DNA of 64,000 bases, from positions 1,467,001 through 1,531,000 of the forward strand of contig NZ_CP060244.1 in the NCBI RefSeq assembly GCF_014672835.1. Reading direction: 5' to 3'. Under the pieces are notes generated by a model that was given only the letters and a program-made list of their open reading frames with translations, was not told the origin of the DNA and made no database searches. Made by a program: the position numbers and the translations under genes. Within the stretch, counting starts at the first letter, position 1; every line of letters starts with the position of its first letter. Positions 1-64,000 of this stretch are shown here, in pieces. This DNA is from Entomobacter blattae (GTDB lineage Bacteria > Pseudomonadota > Alphaproteobacteria > Acetobacterales > Acetobacteraceae).

Positions 1-798
1 GGGGTCATGACCATATGGCATGAGAAGATGGCTTACACTGGTTTTTAAACCTGAAAAGGAAAAATCACACCCAGCTCGTCCCACCATGGGGTGGGGGAGA
101 GGATAGGCTTTGGGGTTTCCCTCTTTGGCCAAGGCTTCAAGAGCTGCACCACCTGGCCAACCTAATCCCAGCATTTTGGCAACTTTATCGAAAGCCTCAC
201 CTGCGGCATCGTCAACCGTGCCGCCCAGTTTTCGATAGTCCCCTATTCCTTTCACGGCAATGCACTGGCAATGCCCACCAGATGCCAGAAACAGCAAGTA
301 AGGAAAATCAACCCTGGGGGTATGCCTGAGGGTATGGGGCAAAGGCAGGCGCGGGGTAAGAGCGTGGGCTTCTATATGATTAATGGCGATAAAGGGTTTT
401 TGCCATGCCATGGCCAGGCCCTTGCCCAGGGTGCTGCCGACAATGAGGCCACCGATTAACCCAGGGCCCGTGCTGGCAGCAATAGCAGTGAGCGATTCTA
501 CCTTAAGGGCTGATGCCGCAAGGGTCTGTTCTAACATGCTCGGCAAAAGGGAGAGATGATTACGAGCTGCTATTTCTGGAATAACCCCTCCAAAGGGGGC
601 ATGCTCCATTTGGGAAAAGACCTGTTCTGCCAGGATGGATCCAGCAGAATCCACAATAGCGCAGGCTGTCTCATCGCAGGATGTTTCAATGGCCAGAATA
701 ATAGGGGCTACAGCCATAGGGGGAGAGGTAGATTGTGCAGAGGAGGAGGATGAGGGGGAAAGGGGAGTGGCATTTGGCATGGCTTTTTTGGGATCCAT
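1..798 (-). CDS. tsaD: tRNA N6-threonylcarbamoyladenosine transferase TsaD, 3' end outside window
   Basis: TsaD transfers the threonylcarbamoyl group to A37 of ANN-decoding tRNAs, together with TsaB and TsaE in bacteria. The frame is open from an ATG at 798 to the left edge (266 codons), so the C-terminus lies outside the window. After a Ser/Pro-rich N-terminal extension of about 30 residues comes the ASKHA-fold start [14 protein letters not shown], then [13 protein letters not shown], the metal-binding helix [12 protein letters not shown] with both histidines, and ASGGHCQC. The last visible motif is FSFSGLKTS. The gene diverges from hemC across about 140 bp, an arrangement I know from other alphaproteobacteria. 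An internal ATG near codon 32 ([13 protein letters not shown]) is an alternative start that would remove the extension. The identification is firm; only the start is open. Confidence 0.93.
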
Positions 799-940
799 AT
801 TTTATATAAGATGTATTTTTTATATAAAATTTATAAATTAAGGCCTTTTAGGAAGAACAGCGTTTGTTTTTTGGGTTTTGTTTACCCAATAGGTACTGTA
901 TATAAATCCTTTTGAATTTTCTTTCTATTATAGCATAATC

Positions 941-2047
941 ATGTCCTCATCACCAATGTCTGCAAAAAAAATCTCTTCACAGGATCGTTTTCCTGAAAGC
1001 GAAGCGCTTCAAAAGGTGGCCGCTGCCGCTATGGAACGCCAGCTTAGGAAAGAGCGAGAGGTTGTTCAAGGCCATAATAAGAAGATTTTACCCTTAAAGG
1101 TAGGCACGCGTGCCTCGCCTTTAGCGTTGGTGCAGACCCGTAATTTTTTAACGATTCTTACACGATTTTGCCCGGTTTTACGCAATATGGGGGCTTTTGA
1201 AGAGCACCAGATTAAAACCACAGGCGATACTGTGCTTAACCGCCGTTTGGCAGAAATTGGGGGAAAAGGGCTTTTTGCTAAGGAGATTCACGAAGCGTTG
1301 CTGCGTGGAGAGGTGGATTTTGCCGTCCATAGCCTTAAGGATTTAGAAACTGAGTTGCCCGATGGGTTAGTGCTCGCTTGCACCATGAAGCGTGAAGATG
1401 TCAGGGATGCTCTTATTCTGGGGCCAGACCTGTATAATATGGATTTTGAAAACCCTTTTGCCGCTCTCCCGCAGGGGGCTGTGGTGGGTTCGTCTTCTGT
1501 TCGGCGGCAAGCCCAGCTTCTTCATGCCCGCCCGGATCTAAAATTCACCCTGATCAGGGGGAATGTGCAAACCAGGCTCGATAAGTTGGCCGGGCGAGAA
1601 TGCCAGGCCTCGCTATTGGCGATGGCCGGGTTGAAACGGCTTGGGCTGGAAAGTCGGGCAGATTTTCCACTTGATCCCACTCTTATGGTCCCTGCGGCAG
1701 GCCAGGGCATTGTTGGCATTACCGTCAGGGCCGATGATATTGAGCTGAGGGAGCTTCTGGCAGCGATTGAAGATTACGAATCCCGTGCGGTGATGACAGC
1801 AGAACGGGCTTTATTGGCCGAATTGGATGGGTCATGCCGCACTCCAATTGGGGGATATGCCCAGTTAATGCCGCTGGTTTCTGGTGGGGAGCCACATCTC
1901 CACCTGACTGGCCTTGTGGCCCGCGAGGATGGCAGCTTCCTTCTCAAACGTTCCATCAGTGGGGCTATTGAGGATGCAGAAAAAATGGGCCGACAGCTCG
2001 GGGCCAGTTTGCGGGCAGATAGCCCTGCGGATATTTTTACAGAATAA
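941..2047 (+). CDS. hemC: Porphobilinogen deaminase (hydroxymethylbilane synthase)
   Basis: HemC condenses four porphobilinogen molecules into hydroxymethylbilane in haem synthesis, in the cytosol. The core begins near residue 50 with LKVGTRASPLALVQT. The frame also shows HSLKDLETELPDG, GSSSVRRQAQL, IRGNVQTRLDKL and VPAAGQGIVGI. The motif LDGSCRTPIGGYA, near residue 298, carries the cysteine that holds the dipyrromethane cofactor. The protein is 368 residues, against about 310-320 usually. The extra length is a charged N-terminus, and an in-frame ATG at 1031 would give a 338-residue product. I see no clear Shine-Dalgarno sequence before either ATG. hemD, normally next, is displaced 2.5 kb downstream by decayed DNA. 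Confidence 0.96.
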   Translation: MSSSPMSAKKISSQDRFPESEALQKVAAAAMERQLRKEREVVQGHNKKILPLKVGTRASPLALVQTRNFLTILTRFCPVLRNMGAFEEHQIKTTGDTVLNRRLAEIGGKGLFAKEIHEALLRGEVDFAVHSLKDLETELPDGLVLACTMKREDVRDALILGPDLYNMDFENPFAALPQGAVVGSSSVRRQAQLLHARPDLKFTLIRGNVQTRLDKLAGRECQASLLAMAGLKRLGLESRADFPLDPTLMVPAAGQGIVGITVRADDIELRELLAAIEDYESRAVMTAERALLAELDGSCRTPIGGYAQLMPLVSGGEPHLHLTGLVAREDGSFLLKRSISGAIEDAEKMGRQLGASLRADSPADIFTE

Positions 2048-2479
2048 GGGGGGTGTTACATTTATGATCGTTTAGGTGAAACATGATCGTTTAGGGGAAT
2101 ATAGTTTAGATAAACATCATAGTTTAGATAAAAAGGGCTTGTCACTCTAGAGTGTGCTTTTTTGGGTTTTTGCGAGCAGTATGTTGAGTTGTAGTTTAGA
2201 GTAGGCGTTGTTGGGAGAAAGAATTCGAGATATTCTGCCTTAAAGTGGGCTTATGATCAAGATTGGCAAAGTTTGGGCTTGTGTTTCAGCAGGAATTTAT
2301 TGGTAAAAAATAGCCTCTCCTCTCCTTATATGGTGAGAATATGGTGAGAACCATGAAAGCGGCCCTCAAAAGCCTGCCTGTTGAAATTGAAGAAATATTG
2401 AAATTGAAGAAATAACTATCATCTTTAGGGACCTTTCATAGCCAGATTATTCGCCATGTAATCCTCAAATCTTATACCG
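2048..2479. repeat. Non-coding stretch with short imperfect tandem repeats after hemC
   Basis: No gene is recognised here. Two copies of a 14-bp unit (catgatcgtttagg, one base differing) lie near 2070-2096, two copies of atagtttagataaa near 2101-2131, and an almost exact 17-bp direct duplication (ttgaaattgaagaaata) near 2379-2415. A 12-bp palindrome, cactctagagtg, followed by a T-run near 2143-2163 might be a weak terminator for hemC. Confidence 0.5.
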
Positions 2480-2857
2480 TCCTTTATCGTATTTGGCTTG
2501 GCCTTGGCTCGTGAGGTGGGGGATTACGGTAAAAACATTAGAAATTATGGGGTGTTCAATGTCTTTCTTGTACCCATAGGAATAGTGCCCCAGGCAATGC
2601 CCAGGCCTGGTTATACTTATAAGGCCTTACACGGTCAGGCGGCTTCCTATTTGCGCCATGGTCGGTTGGGGAGTAAGGCATTTTTTCGGGGGCCTTTCAT
2701 TAATTGCCTTCGTGGTGTTTGCCGTTAGCCAAAGAAAACCAAATTTCTGCAACAGCTAGTGCCCGTGGGGTGGAGGAGTATGGTTCTGTTATTTTCATTG
2801 TAGGTACCCTGCTCCATTATACAGAGGCTCTCTCCTTGCGCAGCTTAAGCTTTAAAT
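2480..2857 (+). pseudogene. Remnant of a sulfate/thiosulfate ABC permease (CysT type)
   Basis: No intact frame exists. At about 2756-2855 one frame reads GVEEYGSVIFIVGTLLHYTE. This resembles the CysT/CysU segment in which an EYGSVIFIAGN-like string follows the permease EAA loop. About 250 bp earlier (2495-2540) another piece reads FGLALAREVGDYGK, which resembles the residues just before that string. Stops and frame changes separate the two. The likeness is to my memory of the family and rests on about 40 residues. A hairpin terminator directly follows, as expected at the end of a former gene. An unrelated origin is possible. Confidence 0.45.
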
Positions 2858-2892
2858 AGAGGCAGGGTATAATAGACCTCTGCCTCTTTTAT
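2858..2892 (+). terminator. Rho-independent terminator after the cysT-like remnant
   Basis: The stem agaggcag / ctgcctct, extended by three pairs past a one-base bulge, is followed by a run of T (tttt att). It stands with no intact gene upstream, so it probably belonged to the decayed permease gene. Confidence 0.6.
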
Positions 2893-2949
2893 TATGGTAA
2901 AGGTGGTTGCTCATTATCAACAGGCCAAGGCAAGGTTTTATTCTCCTTG

Positions 2950-3840
2950 TTAATTGTCCTCCATCTTGAACGATTTGACTATATTAGGTGTCGCTGTTAT
3001 GGGTGTTATCACCTTGGGGGGCTTGTTTTCTTGTTTTCTGCTTGTCGCCCTGTACCGCCAGCACTTTATTACTCCAGATGCAATGATAAAGCCTGTATTA
3101 TTTCTTCCACCATCTAGGGCCGTTATCGGTTCATAAAGGCACGCGTTTGGCATAAGGTGAGCAATATCGTTTGTGGGGATATAAGGGGGATTTGAGAATA
3201 TCACGTCAAACTTCTCTGTTATTTCCCTGATGTTATGGTTTGTTTCTTTACCAGCCATACAAGCAGTGCCCTTACATTGATCAATCTATTTTTGCTTGTG
3301 CTTTTGAGGTTTTCTGTTGTGGTCTAACTGTCATCCACCCAAAAAGCATAAAGTATTTTTGTTTTTTAGCCCTGACAGCTTAGTAAATAGAGTTTTTTTT
3401 ATATTATTCGAAAATCTTCTCTTTGAAAGTAGCTACCCAAAAGAAAGCTAACCAGAGGACAGCCGATCAAGTGAGCATCACTTCTCAAAGATTGGCTGAA
3501 GACCACCTCAAAACCACGCACCCCAGAGTGCTCCAGAAGTGGGCTGCCAGAGTGGGCCAGAGTGGTCTAGAGTGATCCAGAGCGAATGCGAGTATTGAGG
3601 GCAGGTTTTGGATGTGGATTTCTTGCAGCTCTTGGTTATGCAGTCCTAGGTTATGCAGCTCTGGGTTATGAGGAGGAAGATTTACTTGGCGGGTCAGGCA
3701 GGGAAGCGAAAAGATTCTCTATGTCCTCTACTGTCACCATAAAATGGCTACAAGCGTAAAGATGATTGATTTGAGCATTCTTCGTAGCCAGGGCTATAGC
3801 CGCCTCTGAAATATCCGTTCCTGCTTGTTGTCTGAGTGAG
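2950..3840 (-). pseudogene. prmC: Broken prmC: release-factor glutamine methyltransferase remnant in two pieces
   Basis: PrmC methylates the GGQ glutamine of release factors RF1 and RF2. Reading the minus strand, the first piece (about 3840-3690) gives GTDISEAAIALATKNAQ, the SAM-binding part in which DIS is followed by an alanine-rich helix. The second piece (3258-3000) gives FDVIFSNPPYIPTNDIAHLM and then EPITALDGG, containing the NPPY catalytic motif. About 430 bp of unrelated, repeat-bearing DNA separates them, and the C-terminal segment is unlike the family. The first methyltransferase part and the N-terminal domain are missing. PrmC activity is near-essential, so an intact copy probably exists elsewhere and this is a partial extra copy. 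That last point is inference. Confidence 0.75.
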
Positions 3841-3959
3841 AGATAGCCGCATAGGTTGCATCATTCATAGAAGATCAATTCACAACCTTAGGCTGAAAAA
3901 ACAGTAAGGGCCTTTATGGGGTTGCTTGTACCATATGGTTCTTGCGCATTGGAGATTTT

Positions 3960-4320
3960 TTAATCGAAGGAGAGCTCATCTAGATACGGCATGGCTGATT
4001 GCGCACCAGGTTTGGTCACTGCCAGGGCAGAAGCCTTTATCGCTCGTTCAATGGCTTGGTTTAGGGGATAGGTTTTCTGGAAAACACTAAAGGCTCCGCA
4101 AAAACAATCCCCGGCCCCAGTAGTGTCGCCAGTAGTGTCGATAGTATTAACCTTCGGAGCGGGCAGTTATTTTACCTGTTTTTGGTCTAGACTGTAAAGA
4201 ACGCCTTTCTCTCCGTACGTCATAATCATACGTGCAGGGCAAGAGAGAATGATCTCTTCTGGTGTTTGGGTATGATATTGGGCCAGGGAGAAAATTTCGT
4301 GCTCATTAGGAATAAAATAC
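3960..4320 (-). pseudogene. rbsK: Ribokinase-family (PfkB) C-terminal remnant
   Basis: The minus strand encodes the C-terminal third of a PfkB sugar kinase. It begins PNEHEIFSLA, has an in-frame stop after QKQVK, and continues into TTGAGDCFCGAF, the anion-hole/catalytic-base motif with its aspartate. It ends GAQSAMPYLDELSFD at a proper stop (3960-3962). The active-site motif is preceded by a duplicated DTTG caused by a small tandem duplication. The N-terminal two thirds are absent. The resemblance is closest to ribokinase (PNE then TTGAGD, then A.T..GA..S.P). It cannot be functional in this state. Confidence 0.75.
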
Positions 4321-4555
4321 GAAATCAGAGAGCCGATCCCTACGAAAAATTAAAGAGTCCTCCAAAAAATTAAAATGTAGGGTAGTTTGAAATAAAAGAG
4401 TTATGAATCCCCTTTCCTGAAAAGAGAGGATAGTATGGTATGATTCTCTCTGAAGGTCAGGGTTGTTCGATGGGGTTAGTATCTCAGAGAAGCAGGCGGA
4501 AAAGCCAAAGAGGACGGCCAGAGAGATGGCTAAAGAGATGGCCAGAAAAGAAAGT

Positions 4556-5524
4556 ATGGGTATGCGCAATAAAGTTGTTATTACACGCCCCAGGCCCGGC
4601 CTAGAGGAAACGGCCCTGCAGGTTAAGGCCCTAGGTTGGAAACCCCTTTTGGCTCCCATGCAGGTTTTTGCCGAGTTGTTTGCCCCTGATACTCTTTTAC
4701 CCGCCAACCAAGATTTACTACGGCCTTCATCTGGTGAAATGTCCAGAATGAAGCCTAACCTACAAATGGGAGAGCCTCCCTCTCAAGAAGCTTTCCTTTT
4801 AAAGGGAGAGGGATTACAGGCCCTTCTGACAGGCGTTCAGGTTATTCTGGTAACCAGCCGGCAAACAGTACGTTCCCTTCATCGTCTTTGGCCTGCGGCG
4901 GTCGAGAAAAATATTCCCCTTTTTGCTGTGGGAGAGCAAACCGCCCAAGAGGCCTTGGCTTTGGGCTTTTTAGTGGTCAAAAGTGCTGCAGGCACGGCAA
5001 AGGATTTGGCCTTGTTATGTACAGCCTTGTTGAAAACTGATCAGGGGCCACTCTTCTTGGCCTCCGGGAAGGGGGAAGCTGTTGATTTAGCCTGTAACTT
5101 ACATAAAAACGGGTTTTTGTGTATTCATTGCCCGTTATATGAGAGTAGGGAAGTAGAAAACCTGCCAGAAGACTTTTTTCCCAGTTTTTGGCATGGAGAA
5201 ATTGCAGCCATCTTGTTTTTTTCCGGAAAAGCCGCCCAGATTTTTAATATGTTTCTAAGGAAGGGGATAGAGGAGGAAAGGAAAAGAATTCCCCCTTCCT
5301 GGTCCCCTGATACCGTGGGAAGAAAGAAGGTTCAAGGCATACAAACGGATTTTTCCGTGAGAGGGGAAGAGGAGATCCACCAAATTAAAGCCATAGTCAT
5401 GAGTGAAAGAATAAGAAAAATTGTGCAGCAATATCCATGGCACCATATCACCGTGGCAAGCCCTTCCACAGCGCAAGAAATGCTTAAGGCATTAGGAGAA
5501 CATTCACCCTTACACCAAAACTGA
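4556..5524 (+). CDS. hemD: Uroporphyrinogen-III synthase (HemD)
   Basis: HemD closes and inverts ring D of hydroxymethylbilane to give uroporphyrinogen III. From ATG 4556 the protein is 322 residues and begins MGMRNKVVITRPRPGLEETA, the usual family opening. ILVTSRQTVRSL, FAVGEQTAQEALALGF and ASGKGEAVDLA follow, then AILFFSGKAAQIF and the C-terminal TVASPSTAQEML. The frame is open upstream to 4463, but that stretch is low-complexity Lys/Glu and not family-like, so I prefer 4556. The linker between the two lobes, about residues 240-290, is longer than usual and charged. The gene is separated from hemC by a block of remnants, so co-transcription is doubtful. Confidence 0.88.
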   Translation: MGMRNKVVITRPRPGLEETALQVKALGWKPLLAPMQVFAELFAPDTLLPANQDLLRPSSGEMSRMKPNLQMGEPPSQEAFLLKGEGLQALLTGVQVILVTSRQTVRSLHRLWPAAVEKNIPLFAVGEQTAQEALALGFLVVKSAAGTAKDLALLCTALLKTDQGPLFLASGKGEAVDLACNLHKNGFLCIHCPLYESREVENLPEDFFPSFWHGEIAAILFFSGKAAQIFNMFLRKGIEEERKRIPPSWSPDTVGRKKVQGIQTDFSVRGEEEIHQIKAIVMSERIRKIVQQYPWHHITVASPSTAQEMLKALGEHSPLHQN

Positions 5525-5871
5525 AAATAGGCCAGAGCTAGGCCTTGGTGTTTATTATGCTGTTTTCTCTTCTTGTTTTGTCAGCTAGAGCTATTTTTTG
5601 AGGTATGGGCGACAATAATTTTTATATTGGCAGCCCAGGGCCGCGTTTCAGGGCCGTGTTTTGGAGTGGCTCAAGGATTGATGCGGCTGATAACAAGATA
5701 GGTTTTGACAGCTGACCGTTTTTACAGTTGACCATAGATCAGACTGATAGCTCCTACCCAGAGCAAAGGCGAGAACAGGCTTTGCAGTTTCCATCTGCTC
5801 CCCCTCTTCATCCTGAAGCTCAGAAATGATTTCTGTCATAGCTTGGCACGGGATTTCTATATCCTTCCTTT
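5525..5871. other. Non-coding gap between hemD and the dihydroorotase remnant
   Basis: No credible gene or RNA is seen on either strand. There is a small imperfect duplication (cagggccgcgtttcagggccgtgttt near 5636-5663). Confidence 0.5.
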
Positions 5872-6236
5872 CTATGTCCTGCCATTGATAACAGGAACAG
5901 GCTTTGTGGTTGAATGGCTGGCTAGGTCGTAAACTCTTTGTCCCTTTTTCCATGTACCAAGAACACGTCCCTCCATGCCGCGGCCATCAAAAGGGGTATT
6001 TTGTGCTTTTCCTGGCAAGATACCAGCAGTAACCTGCCAAATTCGATTAGGGTGAAACAGGCATAAATCTGCATTTTGGCCAGGGCGGAGTGTGCCGGCT
6101 TCTATTCCTAATATGCGGGCTGGCCCTACTGTAAGCTTATAAAGCATATCAATCATTGAGATATACCCAGAGTGAACTTGCCCAAGGCTTACAGCTAAAA
6201 GGGTTGCTAGACCTGTACCACCTGCTGCTGCCTAGA
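5872..6236 (-). pseudogene. pyrC: Dihydroorotase (PyrC, long type) C-terminal remnant
   Basis: Dihydroorotase cyclises carbamoyl aspartate in pyrimidine synthesis. The minus strand reads AAAGGTGLATLLAVSLGQVH, then LYKLTVGPARILGIEAGTL and NTPFDGRGMEGRVLGTWKKG. This is the C-terminal end of the long bacterial type. An in-frame TAG sits directly before the first alanine of that string. Upstream (6237-6490) no further dihydroorotase sequence is recognisable, so roughly the first 300 residues, including the metal site, are missing. The reading frame from the ATG at 6156 is only 94 codons. Pyrimidine synthesis would need a complete copy elsewhere, or salvage. Confidence 0.85.
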
Positions 6237-6496
6237 CAAGGCGCAAAGCGTAAAACGAATGGCTTTGCCCATACGATGATGAGGAACTGCGCACAAGTCC
6301 CCAGTGATTCTATTGATGTCTAGTCTTCAGTGATGCCCAGTATTCTGGTTACACGTTTCGTGCGCTCTACCTCATCTATAATTTCCATGGCTCTGATCTT
6401 GGATTCTGAGCTTGGGCCCTGATTTTGGGGGTACGGCGCTGAACTTTGTTGGGGCTTTAGCTTTAAGGCGCTTTTGAGTTGGTTCTGTTGTATGGA

Positions 6497-6526
6497 AAGG
6501 GTGCCTTTAAACAGGGCACCCTTTTT
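6497..6526 (+). terminator. Rho-independent terminator
   Basis: The 9-bp stem aagggtgcc / ggcaccctt has a 9-base loop and is followed by T-richer sequence on the plus strand. On the minus strand the T-run is shorter (ttt), but it lies 115-145 bp past the secB stop, so it may also end secB. Confidence 0.7.
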
Positions 6527-6639
6527 AACCCTTTTAGAGCTTGAGTGTTTTTGGGGTTTTATATTTGTTACCCCTTTTAGCCCCTTAGGAAAATGACAGG
6601 AACCAAAGTGGCTAACTAAGTCTCATAGGAAGAGGGGGA

Positions 6640-7251
6640 TTAGGCTTGGCCTGCTGCAGGCTGCTGCTGAAGCTGGTTACGCTTGTTTTGCCACAGGCTT
6701 ACAAAATCTACCGGCTGCAGAACAACAGGGGGGAAGCCGCCATCACGGGTAAGGTCACTGAGAATATTCCGAGCATAGGGGAAAATAAGCCTTGGGACTT
6801 CTACCAGCAAGATGGGTTCTATCATGTCATTGGCCACATTATTGAGGGTTACTATCGCGCAATAGGTCAGTTCTAAAAGGAAGACTGTGCGCCCTGGTTG
6901 GCCGCCTTCTTTTTCAGGGGCCTCGTTGGCTTCGGTTTTTAAAAGCAGGGAAACTTCAAACACCATGGGGGTTTCCTGCAAGCGACTAACCTGCACATCA
7001 ATGTTAATGGCAATGGTGGGGTTGGTTTTAAGGGAGGCAAAAATCTCCGCCCCAGCAGGGACTTCAAAAGAAAGGTCTTTTACATATTGAAGATTGATAG
7101 AAAGAGGAAGAGCCGGGGCGCCTTGTGGCTGGTCTTCTGCCTGGGGGGTGTCTTTGGTGCCTTTTTGGGCATTGGTTTTTGTTTTTTTATCTTCAACGCT
7201 CTCAGCTTTGGTATGATCGGGTTTTGTATTATTTTTTTCAGAGTTTGGCAT
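6640..7251 (-). CDS. secB: Protein-export chaperone SecB
   Basis: SecB is a cytosolic tetramer that holds preproteins unfolded and hands them to SecA. The conserved body starts near residue 50 with LPLSINLQYVKDLSFEVP and includes NPTIAINIDVQ, FLLELTYCAIV and VEVPRLIFPYARNILSDLTRDGGFPP. It ends PVDFVSLWQNK with a Gln/Ala tail. The length is 203 residues against about 155-170 usually. The difference is a charged, lysine-rich N-terminal extension of about 45 residues, plus a Glu/Gly-rich loop (EANEAPEKEGG). The gene diverges from timA, as in many alphaproteobacteria. Confidence 0.95.
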   Translation of the reverse strand: MPNSEKNNTKPDHTKAESVEDKKTKTNAQKGTKDTPQAEDQPQGAPALPLSINLQYVKDLSFEVPAGAEIFASLKTNPTIAINIDVQVSRLQETPMVFEVSLLLKTEANEAPEKEGGQPGRTVFLLELTYCAIVTLNNVANDMIEPILLVEVPRLIFPYARNILSDLTRDGGFPPVVLQPVDFVSLWQNKRNQLQQQPAAGQA

Positions 7252-7728
7252 AAAAGATTCTTTCTTAAACTATAAATATCTGAACAAAGCTCTATTCAGT
7301 AAAACAAGGGGTCTTTATCCATAATAGCTGACCAAATTGCCAGAAAAAGTTACCAGAAAAAGCACATCTTTATGGAAGTGTTACCTAACCACTGATGTGA
7401 ACAAGCAAAACAAGTCTCATGTTAACGTTTTTCATGGGTCTGGGTTTGACTGGGAGTTAGGGCAAGAAGAGAATACACCCTTATTTCTCCATTAACCCTA
7501 CTATGGTAGACCTAAAATGGCTGTTTGTCATCCTCACAGTCGGGGGTGCCCTAGCCTTAAAGACTTTAATTTGATACAAATAACACAAATGTTGAAACTT
7601 TTATAGAGTTTTTATATATTTACTCTAGCTGGCAGCTCTGTTTAGGAGTCCTGAATGAAGAGCAAGACATGGGTTCTCCCACAAGGGTTTTCCCTCAGTA
7701 GAGAGCAGATTTGAAGACTGGATATGTA
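7252..7728. other. Divergent intergenic region between secB and timA
   Basis: The stretch is AT-rich and should hold the two divergent promoters. I see no defensible promoter boxes, no RNA gene and no reading frame with family likeness. A short direct repeat (ccagaaaaag, twice near 7339-7359) is present. Confidence 0.5.
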
Positions 7729-8457
7729 ATGAATTTTTCCTGGGATCATTTTCCTATAGATATTGTAATATTGGCCGCTATTGCAGTCTTTCTGATCTGG
7801 AGGTTACGCTCGGTCATTGGGCGTAATATTGGGTTTGGTTCGCTGTCTTCAGCCCCTTCACCGGGTAAAGCGGCCCCTTCTGCCTTGTTAAGGCCAGCCC
7901 CAGCGGCATTACCTGTTAAGGTTGAAAAGCATATTCCTGCCATGGAAAGCCCGCCAGGCCAGATTTTGCTTGAAATTGCACAGCTCGAAAAGGGCTTTAC
8001 GCCCGCATCCTTTCTGGATGGGGTTGAAATTTCTTTTCGTCGGATTGTCAATGCGTTCGCCGCTGGTGATTTGCCTGTGTTGAAAAATAGCCTTGTCCCC
8101 GCAGCTTACGAGGTTTTCTCGTATGCTGTTATTGCCCGTAATGAGGCCCAGGAAACCCAAAAAACAGAATTAAAGGCCATTCAAAGCCTTACCATTACTG
8201 ATGCCCGTTTAGAACCTGCTCCAGAAATGGGGCCAGATAGGGGGCCAGATAGGGGGGGTGTAGGCAAGAAGGCCCTTATTACCGTTGCCATTGTGAGTGA
8301 CCAAATTAATATGCAGCATGATAAGGAGCAAAAGGTTATAGCTGGGATAGATGCGGTAACGGAAATTATGGATTTATGGACTTTCGTGCGTGTGCTGGGG
8401 AGTCAGACAGCCCCTGGTTCTGCCTCTTGGCTGTTGGAGGAAACCAGCAACGGTTAA
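7729..8457 (+). CDS. timA: Tim44/TimA-domain membrane-anchored protein
   Basis: The protein belongs to the bacterial relatives of mitochondrial Tim44. In alphaproteobacteria TimA is membrane-associated, and its exact role is not settled. From ATG 7729 it is 242 residues. An N-terminal membrane segment (FPIDIVILAAIAVFLIWRL) is followed by a Pro/Ala-rich linker and the globular Tim44-like domain from about residue 85 (FLDGVEISFRRIVNAFAAGD ... LKNSLVPAAYEVF). It ends in a VTEIMDLWTFVR stretch. A TTG at 7711 in the same frame is a possible upstream start. A duplicated GPDRG occurs near residue 175. The secB-timA-mltA-smr order supports the call. Confidence 0.88.
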   Translation: MNFSWDHFPIDIVILAAIAVFLIWRLRSVIGRNIGFGSLSSAPSPGKAAPSALLRPAPAALPVKVEKHIPAMESPPGQILLEIAQLEKGFTPASFLDGVEISFRRIVNAFAAGDLPVLKNSLVPAAYEVFSYAVIARNEAQETQKTELKAIQSLTITDARLEPAPEMGPDRGPDRGGVGKKALITVAIVSDQINMQHDKEQKVIAGIDAVTEIMDLWTFVRVLGSQTAPGSASWLLEETSNG

Positions 8458-8936
8458 ACCCATCGGTGGGGTTCTAACCCTCGGATAGGCCCTTTGTAAG
8501 GGGGTGTTTGGTGTGGTGTTGAGGGAGAGGGTTGTCAGCCTTTCTCAAGAGTTTGAGTTACGCAAGGGGTTCAGTTTCTGCCCCAGATAAAACAAACCTC
8601 AGATAAACAAACGCTTAAGACAAAGGCTCCCTAAGATACAGGGTCTTAGAAAAGGCTCTCGTCATTCCAAGGAATTCCGCATCAAATTGTGTCTGTGATC
8701 CTGTTTTGATCTGTGCCGCCATTTTGATCTGTGACACCGTTTTGAACCGTTTTGATAGGACTCCATTTTTTGGTAAAGTTTTGAAGGCTGTTAGTCTCCT
8801 TGGTGATTTTCCACATGTTAATTTTTTAAAATAGCGTAAGGTCTGGTTAAATCATAAGAGAAAAAACAGGAAAGGTTTTAGCCTTTTATTCTGGTTATCA
8901 CCGCAAGGGGGTTGTTTGTTTTACCCTTCTATGATT
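8458..8936. other. Non-coding region upstream of mltA, first part
   Basis: No gene is recognised. An imperfect repeat built on ttttgatctgtg occurs three to four times near 8688-8760. Confidence 0.5.
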
Positions 8937-9112
8937 TCTTTAGGTCTTTAGGTCTTTAGGTCTTTAGGTCTTTAGGTCTTTAGGTCTTTAGGTCTTTAGG
9001 TCTTTAGGTCTTTAGGTCTTTAGGTCTTTAGGTCTTTAGGTCTTTAGGTCTTTAGGTCTTTAGGTCTTTAGGTCTTTAGGTCTTTAGGTCTTTAGGTCTT
9101 TAGGTCTTTAGG
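8937..9112. repeat. Perfect octanucleotide tandem array, 22 copies
   Basis: The unit tctttagg is repeated 22 times without a visible mismatch (176 bp), ending 74 bp before the mltA start codon. Being a multiple of neither 3 nor a helical turn, copy-number changes would alter spacing and phase of anything placed upstream. Whether it affects mltA expression is inference. Confidence 0.97.
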
Positions 9113-9186
9113 TCTTAGTGAGTTTTTGGGGTAGTTCTTGGCAGGTTGGGTCTTGGGCATTTTGATGGGTATAGAGTAGGCATTTC

Positions 9187-10440
9187 ATGAAGAGGCAGAG
9201 AAAAAGCTGGGTTTTTAGGCAGGTTTGTGGGTTTTTGATGGTGGGAGTTGTGGGCGTATGGCCCCTTTCTGGGTTTGGTCAAATCCCGTCCACCTCCGGA
9301 GTGGCTTCTGGTCCTGCTATTGAAGAAGATAGTGTGACCTTTACCCCTGCGAGTTATCAGGATTTACCAGGTTGGGAAAAGGAAAAGGTAGGCCGGTTTT
9401 TGGTTGCCCTTTCAACACAGTGCCAATATTTTCTTGCCAAGCCTTCGAATTCCCCTTTGGGTAATCCGCTTGGTGGGGCCCCTTTTCTGGCCGCGCGCAG
9501 TGGGTCTACGGCTTACTGGAACGGTGCCTGTGCTGCTTTAAAGTTTGTGCACGCTGGTGATGAAAAGGCGGCCCGAGAATTCGTAGAGCGGTGGTTTAAG
9601 CCATACCGTGTTTCTGGCGAGGGGCAAGCGCTGGTAACAGGATATTTTGAGCCAGAAATTCGGGGTTCTCTTTATCGTCAGGGGCTTTATCAAATACCTG
9701 TCTATGCCCGTCCGCCCGATCTTAAAACCGTCGTGGCAACCGATGGTAGCAAGGTGAGTGGATCATGGCAGAATGGCACTTTTGTTCCCTATTGGAGTCG
9801 GGCGCAGATTAATTCAGGGGTTTTGTCTGGTCGCCAACTGGAATTACTCTGGGTTGCAGACCCGGTTGATCTTTTTTTCCTGCAAATTCAAGGCTCTGGT
9901 CGGGTGTTGCTGGAAGATGGTCGTACAGTCAGGCTGGCTTATGCGGGTAAAAATGGCCAACCTTATGTTCCCATTGGGCGTGTGCTGGTTCAACAAGGCG
10001 CATTGAAGAGTGAGGAGGTCAGCATGCAAACTGTGGCTCGCTGGCTAAAACAGCACTCCAAGCAAGCCCGCCAGATTATGGAGCAAAACCCCAGCTATGT
10101 GTTTTTTCGTGTGGTTGAGGGCAGTGCCACCGCCTGGCAAGGGGCTCCGGGCACTTTAGGCGTTGGGTTAATTCCTGGTCGGTCGGCGGCTGTTGATCCA
10201 CGCTATTTGCCGTTAGGGTCGTTATTATGGGTTTCTACTCATGTGCCCTCGTTAAAAACAGGGCAACAAAAAAGCTGGAGTCATCTTGTGCTCGCCCAAG
10301 ATACAGGGGAAAATATTAAAGGGCCGGAGAGAATAGACCTATATATGGGGTGGGGGGAAAAGGCAGCATGGAAAGCAGGCTACCTTCAAAGTGAAGGGGC
10401 CGTTTATGTTTTGGTGCCGCGCCAACCAAAAACCCCCTAA
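9187..10440 (+). CDS. mltA: Membrane-bound lytic murein transglycosylase A (MltA)
   Basis: MltA cleaves peptidoglycan to 1,6-anhydromuropeptides at the outer-membrane side of the periplasm. The 417-residue protein starts with a signal peptide of about 30 residues (basic start, then FLMVGVVGVWPLSGFG). No clear lipobox is seen, unlike E. coli MltA. The MltA domain spans about residues 140-300 (VTGYFEPEIRGSL, WSRAQINSG, WVADPVDLFFLQIQGSGR). The C-terminal 3D domain follows with PGRSAAVDPRYLPLGSLLWV and AQDTGENIKGPERIDLYMG, where the catalytic aspartates are expected. Just upstream is the 22 x 8 bp array. It is part of the secB-timA-mltA-smr neighbourhood. Confidence 0.95.
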   Translation: MKRQRKSWVFRQVCGFLMVGVVGVWPLSGFGQIPSTSGVASGPAIEEDSVTFTPASYQDLPGWEKEKVGRFLVALSTQCQYFLAKPSNSPLGNPLGGAPFLAARSGSTAYWNGACAALKFVHAGDEKAAREFVERWFKPYRVSGEGQALVTGYFEPEIRGSLYRQGLYQIPVYARPPDLKTVVATDGSKVSGSWQNGTFVPYWSRAQINSGVLSGRQLELLWVADPVDLFFLQIQGSGRVLLEDGRTVRLAYAGKNGQPYVPIGRVLVQQGALKSEEVSMQTVARWLKQHSKQARQIMEQNPSYVFFRVVEGSATAWQGAPGTLGVGLIPGRSAAVDPRYLPLGSLLWVSTHVPSLKTGQQKSWSHLVLAQDTGENIKGPERIDLYMGWGEKAAWKAGYLQSEGAVYVLVPRQPKTP

Positions 10441-10585
10441 AGACTCCCCTTGAGGAAACCCCTCTGTGGACCCTCTCCTATGGAAATCCTTTGAGAATGA
10501 ATTTTTCAAAAATCAGCCTTCGTTATTCTTAGGGGATTATAGGAGATCCGCCTGAAGGAGAAATAGCCTGAATGAGAGGCAGATA

Positions 10586-11437
10586 GTGGATAAGATAGAA
10601 GCTCCTCTCAGGATGGGAGGATATAAACGGGCCCGCACTTTTTGCATTGGCCCGCATAGGTTGGTGCGGGGTGATTGTGTGCCCGCTCTTAAACGCTTGA
10701 CCAGTGAAAGTGTCGATGTTGTGGTCACTTCTCCGCCTTATAATATCGGGCTGTCTTATTTTACTTATGATGACAGGAAAGAAGAAGGGGCCTATTTGGC
10801 ATGGATGCAGGAGGTCTGCGCCCAAATCAAGCGTGTGCTCCGCCCTGATGGGTCTTTTTTTCTGAATGTGTCTGGCTCATCTTCAAGCCCGTGGCTGCCA
10901 TTTGAATTGGCTGTAAGGTTGAGAGGCCTGTTTTGTCTGCAAAATCATATTTCCTGGGTCAAATCCATCTCCATCGGAGAGGATACGTTTGGCCATTTTA
11001 AACCTATTAATAGTGCACGGTTTTTACATCATAATCATGAGCATCTTTTTCATTTTACGCTCGATGGTCAAAAATCACTCGATAGGCTTGGAGTTGGCGT
11101 TCCTTATAAGGATAAATCCAATATTCGTCGACGTCACCATGATGTCGATAGAAGATGCCGGGGGGATGTGTGGTTTATTCCCTATAAAACAGTACGCAGC
11201 AAAAGCCAGAAATATAACCATCCCGGTACTTTCCCCCTGGAGCTACCCCAAACCTGTATAAGGTTGCACGGGGTTAAAAACCCAGTGGTGTTAGACCCTT
11301 TTGCGGGCACGGGCACCACCCTTATTGCTACGCATTATGAAGGGGGAGAAGGCATTGGCATTGAGATAGACTCTGCCTATGTGACCATAGCACGCCAAAG
11401 GTTAGAGTATCTCTTACAAGAAGAAAGCTCCCCGTAA
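10586..11437 (+). CDS. Orphan DNA methyltransferase (N4-cytosine/N6-adenine, beta-type motif order)
   Basis: The enzyme methylates an exocyclic amino group of a base in DNA. The 283-residue protein has the catalytic motif TSPPYNIGL near residue 48 and the SAM-binding motif DPFAGTGTTLIA near residue 240, i.e. beta-class order. SPPY, rather than DPPY, is more typical of N4-cytosine than N6-adenine methylases, so m4C is a reasonable guess. Between them is an extended target-recognition segment with many His/Arg residues. The start is GTG at 10586, and an ATG at 10613 is possible. No restriction endonuclease, specificity subunit or phage gene adjoins it, so it appears solitary. It interrupts the mltA-smr neighbourhood together with the peroxidase. 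Confidence 0.85.
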   Translation: MDKIEAPLRMGGYKRARTFCIGPHRLVRGDCVPALKRLTSESVDVVVTSPPYNIGLSYFTYDDRKEEGAYLAWMQEVCAQIKRVLRPDGSFFLNVSGSSSSPWLPFELAVRLRGLFCLQNHISWVKSISIGEDTFGHFKPINSARFLHHNHEHLFHFTLDGQKSLDRLGVGVPYKDKSNIRRRHHDVDRRCRGDVWFIPYKTVRSKSQKYNHPGTFPLELPQTCIRLHGVKNPVVLDPFAGTGTTLIATHYEGGEGIGIEIDSAYVTIARQRLEYLLQEESSP

Positions 11438-11748
11438 GGTAGGACTTTCCCAGCTACTGACCCATTATTAGCTGGCCCAGTAGTTGGTTGACCAAGAGAA
11501 GGGGGTATCCAAAGAAGGTTTCTCAGCAGGGATTTTATTCAGCAGGAGTTTTGCCCAGTAGGGGGGTTAGTAGGAGGGTTCTCAGTAGGAGTTTTGATAG
11601 AGTTGCCAAATAAAAACAGTTTGAAAATATTTCAGGAAAGAGCGTGTTTTGGTTTTGGAGGTTTTGACAGATGGATATTATCATGGCAAAGAAAGTTCAA
11701 GCGATTTCTGTCATTTAATTTTCCAATTGATTGAGAATTTATCAAAGA
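11438..11748. repeat. Intergenic region with degenerate tandem repeats
   Basis: No gene is seen. Near 11525-11600 a unit of about 18-22 bp resembling cagtaggagttttg recurs four to five times with point differences and small indels. Confidence 0.55.
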
Positions 11749-13248
11749 ATGTCTATCAAAAAAGCAATGATTTCACTCGTTATTTTGGGAGGGGTGGCTT
11801 ATGGGGGCACTGTTGCCTATCTTACCCATTTCGATCATTCAACGGCTCCTAAATTGCCGGAGAATTCCCCTACCCTTAAAGACCCCGTAGCCTTGGCAGC
11901 GTATAACGCTATCTCTGAAGCACGATGTGATTATTGCCATACCAAGAATGTGAACCTGCCTTTTTATTTTAAGGTTCCAGGTGCACAGCAATTGATGGAA
12001 AGTGATAGGCGCCGGGGGTTGCTGCATTATCGTTTTGAGTCAATTATCAAAAATTTCCAAGAGGGTAAACCTTCTTCCGTAGAGCAGATTTCTCGTATTG
12101 AAGCCGTGATCAAGCAAAATCGTATGCCCCCGGTTCAGTATCTGCTTATGCACTGGCATGCGGCTCTTTCTGCTGCTCAGAGAGAAGCTATTTTGGCGTG
12201 GGTGAATGAAGTCCGCCGGAAATATTACAGCACGCCAGGGGTGGCCCCGCAATTTGTATCTGAGCCTGTGCAACCTATTCCTGAATCCCTGCCGGTGAAT
12301 GCTGAGAAAGTGGCACTGGGTCGAAAATTGTTTTTTGACAAACAGCTTTCAGGTGATGGCACTTTAAATTGTGCTTCCTGCCACGCGTTGGAAACAGGGG
12401 GGGTAGACCGGCTTAAGACTTCAACTGGTATTCATGGCCAAAAGGGTCCCATTAATGCCCCAACCGTTTTTAACGCTGTTTTCAATATTAAACAGTTTTG
12501 GAATGGTCGTGCAGTAGACCTGGCAGACCAGGCTGCAGGCCCTGTCACGAACCCCCTTGAAATGGGAGCCCATGATTGGGATAGTGTAGTTGCCAAGGTA
12601 CGGAAAGACCCAGAATATATCCCACTTTTTGCCAAGGTATATGGCAGTGAAGGGGTTACCAAAAGAACAACAACGGATGCCATTGCCGAGTTTGAGAAAA
12701 CCTTAATTACCCCTGATAGCCGTTTTGACCAATATCTTAAAGGAGATGACAAGGCTATTACAGCCCAGGAACGTCATGGGTATCAGCTTTTCAAATCTGT
12801 GGGCTGTTCAGGCTGCCACAGTGGGGTTGCTCTGGGGGGTGACGGCTTTGAGGTTATGGGGCTTGAAGATAATTATTTTGCAGCTCGTGGGAATGAGCAG
12901 TCAGATGCAGATAAGGGAATGTTTGTCTTAACCAAGGCTGAAGAAGATTTACATCGCTTTAAAATTCCTAATCTGCGTAATATCGAGCTGACAGCTCCTT
13001 ATTTCCATGATGGAAGTGTTGATAACCTTGAAGGTGCTGTAAAATCCATGGTGAAATATCAAACCTCCTTTGGGACATTACCGGAGTCTGATATTAAGGA
13101 CATTGTAGCCTTCCTGAAAACTTTGACAGGGAAATATCAGGGGAAATATTTGGATCAGATGGAGAAAGCTGTTCCTTCTCGTGCTTCGACTGCTCCAGAA
13201 GCTGAGAAGCCAGCCGTTCAGAAAACCTATCCTGAGAAAGTCCAATAA
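11749..13248 (+). CDS. Tri-haem cytochrome c peroxidase (YhjA-like)
   Basis: Reduces hydrogen peroxide in the periplasm. From ATG 11749 it is 499 residues with an N-terminal membrane anchor (AMISLVILGGVAYGGTVAYL). Three CxxCH haem sites are visible: CDYCH near residue 60, CASCH near 209 and CSGCH near 354. The last two belong to the classical di-haem CcpA/MauG-type peroxidase, with GRKLFFDKQLSGDG, INAPTVFNA, NPLEMG and FKIPNLRNIELTAPYFHDG. The extra N-terminal haem domain is like E. coli YhjA, which is known to take electrons from the quinol pool. The C-terminus is an Ala/Pro/Glu tail. A TTG at 11731 could be an upstream start. A strong terminator follows, so it is probably monocistronic. Confidence 0.93.
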   Translation: MSIKKAMISLVILGGVAYGGTVAYLTHFDHSTAPKLPENSPTLKDPVALAAYNAISEARCDYCHTKNVNLPFYFKVPGAQQLMESDRRRGLLHYRFESIIKNFQEGKPSSVEQISRIEAVIKQNRMPPVQYLLMHWHAALSAAQREAILAWVNEVRRKYYSTPGVAPQFVSEPVQPIPESLPVNAEKVALGRKLFFDKQLSGDGTLNCASCHALETGGVDRLKTSTGIHGQKGPINAPTVFNAVFNIKQFWNGRAVDLADQAAGPVTNPLEMGAHDWDSVVAKVRKDPEYIPLFAKVYGSEGVTKRTTTDAIAEFEKTLITPDSRFDQYLKGDDKAITAQERHGYQLFKSVGCSGCHSGVALGGDGFEVMGLEDNYFAARGNEQSDADKGMFVLTKAEEDLHRFKIPNLRNIELTAPYFHDGSVDNLEGAVKSMVKYQTSFGTLPESDIKDIVAFLKTLTGKYQGKYLDQMEKAVPSRASTAPEAEKPAVQKTYPEKVQ

Positions 13249-13282
13249 TTGCTCAAGGTGGAGTTGATTTGATACCCTACCA

Positions 13283-13318
13283 AAGGCCAGGAGATATCCT
13301 GGCCTTTTTATTTTGTTT
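13283..13318 (+). terminator. Rho-independent terminator after the peroxidase gene
   Basis: A perfect 10-bp stem aaggccagga / tcctggcctt with a 4-base loop is followed by a T-rich tail, 35 bp past the stop codon. Confidence 0.92.
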
Positions 13319-13506
13319 TTAGAAAATTTTTTTACAGTTTTTTACCAAATAGGTCTTTGAGGGTTTATCTTCCTTTGTGGAAAAAACTGCTATTCCTCTT
13401 AAAAAATATTGAAAAAACATTATGTTATTGCCTATGATGCTCCCTATCGGAATGACGGGGTCAAGAGTGGTTATCAGGCCTATTTTGAGTGTGGCTGTTT
13501 ATAGTT

Positions 13507-14379
13507 ATGATGAAAAAAACAAAAAAAATGCAAAAGCCACCACGTCCGGCTCACAGCTTGGCAACAGAGGATTATAGCGTTTGGCATCATTTCTCCCGTT
13601 ATGTAACCCCTGTTCAACGAAAACCCTACTATGTCAGGAATGGATATTTTCAGGCTTCTGCCTTTGATGGATCTTCAGAGGGGTTCTTTAAAGAGGGAAA
13701 AAAAAGACCTATCGAGAATGCTCTTTTGAAGGAAAAAAAAGAGAAGCCGAATATAGCCTTTTCCCAAGGGCAGGCTAATCAGGACCAGGCTAACCAGGGA
13801 CAGGTTAAAAAGAAGGGAAGACGGTGGGACGATATAAAAAATTTGGAAGAACAGGCTAGCGGCGGTACCCCCCAAAGATCAGAAATCTCTGCTCAAACAC
13901 GGCTCAGGCCTCTGCAGGCCCATGTTTTCAGGCACGAGCATGATTTTGCGGCATGGGAGTGGCGAGTATCAGAACTCACGGAGTTTAAGGGCAGGGGTAA
14001 AGGGGTAAGGGCCCAGAAAAAAGGGGAAAAGAAAAAAGGGGAAAAGAAAAAAGGGGAAAAGACTATAAGGCCTTTGCGAAAGCTGGATTTGCATGGTTTA
14101 ACCGTTCATAAGGCCTTTGTTATTTTTTACGATTTCGTTATAAACGCTTATAGGGATGACATTGGTTGTATCGAAGTCATCACTGGTATGGGTAACAGCA
14201 CCGCAGGGAACACTACAGGGAGCACCACAGGGGGGCTTATTAAAAGGGAGCTTCCTCTATGGTTGGAAAGGCCCGATATTGCCGATTTTATTCATGCAGT
14301 ATGTTATTCTTCCCCTCGGAATTATGGTGCGTTAAAGATTTTGTTACGGAAAAAGAAGGGACGAAATTCCTATTTCTAA
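13507..14379 (+). CDS. smr: Smr-domain protein
   Basis: The C-terminal 90 residues are an Smr (small MutS-related) domain, a nucleic-acid nuclease or binding fold. The motif LDLHGLTVHKA is followed by IEVITGMGNST and KRELPLWLER, and the protein ends KILLRKK. The typical HGxG signature after the helix is present only as TGMGNS and is interrupted by a Thr/Gly-rich insert. From ATG 13507 it is 290 residues, longer than the usual 180-200. The extra length is low-complexity linker with two expansions: a Gln/Ala/Asn repeat near residues 90-105, and three copies of KKGEK near 175-190. The position after mltA matches the alphaproteobacterial order. It probably acts in the cytosol; the substrate is unknown. 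Confidence 0.85.
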   Translation: MMKKTKKMQKPPRPAHSLATEDYSVWHHFSRYVTPVQRKPYYVRNGYFQASAFDGSSEGFFKEGKKRPIENALLKEKKEKPNIAFSQGQANQDQANQGQVKKKGRRWDDIKNLEEQASGGTPQRSEISAQTRLRPLQAHVFRHEHDFAAWEWRVSELTEFKGRGKGVRAQKKGEKKKGEKKKGEKTIRPLRKLDLHGLTVHKAFVIFYDFVINAYRDDIGCIEVITGMGNSTAGNTTGSTTGGLIKRELPLWLERPDIADFIHAVCYSSPRNYGALKILLRKKKGRNSYF

Positions 14380-14685
14380 GCCCCTATTTTTAAGTTTCTA
14401 TTTTTTAAGTCTCTATTTCTAGATTTTCAGTGGCTATGAGCATGTCGGTAGGGCTTTAAAGGCTTGGGTGGTCCTTAACGGTGATGAAAGAGTTAATAAA
14501 TAATAAATGATGAAAAATCCTTATTTATCGTGATTTTATGGAGTCTTTATCGTTATAGAGGCTGAATTCTAAAAAAAGCGGGGTTGCTCTAAAGAGTAAA
14601 AGATGCTGTATTAAGAATGCTTCTTAGTAAAATTAAATCACACAGCTCAGTGTAATGATAGATTAGACCAGCACAGGGGGGATTC
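14380..14685. repeat. Intergenic region before the iron importer, with degenerate repeats
   Basis: Imperfect copies of a 16-17 bp unit (ctatttttaagt type) lie at 14382-14425. The rest is AT-rich and should contain the operon promoter. No gene is seen. Confidence 0.5.
14612..14626. promoter_or_regulatory. Possible operator palindrome upstream of the iron importer
   Basis: A perfect inverted repeat taagaa-tgc-ttctta lies about 60 bp before the start of the binding-protein gene. An iron-responsive regulator (Fur or RirA type) would be expected to act here, but this 15-mer does not match a consensus I can name. The assignment is speculative. Confidence 0.25.
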
Positions 14686-15846
14686 ATGAGGGTATGTTTT
14701 GAGCAGGTAGCCAAGGGTGTGGCCAAGAGTGCTGCTATGGTGATGGCCTCTGTGGCCGTTCTTTCTTCAGTCCTTTCTTCTGGGGGGGCTTTGGCTGCTG
14801 AAACAGTGAAAGATATCAGCGGGCGTGAAGTGGTGATTCCTGATCATGTGAATCGTATTGTGCTGGGTGAGGGGCGCCTTATTTACGCCATGGCCTTGCT
14901 GGAAGGCAAAAATCCTTTTCAGAGAATTGTTGGCTGGCAAGGAGAGTTCCGTAAGGCTGACCAGCAGAATTATGACCAATATGTCAAACGTTTTCCCCAG
15001 GTGGCTCATATTCCCCTTATTGGTAAAAATACAGCAGATTCTGTAAGTTCCGAAAAGGTTTTGGAGCTTAAGCCAGATTTGGTCATTCTCAGTCTTGTGG
15101 GCCATGGTCCAGGCCCTTCCAGCCAGTTGGTTAGCCAGCTTGATGCTGCCCATATTCCCTATGTTTTTGTGAATTTTCGAACTCAGCCCGTTGCAGAAAC
15201 CGTTCCTTCCATGCTGATTTTGGGAAAAGCCCTTCATCGGGAAAAAGAGGCCCAAGCCTATGTTGATTTTTACCAGGCGCATTTAAATCATATTCGGGAA
15301 GGTGTAGCCAAGCTTTCTGCGGCCCAAAAACCCACTGTTTTTATTGAAATGCTGGCAGGTGCGCGTGAAGGGTGCTGTCATACTGCGGGAAATGGCAATA
15401 TGGGGGCATTTATTGAAGCTGCGGGGGGGAGAAACATCGCCAAGGACAAGCTCCCTGGCGTGATAGGTGAGCTCTCTCTTGAGGCAGTTATCGCCGCTAA
15501 CCCCGATATTTACCTAGCCGATGGCACAAAAAGCCCTGCTTATACGGGGGGAGGAATCCGCATGGGGGCAGAGGTTTCCCAGGCACTGGCTCGGTCTTCC
15601 TTTTTGGAGGTGCTTAAACGGCCCGGTATTTCCACCTTGCGGGCTGTAAAGGATGGCAAAGCCTATGCCCTTTGGCATTCTTTTTACGATTCCCCTTATA
15701 ATATTATCGCCATAGAGGTTATGGCCCATTGGTTCCATCCAGACATTTTTAAAGATGTAAACCCCCAAAAAACTGCAGAGGAATTGTATAATCGCTTTTT
15801 ATCCATTCCCTTTACAGGGACCTATTGGGTTGCAGCAAAGCCGTGA
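14686..15846 (+). CDS. Iron-complex ABC transporter, periplasmic binding protein
   Basis: This is a helical-backbone (class III, FecB/FhuD/BtuF-like) binding protein that captures a ferric siderophore, haem or related chelate in the periplasm. It has 386 residues with a Sec signal peptide ending near ALAAE (about residue 38). The lobe begins VKDISGREVVIPDHVNRIVLG; SSEKVLELKPDLVIL and a final WHSFYDSPYN segment follow. The permease gene starts 2 bp past its stop, with the ATPase gene after that, so the three form one operon. The substrate cannot be told from sequence. No TonB-dependent receptor gene is nearby. Confidence 0.9.
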   Translation: MRVCFEQVAKGVAKSAAMVMASVAVLSSVLSSGGALAAETVKDISGREVVIPDHVNRIVLGEGRLIYAMALLEGKNPFQRIVGWQGEFRKADQQNYDQYVKRFPQVAHIPLIGKNTADSVSSEKVLELKPDLVILSLVGHGPGPSSQLVSQLDAAHIPYVFVNFRTQPVAETVPSMLILGKALHREKEAQAYVDFYQAHLNHIREGVAKLSAAQKPTVFIEMLAGAREGCCHTAGNGNMGAFIEAAGGRNIAKDKLPGVIGELSLEAVIAANPDIYLADGTKSPAYTGGGIRMGAEVSQALARSSFLEVLKRPGISTLRAVKDGKAYALWHSFYDSPYNIIAIEVMAHWFHPDIFKDVNPQKTAEELYNRFLSIPFTGTYWVAAKP

Positions 15847-15848
15847 CT

Positions 15849-16985
15849 ATGTCTTTTAATGTCAAGTTGGAAAGTAAAAAAGCCAAGATTGGGTCAGAGG
15901 AAAGGGCAAGGCTCAATCTTATGAGGGAGGTCTCAGTTCCTCATGAGCGGCGCACCCAAATTGCAGGAGCCTATAAAAAGGTGCTCAAGCGCAGAATTGC
16001 TGTGCTAATGGGGTTGCTGTTGGTGATTGGGGCCGGTTTGTTAACAGATTTCATGCTTGGCCCTTCTGGCCTTACGCCCGGCCAGTTATGGCATACGCTT
16101 TTTCATCCCGATTTGGTCAATGTTTCTCAATCGGTTATTGTCTGGCAAATTAGGTTGCCTTACGCCCTTATGGCCGTATTTGTGGGTATGGCTTTAGGGC
16201 TTTCCGGTGGAGAAATGCAGACAATATTGGATAACCCACTCGCCAGCCCCTATACGCTGGGGGTTTCGGCGGCGGCCTCTTTTGGGGCCTCGCTAGCTAT
16301 TATCCTGCATTGGGGTCTTCCAGGTATTCCACCAGAATGGATTGTATCGGGCAATGCTTTTGTCTTTGCGATAGGTTCGGCCTTTTTGTTGGATTTGGTG
16401 GCCAGGGTTAGCCGCTCTTCGACCAGTATTGTTGTGCTGTTTGGTATTGCTTTGGTTTTTACCTTCCATGCCCTTGTGTCCATGGTGCAGTTTGTAGCGA
16501 ATGAAGATGCCTTGCAAGATTTGGTATTTTGGACAATGGGGAGCCTCACCCGCGCCAATTGGCCTAAGCTTGGGCTGTTGGTGGCAGCTTTTTTCCTGAT
16601 TCTTCCCCTGTCTTTGAAAGCGGCTTGGAAACTGACCATTTTACGCTTGGGTGAAGAACGGGCTGCAAGCTTTGGGGTCGATATTCGCAAAACCCGTATT
16701 GCGGCTCTGTTTCGTATTAGCATCCTCTCCGCCTTGGCTGTCTCCTTTGTCGGAACCATTGGGTTTGTGGGGCTGGTAGCTCCTCACATAGCGCGTAGGC
16801 TTCTTGGGGAAGACCACCGCTTTTATCTGCCAGGTTGTGCTTTGGTGGGTGGGGTTATTTTATCATTTTCATCGGTGGCGGCAAAAAATATTCTCCCCGG
16901 TGTTATTTTACCCGTAGGTATTGTAACCGCCTTGGTGGGGATACCGTTTTTTATGGTGATTATTCTTCGGAGGCAAAGGGCTTAG
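15849..16985 (+). CDS. Iron-complex ABC transporter permease (FecCD family)
   Basis: Inner-membrane permease of the importer, homodimeric in this family. From ATG 15849 it is 378 residues. A cytoplasmic N-terminal stretch of about 50 charged residues is longer than usual. About nine to ten membrane segments follow, with WQIRLPYALMAVFVGMALGLSG, the family motif DNPLASPYTLGVS, and GTIGFVGLVAPHIARRLLG, the ATPase-contact loop region. The overlapping upstream frame from 15825 lacks family likeness, so I take the ATG that directly follows the binding-protein stop. Confidence 0.93.
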   Translation: MSFNVKLESKKAKIGSEERARLNLMREVSVPHERRTQIAGAYKKVLKRRIAVLMGLLLVIGAGLLTDFMLGPSGLTPGQLWHTLFHPDLVNVSQSVIVWQIRLPYALMAVFVGMALGLSGGEMQTILDNPLASPYTLGVSAAASFGASLAIILHWGLPGIPPEWIVSGNAFVFAIGSAFLLDLVARVSRSSTSIVVLFGIALVFTFHALVSMVQFVANEDALQDLVFWTMGSLTRANWPKLGLLVAAFFLILPLSLKAAWKLTILRLGEERAASFGVDIRKTRIAALFRISILSALAVSFVGTIGFVGLVAPHIARRLLGEDHRFYLPGCALVGGVILSFSSVAAKNILPGVILPVGIVTALVGIPFFMVIILRRQRA

Positions 16986-16988
16986 CCG

Positions 16989-17789
16989 ATGCGCTTTCTA
17001 CGGGCAGAAAATCTGGATGTCGGGTATCATCATGTACGGGTTATTCATAACCTTTCGCTTGAGCCGTTACCGCAAGGGGAGGTGACCTCTCTTTTAGGGC
17101 CAAATGGCAGTGGCAAGTCAACATTATTGAGGGCTATAGCAGGGCTTGAAAAAATTGGCAAGCAGGGAAAAGTGTTTGTGGGAGAGCAGGATATTTCCCG
17201 TATATCTGTTCTTGAGCGCTCTAAAATCTGCGTTTATCTCCCTCAGTCCCTCCCTCCTAGAATCCACATGCAGGTTTTGGAAACGGTGGTCACAGCCCGT
17301 AAAATAGCAGCCTCTTCCCCCAATGCGGCCTCCTATCTGGATGAGGTCGATGAGGTTTTGGAAATATTGGCCCGCTTAAAGATTGATGATTTGGCTTTGA
17401 GCTATCTGGACGAGCTTTCAGGAGGGCAGCGGCAACTTGTTGGGTTAGCCCAGGCTTTGGCATGCCGGCCGCATCTCTTATTACTGGATGAGCCGTTGAG
17501 CGCTCTGGATATGAATAGGCAGTTTTCGGTAATGGATGTTATTGGTGAAGAAACCATCCGGCGTAATATGATTACGGTTATGGTTTTGCATGATTTGAAC
17601 ATTGCCATGCAGAAAACTGATCGGGTTGTTATGCTGCAAAAGGGGCGTATTTATGCCTACGGACAACCGAGAGAGGTGATCACGCCCGCTGCACTCTCTG
17701 ATGTCTACCATGTTCAGGCGCGTATCGAGCCTTGCTCTAAAGGTCTTTTGCATGTGATGGTTGATGGTGTTTCAGAAGAACTTTCCTGA
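16989..17789 (+). CDS. Iron-complex ABC transporter ATP-binding protein
   Basis: Cytoplasmic ATPase of the importer, 266 residues. Visible motifs are Walker A GPNGSGKSTLLRAIAGL (about residues 36-52), Q-loop YLPQSLPP, signature LSGGQRQLVGLAQAL, Walker B LLLLDEPLSALD and H-loop VLHDLNIA. The start is ATG 16989, three bases after the permease stop. The C-terminal 40 residues resemble those of FecE/BtuD-type subunits. No terminator is seen after it. Confidence 0.94.
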   Translation: MRFLRAENLDVGYHHVRVIHNLSLEPLPQGEVTSLLGPNGSGKSTLLRAIAGLEKIGKQGKVFVGEQDISRISVLERSKICVYLPQSLPPRIHMQVLETVVTARKIAASSPNAASYLDEVDEVLEILARLKIDDLALSYLDELSGGQRQLVGLAQALACRPHLLLLDEPLSALDMNRQFSVMDVIGEETIRRNMITVMVLHDLNIAMQKTDRVVMLQKGRIYAYGQPREVITPAALSDVYHVQARIEPCSKGLLHVMVDGVSEELS

Positions 17790-17902
17790 AAACGAGAACA
17801 AGACCTAGGTCAGAATAATATCTAGCCCAAAACAATACCTCGCTCGCACAAGACTTAGCCGGCAAAGGTAAAAGCATTTTTTATGAATGGTTAACGCACT
17901 GC

Positions 17903-19021
17903 CTACTTCCATTCAGAAAGCAATGGGGTGAGCCATCGCTTAATGGCGAGCTGGGCAGAAAGGGAGGGTTGCATGATGTTGAAAGAAGCATCATTTGACT
18001 CTTTGAGGCTTTGCAGGGTTAAAAAATTCTCTTTTGCCATCGTTACGACTTCTTGGGATTGTAATAACCGGTTTATGGCGTGGCGCCATTGAGCAATTTC
18101 CTGAGGTGGGGTAAGCATGGGCATGACACAGGCTGTTTCAAGGGTTGTTGCACTGGCCAGACTTTGCCAGCCTTCATAAAGAAGGCCTTGGGGGGGATGA
18201 TTACGCTCCACTATGTATTTTTGGGAAAAAGTGGGAATAGCTCTGGTATCGGCGGTGGCATTAAAGGAAAAAAGGGCTCCAAACCCTGCTTTGCTTATTT
18301 CATCCTGGTGGTCAGCATAGTGTTTGCTATCCATCTGGATAATATCGACTTCCCTGTTCAGCAGGGCCTTGACAGCCTCGTCAACATTTCCCATTCCCAC
18401 TATGGGCAAGGGGGTAAAGTTCAGAAGATGCAAGGCCAGCAAGGTGGGGAGCTCTGCACCAATATAGGTTGAAACTGCCACCTTGAAGCTATGTTTGCGA
18501 AAACGGGCCTGCAGGGGATGCTGAAGGGCCTGTGGGCCTACGACCACACAGTTTGTCAGGCTTTTAAAGATGGGAATCCATCGCCCGAAATCAAAATGTA
18601 CCCGTGGGTCACCGGCAAGGGCTGCAATAATCGCAGACCCCGGTACAAGCAAGGCTGTATGGCTACTGTTTTCTGGGCGAGTGTCAAATTGGTTAGCCCC
18701 ACTGACCCCATCTTGCCCAGGAACGGCAGAAGCCTGAATGTCCCCGCCGGGCAGGGTCTCTTTCAGGGCGGAAAGGAGGATCTGCTTCCAGCGTTCCTGT
18801 GAGGGAAGGCCAGGGGCTGCCACAAGAAGAGTATAGGCAGTGGGATCAGGTATGCCTTGTGTAGCTGAGGATAAGGTTGCTCGCAGGGGCTGTGAAGAAG
18901 CTTGGAAGGGGATACTTCCAAGGGAAAGCCCTATTGCCGAGGGGAGGAGTGCCGTGAGCAATTGACGCCGAGAAAGGGTAGAGGGTAATGGAATCTGGCT
19001 TTTTTCAAAAATTTTAACCAC
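17903..19021 (-). CDS. TctC/Bug-like periplasmic solute-binding protein
   Basis: The 372-residue protein opens with a twin-arginine-like signal (SRRQLLTALLPSAIGLSLG). It then shows features of the TctC/Bug receptor family: a TYLLV-type first strand, an extended PGQDGVSGANQF loop, and LVPGSAIIAALAGDPRVHFD. The family delivers carboxylates to TctAB permeases or acts as sensors. No tctA or tctB is adjacent, so this is a solitary receptor. The gene is convergent with the iron operon and 113 bp from it. Family assignment rests on overall pattern, so the exact subfamily is uncertain. Confidence 0.6.
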   Translation of the reverse strand: MVKIFEKSQIPLPSTLSRRQLLTALLPSAIGLSLGSIPFQASSQPLRATLSSATQGIPDPTAYTLLVAAPGLPSQERWKQILLSALKETLPGGDIQASAVPGQDGVSGANQFDTRPENSSHTALLVPGSAIIAALAGDPRVHFDFGRWIPIFKSLTNCVVVGPQALQHPLQARFRKHSFKVAVSTYIGAELPTLLALHLLNFTPLPIVGMGNVDEAVKALLNREVDIIQMDSKHYADHQDEISKAGFGALFSFNATADTRAIPTFSQKYIVERNHPPQGLLYEGWQSLASATTLETACVMPMLTPPQEIAQWRHAINRLLQSQEVVTMAKENFLTLQSLKESNDASFNIMQPSLSAQLAIKRWLTPLLSEWK

Positions 19022-19179
19022 AGCGTTTATTGTGCCTTGTTTGTTTTGCCCTGTTCCCTTTGGCTAGGGACCACTTTTCCTAATTGCAAACCCTATAGCC
19101 AACTTTATAGGGGTATTTTCCTTTTATAATAAAGCAGCAAAGCCTTTGCAGGCAAGGTTGTTGGATTAAAATAACGTAA

Positions 19180-19204
19180 TATAGCCCTTGAGATAAGGGC
19201 TATA
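19180..19204 (-). terminator. Hairpin downstream of hemF
   Basis: A perfect 10-bp stem tatagccctt / aagggctata with a 5-base loop lies 32-56 bp past the hemF stop. The T-run on the minus strand is weak (ttacgttatttt), so termination efficiency is doubtful. Confidence 0.45.
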
Positions 19205-19235
19205 AAGAAAAAAATCAAATATTTACAATAAGGGG

Positions 19236-20135
19236 CTACGGCCACTTGGCTTCTGGCGGCATGCTCATAAGGATGGCTTCGGTAAAGCCCCCTGTTTTCA
19301 GGCCAAAAAGCGTGCCACGGTCGTAAAGAAGGTTAAACTCTACATATCGTCCACGTCTGACCAGTTGTTTTTCGCGGTCTTCCTGGGTCCAGGGGGTATG
19401 GAGTCTCTTGCGGATAATGGCAGGATATGCCTCGTGGAAGGCACGCCCAACATCTTGGGTAAAGGCGAAATCTTTTTCCACATCGCCCGTATTGAGCCAA
19501 TCGTAAAAAATGCCTCCCACTCCACGGGGTTCCTTGCGATGAGGGAGATAGAAATATTCATCACACCATTTCTTGAATTTGGGATAATAGGTTGGGTCGT
19601 GCAGGTCGCAGGCCTGTTTGTATCGTTCGTGAAAGGAGAGGGTGTCTTCCTTGGTTTCTGGTGTTTCCAAAAACATGGGGGTTAAATCCCCGCCCCCCCC
19701 AAACCAACCCTTGCTGGTAATAATCATGCGGGTATTGAAGTGGGCTGCTGGTACAAAAGGGTTGCACTGATGGGAAACAAGGCTGATGCCTGTGGCAAAA
19801 AAGCGTGGGTCTTCTTCGGCCCCAGGGATTGTTTTTCGGAACTCTTCTGAAAACTCCCCTTCGACGGTCGAGACATTGACGCCGACTTTTTCAAACACGC
19901 GCCCTCGCATGACGCTCATAACCCCACCGCCTTTTTGGGGATGTGTCCAGGCTTTGCGTTCAAATTTTCCTAGTTTTCCTGGTTTTTCTGGGGCATCGTG
20001 GCCCGGCAATGTGGGGGCGTTGCTGTCCTTTGCCTCTTGCTCGATTTTTTCGTATTCGCCACAGATCATGTCCCGTAAGGTTTCAAACCAGTGCTGGGCC
20101 TTTTCACGATAGGCGTTGTGCGGTATGGAAGACAT
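19236..20135 (-). CDS. hemF: Oxygen-dependent coproporphyrinogen III oxidase
   Basis: HemF decarboxylates two propionates of coproporphyrinogen III using O2, giving protoporphyrinogen IX. From the ATG at 20135 it is 299 residues, the normal family length. Visible motifs: [58 protein letters not shown] and [16 protein letters not shown]. An AAGGA ribosome site lies about 10 bp before this ATG. The frame is open for another 40 codons upstream, but that stretch is AT-rich and not family-like. The Ser/Asn-rich insertion near residue 45 is mild. The enzyme implies aerobic haem synthesis. Confidence 0.96.
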
Positions 20136-20785
20136 GTCTGTCAGATCCTTTAAAATGAATAAATATGTTGAATAAAATACAATTAAAATAGAAAGTCGTA
20201 GATTAGGGTGTATAGAAATATTTTGAATAATCCTATTAGTTATATCAATATTCATTCTATCAAGATAGGCCTATCAAGATTAGGCGAACCTAAAACGATA
20301 AATCAATGCAGAGGGTTGTTATGTTCGGCACAACAGCAGCTGGAACAAATGATGGAGGAATGAATTTTTAAGAAAGACATGCTGTGTTTTTCTAGTTTTA
20401 CACAATGTTGTTTTACATAATACTGGCTTACGCAATGCTGGTTTTGCATAATGCTGGTTTTTTGCACAATACTGGCTTGCGCAAAGCGCCCCTGCATGCC
20501 CCATGAAAGCTGCCAAATCTTCCGCATGGATGGTGGAGCCTATTTGATAGGCAAAATTTTGAGAGATAAATTATAGGGCCATTAATTATAGGGTCATTGT
20601 AGAATAGAAAGTGGTTTTGTCCCTGAACAGCAAGGCCATATAACAGGTCTTGGTTCAATAAAGAGGAGTCCAACAAAGAGGGTTCCAATCAGGAGGAATC
20701 CGATAAGGAGCGCCCTAATAAGAAGGGGAAAATATGGTGGGATGCATAAGAGAGGATTGGCCACATCGGTAGGGATCAAACAGAT
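20136..20785. repeat. Intergenic region before cytochrome b, with degenerate tandem repeats; no Rieske gene
   Basis: This is where petA (Rieske protein) would normally lie. Neither strand shows a CxH...CxxH Rieske signature. Near 20398-20485 a unit of about 18 bp (like cataatgctggtttt) recurs five times with changes. Near 20645-20725 a second unit of about 17-18 bp (like aatcaggaggaatccg) recurs about five times. The rest is AT-rich. Confidence 0.6.
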
Positions 20786-22117
20786 ATGGATAAGAATACT
20801 CCTTCGTCAAAGGATCTTTCTTCCTTAGGTTGGCTGGAACAAAGGTTGCCAGTCAAGGCCTTTTTTAAAAGGCATTTTCAAGACTACACCATGCCCGCAG
20901 CCATAAGCTGGTTATGGGCACTGGGCGATGTGTTATGTATTCTGTTTTTGCTGATGGTCCTGAGTGGCGTTTTCCTAGCCCTTTTTTACGTTCCTACCGC
21001 AGAAGGGGCGTTTTCTTCGATCCAGGAGATTGAACGCCACATTCCTGGCGGGTGGTTGATAAGGGCTATTCATGTGAGCGGAGCCAGCATATTCATGGTG
21101 TTTTTGTACGGGCATCTTCTTCGTGGGCTTTATTACCTTTCCTATCGCGCTCCGAGGGAATTGGCCTGGTGGAGCGGCCTACTTCTGCTGGGGATGTTTA
21201 TGGGCGTAGCCTTTGCGGGGTATGTGCTGCCCTGGGGACAAATCTCGTATTGGGCAGCCGATGTGGTAGGTCAGGCCATGGGGGCCATTCCCTTGGTTGG
21301 TCACAGTCTGGTGGTGTGGATACAAGGGGCAGAACGCCCCACGGAGGTTTACCTTCACCGGTTATTTGTGCTGCATTTTGTATTGGGTTTTGTAGCCGTA
21401 GGCGTTATTTTTGCCCATATCATTATGGTCAGGTGTGTTTACGGGTTTCTCTTTCATCGGAAAAAAGAACGCAAAAAGGAAGGAGGCTCACCTTCATCCG
21501 CAGTCCCTCCTGAAGGGGGGGAACAGGCTAGAATAAAGGTTGCCAATAGCGGGGCGGTAAAAAAAGTGCTTCTTCCTTTTGCGCCCTATTTTTTAATGAG
21601 GGATGCCTTGGTGATGATCGCTGCTTTTCTGGCGATGGTTGTGCTGGGGTGTTTTTTCTCCTCCTGGTTGGTGGAAGCCGATAACTGGCGGCCGGCCAAT
21701 CCCTTTAAAACCCCGGCTCAGGTTGAAACTGTCTGGTATTTTCAGCCCTTTTACGGCATGCTGCAAGCTGTTCCTTCCAAAATGTGGGGGGTTATTCTGG
21801 CTGGGGGGTCTATTGGCCTTCTTTTTTTTCTACCATGGCTGGATTGTGGCAAAAAGCACCTGTTAAAAGAGGGGTGGCTATATCGCGTGGGGCTGACCTT
21901 AACGGTTATAGCCTTTATCGTGCTAGGTTTGGCAGGCAAGGCGCATATGGCAGGGGCGTGGCTTTGGACAGCCCGTTTGGCTTTGGTATGGTATTACGTA
22001 TTTTTTCTGTTGGCTGTTCCTCTTCTTTCCGGTTTTTTCTCTTCGGGAAATTTTTTCTCTTCAGGGAAAAAGAAAATTGGGGAAGAAGAAAATCCAGGGA
22101 TAACAGGAAAGGGCTAA
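20786..22117 (+). CDS. petB: Cytochrome b of a bc1-type complex, PEWY motif lost
   Basis: Cytochrome b is the quinol-oxidising membrane subunit of complex III. The 443-residue protein keeps both haem-ligand pairs: the first histidines in IHVSGASIFMVFLYGH and the second in LHFVLGFVAVGVIFAH, each 14 residues apart. GYVLPWGQISYW (cd1 region) is present, though the usual WGAT reads WAAD. The Qo-site PEWY is replaced: TPAQVETVWYFQPFY aligns with the normal TPAHIVPEWYFLPFY, so proline becomes threonine and glutamate becomes valine. An Arg/Lys-rich loop with a Ser/Gly insert occurs near residues 225-255. No Rieske gene precedes it. It is followed after about 100 bp by cytochrome c1. It may have lost quinol:cytochrome c activity. 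Confidence 0.9.
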   Translation: MDKNTPSSKDLSSLGWLEQRLPVKAFFKRHFQDYTMPAAISWLWALGDVLCILFLLMVLSGVFLALFYVPTAEGAFSSIQEIERHIPGGWLIRAIHVSGASIFMVFLYGHLLRGLYYLSYRAPRELAWWSGLLLLGMFMGVAFAGYVLPWGQISYWAADVVGQAMGAIPLVGHSLVVWIQGAERPTEVYLHRLFVLHFVLGFVAVGVIFAHIIMVRCVYGFLFHRKKERKKEGGSPSSAVPPEGGEQARIKVANSGAVKKVLLPFAPYFLMRDALVMIAAFLAMVVLGCFFSSWLVEADNWRPANPFKTPAQVETVWYFQPFYGMLQAVPSKMWGVILAGGSIGLLFFLPWLDCGKKHLLKEGWLYRVGLTLTVIAFIVLGLAGKAHMAGAWLWTARLALVWYYVFFLLAVPLLSGFFSSGNFFSSGKKKIGEEENPGITGKG

Positions 22118-22216
22118 GAATGTTGTGGGTAAGGTGGTAGCTTTACAAAGCAGCTGGGTTGGTGGGAGGACAAAGGATGGGTAGGCAGTCAATAAGGCGG
22201 ATAGGATAAAGGGGCC

Positions 22217-23050
22217 ATGGGGATAAGAAATGGCGGGAGAAGGCGGATTAACCGAGGAGTAGGGTTGGCCATTTTGGGGATTGGCCTTGGGGTGAAAAGC
22301 CTCTGGGCTGCTCCTGCTATTTCGCCTTATCCTCTTCGGAAAGATGGGCTTTCTGGGCCGGATATTGCCAGTATTCAGCGGGGTTTTGTCGTATTCGATA
22401 CGGTGTGCGCGCGGTGCCACAGCGTTAAATATATGCGCTTTGATGACCTTAAGGCCCTAGGTTTAACCGACGATCAGGTTAAACAAATTGCTGGCAGGCA
22501 TTCCATAGAACATCCTACAGAACATCCTGCGGGGAGCCTATCTTCTCTTAATCCATTAGGTGAGGCAGGGCCAAAGAGCCGCCCAGCTGGGCGATGGGAT
22601 TATTTTCCCTCTCCCTTCAGGAGTGAGGAAGAGGCAAAACGTGCTAATAACGGGGCACTCCCTCCGGATTTTTCCAGCTTTGCGGCTTACTGGCCGGGTG
22701 GGGCTTCTCGTATAGAGGCCTTTTTGCAGGGGTATAGGCCAGCACCTGAGGGTGAGAAAGTTCCCATAGGGTCTTATTACAATATTTACGCTAAAAACCA
22801 CTCTACCGATATGCCCCCCCCATTGCAGGTAGGGGCGATACACGATAGGGATGGTCATGCCCTTTCCCTGGCCCAGCAAGCCCATGATGTGAGCAGCTTT
22901 TTAGAGTGGGTGGCTCATCCCCATCTCATAGAGCGCAGGCAATGGGGGATAAGCGCAACCTTATATTTGATTTTTGTGGGCGTATGTATTTTCCTTCTTA
23001 AAAGAAGACTATGGCTCCTAGCCCAGAAGAGTAGAAGTAAAGAAGAGTAG
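22217..23050 (+). CDS. petC: Cytochrome c1
   Basis: Membrane-anchored c-type cytochrome of the bc1 complex, 277 residues. An N-terminal signal segment (GVGLAILGIGLGVKSLWAA) is followed by the haem site CARCHSVKYMRFDDL near residue 62. DMPPPL near residue 195 is expected to supply the axial methionine. A C-terminal anchor (LYLIFVGVCIFLLKRR) follows. A His/Pro/Glu-rich duplication (EHPTEHPAG) sits near residue 98. The first ATG at 22217 lies in a GGR-rich stretch. Haem and anchor are intact, unlike the altered quinol site of its partner. Confidence 0.92.
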   Translation: MGIRNGGRRRINRGVGLAILGIGLGVKSLWAAPAISPYPLRKDGLSGPDIASIQRGFVVFDTVCARCHSVKYMRFDDLKALGLTDDQVKQIAGRHSIEHPTEHPAGSLSSLNPLGEAGPKSRPAGRWDYFPSPFRSEEEAKRANNGALPPDFSSFAAYWPGGASRIEAFLQGYRPAPEGEKVPIGSYYNIYAKNHSTDMPPPLQVGAIHDRDGHALSLAQQAHDVSSFLEWVAHPHLIERRQWGISATLYLIFVGVCIFLLKRRLWLLAQKSRSKEE

Positions 23051-23086
23051 AAGTAAACAGAGAGAAAAACAGGAAAGGTAAGCACG

Positions 23087-23959
23087 ATGTCTACAAAACC
23101 GGTTATTGGCCTTATTGGAGGCTCTGGCCTTTATGATATTGAAGGGCTGGAAAACAAGGTTTGGCGCAAGGTGAGCACCCCGTGGGGTGAGCCCTCTGAT
23201 GAGGTGCTGCTAGGCACATTAAAAGGGGTAGACTGTGTTTTTTTACCACGCCATGGGCGGGGGCATTATGTTTCTCCCTCTGGGTTAAACTACCGGGCTA
23301 ATATCCATGCCCTTAAGTCTCTGGGCGTTACGGATATTTTGTCTCTCTCGGCAGTAGGTTCCCTCAAGGAGGAGCTGGCGCCAGGGCATTTTGTGATAGT
23401 TGATCAGTTTATTGATCGCTCAGTAGCCCGTCAGAGCAGCTTTTTTGATACGGGTTGTGTCGCTCACATCTCCATGGCAGATCCGGTTTGTCAGCGTATG
23501 GGTGATAAGGTGGCGGAAGCAGCCCAGGACGTGGCTATTCCGTTTACGCGGGGGGGAACCTATTTGATGATGGAAGGCCCTCAATTTTCCACGAAGGCGG
23601 AAAGTCACCTCTACCGGTCTTGGGGGTGCTCGGTTATAGGGATGACCAACCTGCCCGAGGCCAAACTCGCCCGTGAGGCCGAAATGTGTTATGCGACCAT
23701 AGCCATGGTGACAGACTATGATTGCTGGCACCCAGAGCATGAGCATGTTACAGTTGATGCTGTCATAAAAACCCTGCACGCCAATATTGCCAATGCCCGC
23801 AAGCTGATTGAAGCGGTGATCCCTCGCTTGGGTCAACCTCGAAGCGTATGTCAGCTGGGGTGCGAACATGCCCTTGACCACGCCCTTATGACCGCCCCTT
23901 CAAAGCGTGATCCAGCCCTTTTGGAAAAACTGCAAACCATAGCTGGTCGTGTGCTGTAA
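23087..23959 (+). CDS. mtnP: S-methyl-5'-thioadenosine phosphorylase
   Basis: MtnP splits methylthioadenosine with phosphate into adenine and methylthioribose-1-phosphate, recycling the by-product of polyamine and other SAM-dependent synthesis. The 290-residue protein shows the family opening IGLIGGSGLYDIEGL, the phosphate site FLPRHGRGH, LSAVGSLKEELAPG, YLMMEGPQFSTKAE and GMTNLPEAKLAREAEMCY. The ribosome site aggaaagg precedes ATG 23087. Its 3' end is partly duplicated immediately downstream. Confidence 0.96.
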   Translation: MSTKPVIGLIGGSGLYDIEGLENKVWRKVSTPWGEPSDEVLLGTLKGVDCVFLPRHGRGHYVSPSGLNYRANIHALKSLGVTDILSLSAVGSLKEELAPGHFVIVDQFIDRSVARQSSFFDTGCVAHISMADPVCQRMGDKVAEAAQDVAIPFTRGGTYLMMEGPQFSTKAESHLYRSWGCSVIGMTNLPEAKLAREAEMCYATIAMVTDYDCWHPEHEHVTVDAVIKTLHANIANARKLIEAVIPRLGQPRSVCQLGCEHALDHALMTAPSKRDPALLEKLQTIAGRVL

Positions 23960-23996
23960 AATAGGCAATGAAATATGAGGGGAGCAAAGGGTTTGT

Positions 23997-24171
23997 TGTC
24001 ATAAAAACCCTGCACGCCAATATTGCCAATGCCCGCAAGCTGATTGAGGCTGTGCTTCCCCGCTTGGACCAACCCTTGAAGCGTATGTCAGCTGGGGTGC
24101 GAATATGCTCTTGATCACGCCCTTATCATCGCTCCTTCAAAGCGTGATCCAGCCCTTATGAAGGCCTGCAA
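23997..24171 (+). pseudogene. Broken duplicate of the mtnP 3' end
   Basis: This stretch repeats mtnP 23761-23935 at a fixed offset of 236 bp. It begins with the same tgtcataaaaaccctgcacg and diverges progressively: small substitutions, a shifted frame, and a changed end after agccctt. A further small piece (gttgaagccgtgatccttcc, 24177-24196) resembles mtnP 23810 onwards, so a third partial unit may follow. It is a non-functional tandem remnant. Confidence 0.92.
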
Positions 24172-24196
24172 ATGGGTTGAAGCCGTGATCCTTCCG

Positions 24197-25085
24197 CTTG
24201 GGGAGCAATCGCGGGGAAAGGCCGATTTGGTATCGTTTTTTGCAGTCCCCCCCCGCCTGATCTTCTAACTCCTGGTAACTTCCGGTAACTCTTGGGGGCT
24301 TCTAATTTTTTGGTCTTCTAACCCTTGGGGGGCTTCTGAAAGGAGGCTTACAATCCTATACAGCAACAGCAATAGGGTGCAAATTTGAAGGATATGCAGA
24401 TTTAATGGATAGCCCTAAAGCTTTCTGTTGAAGCCAAAGCAGTCGTCAAAAGAGGGGGCTTTAAGTGGGATGTTGACATTCTCCTATAGTGAACTCCCCT
24501 GTATAGTAAACTTTTGCTCGTTTCTTGCTCGGTTTTAGAACCTTGCTCCGTTTTAGGAAGATTCCTATAGCATCACCGGTATTTTGCCCTTAGCTGGCGC
24601 AAGATAGGGTGGTGGCATCATGGGTTTTCCATGATTGGCTGCTCAAAGATGGTGCTGTGGTATTTAAAAACACCTTACCAAGAAAGAATGCTTGCCTGAT
24701 TTGTTGATTGTTACTGAGCATATATGGCTTTTATATTTTTGTGTTTGTGTGGATCGTCCTTTCTCTTGGGCTGTTACAGCGAGTTCCCTAAAAAAACCGC
24801 CTTTGTGGTAAGGAAGACGGTAGAGGGGGACGATTTCTTGGGGATATGGCCATTATAACCTTGAGGTATGATCCTTATAACAAAGTCTCGTGCTCCAACG
24901 GATAGGCTATAGTTTGCCAGTAAGGGCTTTATCCCTGGAACCACCTCTAGTGGTGTTGTAGAGCCGATTACGAGGGTTAAAGCCCTGCGTGGCAGAGTAG
25001 TTTCTTGTTTAGGGGGTAATTTTAGGGGCCAAATTTGGGGGCCAAGGCTTTGAGGGGAAAGGGGGGCTTCCCCTCATTGTTTAAC
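24197..25085. other. Long non-coding region after the mtnP duplicate
   Basis: No gene, RNA or element is recognised on either strand. Near 24258-24345 a motif around cttctaac/ggtaact recurs four to five times imperfectly. Short open stretches do not resemble a family I know. This is probably decayed DNA. Confidence 0.5.
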
Positions 25086-25763
25086 CTATAAATATTGTTT
25101 AAAAAATTTCAGGGTTCTTTCCTGGGCCAGTGTATAGGCCGCCTTATTAAAGCTGGAACGCTCAGAACAGCCAAACCCGTGCTCGGCCTCTGGATATATA
25201 AAAACTTCTACTGTTTCTTCCGGATGGGCTTTTTCAACCTCTTTTACACCTTCTATAGGAATATGGGTGTCTTTACCCCCAAAATGCATCTGCACGGGGC
25301 AGTTGGCTTTTCTGTCTTTATTATGGGGAATTCCCGCCCCATACCAGGCTGAAGCTGCGGAAAAAATGGAGGTTGTCGTTGCTGCCTCCCAGGTGAGTGA
25401 GCCGCCCCAGCAATAGCCAATAATGCCCTTCTTTCCATCCCCCAGTTTTTCTGCTGCGGCCTGAATGTCTTTTAAGCTGCTTTCTACGGGGATTTTGGTC
25501 ACTATTTCAACGCCTGCCTTGAAATCTTCTGAGTCGTAGGTCAGCTCAACATCTTTCTTGATACGGTCAAACATGGCCGGAGCAATAACGTGGTAGCCTT
25601 CTTTGGCAAAGTTATCGCATACAGCGCGGATATGGTGGTTAACCCCAAAAATTTCCTGAAGAACAACCAGTTTGTGAGGGTTGCCCACGCCTGCCTCGTA
25701 CGCCTTAAGTTGATGGCCGTCGGCGGCGGTAAGTGTAATAAATTGGCCCATAGAATGCTCCAT
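25086..25763 (-). CDS. Dienelactone hydrolase family protein
   Basis: Alpha/beta-hydrolase of the DLH type, 225 residues. Visible: LVVLQEIFGVNHHIRAVCD, HVIAPAMFDR, the nucleophile elbow GYCWGG with cysteine near residue 118, GGKDTHIP with the acid aspartate, and EAEHGFGC with the histidine. The natural substrate of such enzymes is often unknown, and here no aromatic-degradation genes adjoin. An in-frame ATG at 25751 (MGQFITLT) is an alternative start. It diverges from the groESL operon. Confidence 0.9.
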   Translation of the reverse strand: MEHSMGQFITLTAADGHQLKAYEAGVGNPHKLVVLQEIFGVNHHIRAVCDNFAKEGYHVIAPAMFDRIKKDVELTYDSEDFKAGVEIVTKIPVESSLKDIQAAAEKLGDGKKGIIGYCWGGSLTWEAATTTSIFSAASAWYGAGIPHNKDRKANCPVQMHFGGKDTHIPIEGVKEVEKAHPEETVEVFIYPEAEHGFGCSERSSFNKAAYTLAQERTLKFFKQYL

Positions 25764-26047
25764 AGATTAAAGGTTTTGAAATGGCAGCTTTGCTCATCAT
25801 AGCAAGAAATGCTTTTAAGAATAATCTGCAAAAAAGAAGTAGCAGGGTTGAGCAAAGCACCATGATGGTTTTTCGGTCATTGATTAAATGAAGGGGGGTG
25901 AGTTTAGTACAACATATTCCAGAAGAAGAGCGTTCTACTCGGAATGTTTATTTAGCCGTTATAGGGGCTTTCCCCTTTGTTGGGAAGAGATAAGGTTTTG
26001 GTAAGTATTTTCTTGACAGAAAAGAGGAACTATATTATTTCCTAACA
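25764..26047. promoter_or_regulatory. Regulatory region upstream of groESL
   Basis: A -35-like ttgaca at 26013-26018 is followed by AT-rich sequence (tatattattt) in which the -10 must lie; the best 17-base spacing gives only tatttc, so the box is approximate. The CIRCE operator lies immediately downstream. No gene is seen in this gap. Confidence 0.5.
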
Positions 26048-26074
26048 ATAGCACTTGAGGTAGGAGAGTGCTAA
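26048..26074. promoter_or_regulatory. CIRCE operator (HrcA-binding inverted repeat)
   Basis: The arms atagcactt and gagtgctaa flank a 9-base spacer. This matches the CIRCE consensus TTAGCACTC-N9-GAGTGCTAA with two mismatches in the left arm. It lies about 120 bp before groES, so groESL is probably repressed by HrcA and released on heat shock. hrcA itself is not in the window. Confidence 0.92.
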
Positions 26075-26196
26075 AAGTCGTTCTCCCTCAAAATTAAGTG
26101 CGAAGTTTGTTTGTAGAAACGCGGCATGACGCGCGTATTAACCGGCAAGGCTGCTTCATGAAGAGCCTGCCATAGAAAAGTGGAGTTTGATCCATT

Positions 26197-26487
26197 ATGA
26201 CGAAGTTTCGTCCTTTGCATGATCGAGTACTGGTTCGTCGCCTCGATAGTGAAGAAAAGACAGCTGGTGGCATTATTATTCCAGATACAGCAAAAGAAAA
26301 GCCTATGGAAGGTAAAGTGATTGCTGTAGGTTCCGGTGCTCGGAGCGAAGAAGGAAAAGTCACCCCGTTGGATGTTAAAGCGGGCGATACCGTGCTGTTT
26401 GGCAAATGGTCTGGCACAGAAGTGAAAATTAACGGTGAAGACCTGCTGATCATGAAAGAAAGCGACATTCTGGGAATTATTGGCTAA
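26197..26487 (+). CDS. groES: Co-chaperonin GroES
   Basis: GroES caps the GroEL folding chamber. The 96-residue protein begins [20 protein letters not shown] and contains the mobile-loop part [17 protein letters not shown]. It ends [13 protein letters not shown], which is the normal full length. It is the first gene of a CIRCE-controlled operon with groEL 106 bp downstream. Confidence 0.98.
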
Positions 26488-26548
26488 TTCATTCCCTGAT
26501 CCTGCTTCTTGTTCTGCTTCAGGAAGTGAGGGGTCTCTATGGGTATGA

Positions 26549-28228
<1,680 letters not shown>

Positions 28229-28251
28229 TTTTTTTCTATTATCCCTTTCGA

Positions 28252-28279
28252 AAAGGCCCCATTATTTGGGGCCTTTTTG
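28252..28279 (+). terminator. Rho-independent terminator after groEL
   Basis: The 9-bp stem aaaggcccc / ggggccttt with a 7-base loop, followed by T residues, lies 24 bp past the groEL stop. Confidence 0.92.
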
Positions 28280-28496
28280 TATTTTTACTGTTTTTTGTGT
28301 GCTGAACATACTTTTGTTACTTTTCGTAACCGTTATTCGGTGTTACAAACATAGAGGGAAAGTGTACTTTCCTGCTCCATCTTTAAGGTGGGGGTAAAGT
28401 TTGGTATATGTTCATTTTGTCTCGGCAGGGCGAATATATAGCTTGTTATGTTAATTTAGGCCCCTTGGGGCTGCTTACTAAAAAGGATACACGGTA

Positions 28497-28700
28497 ATGG
28501 CCACAGGCACCGTGAAATGGTTCAATACCACTAAGGGTTACGGTTTTATTATGCCAGAAGATGGCGGCAAAGATGTGTTTGTTCATATCACTGCCGTTCA
28601 GGCTGCAGGCTTGCGTGATTTGGCAGAAAATCAACGTATCAGCTATGAAGTTGTTACTGAGCGTGGGAAAGCAGCGGCAACAAACCTGAAGGTTCTGTAA
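28497..28700 (+). CDS. Cold-shock domain protein (CspA family)
   Basis: A 67-residue single-domain RNA/DNA chaperone. RNP1 appears as KGYGFI and RNP2 as VFVHIT, in the frame GTVKWFNTTKGYGFI ... DVFVHITAVQAAG. A good ribosome site (aaggat) precedes ATG 28497. The leader upstream, after the groEL terminator, is over 200 bp, which fits the long structured 5' UTRs of csp genes. Which csp paralogue it is cannot be told. Confidence 0.96.
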   Translation: MATGTVKWFNTTKGYGFIMPEDGGKDVFVHITAVQAAGLRDLAENQRISYEVVTERGKAAATNLKVL

Positions 28701-28724
28701 GAATCTTTTTTGTTGTAGCGTAAG

Positions 28725-28756
28725 GGAAACCGCCTTTTGGCGGTTTTCTTTTTTTA
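28725..28756 (+). terminator. Rho-independent terminator after the cold-shock gene
   Basis: The stem gaaaaccgcc-like arm (ggaaaccgcc / ggcggttttc) with a 4-base loop is followed by a run of T residues, 25 bp past the stop. Confidence 0.92.
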
Positions 28757-29589
28757 TAAAGGTTTTTTACGAGTGCTTACTTTTAGAGATTCGTCACATT
28801 CATTATAGGTTTAAACATAATAGGATAAGGTGATGATATTTTATGGCTTGGATATTGTACCCTTTATTTGGAATATCTCTACCAACAACGTAACAACTCA
28901 AGCAGGTTGAGTTTGAGAATGCCAGGACGGATAAAGGTTTTTCCTCTCCGTGTTGCGAGGAGGCAACCAATTTTGTTGAGCCGTGCGGCTAAACGAGGTG
29001 AGAGGGCTTATTAAAAAGCTTTTTTATCCAAAGAGTTTTGCCCAAGTGGCCTATGAGGGTGGTTATAAAGGGCGCATTGATTTTTTTAAAGTGCGTGCCT
29101 TAAAAGCGAGACATCAGATCAGCTCTAAAAAGCTGTCCTTGCACCATTCCTATCCTTAGCAAGCGTTTAAACCCTCGCGGATGAAGCCAATGTCGCTGTG
29201 TGGGGATTATAATTTTCTTGTTTTTGCCGATGCTTTTTATCTCTTTGGTCAGGCTTTTACAGCGGATGGCCATGGATTTGCTTTTGCCTTGAAATATTCT
29301 TATCTTGGATTGTTCTTTTTTATCAGCTGGCCTTCATGGTGAGAGTTTTTTGTTGTGAATGCTCTTTCCTTCCATTTGAAAGTAGAGGGTTTTCGCTTAG
29401 GACCGCGTGTCAGGACCTCTACGAAGAGGGGCAGCCGGTAATAAGTCGAAATTTACTTCTGCTGTAAGGTTAAACACGGCAACAAAATTGAGATTATCCC
29501 CGATTCTACCCTTTTTAATAAATGACGTTTAATACAATTACATTTTTCAGAAAAATGCCTTTATCGCTTGGGTATTCCGGTGGGGATAT
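28757..29589. other. Decayed region between the cold-shock gene and the chimeric pseudogene
   Basis: No gene is recognised. One plus-strand stretch (about 28920-29010) reads PGRIKVFPLRVARRQPILLS, and another (about 29180-29340) reads as hydrophobic sequence, both broken by stops. They look like gene debris but I cannot name the family. Confidence 0.4.
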
Positions 29590-29670
29590 TTCTACAGAGT
29601 ATTGCTGCAGACGATAGTATTTTGATTATTTTGTCACCGGGAGCTTAATGTCACCGATGCCCAGCGCATT
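29590..29670 (+). pseudogene. Fragment copied from purM, 5' piece of a chimera
   Basis: Bases 29618-29670 match the purM coding strand (complement of 63873-63930) closely. Both contain attattttg, then caccggg, then gatgcccagcgcatt. In protein terms the piece reads LNVTDAQRI where PurM has LNVADAQRI. Looser likeness extends back to about 29580. The piece stops abruptly at about 29670, where emrB-like sequence begins. Confidence 0.88.
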
Positions 29671-30255
29671 TTGCCGTCGTTGTGACGCTGGCTGCTTTTA
29701 TGGAGGTGCTTGATACCACTATTGTGAATGTATCGCTTCCGCATATTGCAGGGAACTTGTCAACCACTTACGATGATGCAACCTGGACACTGACATCCTA
29801 TTTGGCTGCTAATGGCATTGTGCTGACCATTTCAGGCTGGTTAGGCCGTGTTCTGGGCCGACGGCGCTATTTTCTTATTTGTATCCTTGCATTTTCTTTT
29901 TCCTCTTTTTTGTGTGGTATTGCTACTAGCCTACCTGAGCTGATTATTTTTCGCCTCATGCAAGGGTTTTTTGGTGGGGGTCTTCAACCTAACCAGCAAT
30001 CTATTATTCTTGACACTTTTCCCCCTGCAAAGAGGGGAGCAGCTTTTGGGTTGACGGCTGTAGCAACCATTGTTGCTCCCGTGATCGGCCCGACATTGGG
30101 AGGGTGGATAACGGATAATTACTCGTGGCGGTGGATTTTCTTCATTAACGTCCCTATTGGTGTTTTAACCACATTTGCAGTTGCTGCTGTGGTTGATGAT
30201 CCACCTTGGGCCAAAAAACAGAAATCCTCGGTTGATGTTATAGGACTGTCCCTTA
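29671..30255 (+). pseudogene. Truncated EmrB-type MFS exporter (DHA2 family)
   Basis: About 195 residues of a drug:H+ antiporter of the 14-TM DHA2/EmrB family are readable. They include AAFMEVLDTTIVNVSLPHIA (the motif of helix 1), ATWTLTSYLAANGIVLTISG, LGRRRYF, RLMQGFFGGGLQP and GGWITDNYSWRWIFFINVPIG. A complete EmrB has about 510 residues, so helices 7-14 are missing. The frame runs on into out-of-frame purM sequence and stops at 30371, giving a 229-codon chimeric frame that begins near 29682. No emrA partner is visible. It is not functional as an exporter. Confidence 0.88.
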
Positions 30256-30375
30256 TTACGATTGGGCTGGGCTTGCTGTGGAGCCTGCAGAACGTACAGC
30301 CCTTTTGTCCACACCCATTAAGGCAGGTGATAAGCTCATTGATTTGTCGTCTTCGGGGCTTTAGGGTATGAGGGC
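30256..30375 (+). pseudogene. Fragment copied from purM, 3' piece of the chimera
   Basis: This piece matches purM (complement of about 63674-63780) with small substitutions. The shared strings include ctgcagaacgtacagccc and cccattaaggcagg, and the end resembles gggctt at the purM LPSSGLHS codons. Around 30250-30275 the sequence fits both emrB and purM, so the junction lies in microhomology. The 114 bp of purM between the two donor segments (63759-63872) is replaced by the emrB piece. Confidence 0.9.
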
Positions 30376-30596
30376 GGCCAGTTGAGAGGCGAGGCAATGG
30401 CTTTTTCTCACCTGTTAGGTTTTGCCTCTGTGAGGTTTTTTGCTTTATCGATGAGAAAAAGTGATTTCTAGCCAAAGGGAGTTGTTTTTAAAGTGATGCC
30501 ATTGTTGAAAGGAATGTCGTTAAGAACCGGTCTGGTGATAAAGGGTTTAGCAATTTTCTACAGGGGTTTAGCAAGAGGGGTTTAACAATAGGGGGG
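30376..30596. repeat. Intergenic spacer with degenerate repeats
   Basis: A unit of about 16-20 bp containing ggggtttagcaa recurs three to four times near 30537-30598. No gene is seen. Confidence 0.5.
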
Positions 30597-33500
30597 TTAG
30601 GAATTTTTAGGAGCGAGGAATTTTTTAATTTCTTCCAAGGCCTCCTTGAGGCCCACCCGTAGGGGGTTGGTTCCAGGGGGAAAGGCAGAGAGCATTCGGG
30701 TTGGGGTACGCCTGTCGAGCAGAACAAACACACCTTTGTCATTTTGCGTGCGAATAAGACGGCCAAAGGCCTGGCGAAGCTTAAGGCGAACGCTTTGCTC
30801 ATCATAAAGGGAAGGATTGCCTTCTGAAAGATGAATGCGCCGTTCACGGTGAAGAATTGTCCCCCGTGGCCAAGGGATTCTCTCAAAGGCCACCAATCTT
30901 AAGGAATTGCCGGGCACATCAACCCCATCTCGCATGGCATCCGTCCCTAACAGGCACGAATGGGGGTCTGCCTTAAACAGATCAATCAGGCTGGTATTAC
31001 TAATCCCATCAACATGTTGGGCAAAAAGGGTAATGCCTTGTTGTTGTAAAGGATCAACCAAGAGCTTGTAGGTGGCTTGCAAGCGGCTGATAGCGGTAAA
31101 TAACCCCAGCCCTCCACCACCTGACGCACAGAATAAGGCCTTAAAGGCACTGGCTAAAAGGGCAATGTCGTTATGTTGGACATCGGTGATAATAAAGGTT
31201 CGGGTTTGCTCTGCATAATTAAAGGGGCTGCTGAGGGAAGCCCGTATGGCTGGGAAAGGAAAATGACAAGCGCCCAGCCTTTTTTCTGCCATGTGCCAGG
31301 ATTCTTCAGTTTGGGTATCGGCCTGGTCCCGTAGCGTTGCTGAGGTCATGACAATTCCCTTGCTGAGGGGCGCCATATTCAGGGAAAAGGGCAGGGATGG
31401 GTCTGTCCAGTGGCGGTAAATGCCTAGATTATAGGCCCCAGGGGAGATGGTTGAAAAATAGTCCAGACTGAGGAAGGAAATGGTGGCGGGTGTTTCAGAG
31501 GTTTCAGAACAAGGGTGTGTATTTTGGGCTATAAGATTTTCTAGAATGGCATCCCAGGCGGTAAGGCGCTCTATGCCATGGCGCTGGAGGCTAACGAGAA
31601 GCCCTTCAATATGAAGCCGTATGTTTTTTTCGAGGGTTTGAGGGTTGGCTTCCAGATAGGTTTTTAAGGCTGTTGCGAGTTTTTTAAGGATACTGGCAAT
31701 TTCTCTTAACCCTGATTTAAGATTTTGGATAACGGGCAGGGAATGGGCCGGAAGCGGAAAAGGGTCGGCTTCTCGGGAAGCATAGGTTGATGAGTTTTTT
31801 TTGGCGGTACTGTGCAGGTGAATATGTTTGCGGAAAACCAATAAAAGCTGTTCTACAAGGGTAAGGGGTATAAGAGGGGAAGAAAAAGGGAGTTGGCCAT
31901 CTTCTGGTTGCGATCTGTTTTCTGGTTCTGATCCATTCTCTGGTTCTGATCCATTCTCTGGTTGTGACCCATTCTCTGGCTGTGACCCATTCTCTGGCTG
32001 TGACAATGTGTCTTCAAAAAGCTGATCGATCCTTTTGTTCCACCCACTTTCGGGGAGGGTTTTATGGGTGACAAGATAGAGGCTGTGCAGGTGCTCGGCA
32101 AGTTCAGGGATGGCATCAAGCAGGGTATCAAACCTTCTTCTTAGCCCTTTTGCACGGGAGTTTTTTCCTTCAGCTCCCAATAACCATCGGCGTAGCTCAG
32201 CGGCCTCAAGGCCGGAAAGGGCAACTGAAAAAGCCTGATCTGCCGCTTCTGGCAGGTGGTGGCCTTCATCAAAAATATAATGTGTAGGCAGGGTTTCGGG
32301 GGTTTGCTCGGATGAAGGATCGGCCTGGGTCTTTTCGGGGTGGGCCCAGGCGATTTGATACATGCTGAGAGCATGGTTGGTAATAACAATATCGGCCGTT
32401 TTGGCCTTGCGGATGGAATGTTCAATAAAACAGCACTGATAATGCGGGCAAGCCCCATGGATACATTCTCCCCTTTTATCGGTGAGGGCTGAAAGGTTCA
32501 GCTGGGGGAAAAGGTCTGCAAACCATCCGGGTAAATCCCCTCCCAATATATCGCCATCCTGGCTTGCTGTAGCCCAACGGGCAAGATGAGCATAGGCAAT
32601 ATGCCGGTTTGAAGGGCCCCTTATTTCTTCAGGGGGGGCTTCCTCAGGGGGAAATCCCGCAGAAGACGCAGAAAGGGTGCCATAAACTCTTCCTGTGGCG
32701 TTGCTTTCGTTTCTGAAAACCGAAAGGGATGTGGGAAGGTTTTCTTCCATGTTTAAAAGGCAAAGGTAGTTTTCACGCCCTTTTCGTAAAATGATGTTTC
32801 TTTTGGCTTTCTCCTGGTGCGGGAGGAATTTTTGGAGTTCTTTGAAGATTTGATGTTGGAGGTAGCGGGTATAGGTACTGATCCAGACGGGGGCATGGTT
32901 TTTTTTAGACCAGAGCAGGGCAGGGGTAAGGTAGCCCAGGGTTTTGCCGGTTCCTGTGCCCGCTTCTGCCAGAAGAATCACAGGGGGACCTGTATCGGGT
33001 TGGGGGGGCTGGAAGATTGTGGTGATCACGCTTGCAAAATCGGCCTGGCCGGCTCTATTTTCTGCCTTCCTGCCTAGCAGCTGGGCGAGATAGGTACGGG
33101 TTTCCTCAGAAGAGACTGCGTTTGTTTCCGATGGGGGTGGGGTGGGGGCTGGTTCTTCCCATTTGGGCAATCGTCGCCAAACGCGAATAGCATCTTCAAT
33201 GCGCATTTGGGGTGGGGTCTGTGGGGTGATATTGAGGGCATCCAGCACATAAGGCGCCCAATTCCAGTGATGATGATGCAAGAAAAGGGCTAGAGCGATA
33301 ATTTCAGGGGCATTGGGGGTATATTGCAGGCCCTTGATATGTGAAAGAAGCTGTTGGGCGACTTCATAGAGGAGGTAGGGTGTTTCTTCAGCAGAGGCAT
33401 AGCTGTAAAAGGTGCTAGGCTGGGGATGAGAGTAAATTTTTACTCCGTTGGGGTGATGAAAAAAATCCAGAATTCCCCTCAGAGTAGGAACAACATTTTG

Positions 33501-33767
33501 GGCAGGAAAAGCAAAGGTGAAGAGTTCCAGAATATCCATACAGCTTAAAGTGGGGGGCGGTTTGAGGGGGGAAATTCTCAGCTGTTGAAATGTAAAGGGC
33601 TGATAAACCATCAGCAGAGAAGAGTAGGCTGAAAGCTTTTTTAAGAGCTTATTGGGGGGGATAATATGGGGTTTGCCTGTTTCGCTTTCTGTTAAATGGG
33701 CAAAACGGTTGCGGGTAATAAGGGCTGGTAGCTGGGAAATAGGAGAAAGGGTCTGTATGGCTGGCAT
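30597..33767 (-). CDS. DinG/Rad3-like ATP-dependent DNA helicase
   Basis: A superfamily 2 helicase of the DinG/XPD group. From ATG 33767 it is 1056 residues; a TTG at 33794 is possible. An N-terminal region of about 270 residues of unclear role is followed by Walker A AEAGTGTGKTLGYLTPAL. The cysteine-rich block (CIHGACPHYQCCF) would hold an iron-sulfur cluster. The DEAH-type motif is FDEGHHLPEAADQAF. The C-terminal motifs are GIVMTSATL, LLGTDAMRDGVDVPG and RLKLRQAFGRLIR. Between the helicase lobes lie six copies of a six-residue repeat (SQPENG type). DinG-like enzymes resolve R-loops and unusual DNA. This AAB form is longer than E. coli DinG (716 residues). Confidence 0.9.
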   Translation of the reverse strand: MPAIQTLSPISQLPALITRNRFAHLTESETGKPHIIPPNKLLKKLSAYSSLLMVYQPFTFQQLRISPLKPPPTLSCMDILELFTFAFPAQNVVPTLRGILDFFHHPNGVKIYSHPQPSTFYSYASAEETPYLLYEVAQQLLSHIKGLQYTPNAPEIIALALFLHHHHWNWAPYVLDALNITPQTPPQMRIEDAIRVWRRLPKWEEPAPTPPPSETNAVSSEETRTYLAQLLGRKAENRAGQADFASVITTIFQPPQPDTGPPVILLAEAGTGTGKTLGYLTPALLWSKKNHAPVWISTYTRYLQHQIFKELQKFLPHQEKAKRNIILRKGRENYLCLLNMEENLPTSLSVFRNESNATGRVYGTLSASSAGFPPEEAPPEEIRGPSNRHIAYAHLARWATASQDGDILGGDLPGWFADLFPQLNLSALTDKRGECIHGACPHYQCCFIEHSIRKAKTADIVITNHALSMYQIAWAHPEKTQADPSSEQTPETLPTHYIFDEGHHLPEAADQAFSVALSGLEAAELRRWLLGAEGKNSRAKGLRRRFDTLLDAIPELAEHLHSLYLVTHKTLPESGWNKRIDQLFEDTLSQPENGSQPENGSQPENGSEPENGSEPENRSQPEDGQLPFSSPLIPLTLVEQLLLVFRKHIHLHSTAKKNSSTYASREADPFPLPAHSLPVIQNLKSGLREIASILKKLATALKTYLEANPQTLEKNIRLHIEGLLVSLQRHGIERLTAWDAILENLIAQNTHPCSETSETPATISFLSLDYFSTISPGAYNLGIYRHWTDPSLPFSLNMAPLSKGIVMTSATLRDQADTQTEESWHMAEKRLGACHFPFPAIRASLSSPFNYAEQTRTFIITDVQHNDIALLASAFKALFCASGGGGLGLFTAISRLQATYKLLVDPLQQQGITLFAQHVDGISNTSLIDLFKADPHSCLLGTDAMRDGVDVPGNSLRLVAFERIPWPRGTILHRERRIHLSEGNPSLYDEQSVRLKLRQAFGRLIRTQNDKGVFVLLDRRTPTRMLSAFPPGTNPLRVGLKEALEEIKKFLAPKNS
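31901..32004 (-). repeat. In-frame 18-bp tandem repeat inside the helicase gene
   Basis: Six near-identical 18-bp units (ttctctggttgtgaccca type on the plus strand) encode SQPENG or SEPENG in the helicase. Variation is mainly Gln/Glu. Being a multiple of three it keeps the frame; copy number is likely variable between strains. Confidence 0.95.
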
Positions 33768-33913
33768 GGTTTTAAGAAGATGAAAAATAAGCAAAACATG
33801 AACAAAGAGGGTTCAAAAAGAGAATATCCAAACCTACTATTTACTAACTCTGCATAAAATGTAAAGAAGAAGTCCATAATGCAGAATTTTTTCACCAGAA
33901 TATATGGCTAAAT

Positions 33914-35524
33914 ATGACCGATTTACCCCCTTTCCTGATCACTCCGCGCCCAAAGATATGGCCCTTTGAAGAAGCAGAGAAAATAGCGGCTTATTTAAAA
34001 CAGAATGGGAAAGAGGATCCATCCAAACCGGTTTTGATGGAAACAGGATATGGCCCTTCTGGTTTGCCCCATATTGGCACTTTTGGGGAGGTTGCCCGTA
34101 CATCGTGGGTGAGGCAGGCTTTTACGGCTTTAACCGGTAGGCCAACACGGTTGCTTGCCTTTTCAGACGATATGGATGGCTTGCGAAAAGTGCCTGATAA
34201 CGTGCCCAACCAGGAGATGTTGCGTCAGCATCTGGGCCATCCTCTATCGCGTATCCCTGATCCTTTTGGAAAATACGACTCATTTTCAGCCCATAACAAT
34301 GCCATGCTCCGCTCTTTTCTGGACAGTTTTGGTTTTGAGTATGAGTTTGCCTCCTCTTCACAGTATTATACTGAAGGGCGTTTTGATGCTGCCTTAAAAC
34401 GTGTGCTAGAAGTGCATGAGGCCATTGTAAAGGCCGTTTTGCCCACATTGGGGCCAGAGCGTAAAGCCACCTATTCTCCCATTTTGCCCATCCATCCCGA
34501 GACAGGTGTGGTGATGCAAGTAAAAATGGAAAAGGTTGACCCTGTTGCCGGAACAGTTGCCTGGCGAGATGAGAGCGGAAAGCTGTTTGAGACAGAGGTT
34601 ACCGCTGGGCGGGCCAAACTGCAATGGAAGGCGGATTGGGCCATGCGGTGGTATGCGTTGGGTGTAGATTATGAAATGTCGGGCAAAGACCTGATAGAGA
34701 GTGTTAAGCTTTCTGGCAAGATTTGCAAAATACTGGGTGCCCAGCCGCCCCAAGGGCTGACTTATGAATTGTTTTTGGATGAGAAGGGTCAGAAAATTTC
34801 TAAATCCAAAGGCAATGGGCTTTCAGTGGAAGAATGGTTAAGATACGCACCGGCCGAAAGTTTGGCGCAATATATGTTTAATGCTCCTCAACGGGCTAAG
34901 AGACTGTATTTTGACGTCATCCCCAAAGCCACCGATGAATATTATAGCCATGCCGAAACTCTGCGTCGTACCTCGCAGGAGGAGGCCGAAGGAGAGGTGC
35001 AGCGATATACCAACCCAGCCTGGTTTATTGACAAAGGGCAAATTCCTACTCAGCTGAAAACCCCTGTTTCTTTTGCCATGTTGTTAAACTTGGTCAGTGC
35101 GGCCAATGCCGAGAATGCTGATATTCTCTGGGGATTTCTCAAAAGATACGATCCTACCCTTACGCCAGAAGCCTATCCAGAAGTAAGCCGGTTAATTGAA
35201 TACGCCCTCATTTATTATGCGGACTTTGTAAAAGCCTATAAAGAGTTTAGAGCCCCCACAGACCAAGAGCGCAATGCCCTTCACGCCCTTGCCCAGGGCC
35301 TGGCCAGCCTGGATGAAACGAAAAGGCAGGAAGGAGAAGCCCTTCAAAACCTGGTTTTTGAAATTGGCAAAACCTATGAATTTACGCCCTTGCGGGCTTG
35401 GTTTTCCTGTTTATACGAAGTGTTGTTGGGGCAAAAAGAGGGTCCAAGATTTGGCAGTTTTGTTGCTCTTTATGGAATTGATGCAACAATAGGATTGATA
35501 AAATCTGCATTAGAGCGTAAATAA
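33914..35524 (+). CDS. lysS: Class I lysyl-tRNA synthetase
   Basis: Charges tRNA-Lys with lysine. The 536-residue protein is the class I (archaeal/alphaproteobacterial) type, not the class II LysS of E. coli. The HIGH equivalent is in GPSGLPHIGTFGEVAR near residue 55 and the KMSKS equivalent is KISKSKGNGLS near residue 294. The segment ADWAMRWYALGVDYEMSGKD is also typical. The C-terminal helical anticodon-binding part is present. It diverges from the helicase gene. The next gene, in the same direction, is an MprF-like gene whose family uses aminoacyl-tRNA. Confidence 0.97.
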   Translation: MTDLPPFLITPRPKIWPFEEAEKIAAYLKQNGKEDPSKPVLMETGYGPSGLPHIGTFGEVARTSWVRQAFTALTGRPTRLLAFSDDMDGLRKVPDNVPNQEMLRQHLGHPLSRIPDPFGKYDSFSAHNNAMLRSFLDSFGFEYEFASSSQYYTEGRFDAALKRVLEVHEAIVKAVLPTLGPERKATYSPILPIHPETGVVMQVKMEKVDPVAGTVAWRDESGKLFETEVTAGRAKLQWKADWAMRWYALGVDYEMSGKDLIESVKLSGKICKILGAQPPQGLTYELFLDEKGQKISKSKGNGLSVEEWLRYAPAESLAQYMFNAPQRAKRLYFDVIPKATDEYYSHAETLRRTSQEEAEGEVQRYTNPAWFIDKGQIPTQLKTPVSFAMLLNLVSAANAENADILWGFLKRYDPTLTPEAYPEVSRLIEYALIYYADFVKAYKEFRAPTDQERNALHALAQGLASLDETKRQEGEALQNLVFEIGKTYEFTPLRAWFSCLYEVLLGQKEGPRFGSFVALYGIDATIGLIKSALERK

Positions 35525-35716
35525 ACAGAACAACTCTTTATTCAAGTCTGGGTTGTAGTTTGTGAAGACGGCCACGATTATAGGGAAGTTTGGTTTATTC
35601 CTTTCCCTGATTAAAGGGCCTGAATGATAGGTTGAAACAATGATGGGGATGCAAAGGGCTTTCTGTTTTGCCAGATAAGCTTTGCCAGATAAGCACAGGT
35701 CTCCTCGGAAATCGGA

Positions 35717-37753
35717 ATGAAACCAGTTACAGCTTCTTCAAAAGGGTCAGGCTGGCAGAAATATCTGCGTTTTGCCTCCCATGGTGTTGGATTGCTTCTG
35801 ATGATAGGAGCTCTCTACGTTGTGCAGGGCCAATTTCGTGAGCTGCGTATTTCAGATATCAAGAACGCGCTGCATAATATCCCTTGTTTTACCTTGCTTC
35901 TTTCAATAGGATTTACGTTCTTATCCTATTTCATCCTCTCTTTTTATGATCGGCTGGCTACCTTGCAGATTGGCTGCCGTTTGCCGTTTCACAGAACAGC
36001 CTTTGCCGCTTTTTGCTCCTATGTGCTTTCGCACAATCTCGGTTTTTCGGCCATTTCAGGGGCTGCGGTACGTTTTAGGCTGTATGGTAGCTGGGGAGTA
36101 AAACCCTTTGCGATTGCCCAGATTATTGCTTTTTGCTCGACCACTTATCTGTTAGGGGCTATGGCCCTTATTGGCACGGTTTTTATTTTAGAGCCTGCCG
36201 AAGTGCCCATTTTGGGGCAGAAGATGTCTGTGCCCGTGTTGCAAGCCATTGGAGGAATAGCCTGGGTTTTAACCCTTTCCTATGTGGCCCTTTCTGCCCG
36301 GCTTAAGGAATTGGCGATAGGCAAATATAAAATTACCCTGCCAAGTCCTCAGTTGGCTATTTGCCAGGTCATTGTCTCAGCAGCAGATGTCGCTGCGACT
36401 GCTGGCATTGCTTATATTCTTATTCCCCCCTCTGCGGGGCTGGGGTATGGGTCGTTTTTGGCAATCTATATTGCAGCCTATACAGCTGGGCTTATCTCTA
36501 GCGTACCAGCAGGTATAGGGGTTTTTGAGAGCACTATGGTTATGGCGCTCTCCCCTTATATGACGACGTCTTATATTTTAAGTATTATTCTGGTTTTTCG
36601 CCTTTTTTACTATGTTATTCCCCTGTTTGTGGCAGGGGGAATGTTTGCCTTGCATGAAGTTTTTTCCCGTAAGGTTGCCAAGAAGACGATAGCTGAAGAG
36701 AGCCTTGGTGAAGAATCTTTGGCAGGGCATCGGGCCATCAGCAGTCGAAACGCCATTCGTGAGAGTGAGGCGGAACTTTCAGTAGCGGTTTCCATGGTAG
36801 CCTCCTTTCTGTGTGGTATAGGGGTTCTGGTAACCATCTTTGTTGCCTACCCTTTATGGCGGCTAGACCTTACGGCTACCATGAAAACCGCGATTGATAA
36901 CGCCCTTTTTGTGGCAGCGGCAGGCCTTATTGGGGTTTCAATTGGTTTGGCCCACAGGGTTGTGCTGGCTTGGTATCTGGAAATTGCCCTGCTGGTCAGC
37001 TCCTTTATTTTGTGTTGGCTTCGTGGGTCATCATGGCTGGCCCTTCTTTTTATAGGGCTAACATTTTTGCTTATTCTACCCTTCCGGGGGGCCTATTACC
37101 GCAAGGCCAAGATGCTGAACGCCTCTCATCGCTATTCTGTCTTATTATCGTTAGGGGTATTGGGGCTGGCAGGCCTTCTTTTGTGGTGGATTAACCATGA
37201 TTATATTCATGCGGAAAACTGGCACGATGTGCTGGTGTCAACCTCTTTTCCCCTTGGGGTCAAGGGGGCTGTGGGGGCCGCGTTTCTGCTAGGGCTTTTG
37301 ATGTTGTATGGGTTGGTAACCCCTGGGGTGGTTACAGTTGCCCCCTGGACACAGAAAACAGCGGAATATTATCATTCTTTTCCTGCCAAATGCAGCGATC
37401 TGGCTAAAATAAAGCCCGATGGCGTGGTGATGAGCAAAAGCAAGGAAACGGCCTTACCCTTTTTGCGGGAAGAGGGGTTTATTATTGGTATGGGTGATCC
37501 TGTTGGTAAGGAGAGTGATACCATGGAGACCATTCGCTATTTACGCGATTTAGCAGAACAGGAAGGGCGGCGGGTTGTTTTTTGGAATGTGCGTGAAACC
37601 TGGTTGGATCTTTATAAAGATCTCAGCTTGTATCCCTATCAGATCAAACAGCTTCAAGATTGTAATAATGCCTATATTTGCTGCCAGGCTGAAGAGAAAT
37701 TTCTGATCGGCATTTTGTTAAAAAAACGCTATGTTAACTCTCTTTCTCGGTAA
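35717..37753 (+). CDS. MprF-like membrane protein with shortened C-terminal domain
   Basis: MprF proteins make and flip aminoacyl-phosphatidylglycerol. This 678-residue protein has the N-terminal flippase-like region of about eight membrane segments (HNLGFSAISGAAVRFRLYG, VPAGIGVFESTMVMAL) and further membrane helices to about residue 535. The start of the soluble aminoacyltransferase domain follows (FIIGMGDPVGKESDTMETIR ... RRVVFWNVRETWLDLYKDL). That domain normally continues about 200 residues, but here it ends after about 140 with sequence not like the family. A full MprF is about 840-860 residues. It may retain only the flippase, or be a naturally short variant. lysS just upstream could supply lysyl-tRNA. 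Confidence 0.8.
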   Translation: MKPVTASSKGSGWQKYLRFASHGVGLLLMIGALYVVQGQFRELRISDIKNALHNIPCFTLLLSIGFTFLSYFILSFYDRLATLQIGCRLPFHRTAFAAFCSYVLSHNLGFSAISGAAVRFRLYGSWGVKPFAIAQIIAFCSTTYLLGAMALIGTVFILEPAEVPILGQKMSVPVLQAIGGIAWVLTLSYVALSARLKELAIGKYKITLPSPQLAICQVIVSAADVAATAGIAYILIPPSAGLGYGSFLAIYIAAYTAGLISSVPAGIGVFESTMVMALSPYMTTSYILSIILVFRLFYYVIPLFVAGGMFALHEVFSRKVAKKTIAEESLGEESLAGHRAISSRNAIRESEAELSVAVSMVASFLCGIGVLVTIFVAYPLWRLDLTATMKTAIDNALFVAAAGLIGVSIGLAHRVVLAWYLEIALLVSSFILCWLRGSSWLALLFIGLTFLLILPFRGAYYRKAKMLNASHRYSVLLSLGVLGLAGLLLWWINHDYIHAENWHDVLVSTSFPLGVKGAVGAAFLLGLLMLYGLVTPGVVTVAPWTQKTAEYYHSFPAKCSDLAKIKPDGVVMSKSKETALPFLREEGFIIGMGDPVGKESDTMETIRYLRDLAEQEGRRVVFWNVRETWLDLYKDLSLYPYQIKQLQDCNNAYICCQAEEKFLIGILLKKRYVNSLSR

Positions 37754-37955
37754 AAACCCTTCTCTTACACCACACTCTTGGGGGGATGTTTCTTATTGAA
37801 AGGATTGAAGGGATAAGGTTTGCACAGAAGGTGGGAGGAGCCAGAAATAAGGGGCCCCTTGATTTCATAAAAAAAGATATGATATGAAAAATAAATGCCC
37901 AGTTAGGGCTTTCAGTCAGGGCTTTCAGCCTGGGCTTTATTAGAAAGGATAGAAG

Positions 37956-38735
37956 GTGTTTAACTCCAATTTTTCAAATTCGAGGAATGCCGAAACAGCG
38001 CAAATGCAGGCTGCTGCCTTTGATGCAGGTCTGCGCGCCTATATGCTGCGTGTTTATAATTGGATGGCCGCTGGCCTCGCTGTGACAGGTGTCGTGGCTT
38101 ATGCAGTAGCCCATGTGGCAGCGGTTCGTGCATTATTTTTTCACTTTGTCTCAAGCGGCAATGGGGTTATGATTCGTCCCACAGGGTTGGGTTATATTGG
38201 TATTTTTGCCCCTTTTGTTTTTGTTATGGTTATGAGCTTTGGGGTTAACAGGCTCTCATTACAGGCTGTGCGGAGTCTCTTTTGGGCGTTCTGTGCCGTG
38301 ATGGGGATTAGTATGGCCAATATTTTTCTGGGCTATACTGCTACATCTATTGCTCGTGTCTTTTTTATTACGGCAGCCATGTTTGGGGGTATGTCTTTGT
38401 GGGGTTACACGACAGGAAAGAGCCTTGCAAGCTTTGGTTCCTTCCTGATGATGGGCTTGTTTGGCATTGTGATCGCCATGCTGGTTAATCTTTTTCTTCA
38501 AAGTTCTGGATTGGCTTTTTTATTGAGTCTTGTTGGGGTCTTTGTTTTTGTAGGGCTCATTGCTTATGACACTCAGCGTATTAAACTGAGTTACCAACAA
38601 TTTGCCTATTACGAAGGTCCAGAAGGGGCTTTGCGCCGTAGCGTGTATGATGCACTCACTCTCTATCTTAATTTTATTAACCTTTTTCAATTCCTTCTGG
38701 CCTTTATGGGTGACCGCCAAGGTAGTAGGGAATAA
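37956..38735 (+). CDS. Bax inhibitor-1/YccA family membrane protein
   Basis: Seven-helix inner-membrane protein of the BI-1 family, 259 residues. Bacterial members are linked to calcium leak or FtsH modulation. The start is GTG 37956, well spaced from an aaagga ribosome site. Visible: the N-terminal FDAGLRAYMLRVYNWMAAGLAV, ITAAMFGGMSLWGYTTGKSL and the C-terminal YDTQRIKLSYQQ with conserved aspartate, ending YDALTLYLNFINLFQFLL. The leader contains three imperfect copies of gggctttcagtca. A terminator follows. Confidence 0.94.
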   Translation: MFNSNFSNSRNAETAQMQAAAFDAGLRAYMLRVYNWMAAGLAVTGVVAYAVAHVAAVRALFFHFVSSGNGVMIRPTGLGYIGIFAPFVFVMVMSFGVNRLSLQAVRSLFWAFCAVMGISMANIFLGYTATSIARVFFITAAMFGGMSLWGYTTGKSLASFGSFLMMGLFGIVIAMLVNLFLQSSGLAFLLSLVGVFVFVGLIAYDTQRIKLSYQQFAYYEGPEGALRRSVYDALTLYLNFINLFQFLLAFMGDRQGSRE

Positions 38736-38803
38736 GGGGACTCATTTTTAGACCCTTGATGAAATGACGATAAAAGCGCATTAAAATCGTTTATCTTAGC
38801 AAG

Positions 38804-38838
38804 AAGCAGCCTTCAACTGGCTGCTTTTTTCTTTTTAG
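38804..38838 (+). terminator. Rho-independent terminator after the BI-1 gene
   Basis: The 8-bp stem aagcagcc / ggctgctt with a 7-base loop is followed by a T-rich tail. It lies about 70 bp past the stop codon. Confidence 0.9.
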
Positions 38839-39259
38839 GACCCCAGGTTAAAGCCCCTGGCTTCCTTTTTGTAAAACCCGATTTTGAGTTTGCGTTAATC
38901 ACACATACTCAAATACGATGGCAGATATGTATAAAGACAAGTCATATTGGGTTTGACAAATTGTTTTAGATCATGCGAAATTGACGCATTACTAGAGCAA
39001 AGCTTTTATAAACAAGTCTTACGCAAAAGTGTTTACCGGGTTTTGTGGGCATTTTGCGCACGATTCTTGCGTATAAGATCATTTTTAGCGTTTTTTAAAG
39101 CGTTAAAGAAATATAGAATCGTTTTGTAATTGTCTATAAAGATACTGTTTCTACAATAGCTTTATAGACAGTTATGTAAACGGTAAAAAAATGCAAAGTA
39201 TTGTTTCTAAAAACAGATATTAAAAGTGATAGAGTTTTGGAATTGAGAGCAGAATTTAA
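38839..39259. promoter_or_regulatory. AT-rich leader region of the cyo operon
   Basis: No gene is supported; a 60-codon open stretch at 38947-39129 has no family likeness. The region holds an 11-bp inverted repeat (39131-39170, listed separately) and should contain the cyo promoter. A ttgaca at 38953 has no good partner -10 box. Confidence 0.5.
39131..39170. promoter_or_regulatory. Perfect 11-bp inverted repeat upstream of cyoA
   Basis: The arms tgtctataaag (39131-39141) and ctttatagaca (39160-39170) are perfect complements separated by 18 bases, ending 89 bp before cyoA. It may be an operator for a dimeric regulator with half-sites about three helical turns apart, or an RNA hairpin in the leader. 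There is no T-run, so it is not a terminator. The role is inference. Confidence 0.6.
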
Positions 39260-40189
39260 ATGATAAGAAAATATGGCTTCTGGTTTCGTCGTATAGGGCT
39301 TATTCCCGTGCTGGTGCTGTTAAGTGCTTGTGATGAGGGTATTTTGGTACCAAAAGGCCCCGTTGGAGAAGAAGAAAAGTATCTTCTATTGTTATGTACA
39401 GCAGCAATGCTGCTCATTGTCGTACCGGTTATTATCCTCTCAATTATATTTGCCATAAAATATAGGCAAAAAAATGTGGATGCAGGCAAGGCAGAATATC
39501 TTCCCCATTGGGCCCACTCCAATAAAGTTGAAGTGGTGATATGGGGTATCCCCGTTTTAATGATTGCCTTTTTGGCTACGTTGACATGGGAGAGCACCCA
39601 TTCGCTTGACCCGTATAAAGTTATCCCGGCTTCAGATCCCAACGTTAAGCCGCTGGAGATCCAAGTGGTGGCGATGGATTGGAAGTGGTTATTTATTTAT
39701 CCCGATGAAGGATTAGCTGTCGTTAACCAGGTAGCCATACCTGTGAACAGGCCTGTAAGGTTCACCATTACTTCTGATTCTGTTATGAATTCCTTTTTTA
39801 TTCCGCAGCTGGGCTCGATGATTTATGCCATGGCGGGAATGCAAACCCAGCTCAACCTTATGGCAACGAGCGAAGGGAATTATGCCGGGCTTTCTACCAA
39901 TTATAGTGGGCGTGGCTTTTCAGATATGAAATTTCGTACGCTTGCCCTTCCGCAAGAAGGGTATGAGCAGTGGATCCAGAAAGTAAAAACAACAGGTGAG
40001 AAACTGGATGAGAGGAGCCTCGCAGAGCTTGAGGCCCCCAGTGTAAATAACCCCGTTGTTTATTATTCATATATTAAACCCGGTACTTTTGATTCCATTG
40101 TCGGCCGTTACAATAACGGCATGGTGAAAGATAAAGAAACAGGGAAAATGATACATGTGCATGCCGGCATGTCTGGCACAGGTATGTAA
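39260..40189 (+). CDS. cyoA: Cytochrome bo3 ubiquinol oxidase subunit II
   Basis: Subunit II of the proton-pumping quinol oxidase, 309 residues, a lipoprotein by its lipobox LLSAC with cysteine at residue 24. Two membrane segments follow, then the cupredoxin-like periplasmic domain (WKWLFIYPDEGLAVVN, MNSFFIPQLGSMIYAM, YAGLSTNYSGRGFSDMKF). The copper-A ligands of cytochrome c oxidases are absent, as expected for a quinol oxidase. It is the first gene of cyoABCD. Confidence 0.97.
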   Translation: MIRKYGFWFRRIGLIPVLVLLSACDEGILVPKGPVGEEEKYLLLLCTAAMLLIVVPVIILSIIFAIKYRQKNVDAGKAEYLPHWAHSNKVEVVIWGIPVLMIAFLATLTWESTHSLDPYKVIPASDPNVKPLEIQVVAMDWKWLFIYPDEGLAVVNQVAIPVNRPVRFTITSDSVMNSFFIPQLGSMIYAMAGMQTQLNLMATSEGNYAGLSTNYSGRGFSDMKFRTLALPQEGYEQWIQKVKTTGEKLDERSLAELEAPSVNNPVVYYSYIKPGTFDSIVGRYNNGMVKDKETGKMIHVHAGMSGTGM

Positions 40190-40204
40190 TTAAGGAAATA
40201 TAGA

Positions 40205-42196
40205 GTGTTAGGGAAATTAACGATCAACTCTGTTCCATGGGATGTACCCATCGTTATGGTAACAGGGGCATGTATAGTTGTCGTAGCAGCGCTTGTTTTG
40301 CTGGGTATAACTTATTTCGGAAAGTGGGGCTATCTGTGGAAAGAGTGGCTCACTTCGGTGGACCATAAGCGTATTGGGGTTATGTATATTGTGCTGGCCT
40401 TAGTCATGCTTGTGCGTGGCTTTGCCGATGCGATCATGATGCGTTTACAGTTGGCTTGGGCCTATAACAGCCCTGGTTATTTACCCCCTCATCATTATGA
40501 TCAGATCTTTACGGCTCATGGTACCATTATGATTTTCTTTATGGCCATGCCGTTTATGACGGGTTTAATGAATATTACCGTACCCTTACAGATTGGCGCT
40601 CGGGATGTGGCCTTTCCGACATTGAACTCCATTAGTTTTTGGCTGACCACAGTCAGTGCCATGCTTGTGAATGTTTCACTTCTGGTTGGGGAGTTTGCCA
40701 AAACAGGTTGGCTGGCTTACCCACCCCTTTCGGAAGTGGCCTATAGCCCTGATGTTGGGGTGGATTATTATATCTGGGCGGTGCAGATTTCAGGTATGGG
40801 AACCTTGCTTACAGCGGTTAACCTGTTTGCTACAGTGGTTAAAATGCGTGCTCCTGGCATGACATGGATGAGAATGCCAGTTCTAACCTGGACATTCACC
40901 TGCACGAACGTTTTGATTATGACCACCTTCCCCATCTTAACGGTTAGTTTGGCTCTGCTGAGCCTTGATCGTTATTTGGGTATGCATTTCTTTACAAATG
41001 ATATGGGTGGTAACCAAATGCTGTATGTCAACCTGATATGGGCCTGGGGGCATCCTGAGGTGTATATTCTGGTTCTACCCGCATTTGGGCTTTTCTCCGA
41101 AATTGTGCCTACTTATGCCAAAAAGCCCTTATTTGGTTATACCACCATGGTTTATGCCACCTGTGCCATTATGTTCCTTTCTGGTTTGGTTTGGGTGCAC
41201 CATTTCTTTACCATGGGGGCTGGTGGCAACGTCAATGCGGTGTTTGGTATTGCCACCATGGTTATTGCCATCCCCACGGGTGTAAAGTTGTTTAACTGGT
41301 TGTTTACCCTTTATAAGGGCAGGGTAACTTTTGATGCCCCCATGTTCTGGACTATGGGGTTCATGGTTACCTTTATTATTGGGGGAATGACAGGCGTTAT
41401 GTTGGCCATCCCACCGGTAGATTTTCTTGTGCATAATAGCCTTTTCCTGGTGGCGCACTTCCATAACACTATTATTGGGGGTGTGTTTTTTGGGTATGCT
41501 GCTGGTCTTGCTTTTTACTTCCCCAAAGTTTTTGGCATTAAACTTAATGATACTTTGGGTAAAGCTGCGTTTTGGTTTTGGTTCTTCGGTTTTTACTTTG
41601 CCTTTATGCCGCTTTATGTCGTTGGCTTTATGGGAATGACACGGCGCATGAACCATTATGATAACCCTGCATGGCACCCATGGATGTTGTTAGCTGGTTT
41701 TGGAGCTCTGCTTATTCTGTGTGGGATTATTTTCCAGCTGCTTCAGATTGGGGTTTCTGTCTATAACCGCAAAAAACCTGGATATGTTGATGTGGATGGG
41801 GATCCATGGAATGGCCGTACGCTTGAATGGTCTACCTCTTCTCCCCCACCAGTTTATAATTTTGCTGTTATTCCTACTGTTAAGGCCTTGGATGCTTTTG
41901 CTTACGATAAAGAACATCATATTGATACCAGGAGTTTTGGTACAAACTACCAGAGCATTCACATGCCTAAGAATACATCGGTTGGGTTTATTATTGGTGT
42001 GCTAGCTTTTGTTTTTGGCTTTGCAATGGTTTGGTATATCTGGTGGTTGGCTGCGGTTTCGTTTATAGCCCTCGGCTTGGCGGTTATTGTTCGTAGCTTT
42101 GAAACAGATATTGACTACTATATACCGGTTGATGTTGTGGCAAAAACAGAAGAGCAGCATAAACAGCAACTTATGATGGGACAGGCAGCTGAATAA
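40205..42196 (+). CDS. cyoB: Cytochrome bo3 ubiquinol oxidase subunit I
   Basis: Catalytic haem-copper subunit, 663 residues, starting at GTG 40205. The quinone-site residues Arg71 and Asp75 ([10 protein letters not shown]) are present, with His97 and Gln100 in HHYDQIF. Metal ligands appear in FTAHGTIM (low-spin haem b), [10 protein letters not shown] (CuB, with the Tyr crosslink), HHFFTMG (CuB) and [11 protein letters not shown] (haem ligands). It reduces O2 to water with electrons from ubiquinol, which in acetic acid bacteria come largely from membrane dehydrogenases. Confidence 0.98.
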
Positions 42197-42825
42197 TGAC
42201 AACATTTGATACAACAACAGCTGGGTTGAATGCACATGATGGCCACGGCCATCATGATGCTGGCCCGGATAGAACTAAACTCTTTGGATTTTGGCTTTAC
42301 CTGATGACAGACTGCCTGATTTTTGCAGGCCTGTTTGCCGTGTTTGCCGTTATGCACGATCAGTTTGCCGGTGGGCCAACGGGGAAAGATCTCATTGAAA
42401 TTCAAGATGTTGCTCTAGAAACCGCTATTCTTTTGTTCAGTAGTATTACCTATGGGTTTGCCATGGTGGCGGCTCATCAAAACAAGGTAAGCACCATATT
42501 ATTATGGTTGGTGATCACCTTTTTACTCGGTGCTGCCTTTATTGGCCTGGAAATTAAAGAGTTTAGCCATATGGTGAGTGTAGGGGCTGGTCCTGATAGA
42601 AGCGCCTTCCTCTCAGCTTTCTTTACCCTGGTGGGCACCCATGGCTTGCATGTTTCTGTAGGTTTGCTGTGGATGGTTTTGTTAATGGTGCAGCTGGTCG
42701 GGAAAAAGGAACTGACAGGCGTGCAGCTGACCAGACTCTCTTGTTTAAGTATGTTCTGGCACTTTCTTGATGTTGTCTGGATTTGTGTTTTCACCTTTGT
42801 CTATTTGATGAGTGTTGTGTTATGA
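42196..42825 (+). CDS. cyoC: Cytochrome bo3 ubiquinol oxidase subunit III
   Basis: 209 residues, five membrane helices, with a His/Asp-rich N-terminus ([10 protein letters not shown]). Motifs: [19 protein letters not shown] and [14 protein letters not shown], with the conserved histidine. Its ATG overlaps the cyoB stop by one base (taatg), indicating translational coupling. Confidence 0.97.
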
Positions 42826-43157
42826 ACCAAAATGAACATGCAAATACCCATGGGGGAAGCCATATTACTGTTGGTTCATACCTGATTGGGTTTGCCCTGG
42901 CCGTTATTTTAACGGTTGCCTCCTTTGTCCTTGTTATGTCGCAGAGCTTGACACCACAGGCCACTGTTGTGGCAATTGCCCTTTTGGCATTTATCCAGGT
43001 GATTGTGCATTTAAAGTTTTTTCTCCATCTTGATTTTTCAGAAGATGAAAGATGGAATCGTTATGCACTCTATGTGACTATTTTTTTCGTGAGTGTGATT
43101 GTCGCGGGAACATTATTTGTCATGTGGAACATCGCTATGAACATGATGTCACGTTAA
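42822..43157 (+). CDS. cyoD: Cytochrome bo3 ubiquinol oxidase subunit IV
   Basis: 111 residues, three membrane helices, from ATG 42822, which overlaps the cyoC stop (atga). Motifs: [18 protein letters not shown] and the family string [21 protein letters not shown]. Assembly subunit of the oxidase. cyoE (haem o synthase) is not in this operon. Confidence 0.96.
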
Positions 43158-43220
43158 GGAAAAAGAGCTTTGAGATGGGGTTAAAAAGGGGACTATGAGC
43201 TTCATTTAACCCACCATAAT

Positions 43221-43252
43221 AAAAAAGCCCTTCATTAATGAAGGGCTTTTTT
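43221..43252. terminator. Bidirectional terminator between cyoD and the ferredoxin gene
   Basis: A perfect long stem (aaaaaagcccttcatt / aatgaagggctttttt) serves cyoABCD on the plus strand and the ferredoxin gene on the minus strand, since each strand ends in a T-run. Confidence 0.95.
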
Positions 43253-43269
43253 ACTGGAAATTGAATGGA

Positions 43270-43602
43270 TTAGTCTGAATGAGGGTTTTTGGAAAGCATA
43301 TCGGCCTTGTTGGTTTTACCATTCCATTCATCAGCATCAGCCGGTGGGGTACCCTTTCTGGTCATATTAGGCCATTGCTTGGCATAAGTGGCATTTGCTT
43401 CAGCCCAAGCAGTTGACCTATCATCGCTATCGGGGAAGATAGCTTCAGCAGGGCATTCAGGCTCACAAACGCCGCAGTCAATGCATTCTTCGGGGCTTAT
43501 AACAAGCATGTTTTCACCAGCATAGAAGCAGTCAACAGGGCAGACTTCTACACAATCCATGTATTTGCAACGAATGCAATTTTCAGTGACGACGTAAGTC
43601 AT
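43270..43602 (-). CDS. fdxA: 7Fe ferredoxin (FdxA type)
   Basis: A 110-residue ferredoxin with a 3Fe-4S and a 4Fe-4S cluster. The cysteines appear in [17 protein letters not shown] (7Fe-type spacing) and [12 protein letters not shown]. It has the C-terminal extension typical of this class ([17 protein letters not shown]). A ggagagaagg ribosome site precedes the ATG. The Suv3-like helicase - S4 protein - ferredoxin order is common in alphaproteobacteria, where carD usually follows; carD is not seen here. Confidence 0.96.
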
Positions 43603-43816
43603 CCTTCTCTCCGGTCTTTTTCACTGTGTAAACAAACCTTAAAGGCAACAGACAGAACCATAAAAGGTTTTTTACATGGTTATATTAACAATTAGACGTT
43701 ATATGCCAGCTTTCTCTTATAAAGGGCAAGAGCTAACCTTTCCCATAAAAGGTATATATAGCATACATAATATATATAATGCCAGTAAACTGATTTACCA
43801 TATTAATGGGGGACTG

Positions 43817-44113
43817 TCAGGGTAAATTCTTTAAAATAGTATAAAACTGGCTGGCTTCTGCGGGTGAGCCCCTCTTTTGTGGAAGGGAGAGAACCTGGAT
43901 GGTCTGGATATGAAGGCTGCCTGCATGGTGAGGGAGTGTTAAAATATCCCCTACTTTGATTTTATGGTGTGGTTTTTGCGCATGTTGGCCATTAACCCTT
44001 ATACTGTTTGTGGCAATGGCCTGGGTGCAGAGGCTTCGGGTTCGTGTAAAGCGTATATACCATAACCACAAATCAAGCCGGATAAAGGGTTCAGCAGCAG
44101 GTGTGTTTTTCAT
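43817..44113 (-). CDS. S4-domain RNA-binding protein (Hsp15-like)
   Basis: From ATG 44113 the protein is 98 residues. It consists mainly of an S4 RNA-binding domain: IRLDLWLWYIRFTRTRSLCT and SIRVNGQHAQKPHHKIKVGD. E. coli Hsp15 with this domain recycles stalled 50S subunits. The frame opens at a TTG at 44155 with 14 extra codons, but the ATG start fits the family better. It follows the Suv3-like helicase gene closely and is probably co-transcribed with it. Confidence 0.88.
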   Translation of the reverse strand: MKNTPAAEPFIRLDLWLWYIRFTRTRSLCTQAIATNSIRVNGQHAQKPHHKIKVGDILTLPHHAGSLHIQTIQVLSLPQKRGSPAEASQFYTILKNLP

Positions 44114-44158
44114 AAAGTCGTATTCTTGAGGCGGAGGTTTGTGTTTTTGAGGCAAGGA

Positions 44159-46867
44159 TCAGTGTGAAAAGTGTTTTTGAAGTTGTAGCAGTTTTTCAGC
44201 AAAAGGGGTCTTTTTACGTTTTCCTGAAGAATGGATGGGCGGGCCAGATTGGGGAGGTTTTTCTTGGGAAGGTTTTTCTGAGCCCTGTCGGTTTGCTGAC
44301 TGGGTGGGAGGAATTTTTCTCTCTTTTTTGGCATAAGGATGTTTTGAGGAAGAAGCGTGAGGCGGTATTTTTTTTGGCGCTGAATAGGCTTTTGGCATAC
44401 GAAGAAAAACCGGGGCAATAGGGCCATAGTCATGCGGCGCCAAGGGCGGTGGGAGGATGAGCTTACATCCCAACGATTGGAGCACTAGAGGGGTTTTGGC
44501 CAAGGGAATAGCTAAGCGGCTGGCAATATCTTTGAGGTTAATCATTCGTTGGCGCTGGGTCGTGGAGCGATAGAGAATGTGAGACAAGAGATCCTCTACC
44601 TTATCGCCCCTGATCATATAATCGCCAGCGGGAATCCAGCCCAGAACCGTCAAGAGAGGCCGTATGGTCTGCGCGTTTTTTTGATGGTATTCTGGGAGAT
44701 GAAGTGAGGATTGGGTCGGTGAAAATGTGGGCAGCGGAGAAAAGCTGTGCCACAGACCAAGAAGCATCAGGCGTAGGGACTGACTTTCAGGGGAGAATAG
44801 CTTTGGGTAGAAAATATAGTGACATCCTATACGGATTCCCAAAGCATGAAGCTGCTTTTTTATGGCCCTTTTGTTAAAAAAAGGTGGGATAACGGCCTGG
44901 CTTTTATGGAGCCATCCACCATGCTCGTATAATGAATGCGTAAGCCCCCTTAAGGCAGGCTTACCTTGGGTTGCTTCGAGAGCGGAGAAAAGAACAGAAA
45001 GGCCTGTGCGAATATGGGTGTGGAGAAAAAGGGTGAGGCGTTGGTGAATAAGCGTGCGGTGGTGGGAGGAAAGATATTCACTCTCAAGGAGCGTAAGCTG
45101 AGGGTGGAGCCAATCATGCCCCTTTTGCAGCATAGCCACAGGTGCATCATGCCAGAGAATGGTGGAAGTGGGGCTGCTGAGTGAAAAGGCTGCGTCATCC
45201 TCTTGCAGGAGTTTATTGACTCGGTAGGGAATTTCCTGATGAAGGGCCTTGCGGGCGGCCTTTAACATCAGTTGGCGGCCTTCTGCATTGAGCTCTTGAT
45301 CGGTCTTGAGAATAAAGCCACACATTTTGCCAATCCGCTGCTCTTCCACCAGAACATCCCCTTTTGGGGTGATAGCTGCCAAGGGGGGAGAGTCTGCATC
45401 AAGCGTGCGGAGAAGAACCGAGGCGCGTTTGTCTACAAAACGGGCAGTTAAGCGCTCATGCAGCGCATCAGAAAGGGTGTCTTCAATCTCACGGGTTTTT
45501 TCTTGCCAGTGTAAGGCATTTTTAACCCACCCTTTCCGGGCGGCAATATAGGCATAGATCCTCGTGCTGGTCAGACGGCCCATCAGGGTATCAATATCGC
45601 CCGTTGTGGTGTTAAGGGCGTGAATATGTGATCGTAGCCATTCCGCCGGAATATGCCCCTTATTTTGAAGGAAATGAAAAACTTGCAGGCATAAGCGGGC
45701 ATGGCTGTCTTCGCCCAGTTTTCGAAAATCTGGAATCTGGCAACTCTCCCATAAGAGCTGAGTAAGCCCCCGAGAAGTGATGGAGGCCAACGGGGGGCCT
45801 TCCTTAATCAGCGTGGCCAGAACCCGCATATCAGAGCCATGATTGCCCAAAATAAGCCCATAACCAGGGGGTGGGGTTTGGGAGAGGCTTTTGAGCAGTG
45901 CGGGGGGAGAAGAAAAATCCAGCTGATGGTTCCGCCAGAAAATATGGTCACTGGGGGGAAAAAGATGGGTTTCTATCGCTGTAACATTCTCGGCGCTAAC
46001 GGGCGGGCAGGTGCCGGTTAGGCCAAAGGTTCCATCCTTCATGCCGCGGCCAGCCCGGCCAGCGATCTGCCCCATTTCAGCGGGGATCAGGGGACGTATT
46101 TTCGTTCCATCAAATTTAATGATGTTGGAGAAGGCGACGTGGGAGATATCCATATTCAATCCCATGCCGATGGCATCGGTTGCCACCAGATAGTCCACCT
46201 CCCCAGCTTGGTACATCCCCACCTGGGCATTGCGGGTACGAGGAGAAAGCCGGCCCATTACAATGGCGCATCCCCCTTTCCGGCGGCGGATCAGCTCAGC
46301 AATGCCATAGAGCTCTGCCACAGAAAAGGCCACAATGGCCGAGCGTTTAGGCAGGCGTGAGAGCTTGTTGTGGGCGGTATAGGAAAGGGTTGAGAGTCTG
46401 GGGCGTGTTTCAATATGGATATGAGGGATGAGCCGCTTCAGAAAAGGCTTAATGGTTTCTGCCCCTAAGAAGAGGGTTTCACTAAAGCCCCTGGCGTGGA
46501 GGAGCCGGTCAGTGAACACATAGCCTCTATCGGGGTCTGCGCAGAGCTGAATTTCATCAATGGCCATAAACTCAACGGGCTGATCAAGGGGCATGGCTTC
46601 AACGGTGCAGGAAAACCATTGAGCTTGCGGAGGGATAATTTTTTCCTCGCCCGTAATAAGGGCTACTTTCTTTTCCCCCTTGGCCTTCACCATGCGGTCG
46701 TAATTTTCCCGTGCCAACAACCGCAAGGGAAACCCTATCATTCCACTGTGATGGGCAAGCATTCTCTCGAGAGCAATATGTGTTTTACCCGTATTGGTAG
46801 GGCCCAATATCGCAGTAATTTTTTTTTGACTATCAGAGAATGCTTTTAGCGATAGCAACCTTATCAT
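44159..46867 (-). CDS. Suv3/MgpS-family DEIQ helicase
   Basis: Alphaproteobacterial relative of the mitochondrial RNA helicase Suv3, 902 residues. Walker A ILGPTNTGKTHIALERML lies near residue 20, the DExx motif is AIDEIQLCADP near 106, and GEVDYLVATDAIGMGLNMD with AEMGQIAGRAGRG marks the second RecA lobe. C-terminal to this is a long alpha-helical region and a basic Pro/Lys-rich tail. Suv3 unwinds RNA in the degradosome of mitochondria; the bacterial substrate is not firmly known. The ATG is at 46867. It is the first gene of a likely helicase-S4 unit. Confidence 0.92.
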   Translation of the reverse strand: MIRLLSLKAFSDSQKKITAILGPTNTGKTHIALERMLAHHSGMIGFPLRLLARENYDRMVKAKGEKKVALITGEEKIIPPQAQWFSCTVEAMPLDQPVEFMAIDEIQLCADPDRGYVFTDRLLHARGFSETLFLGAETIKPFLKRLIPHIHIETRPRLSTLSYTAHNKLSRLPKRSAIVAFSVAELYGIAELIRRRKGGCAIVMGRLSPRTRNAQVGMYQAGEVDYLVATDAIGMGLNMDISHVAFSNIIKFDGTKIRPLIPAEMGQIAGRAGRGMKDGTFGLTGTCPPVSAENVTAIETHLFPPSDHIFWRNHQLDFSSPPALLKSLSQTPPPGYGLILGNHGSDMRVLATLIKEGPPLASITSRGLTQLLWESCQIPDFRKLGEDSHARLCLQVFHFLQNKGHIPAEWLRSHIHALNTTTGDIDTLMGRLTSTRIYAYIAARKGWVKNALHWQEKTREIEDTLSDALHERLTARFVDKRASVLLRTLDADSPPLAAITPKGDVLVEEQRIGKMCGFILKTDQELNAEGRQLMLKAARKALHQEIPYRVNKLLQEDDAAFSLSSPTSTILWHDAPVAMLQKGHDWLHPQLTLLESEYLSSHHRTLIHQRLTLFLHTHIRTGLSVLFSALEATQGKPALRGLTHSLYEHGGWLHKSQAVIPPFFNKRAIKKQLHALGIRIGCHYIFYPKLFSPESQSLRLMLLGLWHSFSPLPTFSPTQSSLHLPEYHQKNAQTIRPLLTVLGWIPAGDYMIRGDKVEDLLSHILYRSTTQRQRMINLKDIASRLAIPLAKTPLVLQSLGCKLILPPPLAPHDYGPIAPVFLRMPKAYSAPKKIPPHASSSKHPYAKKERKIPPTQSANRQGSEKPSQEKPPQSGPPIHSSGKRKKTPFAEKLLQLQKHFSH

Positions 46868-47052
46868 GAATGATTTTCGTTAATAAGAATAATAATAAGA
46901 AAATGAAACAATTACCTACTAGAAATATTACAACAACCTATTATAGTAAAACTCAAAACAACCTTAAATTGTATTTCTAAAATATAAACAACAATAACGG
47001 TGCGCAAAATTTCTATCTTTCTGTTATATAGGAGCTTGTTGAAGGAGAGCAA

Positions 47053-48690
47053 ATGCCTGAAGTCAATTTAGGCTGCCTTGCCAGGCCAGAAGAGGCTAAA
47101 GGCATACCCTTTAAGGTGTATGTTTTTTTTGCCGGTGAAATGGATCATCTGAGCCATCAGCTTGGCCAACATCAGGCCACTTTTCTGGATCGGGCAGGTT
47201 TTGAAGGTCAGGCAGACAAACTTATCTTTTTTGAGGAAGAAAAACCTTCTCACCACCCTGGGAAGGAGAGGGGCGTTTTATCGGCAGCTTTTGGCCTTGG
47301 GAAAAGAAAACCGGGGAAAAGATATCTTTATGAGTTCGGCAGTTTGGCCACCCATTTACCCGAAGGGTTCTGGCAGCTGGTTTTACCCGCTGGAGTGGGT
47401 ATGCAAGATGCCGTCTTGGGGTTTGCCTTAGGGGCCTATCGTTTTTTTCTAGGGCAAGAAGAGGGAAGGCCTCAGGAGAGATTGAGAAAGGAGAGGCAGG
47501 AAGGAAGGGGGCTTACCGCACCCAATTCTTCGGGTCATTTTCCTGGTAATTCTTCTGGCAACTCCCCTGGCAATTTCCCTGGTCATTCCTTTAGCCATTT
47601 TCTTGGGCAGTCTATTTCAGAATTATCTTGGCGGGGAATGGCAAAAGATGCGCCCGTTCTTGTGGTAAGAGACCTTACAGAGGAAACCAAAAATATCGCT
47701 CAAGCGATATGGTTCATACGGGACCTGGTCAATATGCCCGCCAATCTTCTTTCGCCGGAAGATTTGGCCAGGCACGTCCAAGTCTATTTGCATGCTCAGC
47801 CCAAGGCCAAGGGCTGGTTAAAGGAAAAAGTTATTAGGGGTGAAGAACTTTTAACCCACTATCCCGCTATTGCAGAAGTGGGCAAGGGTTCTGAGAGAAA
47901 GCCCTGTGTTTTGGTTGCTTCTTGGCAAGGCAGCCATGCTGTGCCTTCCTCTCCCCTGATCTACCTTGTGGGAAAAGGGGTATGTTTTGATAGCGGGGGA
48001 TATGATCTTAAGCCTTCTTCGGGCATGCTTCGCATGAAAAAAGATATGGGGGGGGCTGCTCTTATGGCCGGTTTGGCAGGCCTGCTCATAGAAGCCGATT
48101 TGCCTTTGCGGTTTGAATTGCGCCTGGGGTGTGTAGAAAACAGCGTATCTGGCCAGGCTATGCGCCCGCTGGATGTGATTAATACCCGCAAGGGGTTAAC
48201 GGTTGAGATTGGTAATACAGATGCCGAGGGGCGGTTGGTTCTTTGTGATCTGTTAGCGGAAGCTTCTGAGAATAAGGCTGCTATGATTATTGACGCAGCC
48301 ACTCTGACCGGGGCCGCCCGCGTAGCATTAGGGCCTGATATTCCAGCCTTATTTTGTAATAATCTGGAGATGGCTCAAGCCTTGTTGTTGGAATCTGGCG
48401 AGCAGGATGACCCCTTATGGCCTTTGCCGTTATGGGAGGATTATGAAGAAGGGTTAAAAAGCTCCATTGCCGATCTGAACAATGTTTCTTCCACTGGCAT
48501 GGCCGGGGCAATTACAGCGGCCTTGTTTTTAAGGCGTTTTGTTGGATCAGAAGCGCTGTGGGCCCATATCGATACTTATGCCTGGAACGATACTACGCGC
48601 CCTGGCCGCCCTCAAGGGGGGGAGGCACTCGCATTACGGACTCTTTATTATTTCATGAAAGGTCACAATTTTAACATGAATAATAATTAG
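47053..48690 (+). CDS. Leucyl aminopeptidase family (M17) metallopeptidase
   Basis: Cytosolic M17 peptidase, 545 residues, against about 460-500 usually. Dinuclear metal and catalytic residues appear in VGKGVCFDSGGYDLKPS (near residue 308) and GNTDAEGRLVLCDLL (near 389). RDLVNMPANLLSPEDLA is also typical. An insertion at about residues 157-190 carries a low-complexity repeat of Phe-Pro-Gly/Ser-Gly-Asn units (GHFPGNSSGN, GNSPGNFPGH), apparently another short tandem expansion. The ribosome site aaggagag precedes ATG 47053. Confidence 0.93.
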   Translation: MPEVNLGCLARPEEAKGIPFKVYVFFAGEMDHLSHQLGQHQATFLDRAGFEGQADKLIFFEEEKPSHHPGKERGVLSAAFGLGKRKPGKRYLYEFGSLATHLPEGFWQLVLPAGVGMQDAVLGFALGAYRFFLGQEEGRPQERLRKERQEGRGLTAPNSSGHFPGNSSGNSPGNFPGHSFSHFLGQSISELSWRGMAKDAPVLVVRDLTEETKNIAQAIWFIRDLVNMPANLLSPEDLARHVQVYLHAQPKAKGWLKEKVIRGEELLTHYPAIAEVGKGSERKPCVLVASWQGSHAVPSSPLIYLVGKGVCFDSGGYDLKPSSGMLRMKKDMGGAALMAGLAGLLIEADLPLRFELRLGCVENSVSGQAMRPLDVINTRKGLTVEIGNTDAEGRLVLCDLLAEASENKAAMIIDAATLTGAARVALGPDIPALFCNNLEMAQALLLESGEQDDPLWPLPLWEDYEEGLKSSIADLNNVSSTGMAGAITAALFLRRFVGSEALWAHIDTYAWNDTTRPGRPQGGEALALRTLYYFMKGHNFNMNNN

Positions 48691-48890
48691 CTGTAGGAAT
48701 AATAGTGGCTTGTTAGAAGTATTGGCAGAGTAAAAAAGCAAAAAAAAGGAGAGGTGTATATTATTTGTTGTTTTTGTATTCGTAAAAACAACAAACCATT
48801 AATTATAACGTTATAATGAATAGTTGTACTATAAAAAAATAATAACTCTTTGAAAAATAAAATAAAAAGCAGAGAAAAGGAATCCCAGAT

Positions 48891-49292
48891 ATGAAGCATG
48901 GTTCATCAACAGACCAGCTTGTTCATTTGTTACAGGATACGATTGTTGCGATGGTTCGGCGCGATGGACCAGATCTTTCGGCTCGGCAGCTAGCGGTCTT
49001 TCTGATATGTTATCTGAACGAAGGGGGGCATACAGTGCGTGGGCTTGCCCTGGCGTTGAATATTTCTAAACCCGCCATTACCCGCGCCCTTGATCGGTTG
49101 GGCGAGCTGGATTTGGCTCGTCGTAAGGTTGACCCCATGGACCGTCGCTCTATCCTGGTGCAGAGAACCTTAAAAGGGGCGGCCTATCTGCGTGAGTTGC
49201 GCTCAATCATGACGGAATGTAATGCCCAACAGGCTGAAGCTACGCAAAAAGAAAATCCTTCTCGCTCGGAATCCCGCCGCACAGCGGGCTAA
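48891..49292 (+). CDS. MarR-family transcriptional regulator
   Basis: A 133-residue winged-helix protein: LSARQLAVFLICYLNEGG, then HTVRGLALALNISKPAITRALDRLGELDLARRKVDPMDRRS, the recognition helix and wing with the typical DxR(R/S) string. Proteins of this kind are dimeric repressors that respond to small ligands. The target is unknown. Its neighbours are an M17 peptidase and an exported protein, with no obvious target operon. The C-terminus is a Glu/Arg/Ser tail. Confidence 0.88.
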   Translation: MKHGSSTDQLVHLLQDTIVAMVRRDGPDLSARQLAVFLICYLNEGGHTVRGLALALNISKPAITRALDRLGELDLARRKVDPMDRRSILVQRTLKGAAYLRELRSIMTECNAQQAEATQKENPSRSESRRTAG

Positions 49293-49544
49293 AAAGGCTA
49301 GAGTGGGGTAAATGTCTATGATGAGGTGAGGGGCCTTCTACCCCTAAGGGGTATTTTATAAGGTTATTTATTTTCCCTGAGTAGAGTTTCCCTTGAGTAG
49401 AATTTTTTCTGAGTAGAAAAAGCAAAACTTCTGTTACATTTTATTTTGTAACGGCTCTATCTGGTATTGCATTGTTATGGTGAATGAATCTGTTATACGA
49501 TAGTGAGCTTTTTTTATCAAAAAAACAATTTGAGAGGAAAATAT

Positions 49545-50009
49545 ATGCGTCATTTAGTCATGGTTTTAGGGTTGGGGTTAGCCGGAACAAGCCTGTTGCC
49601 AGCCACTTTACCTTCTGCCCATGCTGCTTCTTCCACCGATCGGCCTGTCGGCACGGTTTATATCTCCATAAAATCGGCCGATGTAGGGGTTGGTTATACC
49701 TGGGGTGAGGGCACTCTGCATTATGGAGGGAAAAGCTATAAGTTTTCCATCGATGGTGGAGATCTCGTTGCTGTAGGATATTCCAATATTGCTGGTAGTG
49801 GGAAAATTTATAATCTCCACGACATTCGTGATTTTGAAGGGGATTATGCGGCTGTCAATGGTGAGGCTACTGCAGGGCGCGGCCAAGGGGTACAGATTCT
49901 TAAAAATGATAAGGGGGTTGAAATCCAGCTTGATACCCAATCCCGCGGAGCTCGCCTGGCTGGGGCATTACAAGGCTTTAGTATAGAGCTTAATGACGAT
50001 AACGACTAA
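49545..50009 (+). CDS. Exported protein of unknown function
   Basis: From ATG 49545 it is 154 residues with a Sec signal peptide (HLVMVLGLGLAGTSLL, likely cleaved after AHA near residue 26). The mature part is glycine-rich and beta-prone, with alternating hydrophobic pattern: VGYTWGEGTLHYGGKSYKFS, then SGKIYNLHDIRDFEGDYAAV. It has a Val/Gly-rich end without membrane anchor. I recognise the general pattern of a periplasmic or outer-membrane-associated protein found in alphaproteobacteria but cannot name the family. A terminator follows, so it is monocistronic. Confidence 0.75.
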   Translation: MRHLVMVLGLGLAGTSLLPATLPSAHAASSTDRPVGTVYISIKSADVGVGYTWGEGTLHYGGKSYKFSIDGGDLVAVGYSNIAGSGKIYNLHDIRDFEGDYAAVNGEATAGRGQGVQILKNDKGVEIQLDTQSRGARLAGALQGFSIELNDDND

Positions 50010-50068
50010 CACGTCCTTTGGAAGAAGAACTGCTAGATAAGGCATTCTGGTTTTCTGGGTCTGCTTGT

Positions 50069-50101
50069 AAAGTGTTCCGAAAATTTTGGAACACTTTTTT
50101 A
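50069..50101 (+). terminator. Rho-independent terminator after the exported protein gene
   Basis: The perfect 10-bp stem aaagtgttcc / ggaacacttt with a 9-base loop, then T residues, lies 60 bp past the stop. Confidence 0.92.
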
Positions 50102-50667
50102 TTGGGTGATCATCTTTGTTGGGATAGTCATCGATGTTCATCGTGGGAACTCAATGGTATAAACAGGCCTAAAAAGGCTTGGTGAAATACAAGGGTGATA
50201 GCCGGTTGGAACCGATTGAAAATATCAAGGTTGGGTTACAGCCCCTTGTCCTCTCAGCGTATCAAATATTTCCTTTCTTTCAAAAAATCCTTCTTCTTTA
50301 AATTTGTATCGATAGGAAATTTGCATTGATAGGTCCTCATTGCAGCGTGTATGGGGCGGCCTTGATCCTATTCTGGAGAGGGTTGAGAAGGGTTAGTTAG
50401 GGTGTAAGGAAGGAGAATGGTTTGGCAACTTTCCCTATGAGTTCGAGCTTTTTAAAAAATATCTTGATTGGTTCAATACCATTATAAATCGCCATTTTTA
50501 TGGGAAACCATTGTACCCTAACTCTATACAAAAAGGTCTATTCTTCATTTAAAATAACAGCGCCAGTTTATTAGCATGCGTGCAAGGAAGAAGAATTTCC
50601 TAACAGGAAACTCTCCTTATGAGTAATAGAAGGGATAGGGAAAAATCTTTTTACGGGAAAGGTTCTT
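50102..50667. other. Non-coding region between the exported protein gene and the secY fragment
   Basis: No gene or RNA is recognised on either strand. A weak repeat (tattgataggaaatttgcattgatagg type) occurs near 50308-50335. Confidence 0.5.
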
Positions 50668-50956
50668 TTAAAAGGCACCTTGTGGACTTAAAGGCGTCTT
50701 TGAATCGCCCCCATAAATTTTCTGGCCAATCTGCCTTTTGGGGTATTGGATTACAACACGTCTTTGCGCTTGCTCCATAAACACAATAAAACCAATAGTT
50801 ACAGCCGCCAAGACAAGAAACACCAAAACAAAAAAGGGTGAAAAAGCGCCTGTATAACCAAGTTGAAAAAAACTTACCAATGCTTGAGGAAGATTAGCGA
50901 CAATCCCTGCAAAAATAATGAGCGAAATGCCATTTCCAATCCCACGAAAAGTAATC
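50668..50956 (-). pseudogene. secY: Internal fragment of SecY
   Basis: About 95 codons on the minus strand match the middle of SecY, the translocon channel. They read EQITFRGIGNGISLIIFAGI (the normal string is IxxxGIGNGxSLxIF), then a membrane helix (FVLVFLVLAAVTIGFIVFME). EQAQRRVVIQYPKRQIGQKI follows, where full SecY has QRRIPVQYAKRQVG. The fragment ends in SKTPLSPQGAF, where SecY continues into further helices. The first ATG in frame is at 50880. SecY is essential, so an intact copy must lie outside this window. This is a partial extra copy. Confidence 0.9.
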
Positions 50957-51026
50957 TGCTCAATTGAACAAGATATTTAATTGGAGAGAGAGGGGTTTTA
51001 TCAGTTGGTTGTGCTGTGTTGAGGGG

Positions 51027-52058
51027 TTACCAAGGGCCAAAATCGGCCTTTTTTGCTCTTTTTATAATATAGACACTCCATACAATCTGAATCAGCAACA
51101 CGCTCCCCGAAAGAAGGATAGCCTTATAAAGAGTGGTGTAAAATCCCATCCAGGCGATAAGGAAGCCATAAAGGCAGAACCCCCATTCTATAAGGGTAAC
51201 AAGGCTGGCATTTATGCCAGATCTTTGGGCGAGTTGGTATAAATGTCCCCGATGGGCCAACAGGAGCTTTTCACCGGCCAGTTTGCGCCGGATAAGGGTA
51301 AAGAAAGTATCATATAAGAGGGGAGAAAGCATAAGAGGGATGCTGAGAATGCTCCAATAGGGGGCATAAGGGTATTGGGCGGTTGTAAAGGTAAAAACCC
51401 CCATCAGCATTCCTCCCGTTTGGCTGCCAACATCCCCCAGAAAGATTTGAGCGCGGGGATAGTTCAAGGGAATGAATCCCATCAGGGCGGCCCAGTAAAG
51501 CAAGGCGAGGGGTTGGGGGGGAATAGCGTTAAATAACCCGATGCCTGCTAAAAAACATGTTATGGCCATACAGCCTGAAACAAGCCCATTGAGCCCATCC
51601 ATAAAGTTAACGGCATTTATGATAAAAACCAGCCATAAGAGGGAAAAAACCAGGGTTAGGCTGTTTAAAAAGCTATTGCTTTCACCCCAGAAGGGGAAAT
51701 GATAGCCCTTTACAACCAGATAAAGGCTCACCCCCACCTGTATGGCAAGTTTTGCTATGGCAGGCCATTGGTAGAGATCATCCAGCCAGGAAAACCCTCC
51801 CAGTATGGCCATGGCAATGCAAAGGGCCATTATGGGGGTGTTAGCAAGAGTAGGAAAAAATGGAAAGAGTGTTATAACTCCTACCCCAAAAAGATAGGCA
51901 ACAAGCACCCCCACACCGCCACCCTTAGGGGTAGGGGCCTGGTGGGAACTCCGGTGACTAGGTACATCCATAACGGCTACCTTGGTCATAACAAAAACCC
52001 CAGCCAGGCTGAGAATGAAAATAAAAGAAAGAAGAGATGGAAAAAAGGAATAGAACAT
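51027..52058 (-). CDS. WecA/MraY-like glycosyl-1-phosphate transferase (family 4)
   Basis: A polytopic inner-membrane enzyme, 343 residues, that moves a sugar-1-phosphate to undecaprenyl phosphate to begin a glycan. Motifs: HQAPTPKGGGVGVL, FSWLDDLYQWP (catalytic DD), AVNFMDGLNG, FLGDVGSQTGG and AHRGHLYQ (the HxxH-type motif of WecA/WbcO enzymes). It diverges from a CapD-like gene and belongs to a surface-polysaccharide group. Confidence 0.92.
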   Translation of the reverse strand: MFYSFFPSLLSFIFILSLAGVFVMTKVAVMDVPSHRSSHQAPTPKGGGVGVLVAYLFGVGVITLFPFFPTLANTPIMALCIAMAILGGFSWLDDLYQWPAIAKLAIQVGVSLYLVVKGYHFPFWGESNSFLNSLTLVFSLLWLVFIINAVNFMDGLNGLVSGCMAITCFLAGIGLFNAIPPQPLALLYWAALMGFIPLNYPRAQIFLGDVGSQTGGMLMGVFTFTTAQYPYAPYWSILSIPLMLSPLLYDTFFTLIRRKLAGEKLLLAHRGHLYQLAQRSGINASLVTLIEWGFCLYGFLIAWMGFYTTLYKAILLSGSVLLIQIVWSVYIIKRAKKADFGPW

Positions 52059-52163
52059 TACTTCCGTTCTCTGTTACTATAGGCGCTGTTAAATCGAAAT
52101 GATAGGACACCAGCCATACTAGCCATTACCTTAAAACTCTTGTGATGACAACGGTTTAGGGTT

Positions 52164-54320
52164 TTGTGTGGGCCTCTTGAGGTAAATAATTTTGTGAACC
52201 GTATCTTTGTCAATGTACTGATTGATGGGCTGCTGGCAGCGATAGCCGCCCCCTTGGCACGTTGGCTTGCTGTCCCGCAGGAAGGGTTGTTGCATCCCCT
52301 ATGGTTTTTGGCAGGTGGGGTTATTTCCCTTTCCATGGGGGGGCTACCTTTTCGGATTTTTCAGCAATATTGGCGCTTTTCCGGTGTGGCCGATCTTTTG
52401 GGAATTGCTGGTGCCTCGACAGCGAGTGCCTTTTTGTTTATGGTGGGGTTGTGGGTTACGGGTTTTTCGCTTCCATCGCCGACTTTCCCCATTATTCATG
52501 CGTTGGTTTTGTTGGTGCTCATGGGGGGGATACGCCTGTTATATCGCCTGCTGCATGGCTGGGCTCCAGGCCAGCGTAAAAATTACCGCAAGGCGATATT
52601 GGTAGGCTCTGAGACAACGGTTGAACTTTTTGCCCGTTCTTTGCTCCGCCTTAGGAATATTCCTATACGGGTTACCGGTATTTTTACCCTTAGCCGCCAT
52701 CAGACAGGGCGGCGTATTCATGGTTTTCCCATTATTGGCCCGGTCGAAGACATTGCCGTGTTATTCAAACGCCTGGCCGAAAAAGGACGTCTGCCTGATT
52801 TGTTGATTGTAACGGATAACGGCTTTCGCGGGCATGGGCTTATGGCGCTTATCCATGGCGCTGAGCAATGGGATGTGCCTGTCGAGCGTGTTCCTGACAT
52901 GACAGAATTGTCCCCAGCTTCCACAGTTGAATTACGCCCCATTGCGCTGGAAGAGCTGCTGAACCGCCCCCCTGTGGAGCTTGACCGCCAGGGGATGGAT
53001 CAGATGATTAGGGGCCAGGTTGTTTTGGTAACAGGGGCAGGCGGGAGTATTGGTTCAGAACTGGTGCGCCAGATTGCAAGCCTTTCCCCTGGCCTTTTGG
53101 TTTTGCTGGACAATAATGAATATGCCCTGTGGCGTATTGATGTAGAATTGGGGGAAACCCAGCCAGAAGTGCCGCGCAAGATTGTTATGGCCGATGTGCG
53201 GGATCGCTTGCGCATTGACAGGGTGTTTGTCCAATATCGGCCAGCCTTTGTTTTTCATGCCGCCGCCTTAAAGCATGTGCCCATGGTAGAGGCCAACCCG
53301 CTAGAAGGTCTGTGCACCAATATTGTGGGGACCAAAATTATTGCAGATAGTTGCCGCAAGTGGCACAGCGCTGCGATGGTTCTTGTCTCCACAGATAAAG
53401 CCGTCAATCCCTCCAGCCTGATGGGGGCCTCTAAAAGGGTGGCAGAAATGTATTGCCAGGCCCTTGATATTATGGCTCGTGTGGGTGACCCTGCTGGATT
53501 GCCCTGTGTTACGGTAAGGTTTGGGAATGTCTTGGGCTCTACTGGTTCGGTGGTTCCTCTTTTCCGCCGCCAGTTAAGCAAGGGTGGCCCTCTAACGGTG
53601 ACTCACCCCGATATGCAACGTTATTTTATGACCGTGCCAGAAGCCGTAGAGCTGGTTTTGCAAGCCAGTGTGCGTGCCATTGTGCGCAATGTTGAGGATG
53701 ATGATACCGATAAAAACCTTAAAAAGGGGGGGATTTTTGTTCTGGATATGGGCAAGGCCATACGGATTGAAGATTTGGCCCGGCAGATGATTCGTCTAGC
53801 AGGCCTCAAGCCTGATGAAGATATAGCCATCCGTTATACGGGCTTGCGCCCTGGGGAAAAATTATTTGAAGAGTTGTTTCATGGGAGTGAACCCATTTTG
53901 GAAACGGATCATCCTGGGTTAAAAATTGCCCTTCCTCGTAAAGCCCAATATGAAGAGGTGAATCGCATTATTGAAGACATTCATCTCGCTTGTCAGGAGG
54001 GGGCAACAGAAAGGGCTATGTCTTATGTCAGGGCTTTGGTACCGGAATTTGTCCATAATGCGCAGGGTATTCTGGTCGATGTTGATACAGGCCTACTCAA
54101 AGACGCTGTGTCTGACCCAACAGCTGAAAAAGGTGTGGCCGACCATGTGGCGATAATTCCTGAACTGGACTTTGAGCAGGATACTGAGCACGATACTGGG
54201 TTGGACTCTGAGTTGAACTCAGAACAGGGCATTGGGCTGGACATAGGGTTGGACTCTGGGCAGGGTGCTGGGCAGGAAGAAGTGATATCTGTAACGGGAA
54301 CCCTCCACCGGAGGGGATAA
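52164..54320 (+). CDS. FlaA1/CapD-like nucleotide-sugar 4,6-dehydratase, membrane-anchored
   Basis: A 718-residue member of the WbpM/CapD family that makes 4-keto-6-deoxy UDP-sugars from UDP-GlcNAc. Four membrane helices occupy residues 1-130, then a CoA-binding-like fold (KAILVGSETTVELFARSLL). The C-terminal SDR domain begins VLVTGAGGSIGSELVRQIA near residue 289 and has VSTDKAVNPSSLMGASKRVAE (SMK-type catalytic residues). The C-terminus ends in an acidic degenerate repeat (EQDTEHDTG, SELNSEQG) of about 45 residues that is not in the family. The DegT gene follows after 54 bp. Confidence 0.93.
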   Translation: MCGPLEVNNFVNRIFVNVLIDGLLAAIAAPLARWLAVPQEGLLHPLWFLAGGVISLSMGGLPFRIFQQYWRFSGVADLLGIAGASTASAFLFMVGLWVTGFSLPSPTFPIIHALVLLVLMGGIRLLYRLLHGWAPGQRKNYRKAILVGSETTVELFARSLLRLRNIPIRVTGIFTLSRHQTGRRIHGFPIIGPVEDIAVLFKRLAEKGRLPDLLIVTDNGFRGHGLMALIHGAEQWDVPVERVPDMTELSPASTVELRPIALEELLNRPPVELDRQGMDQMIRGQVVLVTGAGGSIGSELVRQIASLSPGLLVLLDNNEYALWRIDVELGETQPEVPRKIVMADVRDRLRIDRVFVQYRPAFVFHAAALKHVPMVEANPLEGLCTNIVGTKIIADSCRKWHSAAMVLVSTDKAVNPSSLMGASKRVAEMYCQALDIMARVGDPAGLPCVTVRFGNVLGSTGSVVPLFRRQLSKGGPLTVTHPDMQRYFMTVPEAVELVLQASVRAIVRNVEDDDTDKNLKKGGIFVLDMGKAIRIEDLARQMIRLAGLKPDEDIAIRYTGLRPGEKLFEELFHGSEPILETDHPGLKIALPRKAQYEEVNRIIEDIHLACQEGATERAMSYVRALVPEFVHNAQGILVDVDTGLLKDAVSDPTAEKGVADHVAIIPELDFEQDTEHDTGLDSELNSEQGIGLDIGLDSGQGAGQEEVISVTGTLHRRG

Positions 54321-54374
54321 GCCAAAGCCTAAGGCTATATTGGGGCTACAAATTAATGATGAAGGGGTAATACC

Positions 54375-55574
54375 ATGAAGAGCCAAACCCATTTAGAGCA
54401 AGTGGGAGAAAAGCCAGAGCAAGAAAAACAGGTGCAAGAAAAACTGGCACAAGAAAAGCCCGTACCGTTTTTGAATTTGCAGGCTCAACAAAAACGCCTG
54501 CATGACCAGATATGGCCACGGGTGCAGGCGGTTTTTCAGCATTGTCAGTTTATTCTTGGTCCTGAAGTAGGCGAGCTAGAAGAAAAGCTTGCCCGTTATG
54601 CAGGGGTTAAGGGGAGTGTGGGGGTTTCTTCTGGCACTGATGCCCTTCAGATTGTGATGATGGCTGAAGGCATAGGGCCGGGGCAGGCTGTTTTCTTACC
54701 AGCCTTCACCTATACGGCCACTGCGGAAGTTCCCTTGGTTTTGGGGGCTACGCCTGTTTTTGTGGATATCGACCCCCATACTTTCCAGATTGACCCACAA
54801 AACCTTAAGGCTCGCCTTCAGGCTGTTAAAAGGGAAGGCAAGCTTAAGCCCCGCATGATTGTGGGGGTGGATTTGTTTGGTCAGCCAGCTCCTTGGGACG
54901 AGCTGCGTACCATTGCAGCAGCAGAAAAATTATTTTTGCTTGATGATTGTGCCCAATCTTTTGGGGGGAGCTATAAAGGGAAAAAATTGGGCAGCCAGGC
55001 TGATGCAACAACCTTGTCGTTTTTCCCTTCAAAACCTTTAGGGGGTTATGGAGATGGGGGCGCTATACTAAGTGACGATGAGGAAAAATTGGCCCTGTAT
55101 CGTTCCCTTCGCTCCCATGGAGAGGGAAAAACCCGTTACCAGGTTTTGCGCACAGGCATGAATGGCCGCCTTGATACCATTCAGGCTGCGATATTACTGG
55201 CCAAGCTGGAAGGGTTTGAAGCCGAGCTGGAAAGACGCGAGAAAATTGCCCAAGCCTATGATAAAGCCTTGCAGGGTATTGTACAAACCCCGGTTCGTGT
55301 GGCTGAAAGCCAGAGTGCATGGGCGATTTATTCCATTCTTGCCCAAAATGCCCAACACCGTGCCGCCATTCAGGAGTCTCTTAAAGCTGGGGGGGTTCCC
55401 TCTGCGATATATTACCCTATGCCTCTCCATCACCAGCCGGCTTATAAATCCTATCATGATGGGGTCAGCTTGCCTGTTTCTGAAACTGTTGCCGAGCAGA
55501 TTATGGCTCTCCCCCTTCATCCAGAGCTTACAGAGGAAGAAATTGCCAGAGTTATTAAGGGGGTGCGTGGTTAG
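54375..55574 (+). CDS. DegT/DnrJ/EryC1/StrS-family sugar aminotransferase
   Basis: A PLP enzyme, 399 residues, that aminates keto-sugars made by dehydratases such as the one upstream. The core starts near residue 32 (PFLNLQAQQKRLHDQIWPRV). SSGTDALQIVMMAEGIGPG, DLFGQPAPWDEL and DCAQSFGGSYKGKKLG follow. The PLP lysine is in FFPSKPLGGYGDGGAI. RSHGEGKTRYQVLRTGMNGR and HPELTEEEIARVI are also typical. The N-terminal 30 residues are a repeated Lys/Gln/Glu stretch (EQEKQVQEKLAQEK), probably a local tandem expansion. A diverged piece of its codons 255-275 reappears inverted near 56540. Confidence 0.93.
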   Translation: MKSQTHLEQVGEKPEQEKQVQEKLAQEKPVPFLNLQAQQKRLHDQIWPRVQAVFQHCQFILGPEVGELEEKLARYAGVKGSVGVSSGTDALQIVMMAEGIGPGQAVFLPAFTYTATAEVPLVLGATPVFVDIDPHTFQIDPQNLKARLQAVKREGKLKPRMIVGVDLFGQPAPWDELRTIAAAEKLFLLDDCAQSFGGSYKGKKLGSQADATTLSFFPSKPLGGYGDGGAILSDDEEKLALYRSLRSHGEGKTRYQVLRTGMNGRLDTIQAAILLAKLEGFEAELERREKIAQAYDKALQGIVQTPVRVAESQSAWAIYSILAQNAQHRAAIQESLKAGGVPSAIYYPMPLHHQPAYKSYHDGVSLPVSETVAEQIMALPLHPELTEEEIARVIKGVRG

Positions 55575-55699
55575 CTTCTCTGCTCGGTTGGTGGGGGTCG
55601 TCCTCATTGTCTGTCTCTATGAGGAGACATGCTTGACAGGATTTATCAAAATTCTGTAACGCTTGTACTAAAGAACCCCTAAAACCGTGGTGATAAAAC

Positions 55700-56230
55700 A
55701 TGAATGCCAGAAAAGCCTTTATTCGTAAAGAAACACTCGCTGTTATCATTATTTTAACGATAGCCATTGTTTCAGCAATAGGGGTGTGGATGATGGCTCT
55801 TCCCACCTTACAGCCTCTAAGCTTTCCCCAAGTGGTAACCGCCGAAATCCAAATTGGACCCGAACGGACCAGCCGTGTCTTATCACCAGAGGAAACAGAG
55901 CATCTGCAAGAATGGCTTAACCATAACACCCAAGGATGGAGGCCCGTAGTTCATAAGGAAACACCTTCGAGTGGAGATGCCATTATTGTGGTTAACAATC
56001 ACCATCTGTCCCCGCAAAAAGGCCAAAATATATCTGGAAAAGACGAGGATGAGCATCGTTTTAGCCTGAGAGTTTGGGATGGCATTAATATGGGCGACTG
56101 GAACAGAACCATTATTCTCGAGCGAGGAGAAGGTGAGCCTGTTAAAAAGAAAAAATTCTCACAAAAAGAGTTTGCCTTTATTCGCCTGTTGCTTGATGGG
56201 TATCATTATAAAAGGTCTCTCTATCCCTAA
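55700..56230 (+). CDS. Hypothetical membrane-anchored protein
   Basis: A 176-residue protein with one N-terminal membrane helix (LAVIIILTIAIVSAIGVWMMA) and an extracytoplasmic part, VVTAEIQIGPERTSRVLSPE, then a Trp-containing middle (LQEWLNHNTQGW). I recognise no family. It follows the polysaccharide genes by 125 bp in the same direction. A role in surface polymer handling is only contextual inference. Start and frame are supported by the signal-anchor and continuous coding character. Confidence 0.65.
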   Translation: MNARKAFIRKETLAVIIILTIAIVSAIGVWMMALPTLQPLSFPQVVTAEIQIGPERTSRVLSPEETEHLQEWLNHNTQGWRPVVHKETPSSGDAIIVVNNHHLSPQKGQNISGKDEDEHRFSLRVWDGINMGDWNRTIILERGEGEPVKKKKFSQKEFAFIRLLLDGYHYKRSLYP

Positions 56231-56380
56231 ACCTTCAGCACCAGACTCATTTAGCACTAGGTCTACCCTATAAGATAAAGTCTACTCTATAAGATAAGGT
56301 TATTCTGGCCATGCTGCCCTTATTCATATCCCACCAAGCTTCATTTATTCGGTTGCTTGGGAGCTCCCTTGGAACTATCT
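56231..56380. repeat. Spacer with short direct repeats
   Basis: A unit of about 17 bp (like ctataagataaagtcta) is repeated twice near 56266-56300. No gene is seen. Confidence 0.5.
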
Positions 56381-56470
56381 TCTCTAGTCTCTAGTCTCTA
56401 GTCTCTAGTCTCTAGTCTCTAGTCTCTAGTCTCTAGTCTCTAGTCTCTAGTCTCTAGTCTCTAGTCTCTA
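56381..56470. repeat. Perfect heptanucleotide tandem array, nearly 13 copies
   Basis: The unit tctctag is repeated 12 times without mismatch, plus six bases of a thirteenth unit (90 bp). It lies in non-coding DNA between the small membrane protein gene and the ftsA/DegT remnants. Confidence 0.97.
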
Positions 56471-56539
56471 TTGGGTTATCCGTTTTCGGTAAACTCTATA
56501 TCGGTTAATGAACGCCCAGCATCAGCAGCCTAGGTGAGC

Positions 56540-56606
56540 CATCCTAAATAGTATCAAGTCGGCCATTCATCCCTGTGCGCAAAACCTGGTAGCGGTTTTT
56601 TTCCTC
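56540..56606 (-). pseudogene. Inverted fragment copied from the DegT aminotransferase gene
   Basis: Read on the minus strand this matches 55126-55193 of the DegT gene with about 85% identity by eye. Both contain taccaggttttgcgcacagg and then atgaatggccg. In protein terms the donor piece is YQVLRTGMNGRLDTI. Orientation relative to the donor is inverted. It is spliced directly onto the ftsA fragment. Confidence 0.9.
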
Positions 56607-56830
56607 TTCATAAACCGGCTGCCGTAGAAAAATTGGGAGCAATGGAAGGATCACCAGGGAGACCGATAATCTCTTTGGGGCGCTTAAGACGGACTTGCCT
56701 GTTCAAAATACGAGCAGCCAGGGGACCGATTCTGTTCAGAAGGGATGCTCCATCGGTAAGAACCATACGGCTATTGCCAGCTTTGCCTACACCGGTATTA
56801 TCAAGCCGGCAGTCAATACAACACATCGTA
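56607..56830 (-). pseudogene. ftsA: C-terminal fragment of FtsA
   Basis: The minus strand reads NSRMVLTDGASLLNRIGPLA, then ARILNRQVRLKRPKEIIGLP and APNFSTAAGL. This corresponds to the C-terminal actin-like subdomain of FtsA, where alphaproteobacterial proteins have VLTGGASQL, RILNRQVRLGRP and PAFSTAAGLL. A stop follows at the junction with the DegT fragment. FtsA is essential for division, so the working copy must be elsewhere; this is a partial copy. Confidence 0.82.
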
Positions 56831-56873
56831 TGGGGATAAAGTTAGGCGTTTATCGCAGGAGAGCAAGCACTGG

Positions 56874-58271
56874 TTAAAGGGCTTCTTCTCCCTTGGGCAT
56901 GGGAAGGGAGGGTGGCGATCCCCGTAGGGGTTTGCCTGCTGTTTCCTTAATAAAACACACAGTAATAAGCCCAACAAGGCCAGCCCCCATAAGATAGTAG
57001 GCGGGAACAAGGGTATCACCTGTGGTTTTAACAAGCCAGGAGGTTAGCAAGGGCGTAGTGCCACCAAATATCGAAATGGTCAGGTTAAAGGCCATAGCCA
57101 AGGCACTGTAGCGTATGGGGGTATGAAAGAGGGAAGGCAGTGTTGCGGGCATGGTACCAATAAAACAGGAAAGGATAATCCCAAGGGTAAAAAGAGATAA
57201 CAGCACAAGCGTGAGATTACTGGATGCTAACCCCATAAAACACGGGATGGCCAGCACAATCATGGCCACACAGCCCGAGGCAATAACGGGTTTTCGGCCC
57301 AGCTTATCGCTTAGCATTCCTCCCCAAAGGGTGAAGGGCATCATGATAAACATAACAATAAGGATTAAAACGAGGCCCGCCGTTTCCGAATGATGGGCAA
57401 CAATGGTGAGGTAACTGGGCATATAGGTGAGCACCATATAATCTGTTACGCCGTAGAGAATAACAAGGCCCATGCATTTTATAAGCTGATAGCCATGGGT
57501 TTTTAGCAGTTCACTAAAGCGCAGGCGTGGGGTCTCGGTATCGGCCTTAGACTCACTAAAGGATTTAAAGGCAGGGGTTTCCTCTAACTTTACCCGCATA
57601 TAAAGCCCTAACAACCCTATGGGGGCTGCGATCATAAAGGGGATACGCCAGCCCCAACTGAGTAGGCTGGCTTCATCCAGAAGGGTTGTTATCAGGGTAA
57701 CAATTCCTGCCCCCGCGATATAGCCTACTAAGGTTCCCACCTCAAGCCAGCTTCCCATTTTTCCACGGATGTCATCGGTGGAGAATTCAGCAATAAAGGT
57801 AGCCGCTCCCCCATATTCTCCCCCTGTTGAAAACCCTTGTATAAGGCGGGCGAGCAACAACAAAATAGGAGCCCATAAGCCAATACTGTTATAAGAGGGG
57901 ATAAGCCCAATGCAAAAAGTACCCAGTGCCATAAGGATCATGGTCAGGGCTAAAATTTTGTGCCTGCCGTAACGATCCCCTAAGGGGCCAAAAACCATGC
58001 CCCCAATAGGGCGCACAACAAAGGCTACCGTAAACGCTCCAAAGGTTGAAATAAGGCTGGTGACAGGGTCTTGAGAGGGGAAAAAAACCTTGCCAATAGT
58101 GGCCGCCATGTACCCATACACCCCAAAATCAAACCATTCCATGGCATTGCCTAAGGCTGCAGCGCTAACAGCCTTGTTGAGCAGGTTAGTATCAACAAGG
58201 GTAATATCCCCCTTGTCTGGGTTTTTTTTGGTATATCCATAATGCCAGTGTTTGGAATTTTCGGGTGTCAT
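56874..58271 (-). CDS. MHS-family MFS transporter (ProP-like)
   Basis: A 465-residue proton symporter of the metabolite:H+ symporter family, from ATG 58271. Motifs: NAMEWFDFGVYGYMAATIGK (the MHS helix-1 signature), GGMVFGPLGDRYGRHK (loop 2-3), LLLLARLIQGFSTGGEYGGAATF and SLLSWGWRIPFMIAAPIGL. ProP carries proline or betaine, while relatives carry dicarboxylates; the substrate is open. The frame extends 69 codons upstream but that part is AT-rich and not family-like. Two imperfect 20-bp repeats (ctttcgcaaaatttattaaa) lie just upstream of the ATG. Confidence 0.9.
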   Translation of the reverse strand: MTPENSKHWHYGYTKKNPDKGDITLVDTNLLNKAVSAAALGNAMEWFDFGVYGYMAATIGKVFFPSQDPVTSLISTFGAFTVAFVVRPIGGMVFGPLGDRYGRHKILALTMILMALGTFCIGLIPSYNSIGLWAPILLLLARLIQGFSTGGEYGGAATFIAEFSTDDIRGKMGSWLEVGTLVGYIAGAGIVTLITTLLDEASLLSWGWRIPFMIAAPIGLLGLYMRVKLEETPAFKSFSESKADTETPRLRFSELLKTHGYQLIKCMGLVILYGVTDYMVLTYMPSYLTIVAHHSETAGLVLILIVMFIMMPFTLWGGMLSDKLGRKPVIASGCVAMIVLAIPCFMGLASSNLTLVLLSLFTLGIILSCFIGTMPATLPSLFHTPIRYSALAMAFNLTISIFGGTTPLLTSWLVKTTGDTLVPAYYLMGAGLVGLITVCFIKETAGKPLRGSPPSLPMPKGEEAL

Positions 58272-58276
58272 AACTA

Positions 58277-58317
58277 CTTTCGCAAAATTTATTAAACTTT
58301 CGCAAATTTTATTAAAA
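58277..58317. repeat. Imperfect 20-bp tandem duplication before the ProP-like gene
   Basis: Two copies of ctttcgcaaaatttattaaa, differing by one base in the A/T tract, lie in the leader of the transporter gene. A regulatory effect is not shown. Confidence 0.7.
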
Positions 58318-58519
58318 AGGAGATCCGGTCTTTTTAGTAAATCGCTAAGTAATAAAAAACATGAAAATATAAATAATACAATATTGACAAAAAAGAAATT
58401 GTTAAAAATTAAATAATAAAAGAAAGAGGATAAGCAAAGGTCAATCCAGAATGGGAGAGAATATTTTTCTGTTCTCATTCTCTTGGGTTAGAGACTGTAA
58501 TATTGCTGAGAGGAAAGGG

Positions 58520-60391
58520 TTATCCCTCTATTTCTTCCTGAAAAAGCAGCCATTCTTCTTCTTTTGTCTGTATCTCATCTTTGATTTGTGCAAGCCTGCT
58601 ATTAAGGGTTACAAGAGTGTGCTTGTTGGCTTCTGTATAAAAGTCTGGCTGGGCAAGTTGGTGCTCAATCTCAGCTTGTTCTTGGGCAAGTTTGGCAAGC
58701 TGTGTTTCGGCTTGCTGGATTTTCTTGCGCAAAGGGGCTTGGGCTGCACGGTGCTCAGCACGTTCCCTGCGCTCATCTTTTTTGTTGGTACTGTTGGCAG
58801 GGGGAGAGGCAGAAGAGGTTGGCTGGGCTGGCTCTAAAAGCCATTGGCGATAATCTTCCATATCGCCCTCAAAAGGGTGAACATGTCCATCTTTAACCAG
58901 CCATAATTGGTCAGAAACGGTGGTGATAAGGTGGGGATCGTGGGAGATGAGGATAACGCTTCCATTATAGGCTGCGAGTGCGTGGATAAGGGCTTCTCGT
59001 GCGTCAAGGTCCAGATGGTTTGTGGGTTCGTCCAGCACTAATAAGTGGGGCGCATGAAGGGTGCATAAGGCGAGGAGGAGGCGTGCTTTTTCTCCCCCTG
59101 AGAGGCTGGCGATTTTTGTTTCTGCCTTTTGGGCCTCCAGGCCAAAATGGGCCAGATGGCTACGGGCCTGGGTTGGGGTCAAGTTCTTATTGGCCTGGAG
59201 CAAATGCTCAACAGCATTTTGGCGCTCGTTGAGTTCTTCATCCTGATGCTGGGCAAAATAGCCCACGCGCAATTTGGGGGAATGAAGCAATTCTCCTTGT
59301 AAAGGGGCGAGCTTGCCCGAAAGGAATTTGGCCAGGGTGGATTTCCCATTTCCATTGGCTCCCAGCAGGGCAATCCGGTCTTCCTGATCGATCCTAAAAG
59401 ACAGGTTAGAGAGAAGGGGGTGTCCATCATATCCCAGGCTTACAGAGTCTGCCCTTATTAAAGGGGGTGGTAAGGCAGTGATTTCTGGAAAGCTGAAATG
59501 AACAGGGTTATCTTCGACGATAGCATCGAGGGTGGGCATTTTTTCAAGGGCTTTGACGCGGGCCTGGGCCTGACGTGCCTTAGTAGCCTTGGCCCGGAAG
59601 CGCTGGATGAAGGATTCCATATGGGCTCGTTTTTGGGCAATGCGCTCGGCCGTGCGGTTATGCTGAAGCTGTCTTTCTTGGCGAATTCTTACGAATTCTG
59701 TATAGCCCCCAGGGGTAAGGGAAAGTTTTTTATGATCAAGATGGGCGATGGCTGAAACAGTGTTATCGAGAATTTCGCGATCATGGCTGACAATGAGTGC
59801 AGCACCATGGAAGCGTTGAAGCCAGTTTTGCAACCATAATGTGGCTTCCAGATCCAGATGGTTGGTTGGCTCATCTAAAAGGAGTAAGTCGGGGTTGAGG
59901 AAGAGGGCACAGGCCAGGGCCACCCGCATACGCCAACCGCCTGAAAAATCGGCTAAGGGGCGGTTTTGCCCTTCGGCTGAAAAGCCCAGGCCTGCCAGGA
60001 TACTACTCGCCCTGGCGGGGGCGCTGGCCGCCTCAATGACCCTAAGTCGCTCGTGGATTTCTGCCAGATCATGGGCATTGGCAGGGTGCTGGGCCTGTTG
60101 GAGTAAGGTGGTGCGTTCAGTATCGCTTTGCAGAACCGTCTCTAAAAGAGAAAGCTGCGGATTAGATTGTTCTTGGCGGATATAGGCTATACGAGCCCGT
60201 TTGGCAATTTGGATCTCTCCGCCTTCATGGCTCATCTCTCCTGTAATCGTTCTTAAAAGGGTAGATTTGCCCGTGCCGTTTTTACCAATAAGGCCCACTT
60301 TTTTACCCGGTTCAAGCGTAAGATTTGCCTCTTCAAGGAGCGTTCTGCCGGCAATACGAAGGGTAAGATGGGAAATAACAAGAATACTCAT
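58520..60391 (-). CDS. ABC-F family ATPase (Uup/YheS-like)
   Basis: A soluble twin-ABC protein of 623 residues that acts on the ribosome rather than a membrane. Walker A sites are GKNGTGKSTLLRTI (near residue 36) and GANGNGKSTLAKFL (near 344). Signatures are FSGGWRMRVALA and LSGGEKARLLLA, and Walker B is LLLLDEPTNHLDLEA and LLVLDEPTNHLDLDA. The interdomain P-site linker (HMESFIQRFRAKATKARQAQ) is present. The C-terminal coiled-coil (IQQAETQLAKLAQEQAE) resembles Uup, which is linked to DNA transposon excision and ribosome assembly. Pieces of this gene reappear at 62205-62320. Confidence 0.94.
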   Translation of the reverse strand: MSILVISHLTLRIAGRTLLEEANLTLEPGKKVGLIGKNGTGKSTLLRTITGEMSHEGGEIQIAKRARIAYIRQEQSNPQLSLLETVLQSDTERTTLLQQAQHPANAHDLAEIHERLRVIEAASAPARASSILAGLGFSAEGQNRPLADFSGGWRMRVALACALFLNPDLLLLDEPTNHLDLEATLWLQNWLQRFHGAALIVSHDREILDNTVSAIAHLDHKKLSLTPGGYTEFVRIRQERQLQHNRTAERIAQKRAHMESFIQRFRAKATKARQAQARVKALEKMPTLDAIVEDNPVHFSFPEITALPPPLIRADSVSLGYDGHPLLSNLSFRIDQEDRIALLGANGNGKSTLAKFLSGKLAPLQGELLHSPKLRVGYFAQHQDEELNERQNAVEHLLQANKNLTPTQARSHLAHFGLEAQKAETKIASLSGGEKARLLLALCTLHAPHLLVLDEPTNHLDLDAREALIHALAAYNGSVILISHDPHLITTVSDQLWLVKDGHVHPFEGDMEDYRQWLLEPAQPTSSASPPANSTNKKDERRERAEHRAAQAPLRKKIQQAETQLAKLAQEQAEIEHQLAQPDFYTEANKHTLVTLNSRLAQIKDEIQTKEEEWLLFQEEIEG

Positions 60392-60910
60392 AACCGTGTT
60401 GTAATCATTTCAGATGCAAGGAAGGGGTGGCGAGAAGGCCCTTAAAAAGGCTTGAGTGATCCTCTTGGCAGAGGTAGGCGTGATAAGAAGGTTATATGCC
60501 AGTTTATGGCAGTCCTGTCAGCAACAGATTAAGGGGGCCTTTTGCCGAAAAGGAATTAGAGGGGGAAGGAAGTTTTTTCAATAGGGTACAATGTCTTGAG
60601 GGTACAATATCTTAGTTCATGAGAGGGCGTAAGGATTTGGAGAAGTGAGAGCAATGCTCACAACTCTCTTTGAACCTGTTGGCCATTTCCCAGTTGTTGT
60701 ATTCTTTTTCACCCAAAGATAATCATCTCTCCAAAACCAACCTGCTTCTTTTTCAATAAGGTACAATTCAATAGGGTAAAAGTGGAGTATGGCAGAGAAA
60801 AAATAAGAAAGAGAAGATTTTTATGCCCTTGGGGTGTTTTTTTATGGCAGAAAACGCAGTATGCCTAAACGGAGAATATTTTTAGACAGATTACAAAGAG
60901 GAGAAATCTT
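60392..60910. repeat. Region before ndk with dispersed short repeats
   Basis: A motif tttcaatagggtacaat or its variants occurs at about 60576-60592, 60598-60614 and 60748-60780. No gene is seen. It should contain the ndk promoter, which I cannot place. Confidence 0.5.
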
Positions 60911-61333
60911 ATGGCGAGTGAACGTACCCTTTCCATTATCAAGCCCGATGCAACACGACGGAACCTAACGGGTAAAATCAACACCAAGTTTGAAGAAGCT
61001 GGTTTAAAGATTGTTGGTCAAAAGCGTATTCGTTTATCAAAAGAACAAGCCGAGGCCTTTTATGCAGTTCATAATGAGCGCCCCTTCTTTAATGACCTGG
61101 TCAGTTTCATGATTTCTGGGCCTGTTGTTGTTCAGGTTTTAGAAGGGGAAGGGGCTGTGGCAAAAAACCGTGAAGTGATGGGGGCAACAGATCCTTCCAA
61201 AGCAGACCCTAACACCATTCGGGCCCAGTTTGCTGAAAGTATTGAGGCAAACTCTGTTCATGGATCAGACAGTTTGGAAAACGCTCGTAACGAGATCGCC
61301 TTCTTTTTTGCCCAAACTGAAATTTGCCCATAA
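60911..61333 (+). CDS. ndk: Nucleoside-diphosphate kinase
   Basis: Interconverts nucleoside di- and triphosphates. The 140-residue protein is full-length: [57 protein letters not shown] and [12 protein letters not shown], whose histidine (about residue 117) is the phosphorylated one. A gaggagaaa ribosome site precedes ATG 60911. Confidence 0.98.
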
Positions 61334-61542
61334 AACACCCTTATAAGGCAGTAAAAGGGCCTAAGAGAGGGCTGATTCGTTGAGAAAAAGTCCTTGAAAA
61401 TCAAGAGAGAAATAGGGGATTTCCAATAAAGAGGCTGGAAAAGAAAATTCTGGCCTTTTGGCTCAATAATAGAGCGATTCAGGGGGGATTAATCTATACT
61501 CTCTAGGTTCAAAGACTCTCTCATTTTAAGGCCATATCGTTT

Positions 61543-61577
61543 AAAGCAGCTCCTCTTAAAGGGGCTGCTTTTTATTT
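61543..61577 (+). terminator. Rho-independent terminator downstream of ndk
   Basis: The stem aaagcagctcc / ggggctgcttt (one G-T pair) with a 7-base loop is followed by tttattttac. It is about 210 bp past the ndk stop, so it may end ndk transcription or a lost gene. Confidence 0.85.
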
Positions 61578-61998
61578 TACCCCTGTTTTACTTCGTGTGT
61601 TTAACCTTGTGTGTTTTATCCCGTATTTTGGTTGTATGTTTTGGCTAGCATGTTTTGGTGGGCATATTTTAACAGGTCTATAGTCGTAGAGGTTAAACTC
61701 TCGTCTTGACCGAAGCCTTGTGCATTGAGCCTCTGTATCGGCATTGAGGGCGATCATGCGGTCATCATGGCCTTCGAGCTAGACTCCACTTTGGGGATTA
61801 CAGCAAACAACGTACGATCACGTATGATCTTGGTGGTTGTTTTGAAAACCACTATCCATCTGCACAATAGCCCGGTTGCTTTTTGTCTCCCTTCCATAAC
61901 GAACACGAAGAGGCGCTTTGTGCATTTCTGTGGGGCCTTGGTGCCTGTAACATCTACAGCATCGGCCTTGGTTTCATGGTAGGCCCCCCCAGCAGCAG
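61578..61998. other. Decayed region with degenerate repeats and an unassigned remnant
   Basis: Near 61590-61675 a T/G-rich unit (about 15-17 bp, like ttgtgtgttttatcc) recurs four to five times imperfectly. Read on the minus strand, 61700-61960 has gene-like pieces (RMIALNADTEAQ, PLRVRYGRETKSNRAIVQMD) broken by stops. I cannot name the family. Confidence 0.45.
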
Positions 61999-62116
61999 GA
62001 TCACTCGCGGGTAGAGCTTATGTTCTTACTCTAATACGCGTAAGGCAAGGGATTTTTCTGTATCATCAGGCAACACTGGAACAGCAGTTTGGCCAAGGAT
62101 AGGGCCATCATCCATT
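61999..62116 (-). pseudogene. Duplicate fragment of purN
   Basis: This 118-bp stretch equals 62385-62502 of purN at an offset of 386 bp with only two substitutions seen by eye (c/t and g/a type), so the copy is recent. It covers the purN codons for the segment ending MDDGPILGQA and LRVLEQEHKLYPR. It lies in the same orientation as purN. Confidence 0.95.
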
Positions 62117-62204
62117 GAGATGCTGGAAGGTCGGGATTATCGTTAACCTTGGGGGTTATTCCATGGGGAGTGTTCGATTTGACCTTTCCTGTGCCAGGGT
62201 CAAA

Positions 62205-62320
62205 TCCTGTGCCATGCTCAAGGGCGTTTTGGCGCTCGTTGAGCTCCTTATTTTGCAGAATTGTCTCTCAATAAAAAGGAAAGGTGTGGGTGAGGTTGTT
62301 TTTGGCGGATGCGGCATAAC
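62205..62320 (-). pseudogene. Two joined fragments of the ABC-F gene
   Basis: Bases 62205-62250 resemble ABC-F 59200-59245; both contain atgctcaa and then ttttggcgctcgttgag. Bases 62251-62320 resemble ABC-F 60127-60190, sharing ttgcaga, gtctct and ttggcggat. About 880 bp of the gene between the donors is missing from the copy. Orientation matches the donor. Identity is roughly 75-85% by eye. purN starts its stop codon only 5 bp later. Confidence 0.8.
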
Positions 62321-62324
62321 AGGG

Positions 62325-62948
62325 TTACCCGTTCAGCAGAAACTCCCCTTTCGGGTGAGCGGAGGCACGCTCGATAAAATGCTTGATCACTCGCGGGTAG
62401 AGCTTATGTTCTTGCTCTAATACGCGTAAGGCAAGGGATTTTTCTGTATCATCAGGCAACACTGGAACAGCAGCTTGGCCAAGGATAGGGCCATCATCCA
62501 TTATTTCGGTCACAAGATGGACACTACACCCATGAATTTTTACCCCAGCCTCCAACGCTCTTTTATGGGTGTTCAACCCAGGAAAGGTCGGCAGAAGACT
62601 GGGGTGGATATTCAGCATTTTGCCTTCCCATTGGGTAACCAAGTAATCACTCAGCATTCGCATATAACCCGCAAGACAGACAAGCTCGATATTGGCTTGC
62701 TTTAACACGGCATGGATGGCTTCTTCATGGCTTTGGCGATTTTTCTTGTAAAGGGTGTGGTCTTCAACATGGGTGGGGATATGGTGGGCTTTGGCTATGG
62801 CAAGGCCTTCGGCATGGGGGGTATTGCTGAGCACAAGGCCAATTTCTGCAGGGAAAAATGCCTGTTCGGCTGCCTGTATCAGGGCGAGCATGTTACTGCC
62901 CCGTCCACTGATGAGAATAGCAATACGAGGTTTGGAAGATGGTGTCAT
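62325..62948 (-). CDS. purN: Phosphoribosylglycinamide formyltransferase (GART)
   Basis: Transfers formyl from 10-formyl-THF to GAR in purine synthesis. The 207-residue protein is full length: ILISGRGSNMLALI, VLSNTPHAEGLA, LAGYMRMLSDYLV and the catalytic Asn/His of MLNIHPSLLPTFPG. IHGCSVHLVTEIMDDGPI follows with the catalytic Asp. The ATG is at 62948. purM lies upstream in the same orientation, separated by about 240 bp, so an operon is plausible. Confidence 0.97.
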   Translation of the reverse strand: MTPSSKPRIAILISGRGSNMLALIQAAEQAFFPAEIGLVLSNTPHAEGLAIAKAHHIPTHVEDHTLYKKNRQSHEEAIHAVLKQANIELVCLAGYMRMLSDYLVTQWEGKMLNIHPSLLPTFPGLNTHKRALEAGVKIHGCSVHLVTEIMDDGPILGQAAVPVLPDDTEKSLALRVLEQEHKLYPRVIKHFIERASAHPKGEFLLNG

Positions 62949-62954
62949 GCAGGC

Positions 62955-63155
62955 AAACTCTTGGATAATTGCAAGAAAGTCTTGGGTAATTGTAAGAAAA
63001 GATAATTGTAAAAAAAGAAGATCATGGCAAGAAAAGAAGAAGGGAGAATAAGAAAAGAGGCGGCAAAAGGTGGCCGTTCCAGCTCTTATAGTTCTGTTAT
63101 AGGTCAGTTCTATTATAGGCGAGGAGTTCTATTGTAGGTGGGGTTTATACCTCTC
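62955..63155. repeat. Degenerate repeats between purM and purN
   Basis: Near 62958-63015 a 25-bp unit (like cttggataattgcaagaaag) recurs two to three times, and near 63085-63145 a second unit (like agttctattataggcgag) recurs three times. No gene is seen. Confidence 0.6.
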
Positions 63156-63188
63156 TTCTGGAATGGCCTTTCGTTTGACCTCTGAGCA

Positions 63189-64000
63189 TTATGAAAAAGT
63201 GGGAAGGGGATTAAAGCGTACTGGAGTACTGGTGGAAGCTTCTACATGGCCGATAATAAAGGCTTGTTCCTCCCTACGGGCGAGGTCCTCAAGAACATGG
63301 TCTGGCTGCTCGGTGACAACAACCATACCAAGGCCACAGTTAAACACCTTTAGCATTTCTTCGGGTTCAACTTTACCGTTTTGGGCTAACCAGGGGAAAA
63401 CCTTGGGCATTGGCCAGGCTGAACCATCGATTATACAGCCTAACCCTTTGGGGAAAATACGGGGCAGGTTACCAGGCAGTCCCCCACCGGTAATATGGGC
63501 TGCAGCTTTAATAAGCCCTTGAGCATGAAGGGCAAGAATGGACGCAACATAGAGGCGTGTGGGCTCCATTAAGGCTTCGGCCAGTGTGCGCTCAGGTTGG
63601 AAAGGGGCCTTTTCCCCCAAAGAATGGTTGGCTTGTTTGAGAATATGGCGAACTAGCGAAAACCCATTGGAATGAAGCCCTGAGGATGGCAAACCAATAA
63701 GCGTATCGCCTGCCTTAATGGGCTTGGGCAAAAGGGCTGTACGTTCTGCAGCCCCCACAGCAAACCCAGCCAAATCGTAATGGCCAGGGCCGTACATACC
63801 GGGCATTTCTGCCGTTTCACCGCCCACCAGGGCACAGCCTGAAAGCCTACACCCTTCGGCAATCCCCAGAATAATGCGCTGGGCATCGGCGACGTTAAGC
63901 TGCCCGGTGGCAAAATAATCTAGAAAAAATAGTGGTTTAGCGCCTTGAACAATTAAGTCATTGACACACATAGCCACCAGATCTATCCCCACGGTTGTAT
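63189..64000 (-). CDS. purM: Phosphoribosylformylglycinamidine cyclo-ligase (AIR synthetase), 5' end outside window
   Basis: Closes the imidazole ring to make AIR. About 270 residues are visible. They begin with [37 protein letters not shown] and [54 protein letters not shown] and the last helix of the PurM_C domain follow. The N-terminus, including the ATP-binding start, lies beyond the right edge. Segments of this gene reappear in the chimera at 29590-30375. Confidence 0.97.

Follow-up and report, generated by a model that had tools for sequence, protein, structure and literature searches.

The stretch of DNA analysed here (the window) comprises 64,000 nucleotides of the chromosome of Entomobacter blattae, a cockroach-gut species, and coordinates are those of the window unless a genome position or another stretch is named. 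Between a cold-shock gene and a gene for a DinG/YoaA-like helicase lies a fragment of purM that carries a recent copy of part of emrB, and a third self-fragment, derived from parE, sits just upstream of this construct. The features of the locus, together with the intact purM gene, are as follows.

29323..29569, plus strand: older parE fragment, 74% identical (E 1e-37) to genome 2559430-2559665, a source confirmed as parE
29624..29670, plus strand: 5' remnant of the purM fragment, copied from window 63873-63920 (minus strand), 92% (E 6e-11 to 5e-11)
29671..30271, plus strand: recent copy of emrB codons ~27-226 within the purM fragment, source genome 18821-19425 (minus strand), 99%, 3 mismatches
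29682..30371, plus strand: accidental chimeric ORF of 229 aa, the N-terminal half of EmrB followed by a frame-shifted purM tail
30255..30271, plus strand: 17-bp emrB/purM homeology at the 3' junction, 16/17 in a three-way alignment
30255..30361, plus strand: 3' remnant of that purM fragment, copied from window 63675-63781, 86% (E 6e-29)
63189..63998, minus strand: intact purM, 356 aa, donor of the host fragment, extending past the end of the window

The downstream helicase gene (30597-33794) encodes a 1065-aa protein which contains a tandem repeat tract (SQPENGSQPENGSEPENGS...) and scores below the family cut-offs.

A search of 28702-30600 against the whole E. blattae genome matched 29671-30276 to genome 18821-19425 (minus strand) at 99% identity (E 1e-313). 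This donor lies outside the window and is an intact emrB (527 aa, above the TIGR00711 cut-off) adjoining emrA, the closest relatives of its product belonging to the family of Acetobacter, Gluconacetobacter and Commensalibacter; both emrB and purM are thus present in intact form elsewhere on the same chromosome. The first-pass annotation had proposed that purM sequence flanks a truncated emrB, with the donor purM 33 kb distant, and the alignments bear this out: the likeness to purM is far from chance, the positions it gave are correct to within about 10 bp and the inserted emrB has the length of about 585-600 bp that it claimed. Its figure of 114 bp of replaced purM needs correction, as the alignment shows 91 bp (63782-63872) to be missing between the two flanking pieces. 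At base level the emrB copy differs from its source by three mismatches in about 600 bp before the homeology block, whereas the purM pieces are 8-14% diverged from intact purM (among the changes are Pro-to-Ser and Gly-to-Asp replacements and a stop following 'SSGL'), and because of this difference the purM fragment is taken to be the older part and the emrB insert the younger. The idea that two gene fragments were joined in one splice is therefore replaced by one in which a recent emrB segment entered an older purM fragment.

The two ends of the emrB copy differ. The 3' junction lies, as had been suggested, where the two genes read alike: the sequence ATTACGATTkGGCTGGG (30255-30271) is common to emrB and purM at 16 of 17 positions, and because base 30264 is emrB-like in the three-way alignment the crossover probably took place within 30265-30271. 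At the 5' junction (29670/29671) there is no microhomology and no base common to both sides. The earlier proposal of microhomology-driven joining accordingly survives for the 3' join, through the 17-bp homeology, and fails for the 5' join and for the other junctions described below, where none was found beyond chance. The 229-aa chimeric ORF has no intact homologue along its full length; MFS relatives match residues 1-199, or 204 at most, and the C-terminal tail that is unmatched in them is purM read in a shifted frame. Judged from its sequence, the chimera looks non-functional.

Whole-genome searches of three stretches revealed further fragments that are themselves interrupted by other fragments, as well as uninterrupted copies. 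Those in the window, and one from the sampled stretch L135, are listed here.

2344..3076, plus strand: fragment derived from genome 2265363-2265717 (73-84%), with two inserts: 2566-2758, copied from 776003-776184 (90%), and 2838-2934, copied from 2514257-2514356 (93%)
3106..3822, plus strand: fragment derived from genome 2175770-2175992 (88-90%), with a 492-bp insert at 3228-3719 copied from 2188619-2189097 (94%)
3951..4324, minus strand: copy of genome 2415181-2415542, 95%
5720..6270, minus strand: fragment derived from genome 1695031-1695236 (81-94%), with an insert at 5892-6239 copied from 2545585-2545932 (99%)
24543..24717, plus strand: old copy of window 52641-52816, 74%
50700..50962, plus strand: copy of genome 51576-51838, 98%
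56468..56809, minus strand: fragment derived from genome 190253-190522 (88%), with an insert at 56540-56611 copied from window 55117-55188 and no host base lost or duplicated
61667..62203, plus strand: fragment derived from genome 1327994-1328272 (77-89%), with inserts at 61771-61897, copied from 854555-854669, and at 61999-62116, copied from purN (window 62385-62502, 98%)
L135: fragment of genome 1166854-1166957, split at 1166914/1166915 by an insert copied from 2178568-2178682 (98%)

Nesting is frequent, and as a rule the younger copy lies within the older. In the clear nested cases the insert is closer to its source than the host fragment is to its own. A few old cases are equal or reversed in this respect (e.g. 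the insert at 61771-61897, at 80%), as noise from drift would give. At five nested insertions no base of the host fragment is missing or repeated (window 56540, 61771 and 61999; L135 17955; L143 2966); thus the host at 56468-56809 is split by 72 bp between genome positions 190450 and 190451, and that at 61667-62203 runs on across both of its inserts, being split at 1328095/1328096 and 1328197/1328198. At other nested sites about 7-24 bp of the host is duplicated, or a few base pairs are missing (host gap −24 to +8), and a target-site duplication of fixed length was not found, the host gap being 0 in the five cases and variable otherwise. At the 15 junctions where both neighbours are known, a small set, microhomology was not above chance (mean 0.87 bp against 0.95 bp in simulated blunt joins, P 0.62). 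The 52 ends of 26 recent copies have no common terminus; a 'CAT' motif at the right ends of the five clean cases was discarded when it disappeared in the larger set. A and T are weakly enriched at the join (P 0.003 and 0.001 before correction for the roughly 30 positions examined), which could hint at an enzyme preference. The copies, their sources, the nesting and the differences in age can be read directly from the alignments, as can joins without microhomology, strong motif or loss of host sequence at most of the resolved junctions.

When the window was compared with itself, further copies of coding sequence in intergenic DNA came to light. The extent of such copying was then gauged by self-comparison of 60 stretches, 59 of 20 kb spread across the chromosome plus the 64-kb window, which together make up 46% of the genome (a single 2.70-Mb contig, estimated to be 99.98% complete, with a GC content of 0.45-0.47); gene calls were mechanical ORFs. 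This sample holds 126 pairs of a coding and a non-coding segment with identities of 67-100%, 30-408 bp long when recent, and these merge into 117 distinct non-coding targets in 41 of the 60 stretches. By extrapolation we estimate roughly 550 copies genome-wide, source and target being assumed to be sampled independently. In the window, 5.1 kb of recognisable self-copies account for a quarter of the DNA outside ORFs. Nor is the chimera an isolated event: self-fragments of this kind are present throughout the genome. Neither the orientation of the copies nor their position in the source gene is biased, and three-quarters of the pairs (75%) are more than 200 kb apart; there is also a local excess, with 15 of the 126 lying within 2 kb of their source, so that some of the copies may have arisen by local duplication. 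One near-tandem partial duplication was seen at 23758-24172, where 23994-24172 repeats, at 88% identity, the end of the ORF at 23087-23959 and is placed 57 bp downstream of the copied stretch.

Source segments fall within ORFs in 71% of cases, across ORF edges in 14% and in non-coding DNA in 14%, compared with 65, 16 and 19% at random, and on these figures the sources look random with respect to genes. In absolute numbers, 12 source segments extend over an ORF edge and another 12 lie in non-coding DNA, near to random placement, although operon read-through could still give sources of this kind if the copies were RNA-templated. Substitutions between source and copy are biased from GC to AT and are spread across all codon positions, not third positions alone, and we therefore conclude that the copies decay neutrally. 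One ORF (279 aa) has been copied into at least two other places, at 97% and 93% (L108 14160-14567, L134 11010-11414, L135 13533-13745), so some sources have been used more than once. A repeat family in L155 3919-9589, L157 18342-18714 and L161 3123-9280, one part of which extends over 3,967 bp at 100% identity, is distinct from the single-source scraps and is perhaps a mobile element.

The same procedure applied to 200 kb from each of four relatives, all of other genera and with a higher GC content where measured (0.645 in G009, 0.674 in G001), gave no copies in G008, G021 and G009 and two in G001, against 1-13 (median about 5.5) in 200-kb resamples of the E. blattae genome. Both G001 copies trace to a single pair of regions that are 73-75% identical and probably represent a decayed paralogue, and the build-up of self-copies was thus not seen in the 200 kb taken from each of these relatives. 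ORFs of at least 100 aa cover 78% of the E. blattae genome, compared with 88-90% in the relatives. In the library of papers that we searched, there was no report of such a pattern in a bacterium.

The genome was also surveyed for machinery that might be responsible. Ku-type NHEJ was rejected as there is no Ku, though the joins at the 15 junctions are blunt or near-blunt without microhomology: PF02735 had no match in the E. blattae genome, and the same search was positive in a Bacillus subtilis control. Loss of mismatch repair, RecJ or dnaQ was rejected since MutS, RecJ and DnaQ are all present (DnaQ, at L142 19271-19957, matches TIGR01406 above the cut-off). Capture by a transposon or IS was set aside because there are no shared ends and no fixed duplication and the copies are arbitrary gene segments, and capture of foreign DNA because one 5.7-kb patchwork stretch had no match in plasmids; when the focal region was compared with plasmids, the positions covered by the top-listed matches were those of emrB and the cold-shock gene. 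A motif scan of the sample for ligases and integrases gave nothing usable. Two reverse transcriptase genes were found: a gene of the retron I-C type RT-Toprim class, apparently broken, being split into a 322-aa RT ORF and a 239-aa ORF for the Toprim part (L166 437-2274, reverse strand, genome ~919847-921684), and an intact DRT2-like gene of 540 aa (L167 1042-2664, genome ~1324245-1325867). Nothing in this analysis ties either of them to the self-fragments.

The explanation that we favour, and consider probable though far from secure, is a continual, genome-wide copying of short random stretches of the organism's own chromosome into breaks elsewhere by Ku-independent joining. Stretches of tens to a few hundred base pairs would be copied into chromosome breaks, only intergenic insertions would survive selection, and the survivors would drift neutrally and then serve as targets for further insertions. 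At the focal site an old purM fragment would have received a recent emrB segment of ~600 bp, one end being joined through the 17-bp emrB/purM homeology and the other without homology, with loss of 91 bp of the purM fragment. The inserted molecules may have been the products of double-stranded breaks or short DNA fragments of other origin, and the joining may have been Ku-independent end joining with homeologous annealing where this was available. Several points count against such capture at breaks, namely the lack of a Ku gene, the 7-24 bp host duplications or small deletions at some sites, the local excess of pairs, the weak AT enrichment at the boundaries and the 3' purM/emrB homeology, which is unlike the other junctions. 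Replication template switching (MMBIR), in which the polymerase would switch to a distant stretch, copy it and come back close to where it had left, would explain why the sources remain in place (i.e. copying), would give the 7-24 bp host duplications by a return slightly upstream and would suit the emrB 3' join at the homeology; however, the mean microhomology at the 15 junctions does not exceed chance, which on this limited number argues against both template switching and short-patch illegitimate recombination as the main route, and five returns to exactly the next base would need explaining, and we regard it as an unlikely, if serious, contender. An unrecognised enzyme, such as a single-strand transposase, an integrase or a reverse transcriptase, that pastes random genomic or RNA-derived fragments without target duplication seems to us rather less likely: clean insertion between adjacent bases, the weak AT preference at the boundaries and the presence of the DRT2-like and broken retron-type genes would all be in keeping with it, but the termini are not shared, the sources, which take in ORF edges and non-coding DNA, look like random DNA and not like a set of transcripts, and both reverse transcriptases resemble defence systems, one of them being split.

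The purM/emrB event taken alone, with a homologous anchor at its 3' end, an illegitimate 5' end and 91 bp of the recipient replaced, would fit integration of self-DNA from natural transformation, or of leftover ssDNA, by double or homology-facilitated illegitimate recombination as in Acinetobacter baylyi, where a paper by Harms et al. 2016, going by its title, reportedly deals with illegitimate recombination that integrates intragenomic DNA. We nevertheless think this a shade more doubtful than a dedicated enzyme as an account of the whole, because the other resolved events are mostly pure insertions without loss of recipient sequence or microhomology and RecJ, which is said in the title of one paper to suppress such events in A. 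baylyi, is present; the failure of the 5.7-kb stretch, with its many inserts, to match plasmid records is a weak sign against environmental DNA, and uptake of DNA from kin is possible. That the chimera arose as a solitary, microhomology-driven splice of two gene fragments is highly improbable: the 3' homeology is real, but the parts differ in age and the genome contains many similar constructs. Least credible of all is a chimera of assembly or library construction, to which the few copies of 98-100% identity might point, against which stand the range of identities from 67 to 100%, the GC to AT bias, the indels, the young copies found inside old ones and a genome assembled as one nearly complete contig. 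Returning to continual copying into breaks, a bolder version, which we put forward only tentatively and think doubtful as it stands, would have a Ku-independent activity, not yet described, insert random short self-copies bluntly without duplication or loss of the target, and fast enough to account for the coding density of ~78%, the layered and datable intergenic DNA and the new chimeric ORFs.

Illegitimate recombination in A. baylyi is known from rare laboratory events with microhomologies, and the homology-facilitated form usually relies on an anchor much longer than 17 bp. The likeness lies in short segments of self-DNA at unrelated sites and in a purM/emrB event with one anchored and one illegitimate end, albeit with an anchor much shorter than is usual; in E. 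blattae, by contrast, hundreds of events are fixed in one genome and most are pure insertions without microhomology. Plant mitochondria also form chimeric ORFs as by-products. Their genomes have undergone intergenic expansion by double-strand break repair and resemble the present one in having intergenic DNA with duplicated gene fragments (PMC3193812, PMC3260318). The E. blattae case differs in being a free bacterial chromosome with recognisable sources among its own genes and layers that can be ordered by age. Portiera lacking dnaQ, with its unstable, intergenic-rich genome, is likewise insect-associated and shares the low coding density and the repeats in intergenic DNA (PMC7821994), whereas in E. 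blattae dnaQ is intact, MutS is present and the genome is 2.7 Mb. Rpn (YhgA-like) nucleases promote RecA-independent recombination by non-specific breaks, and the 100-500 bp fragments to which RpnA digests DNA are similar in size to the self-copies (PMC5350276). They were nonetheless rejected as the cause, the family not being found in the E. blattae genome (no match to TIGR01784).

Bacterial genomes are usually compact, and short self-copies made by illegitimate recombination are regarded as rare. The E. blattae genome appears to gather them by the hundred and in datable layers, and so preserves in nature the traces of a mutational process for which selection experiments and plant mitochondria are otherwise the main sources of evidence. 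Two questions become testable: by what means DNA ends are joined in the absence of Ku, and what gives rise to chimeric ORFs and non-coding DNA in bacteria. There is a warning here too, in that what is taken for a 'pseudogene' or a 'gene remnant' in a genome of this type may never have existed as a whole gene at that site.
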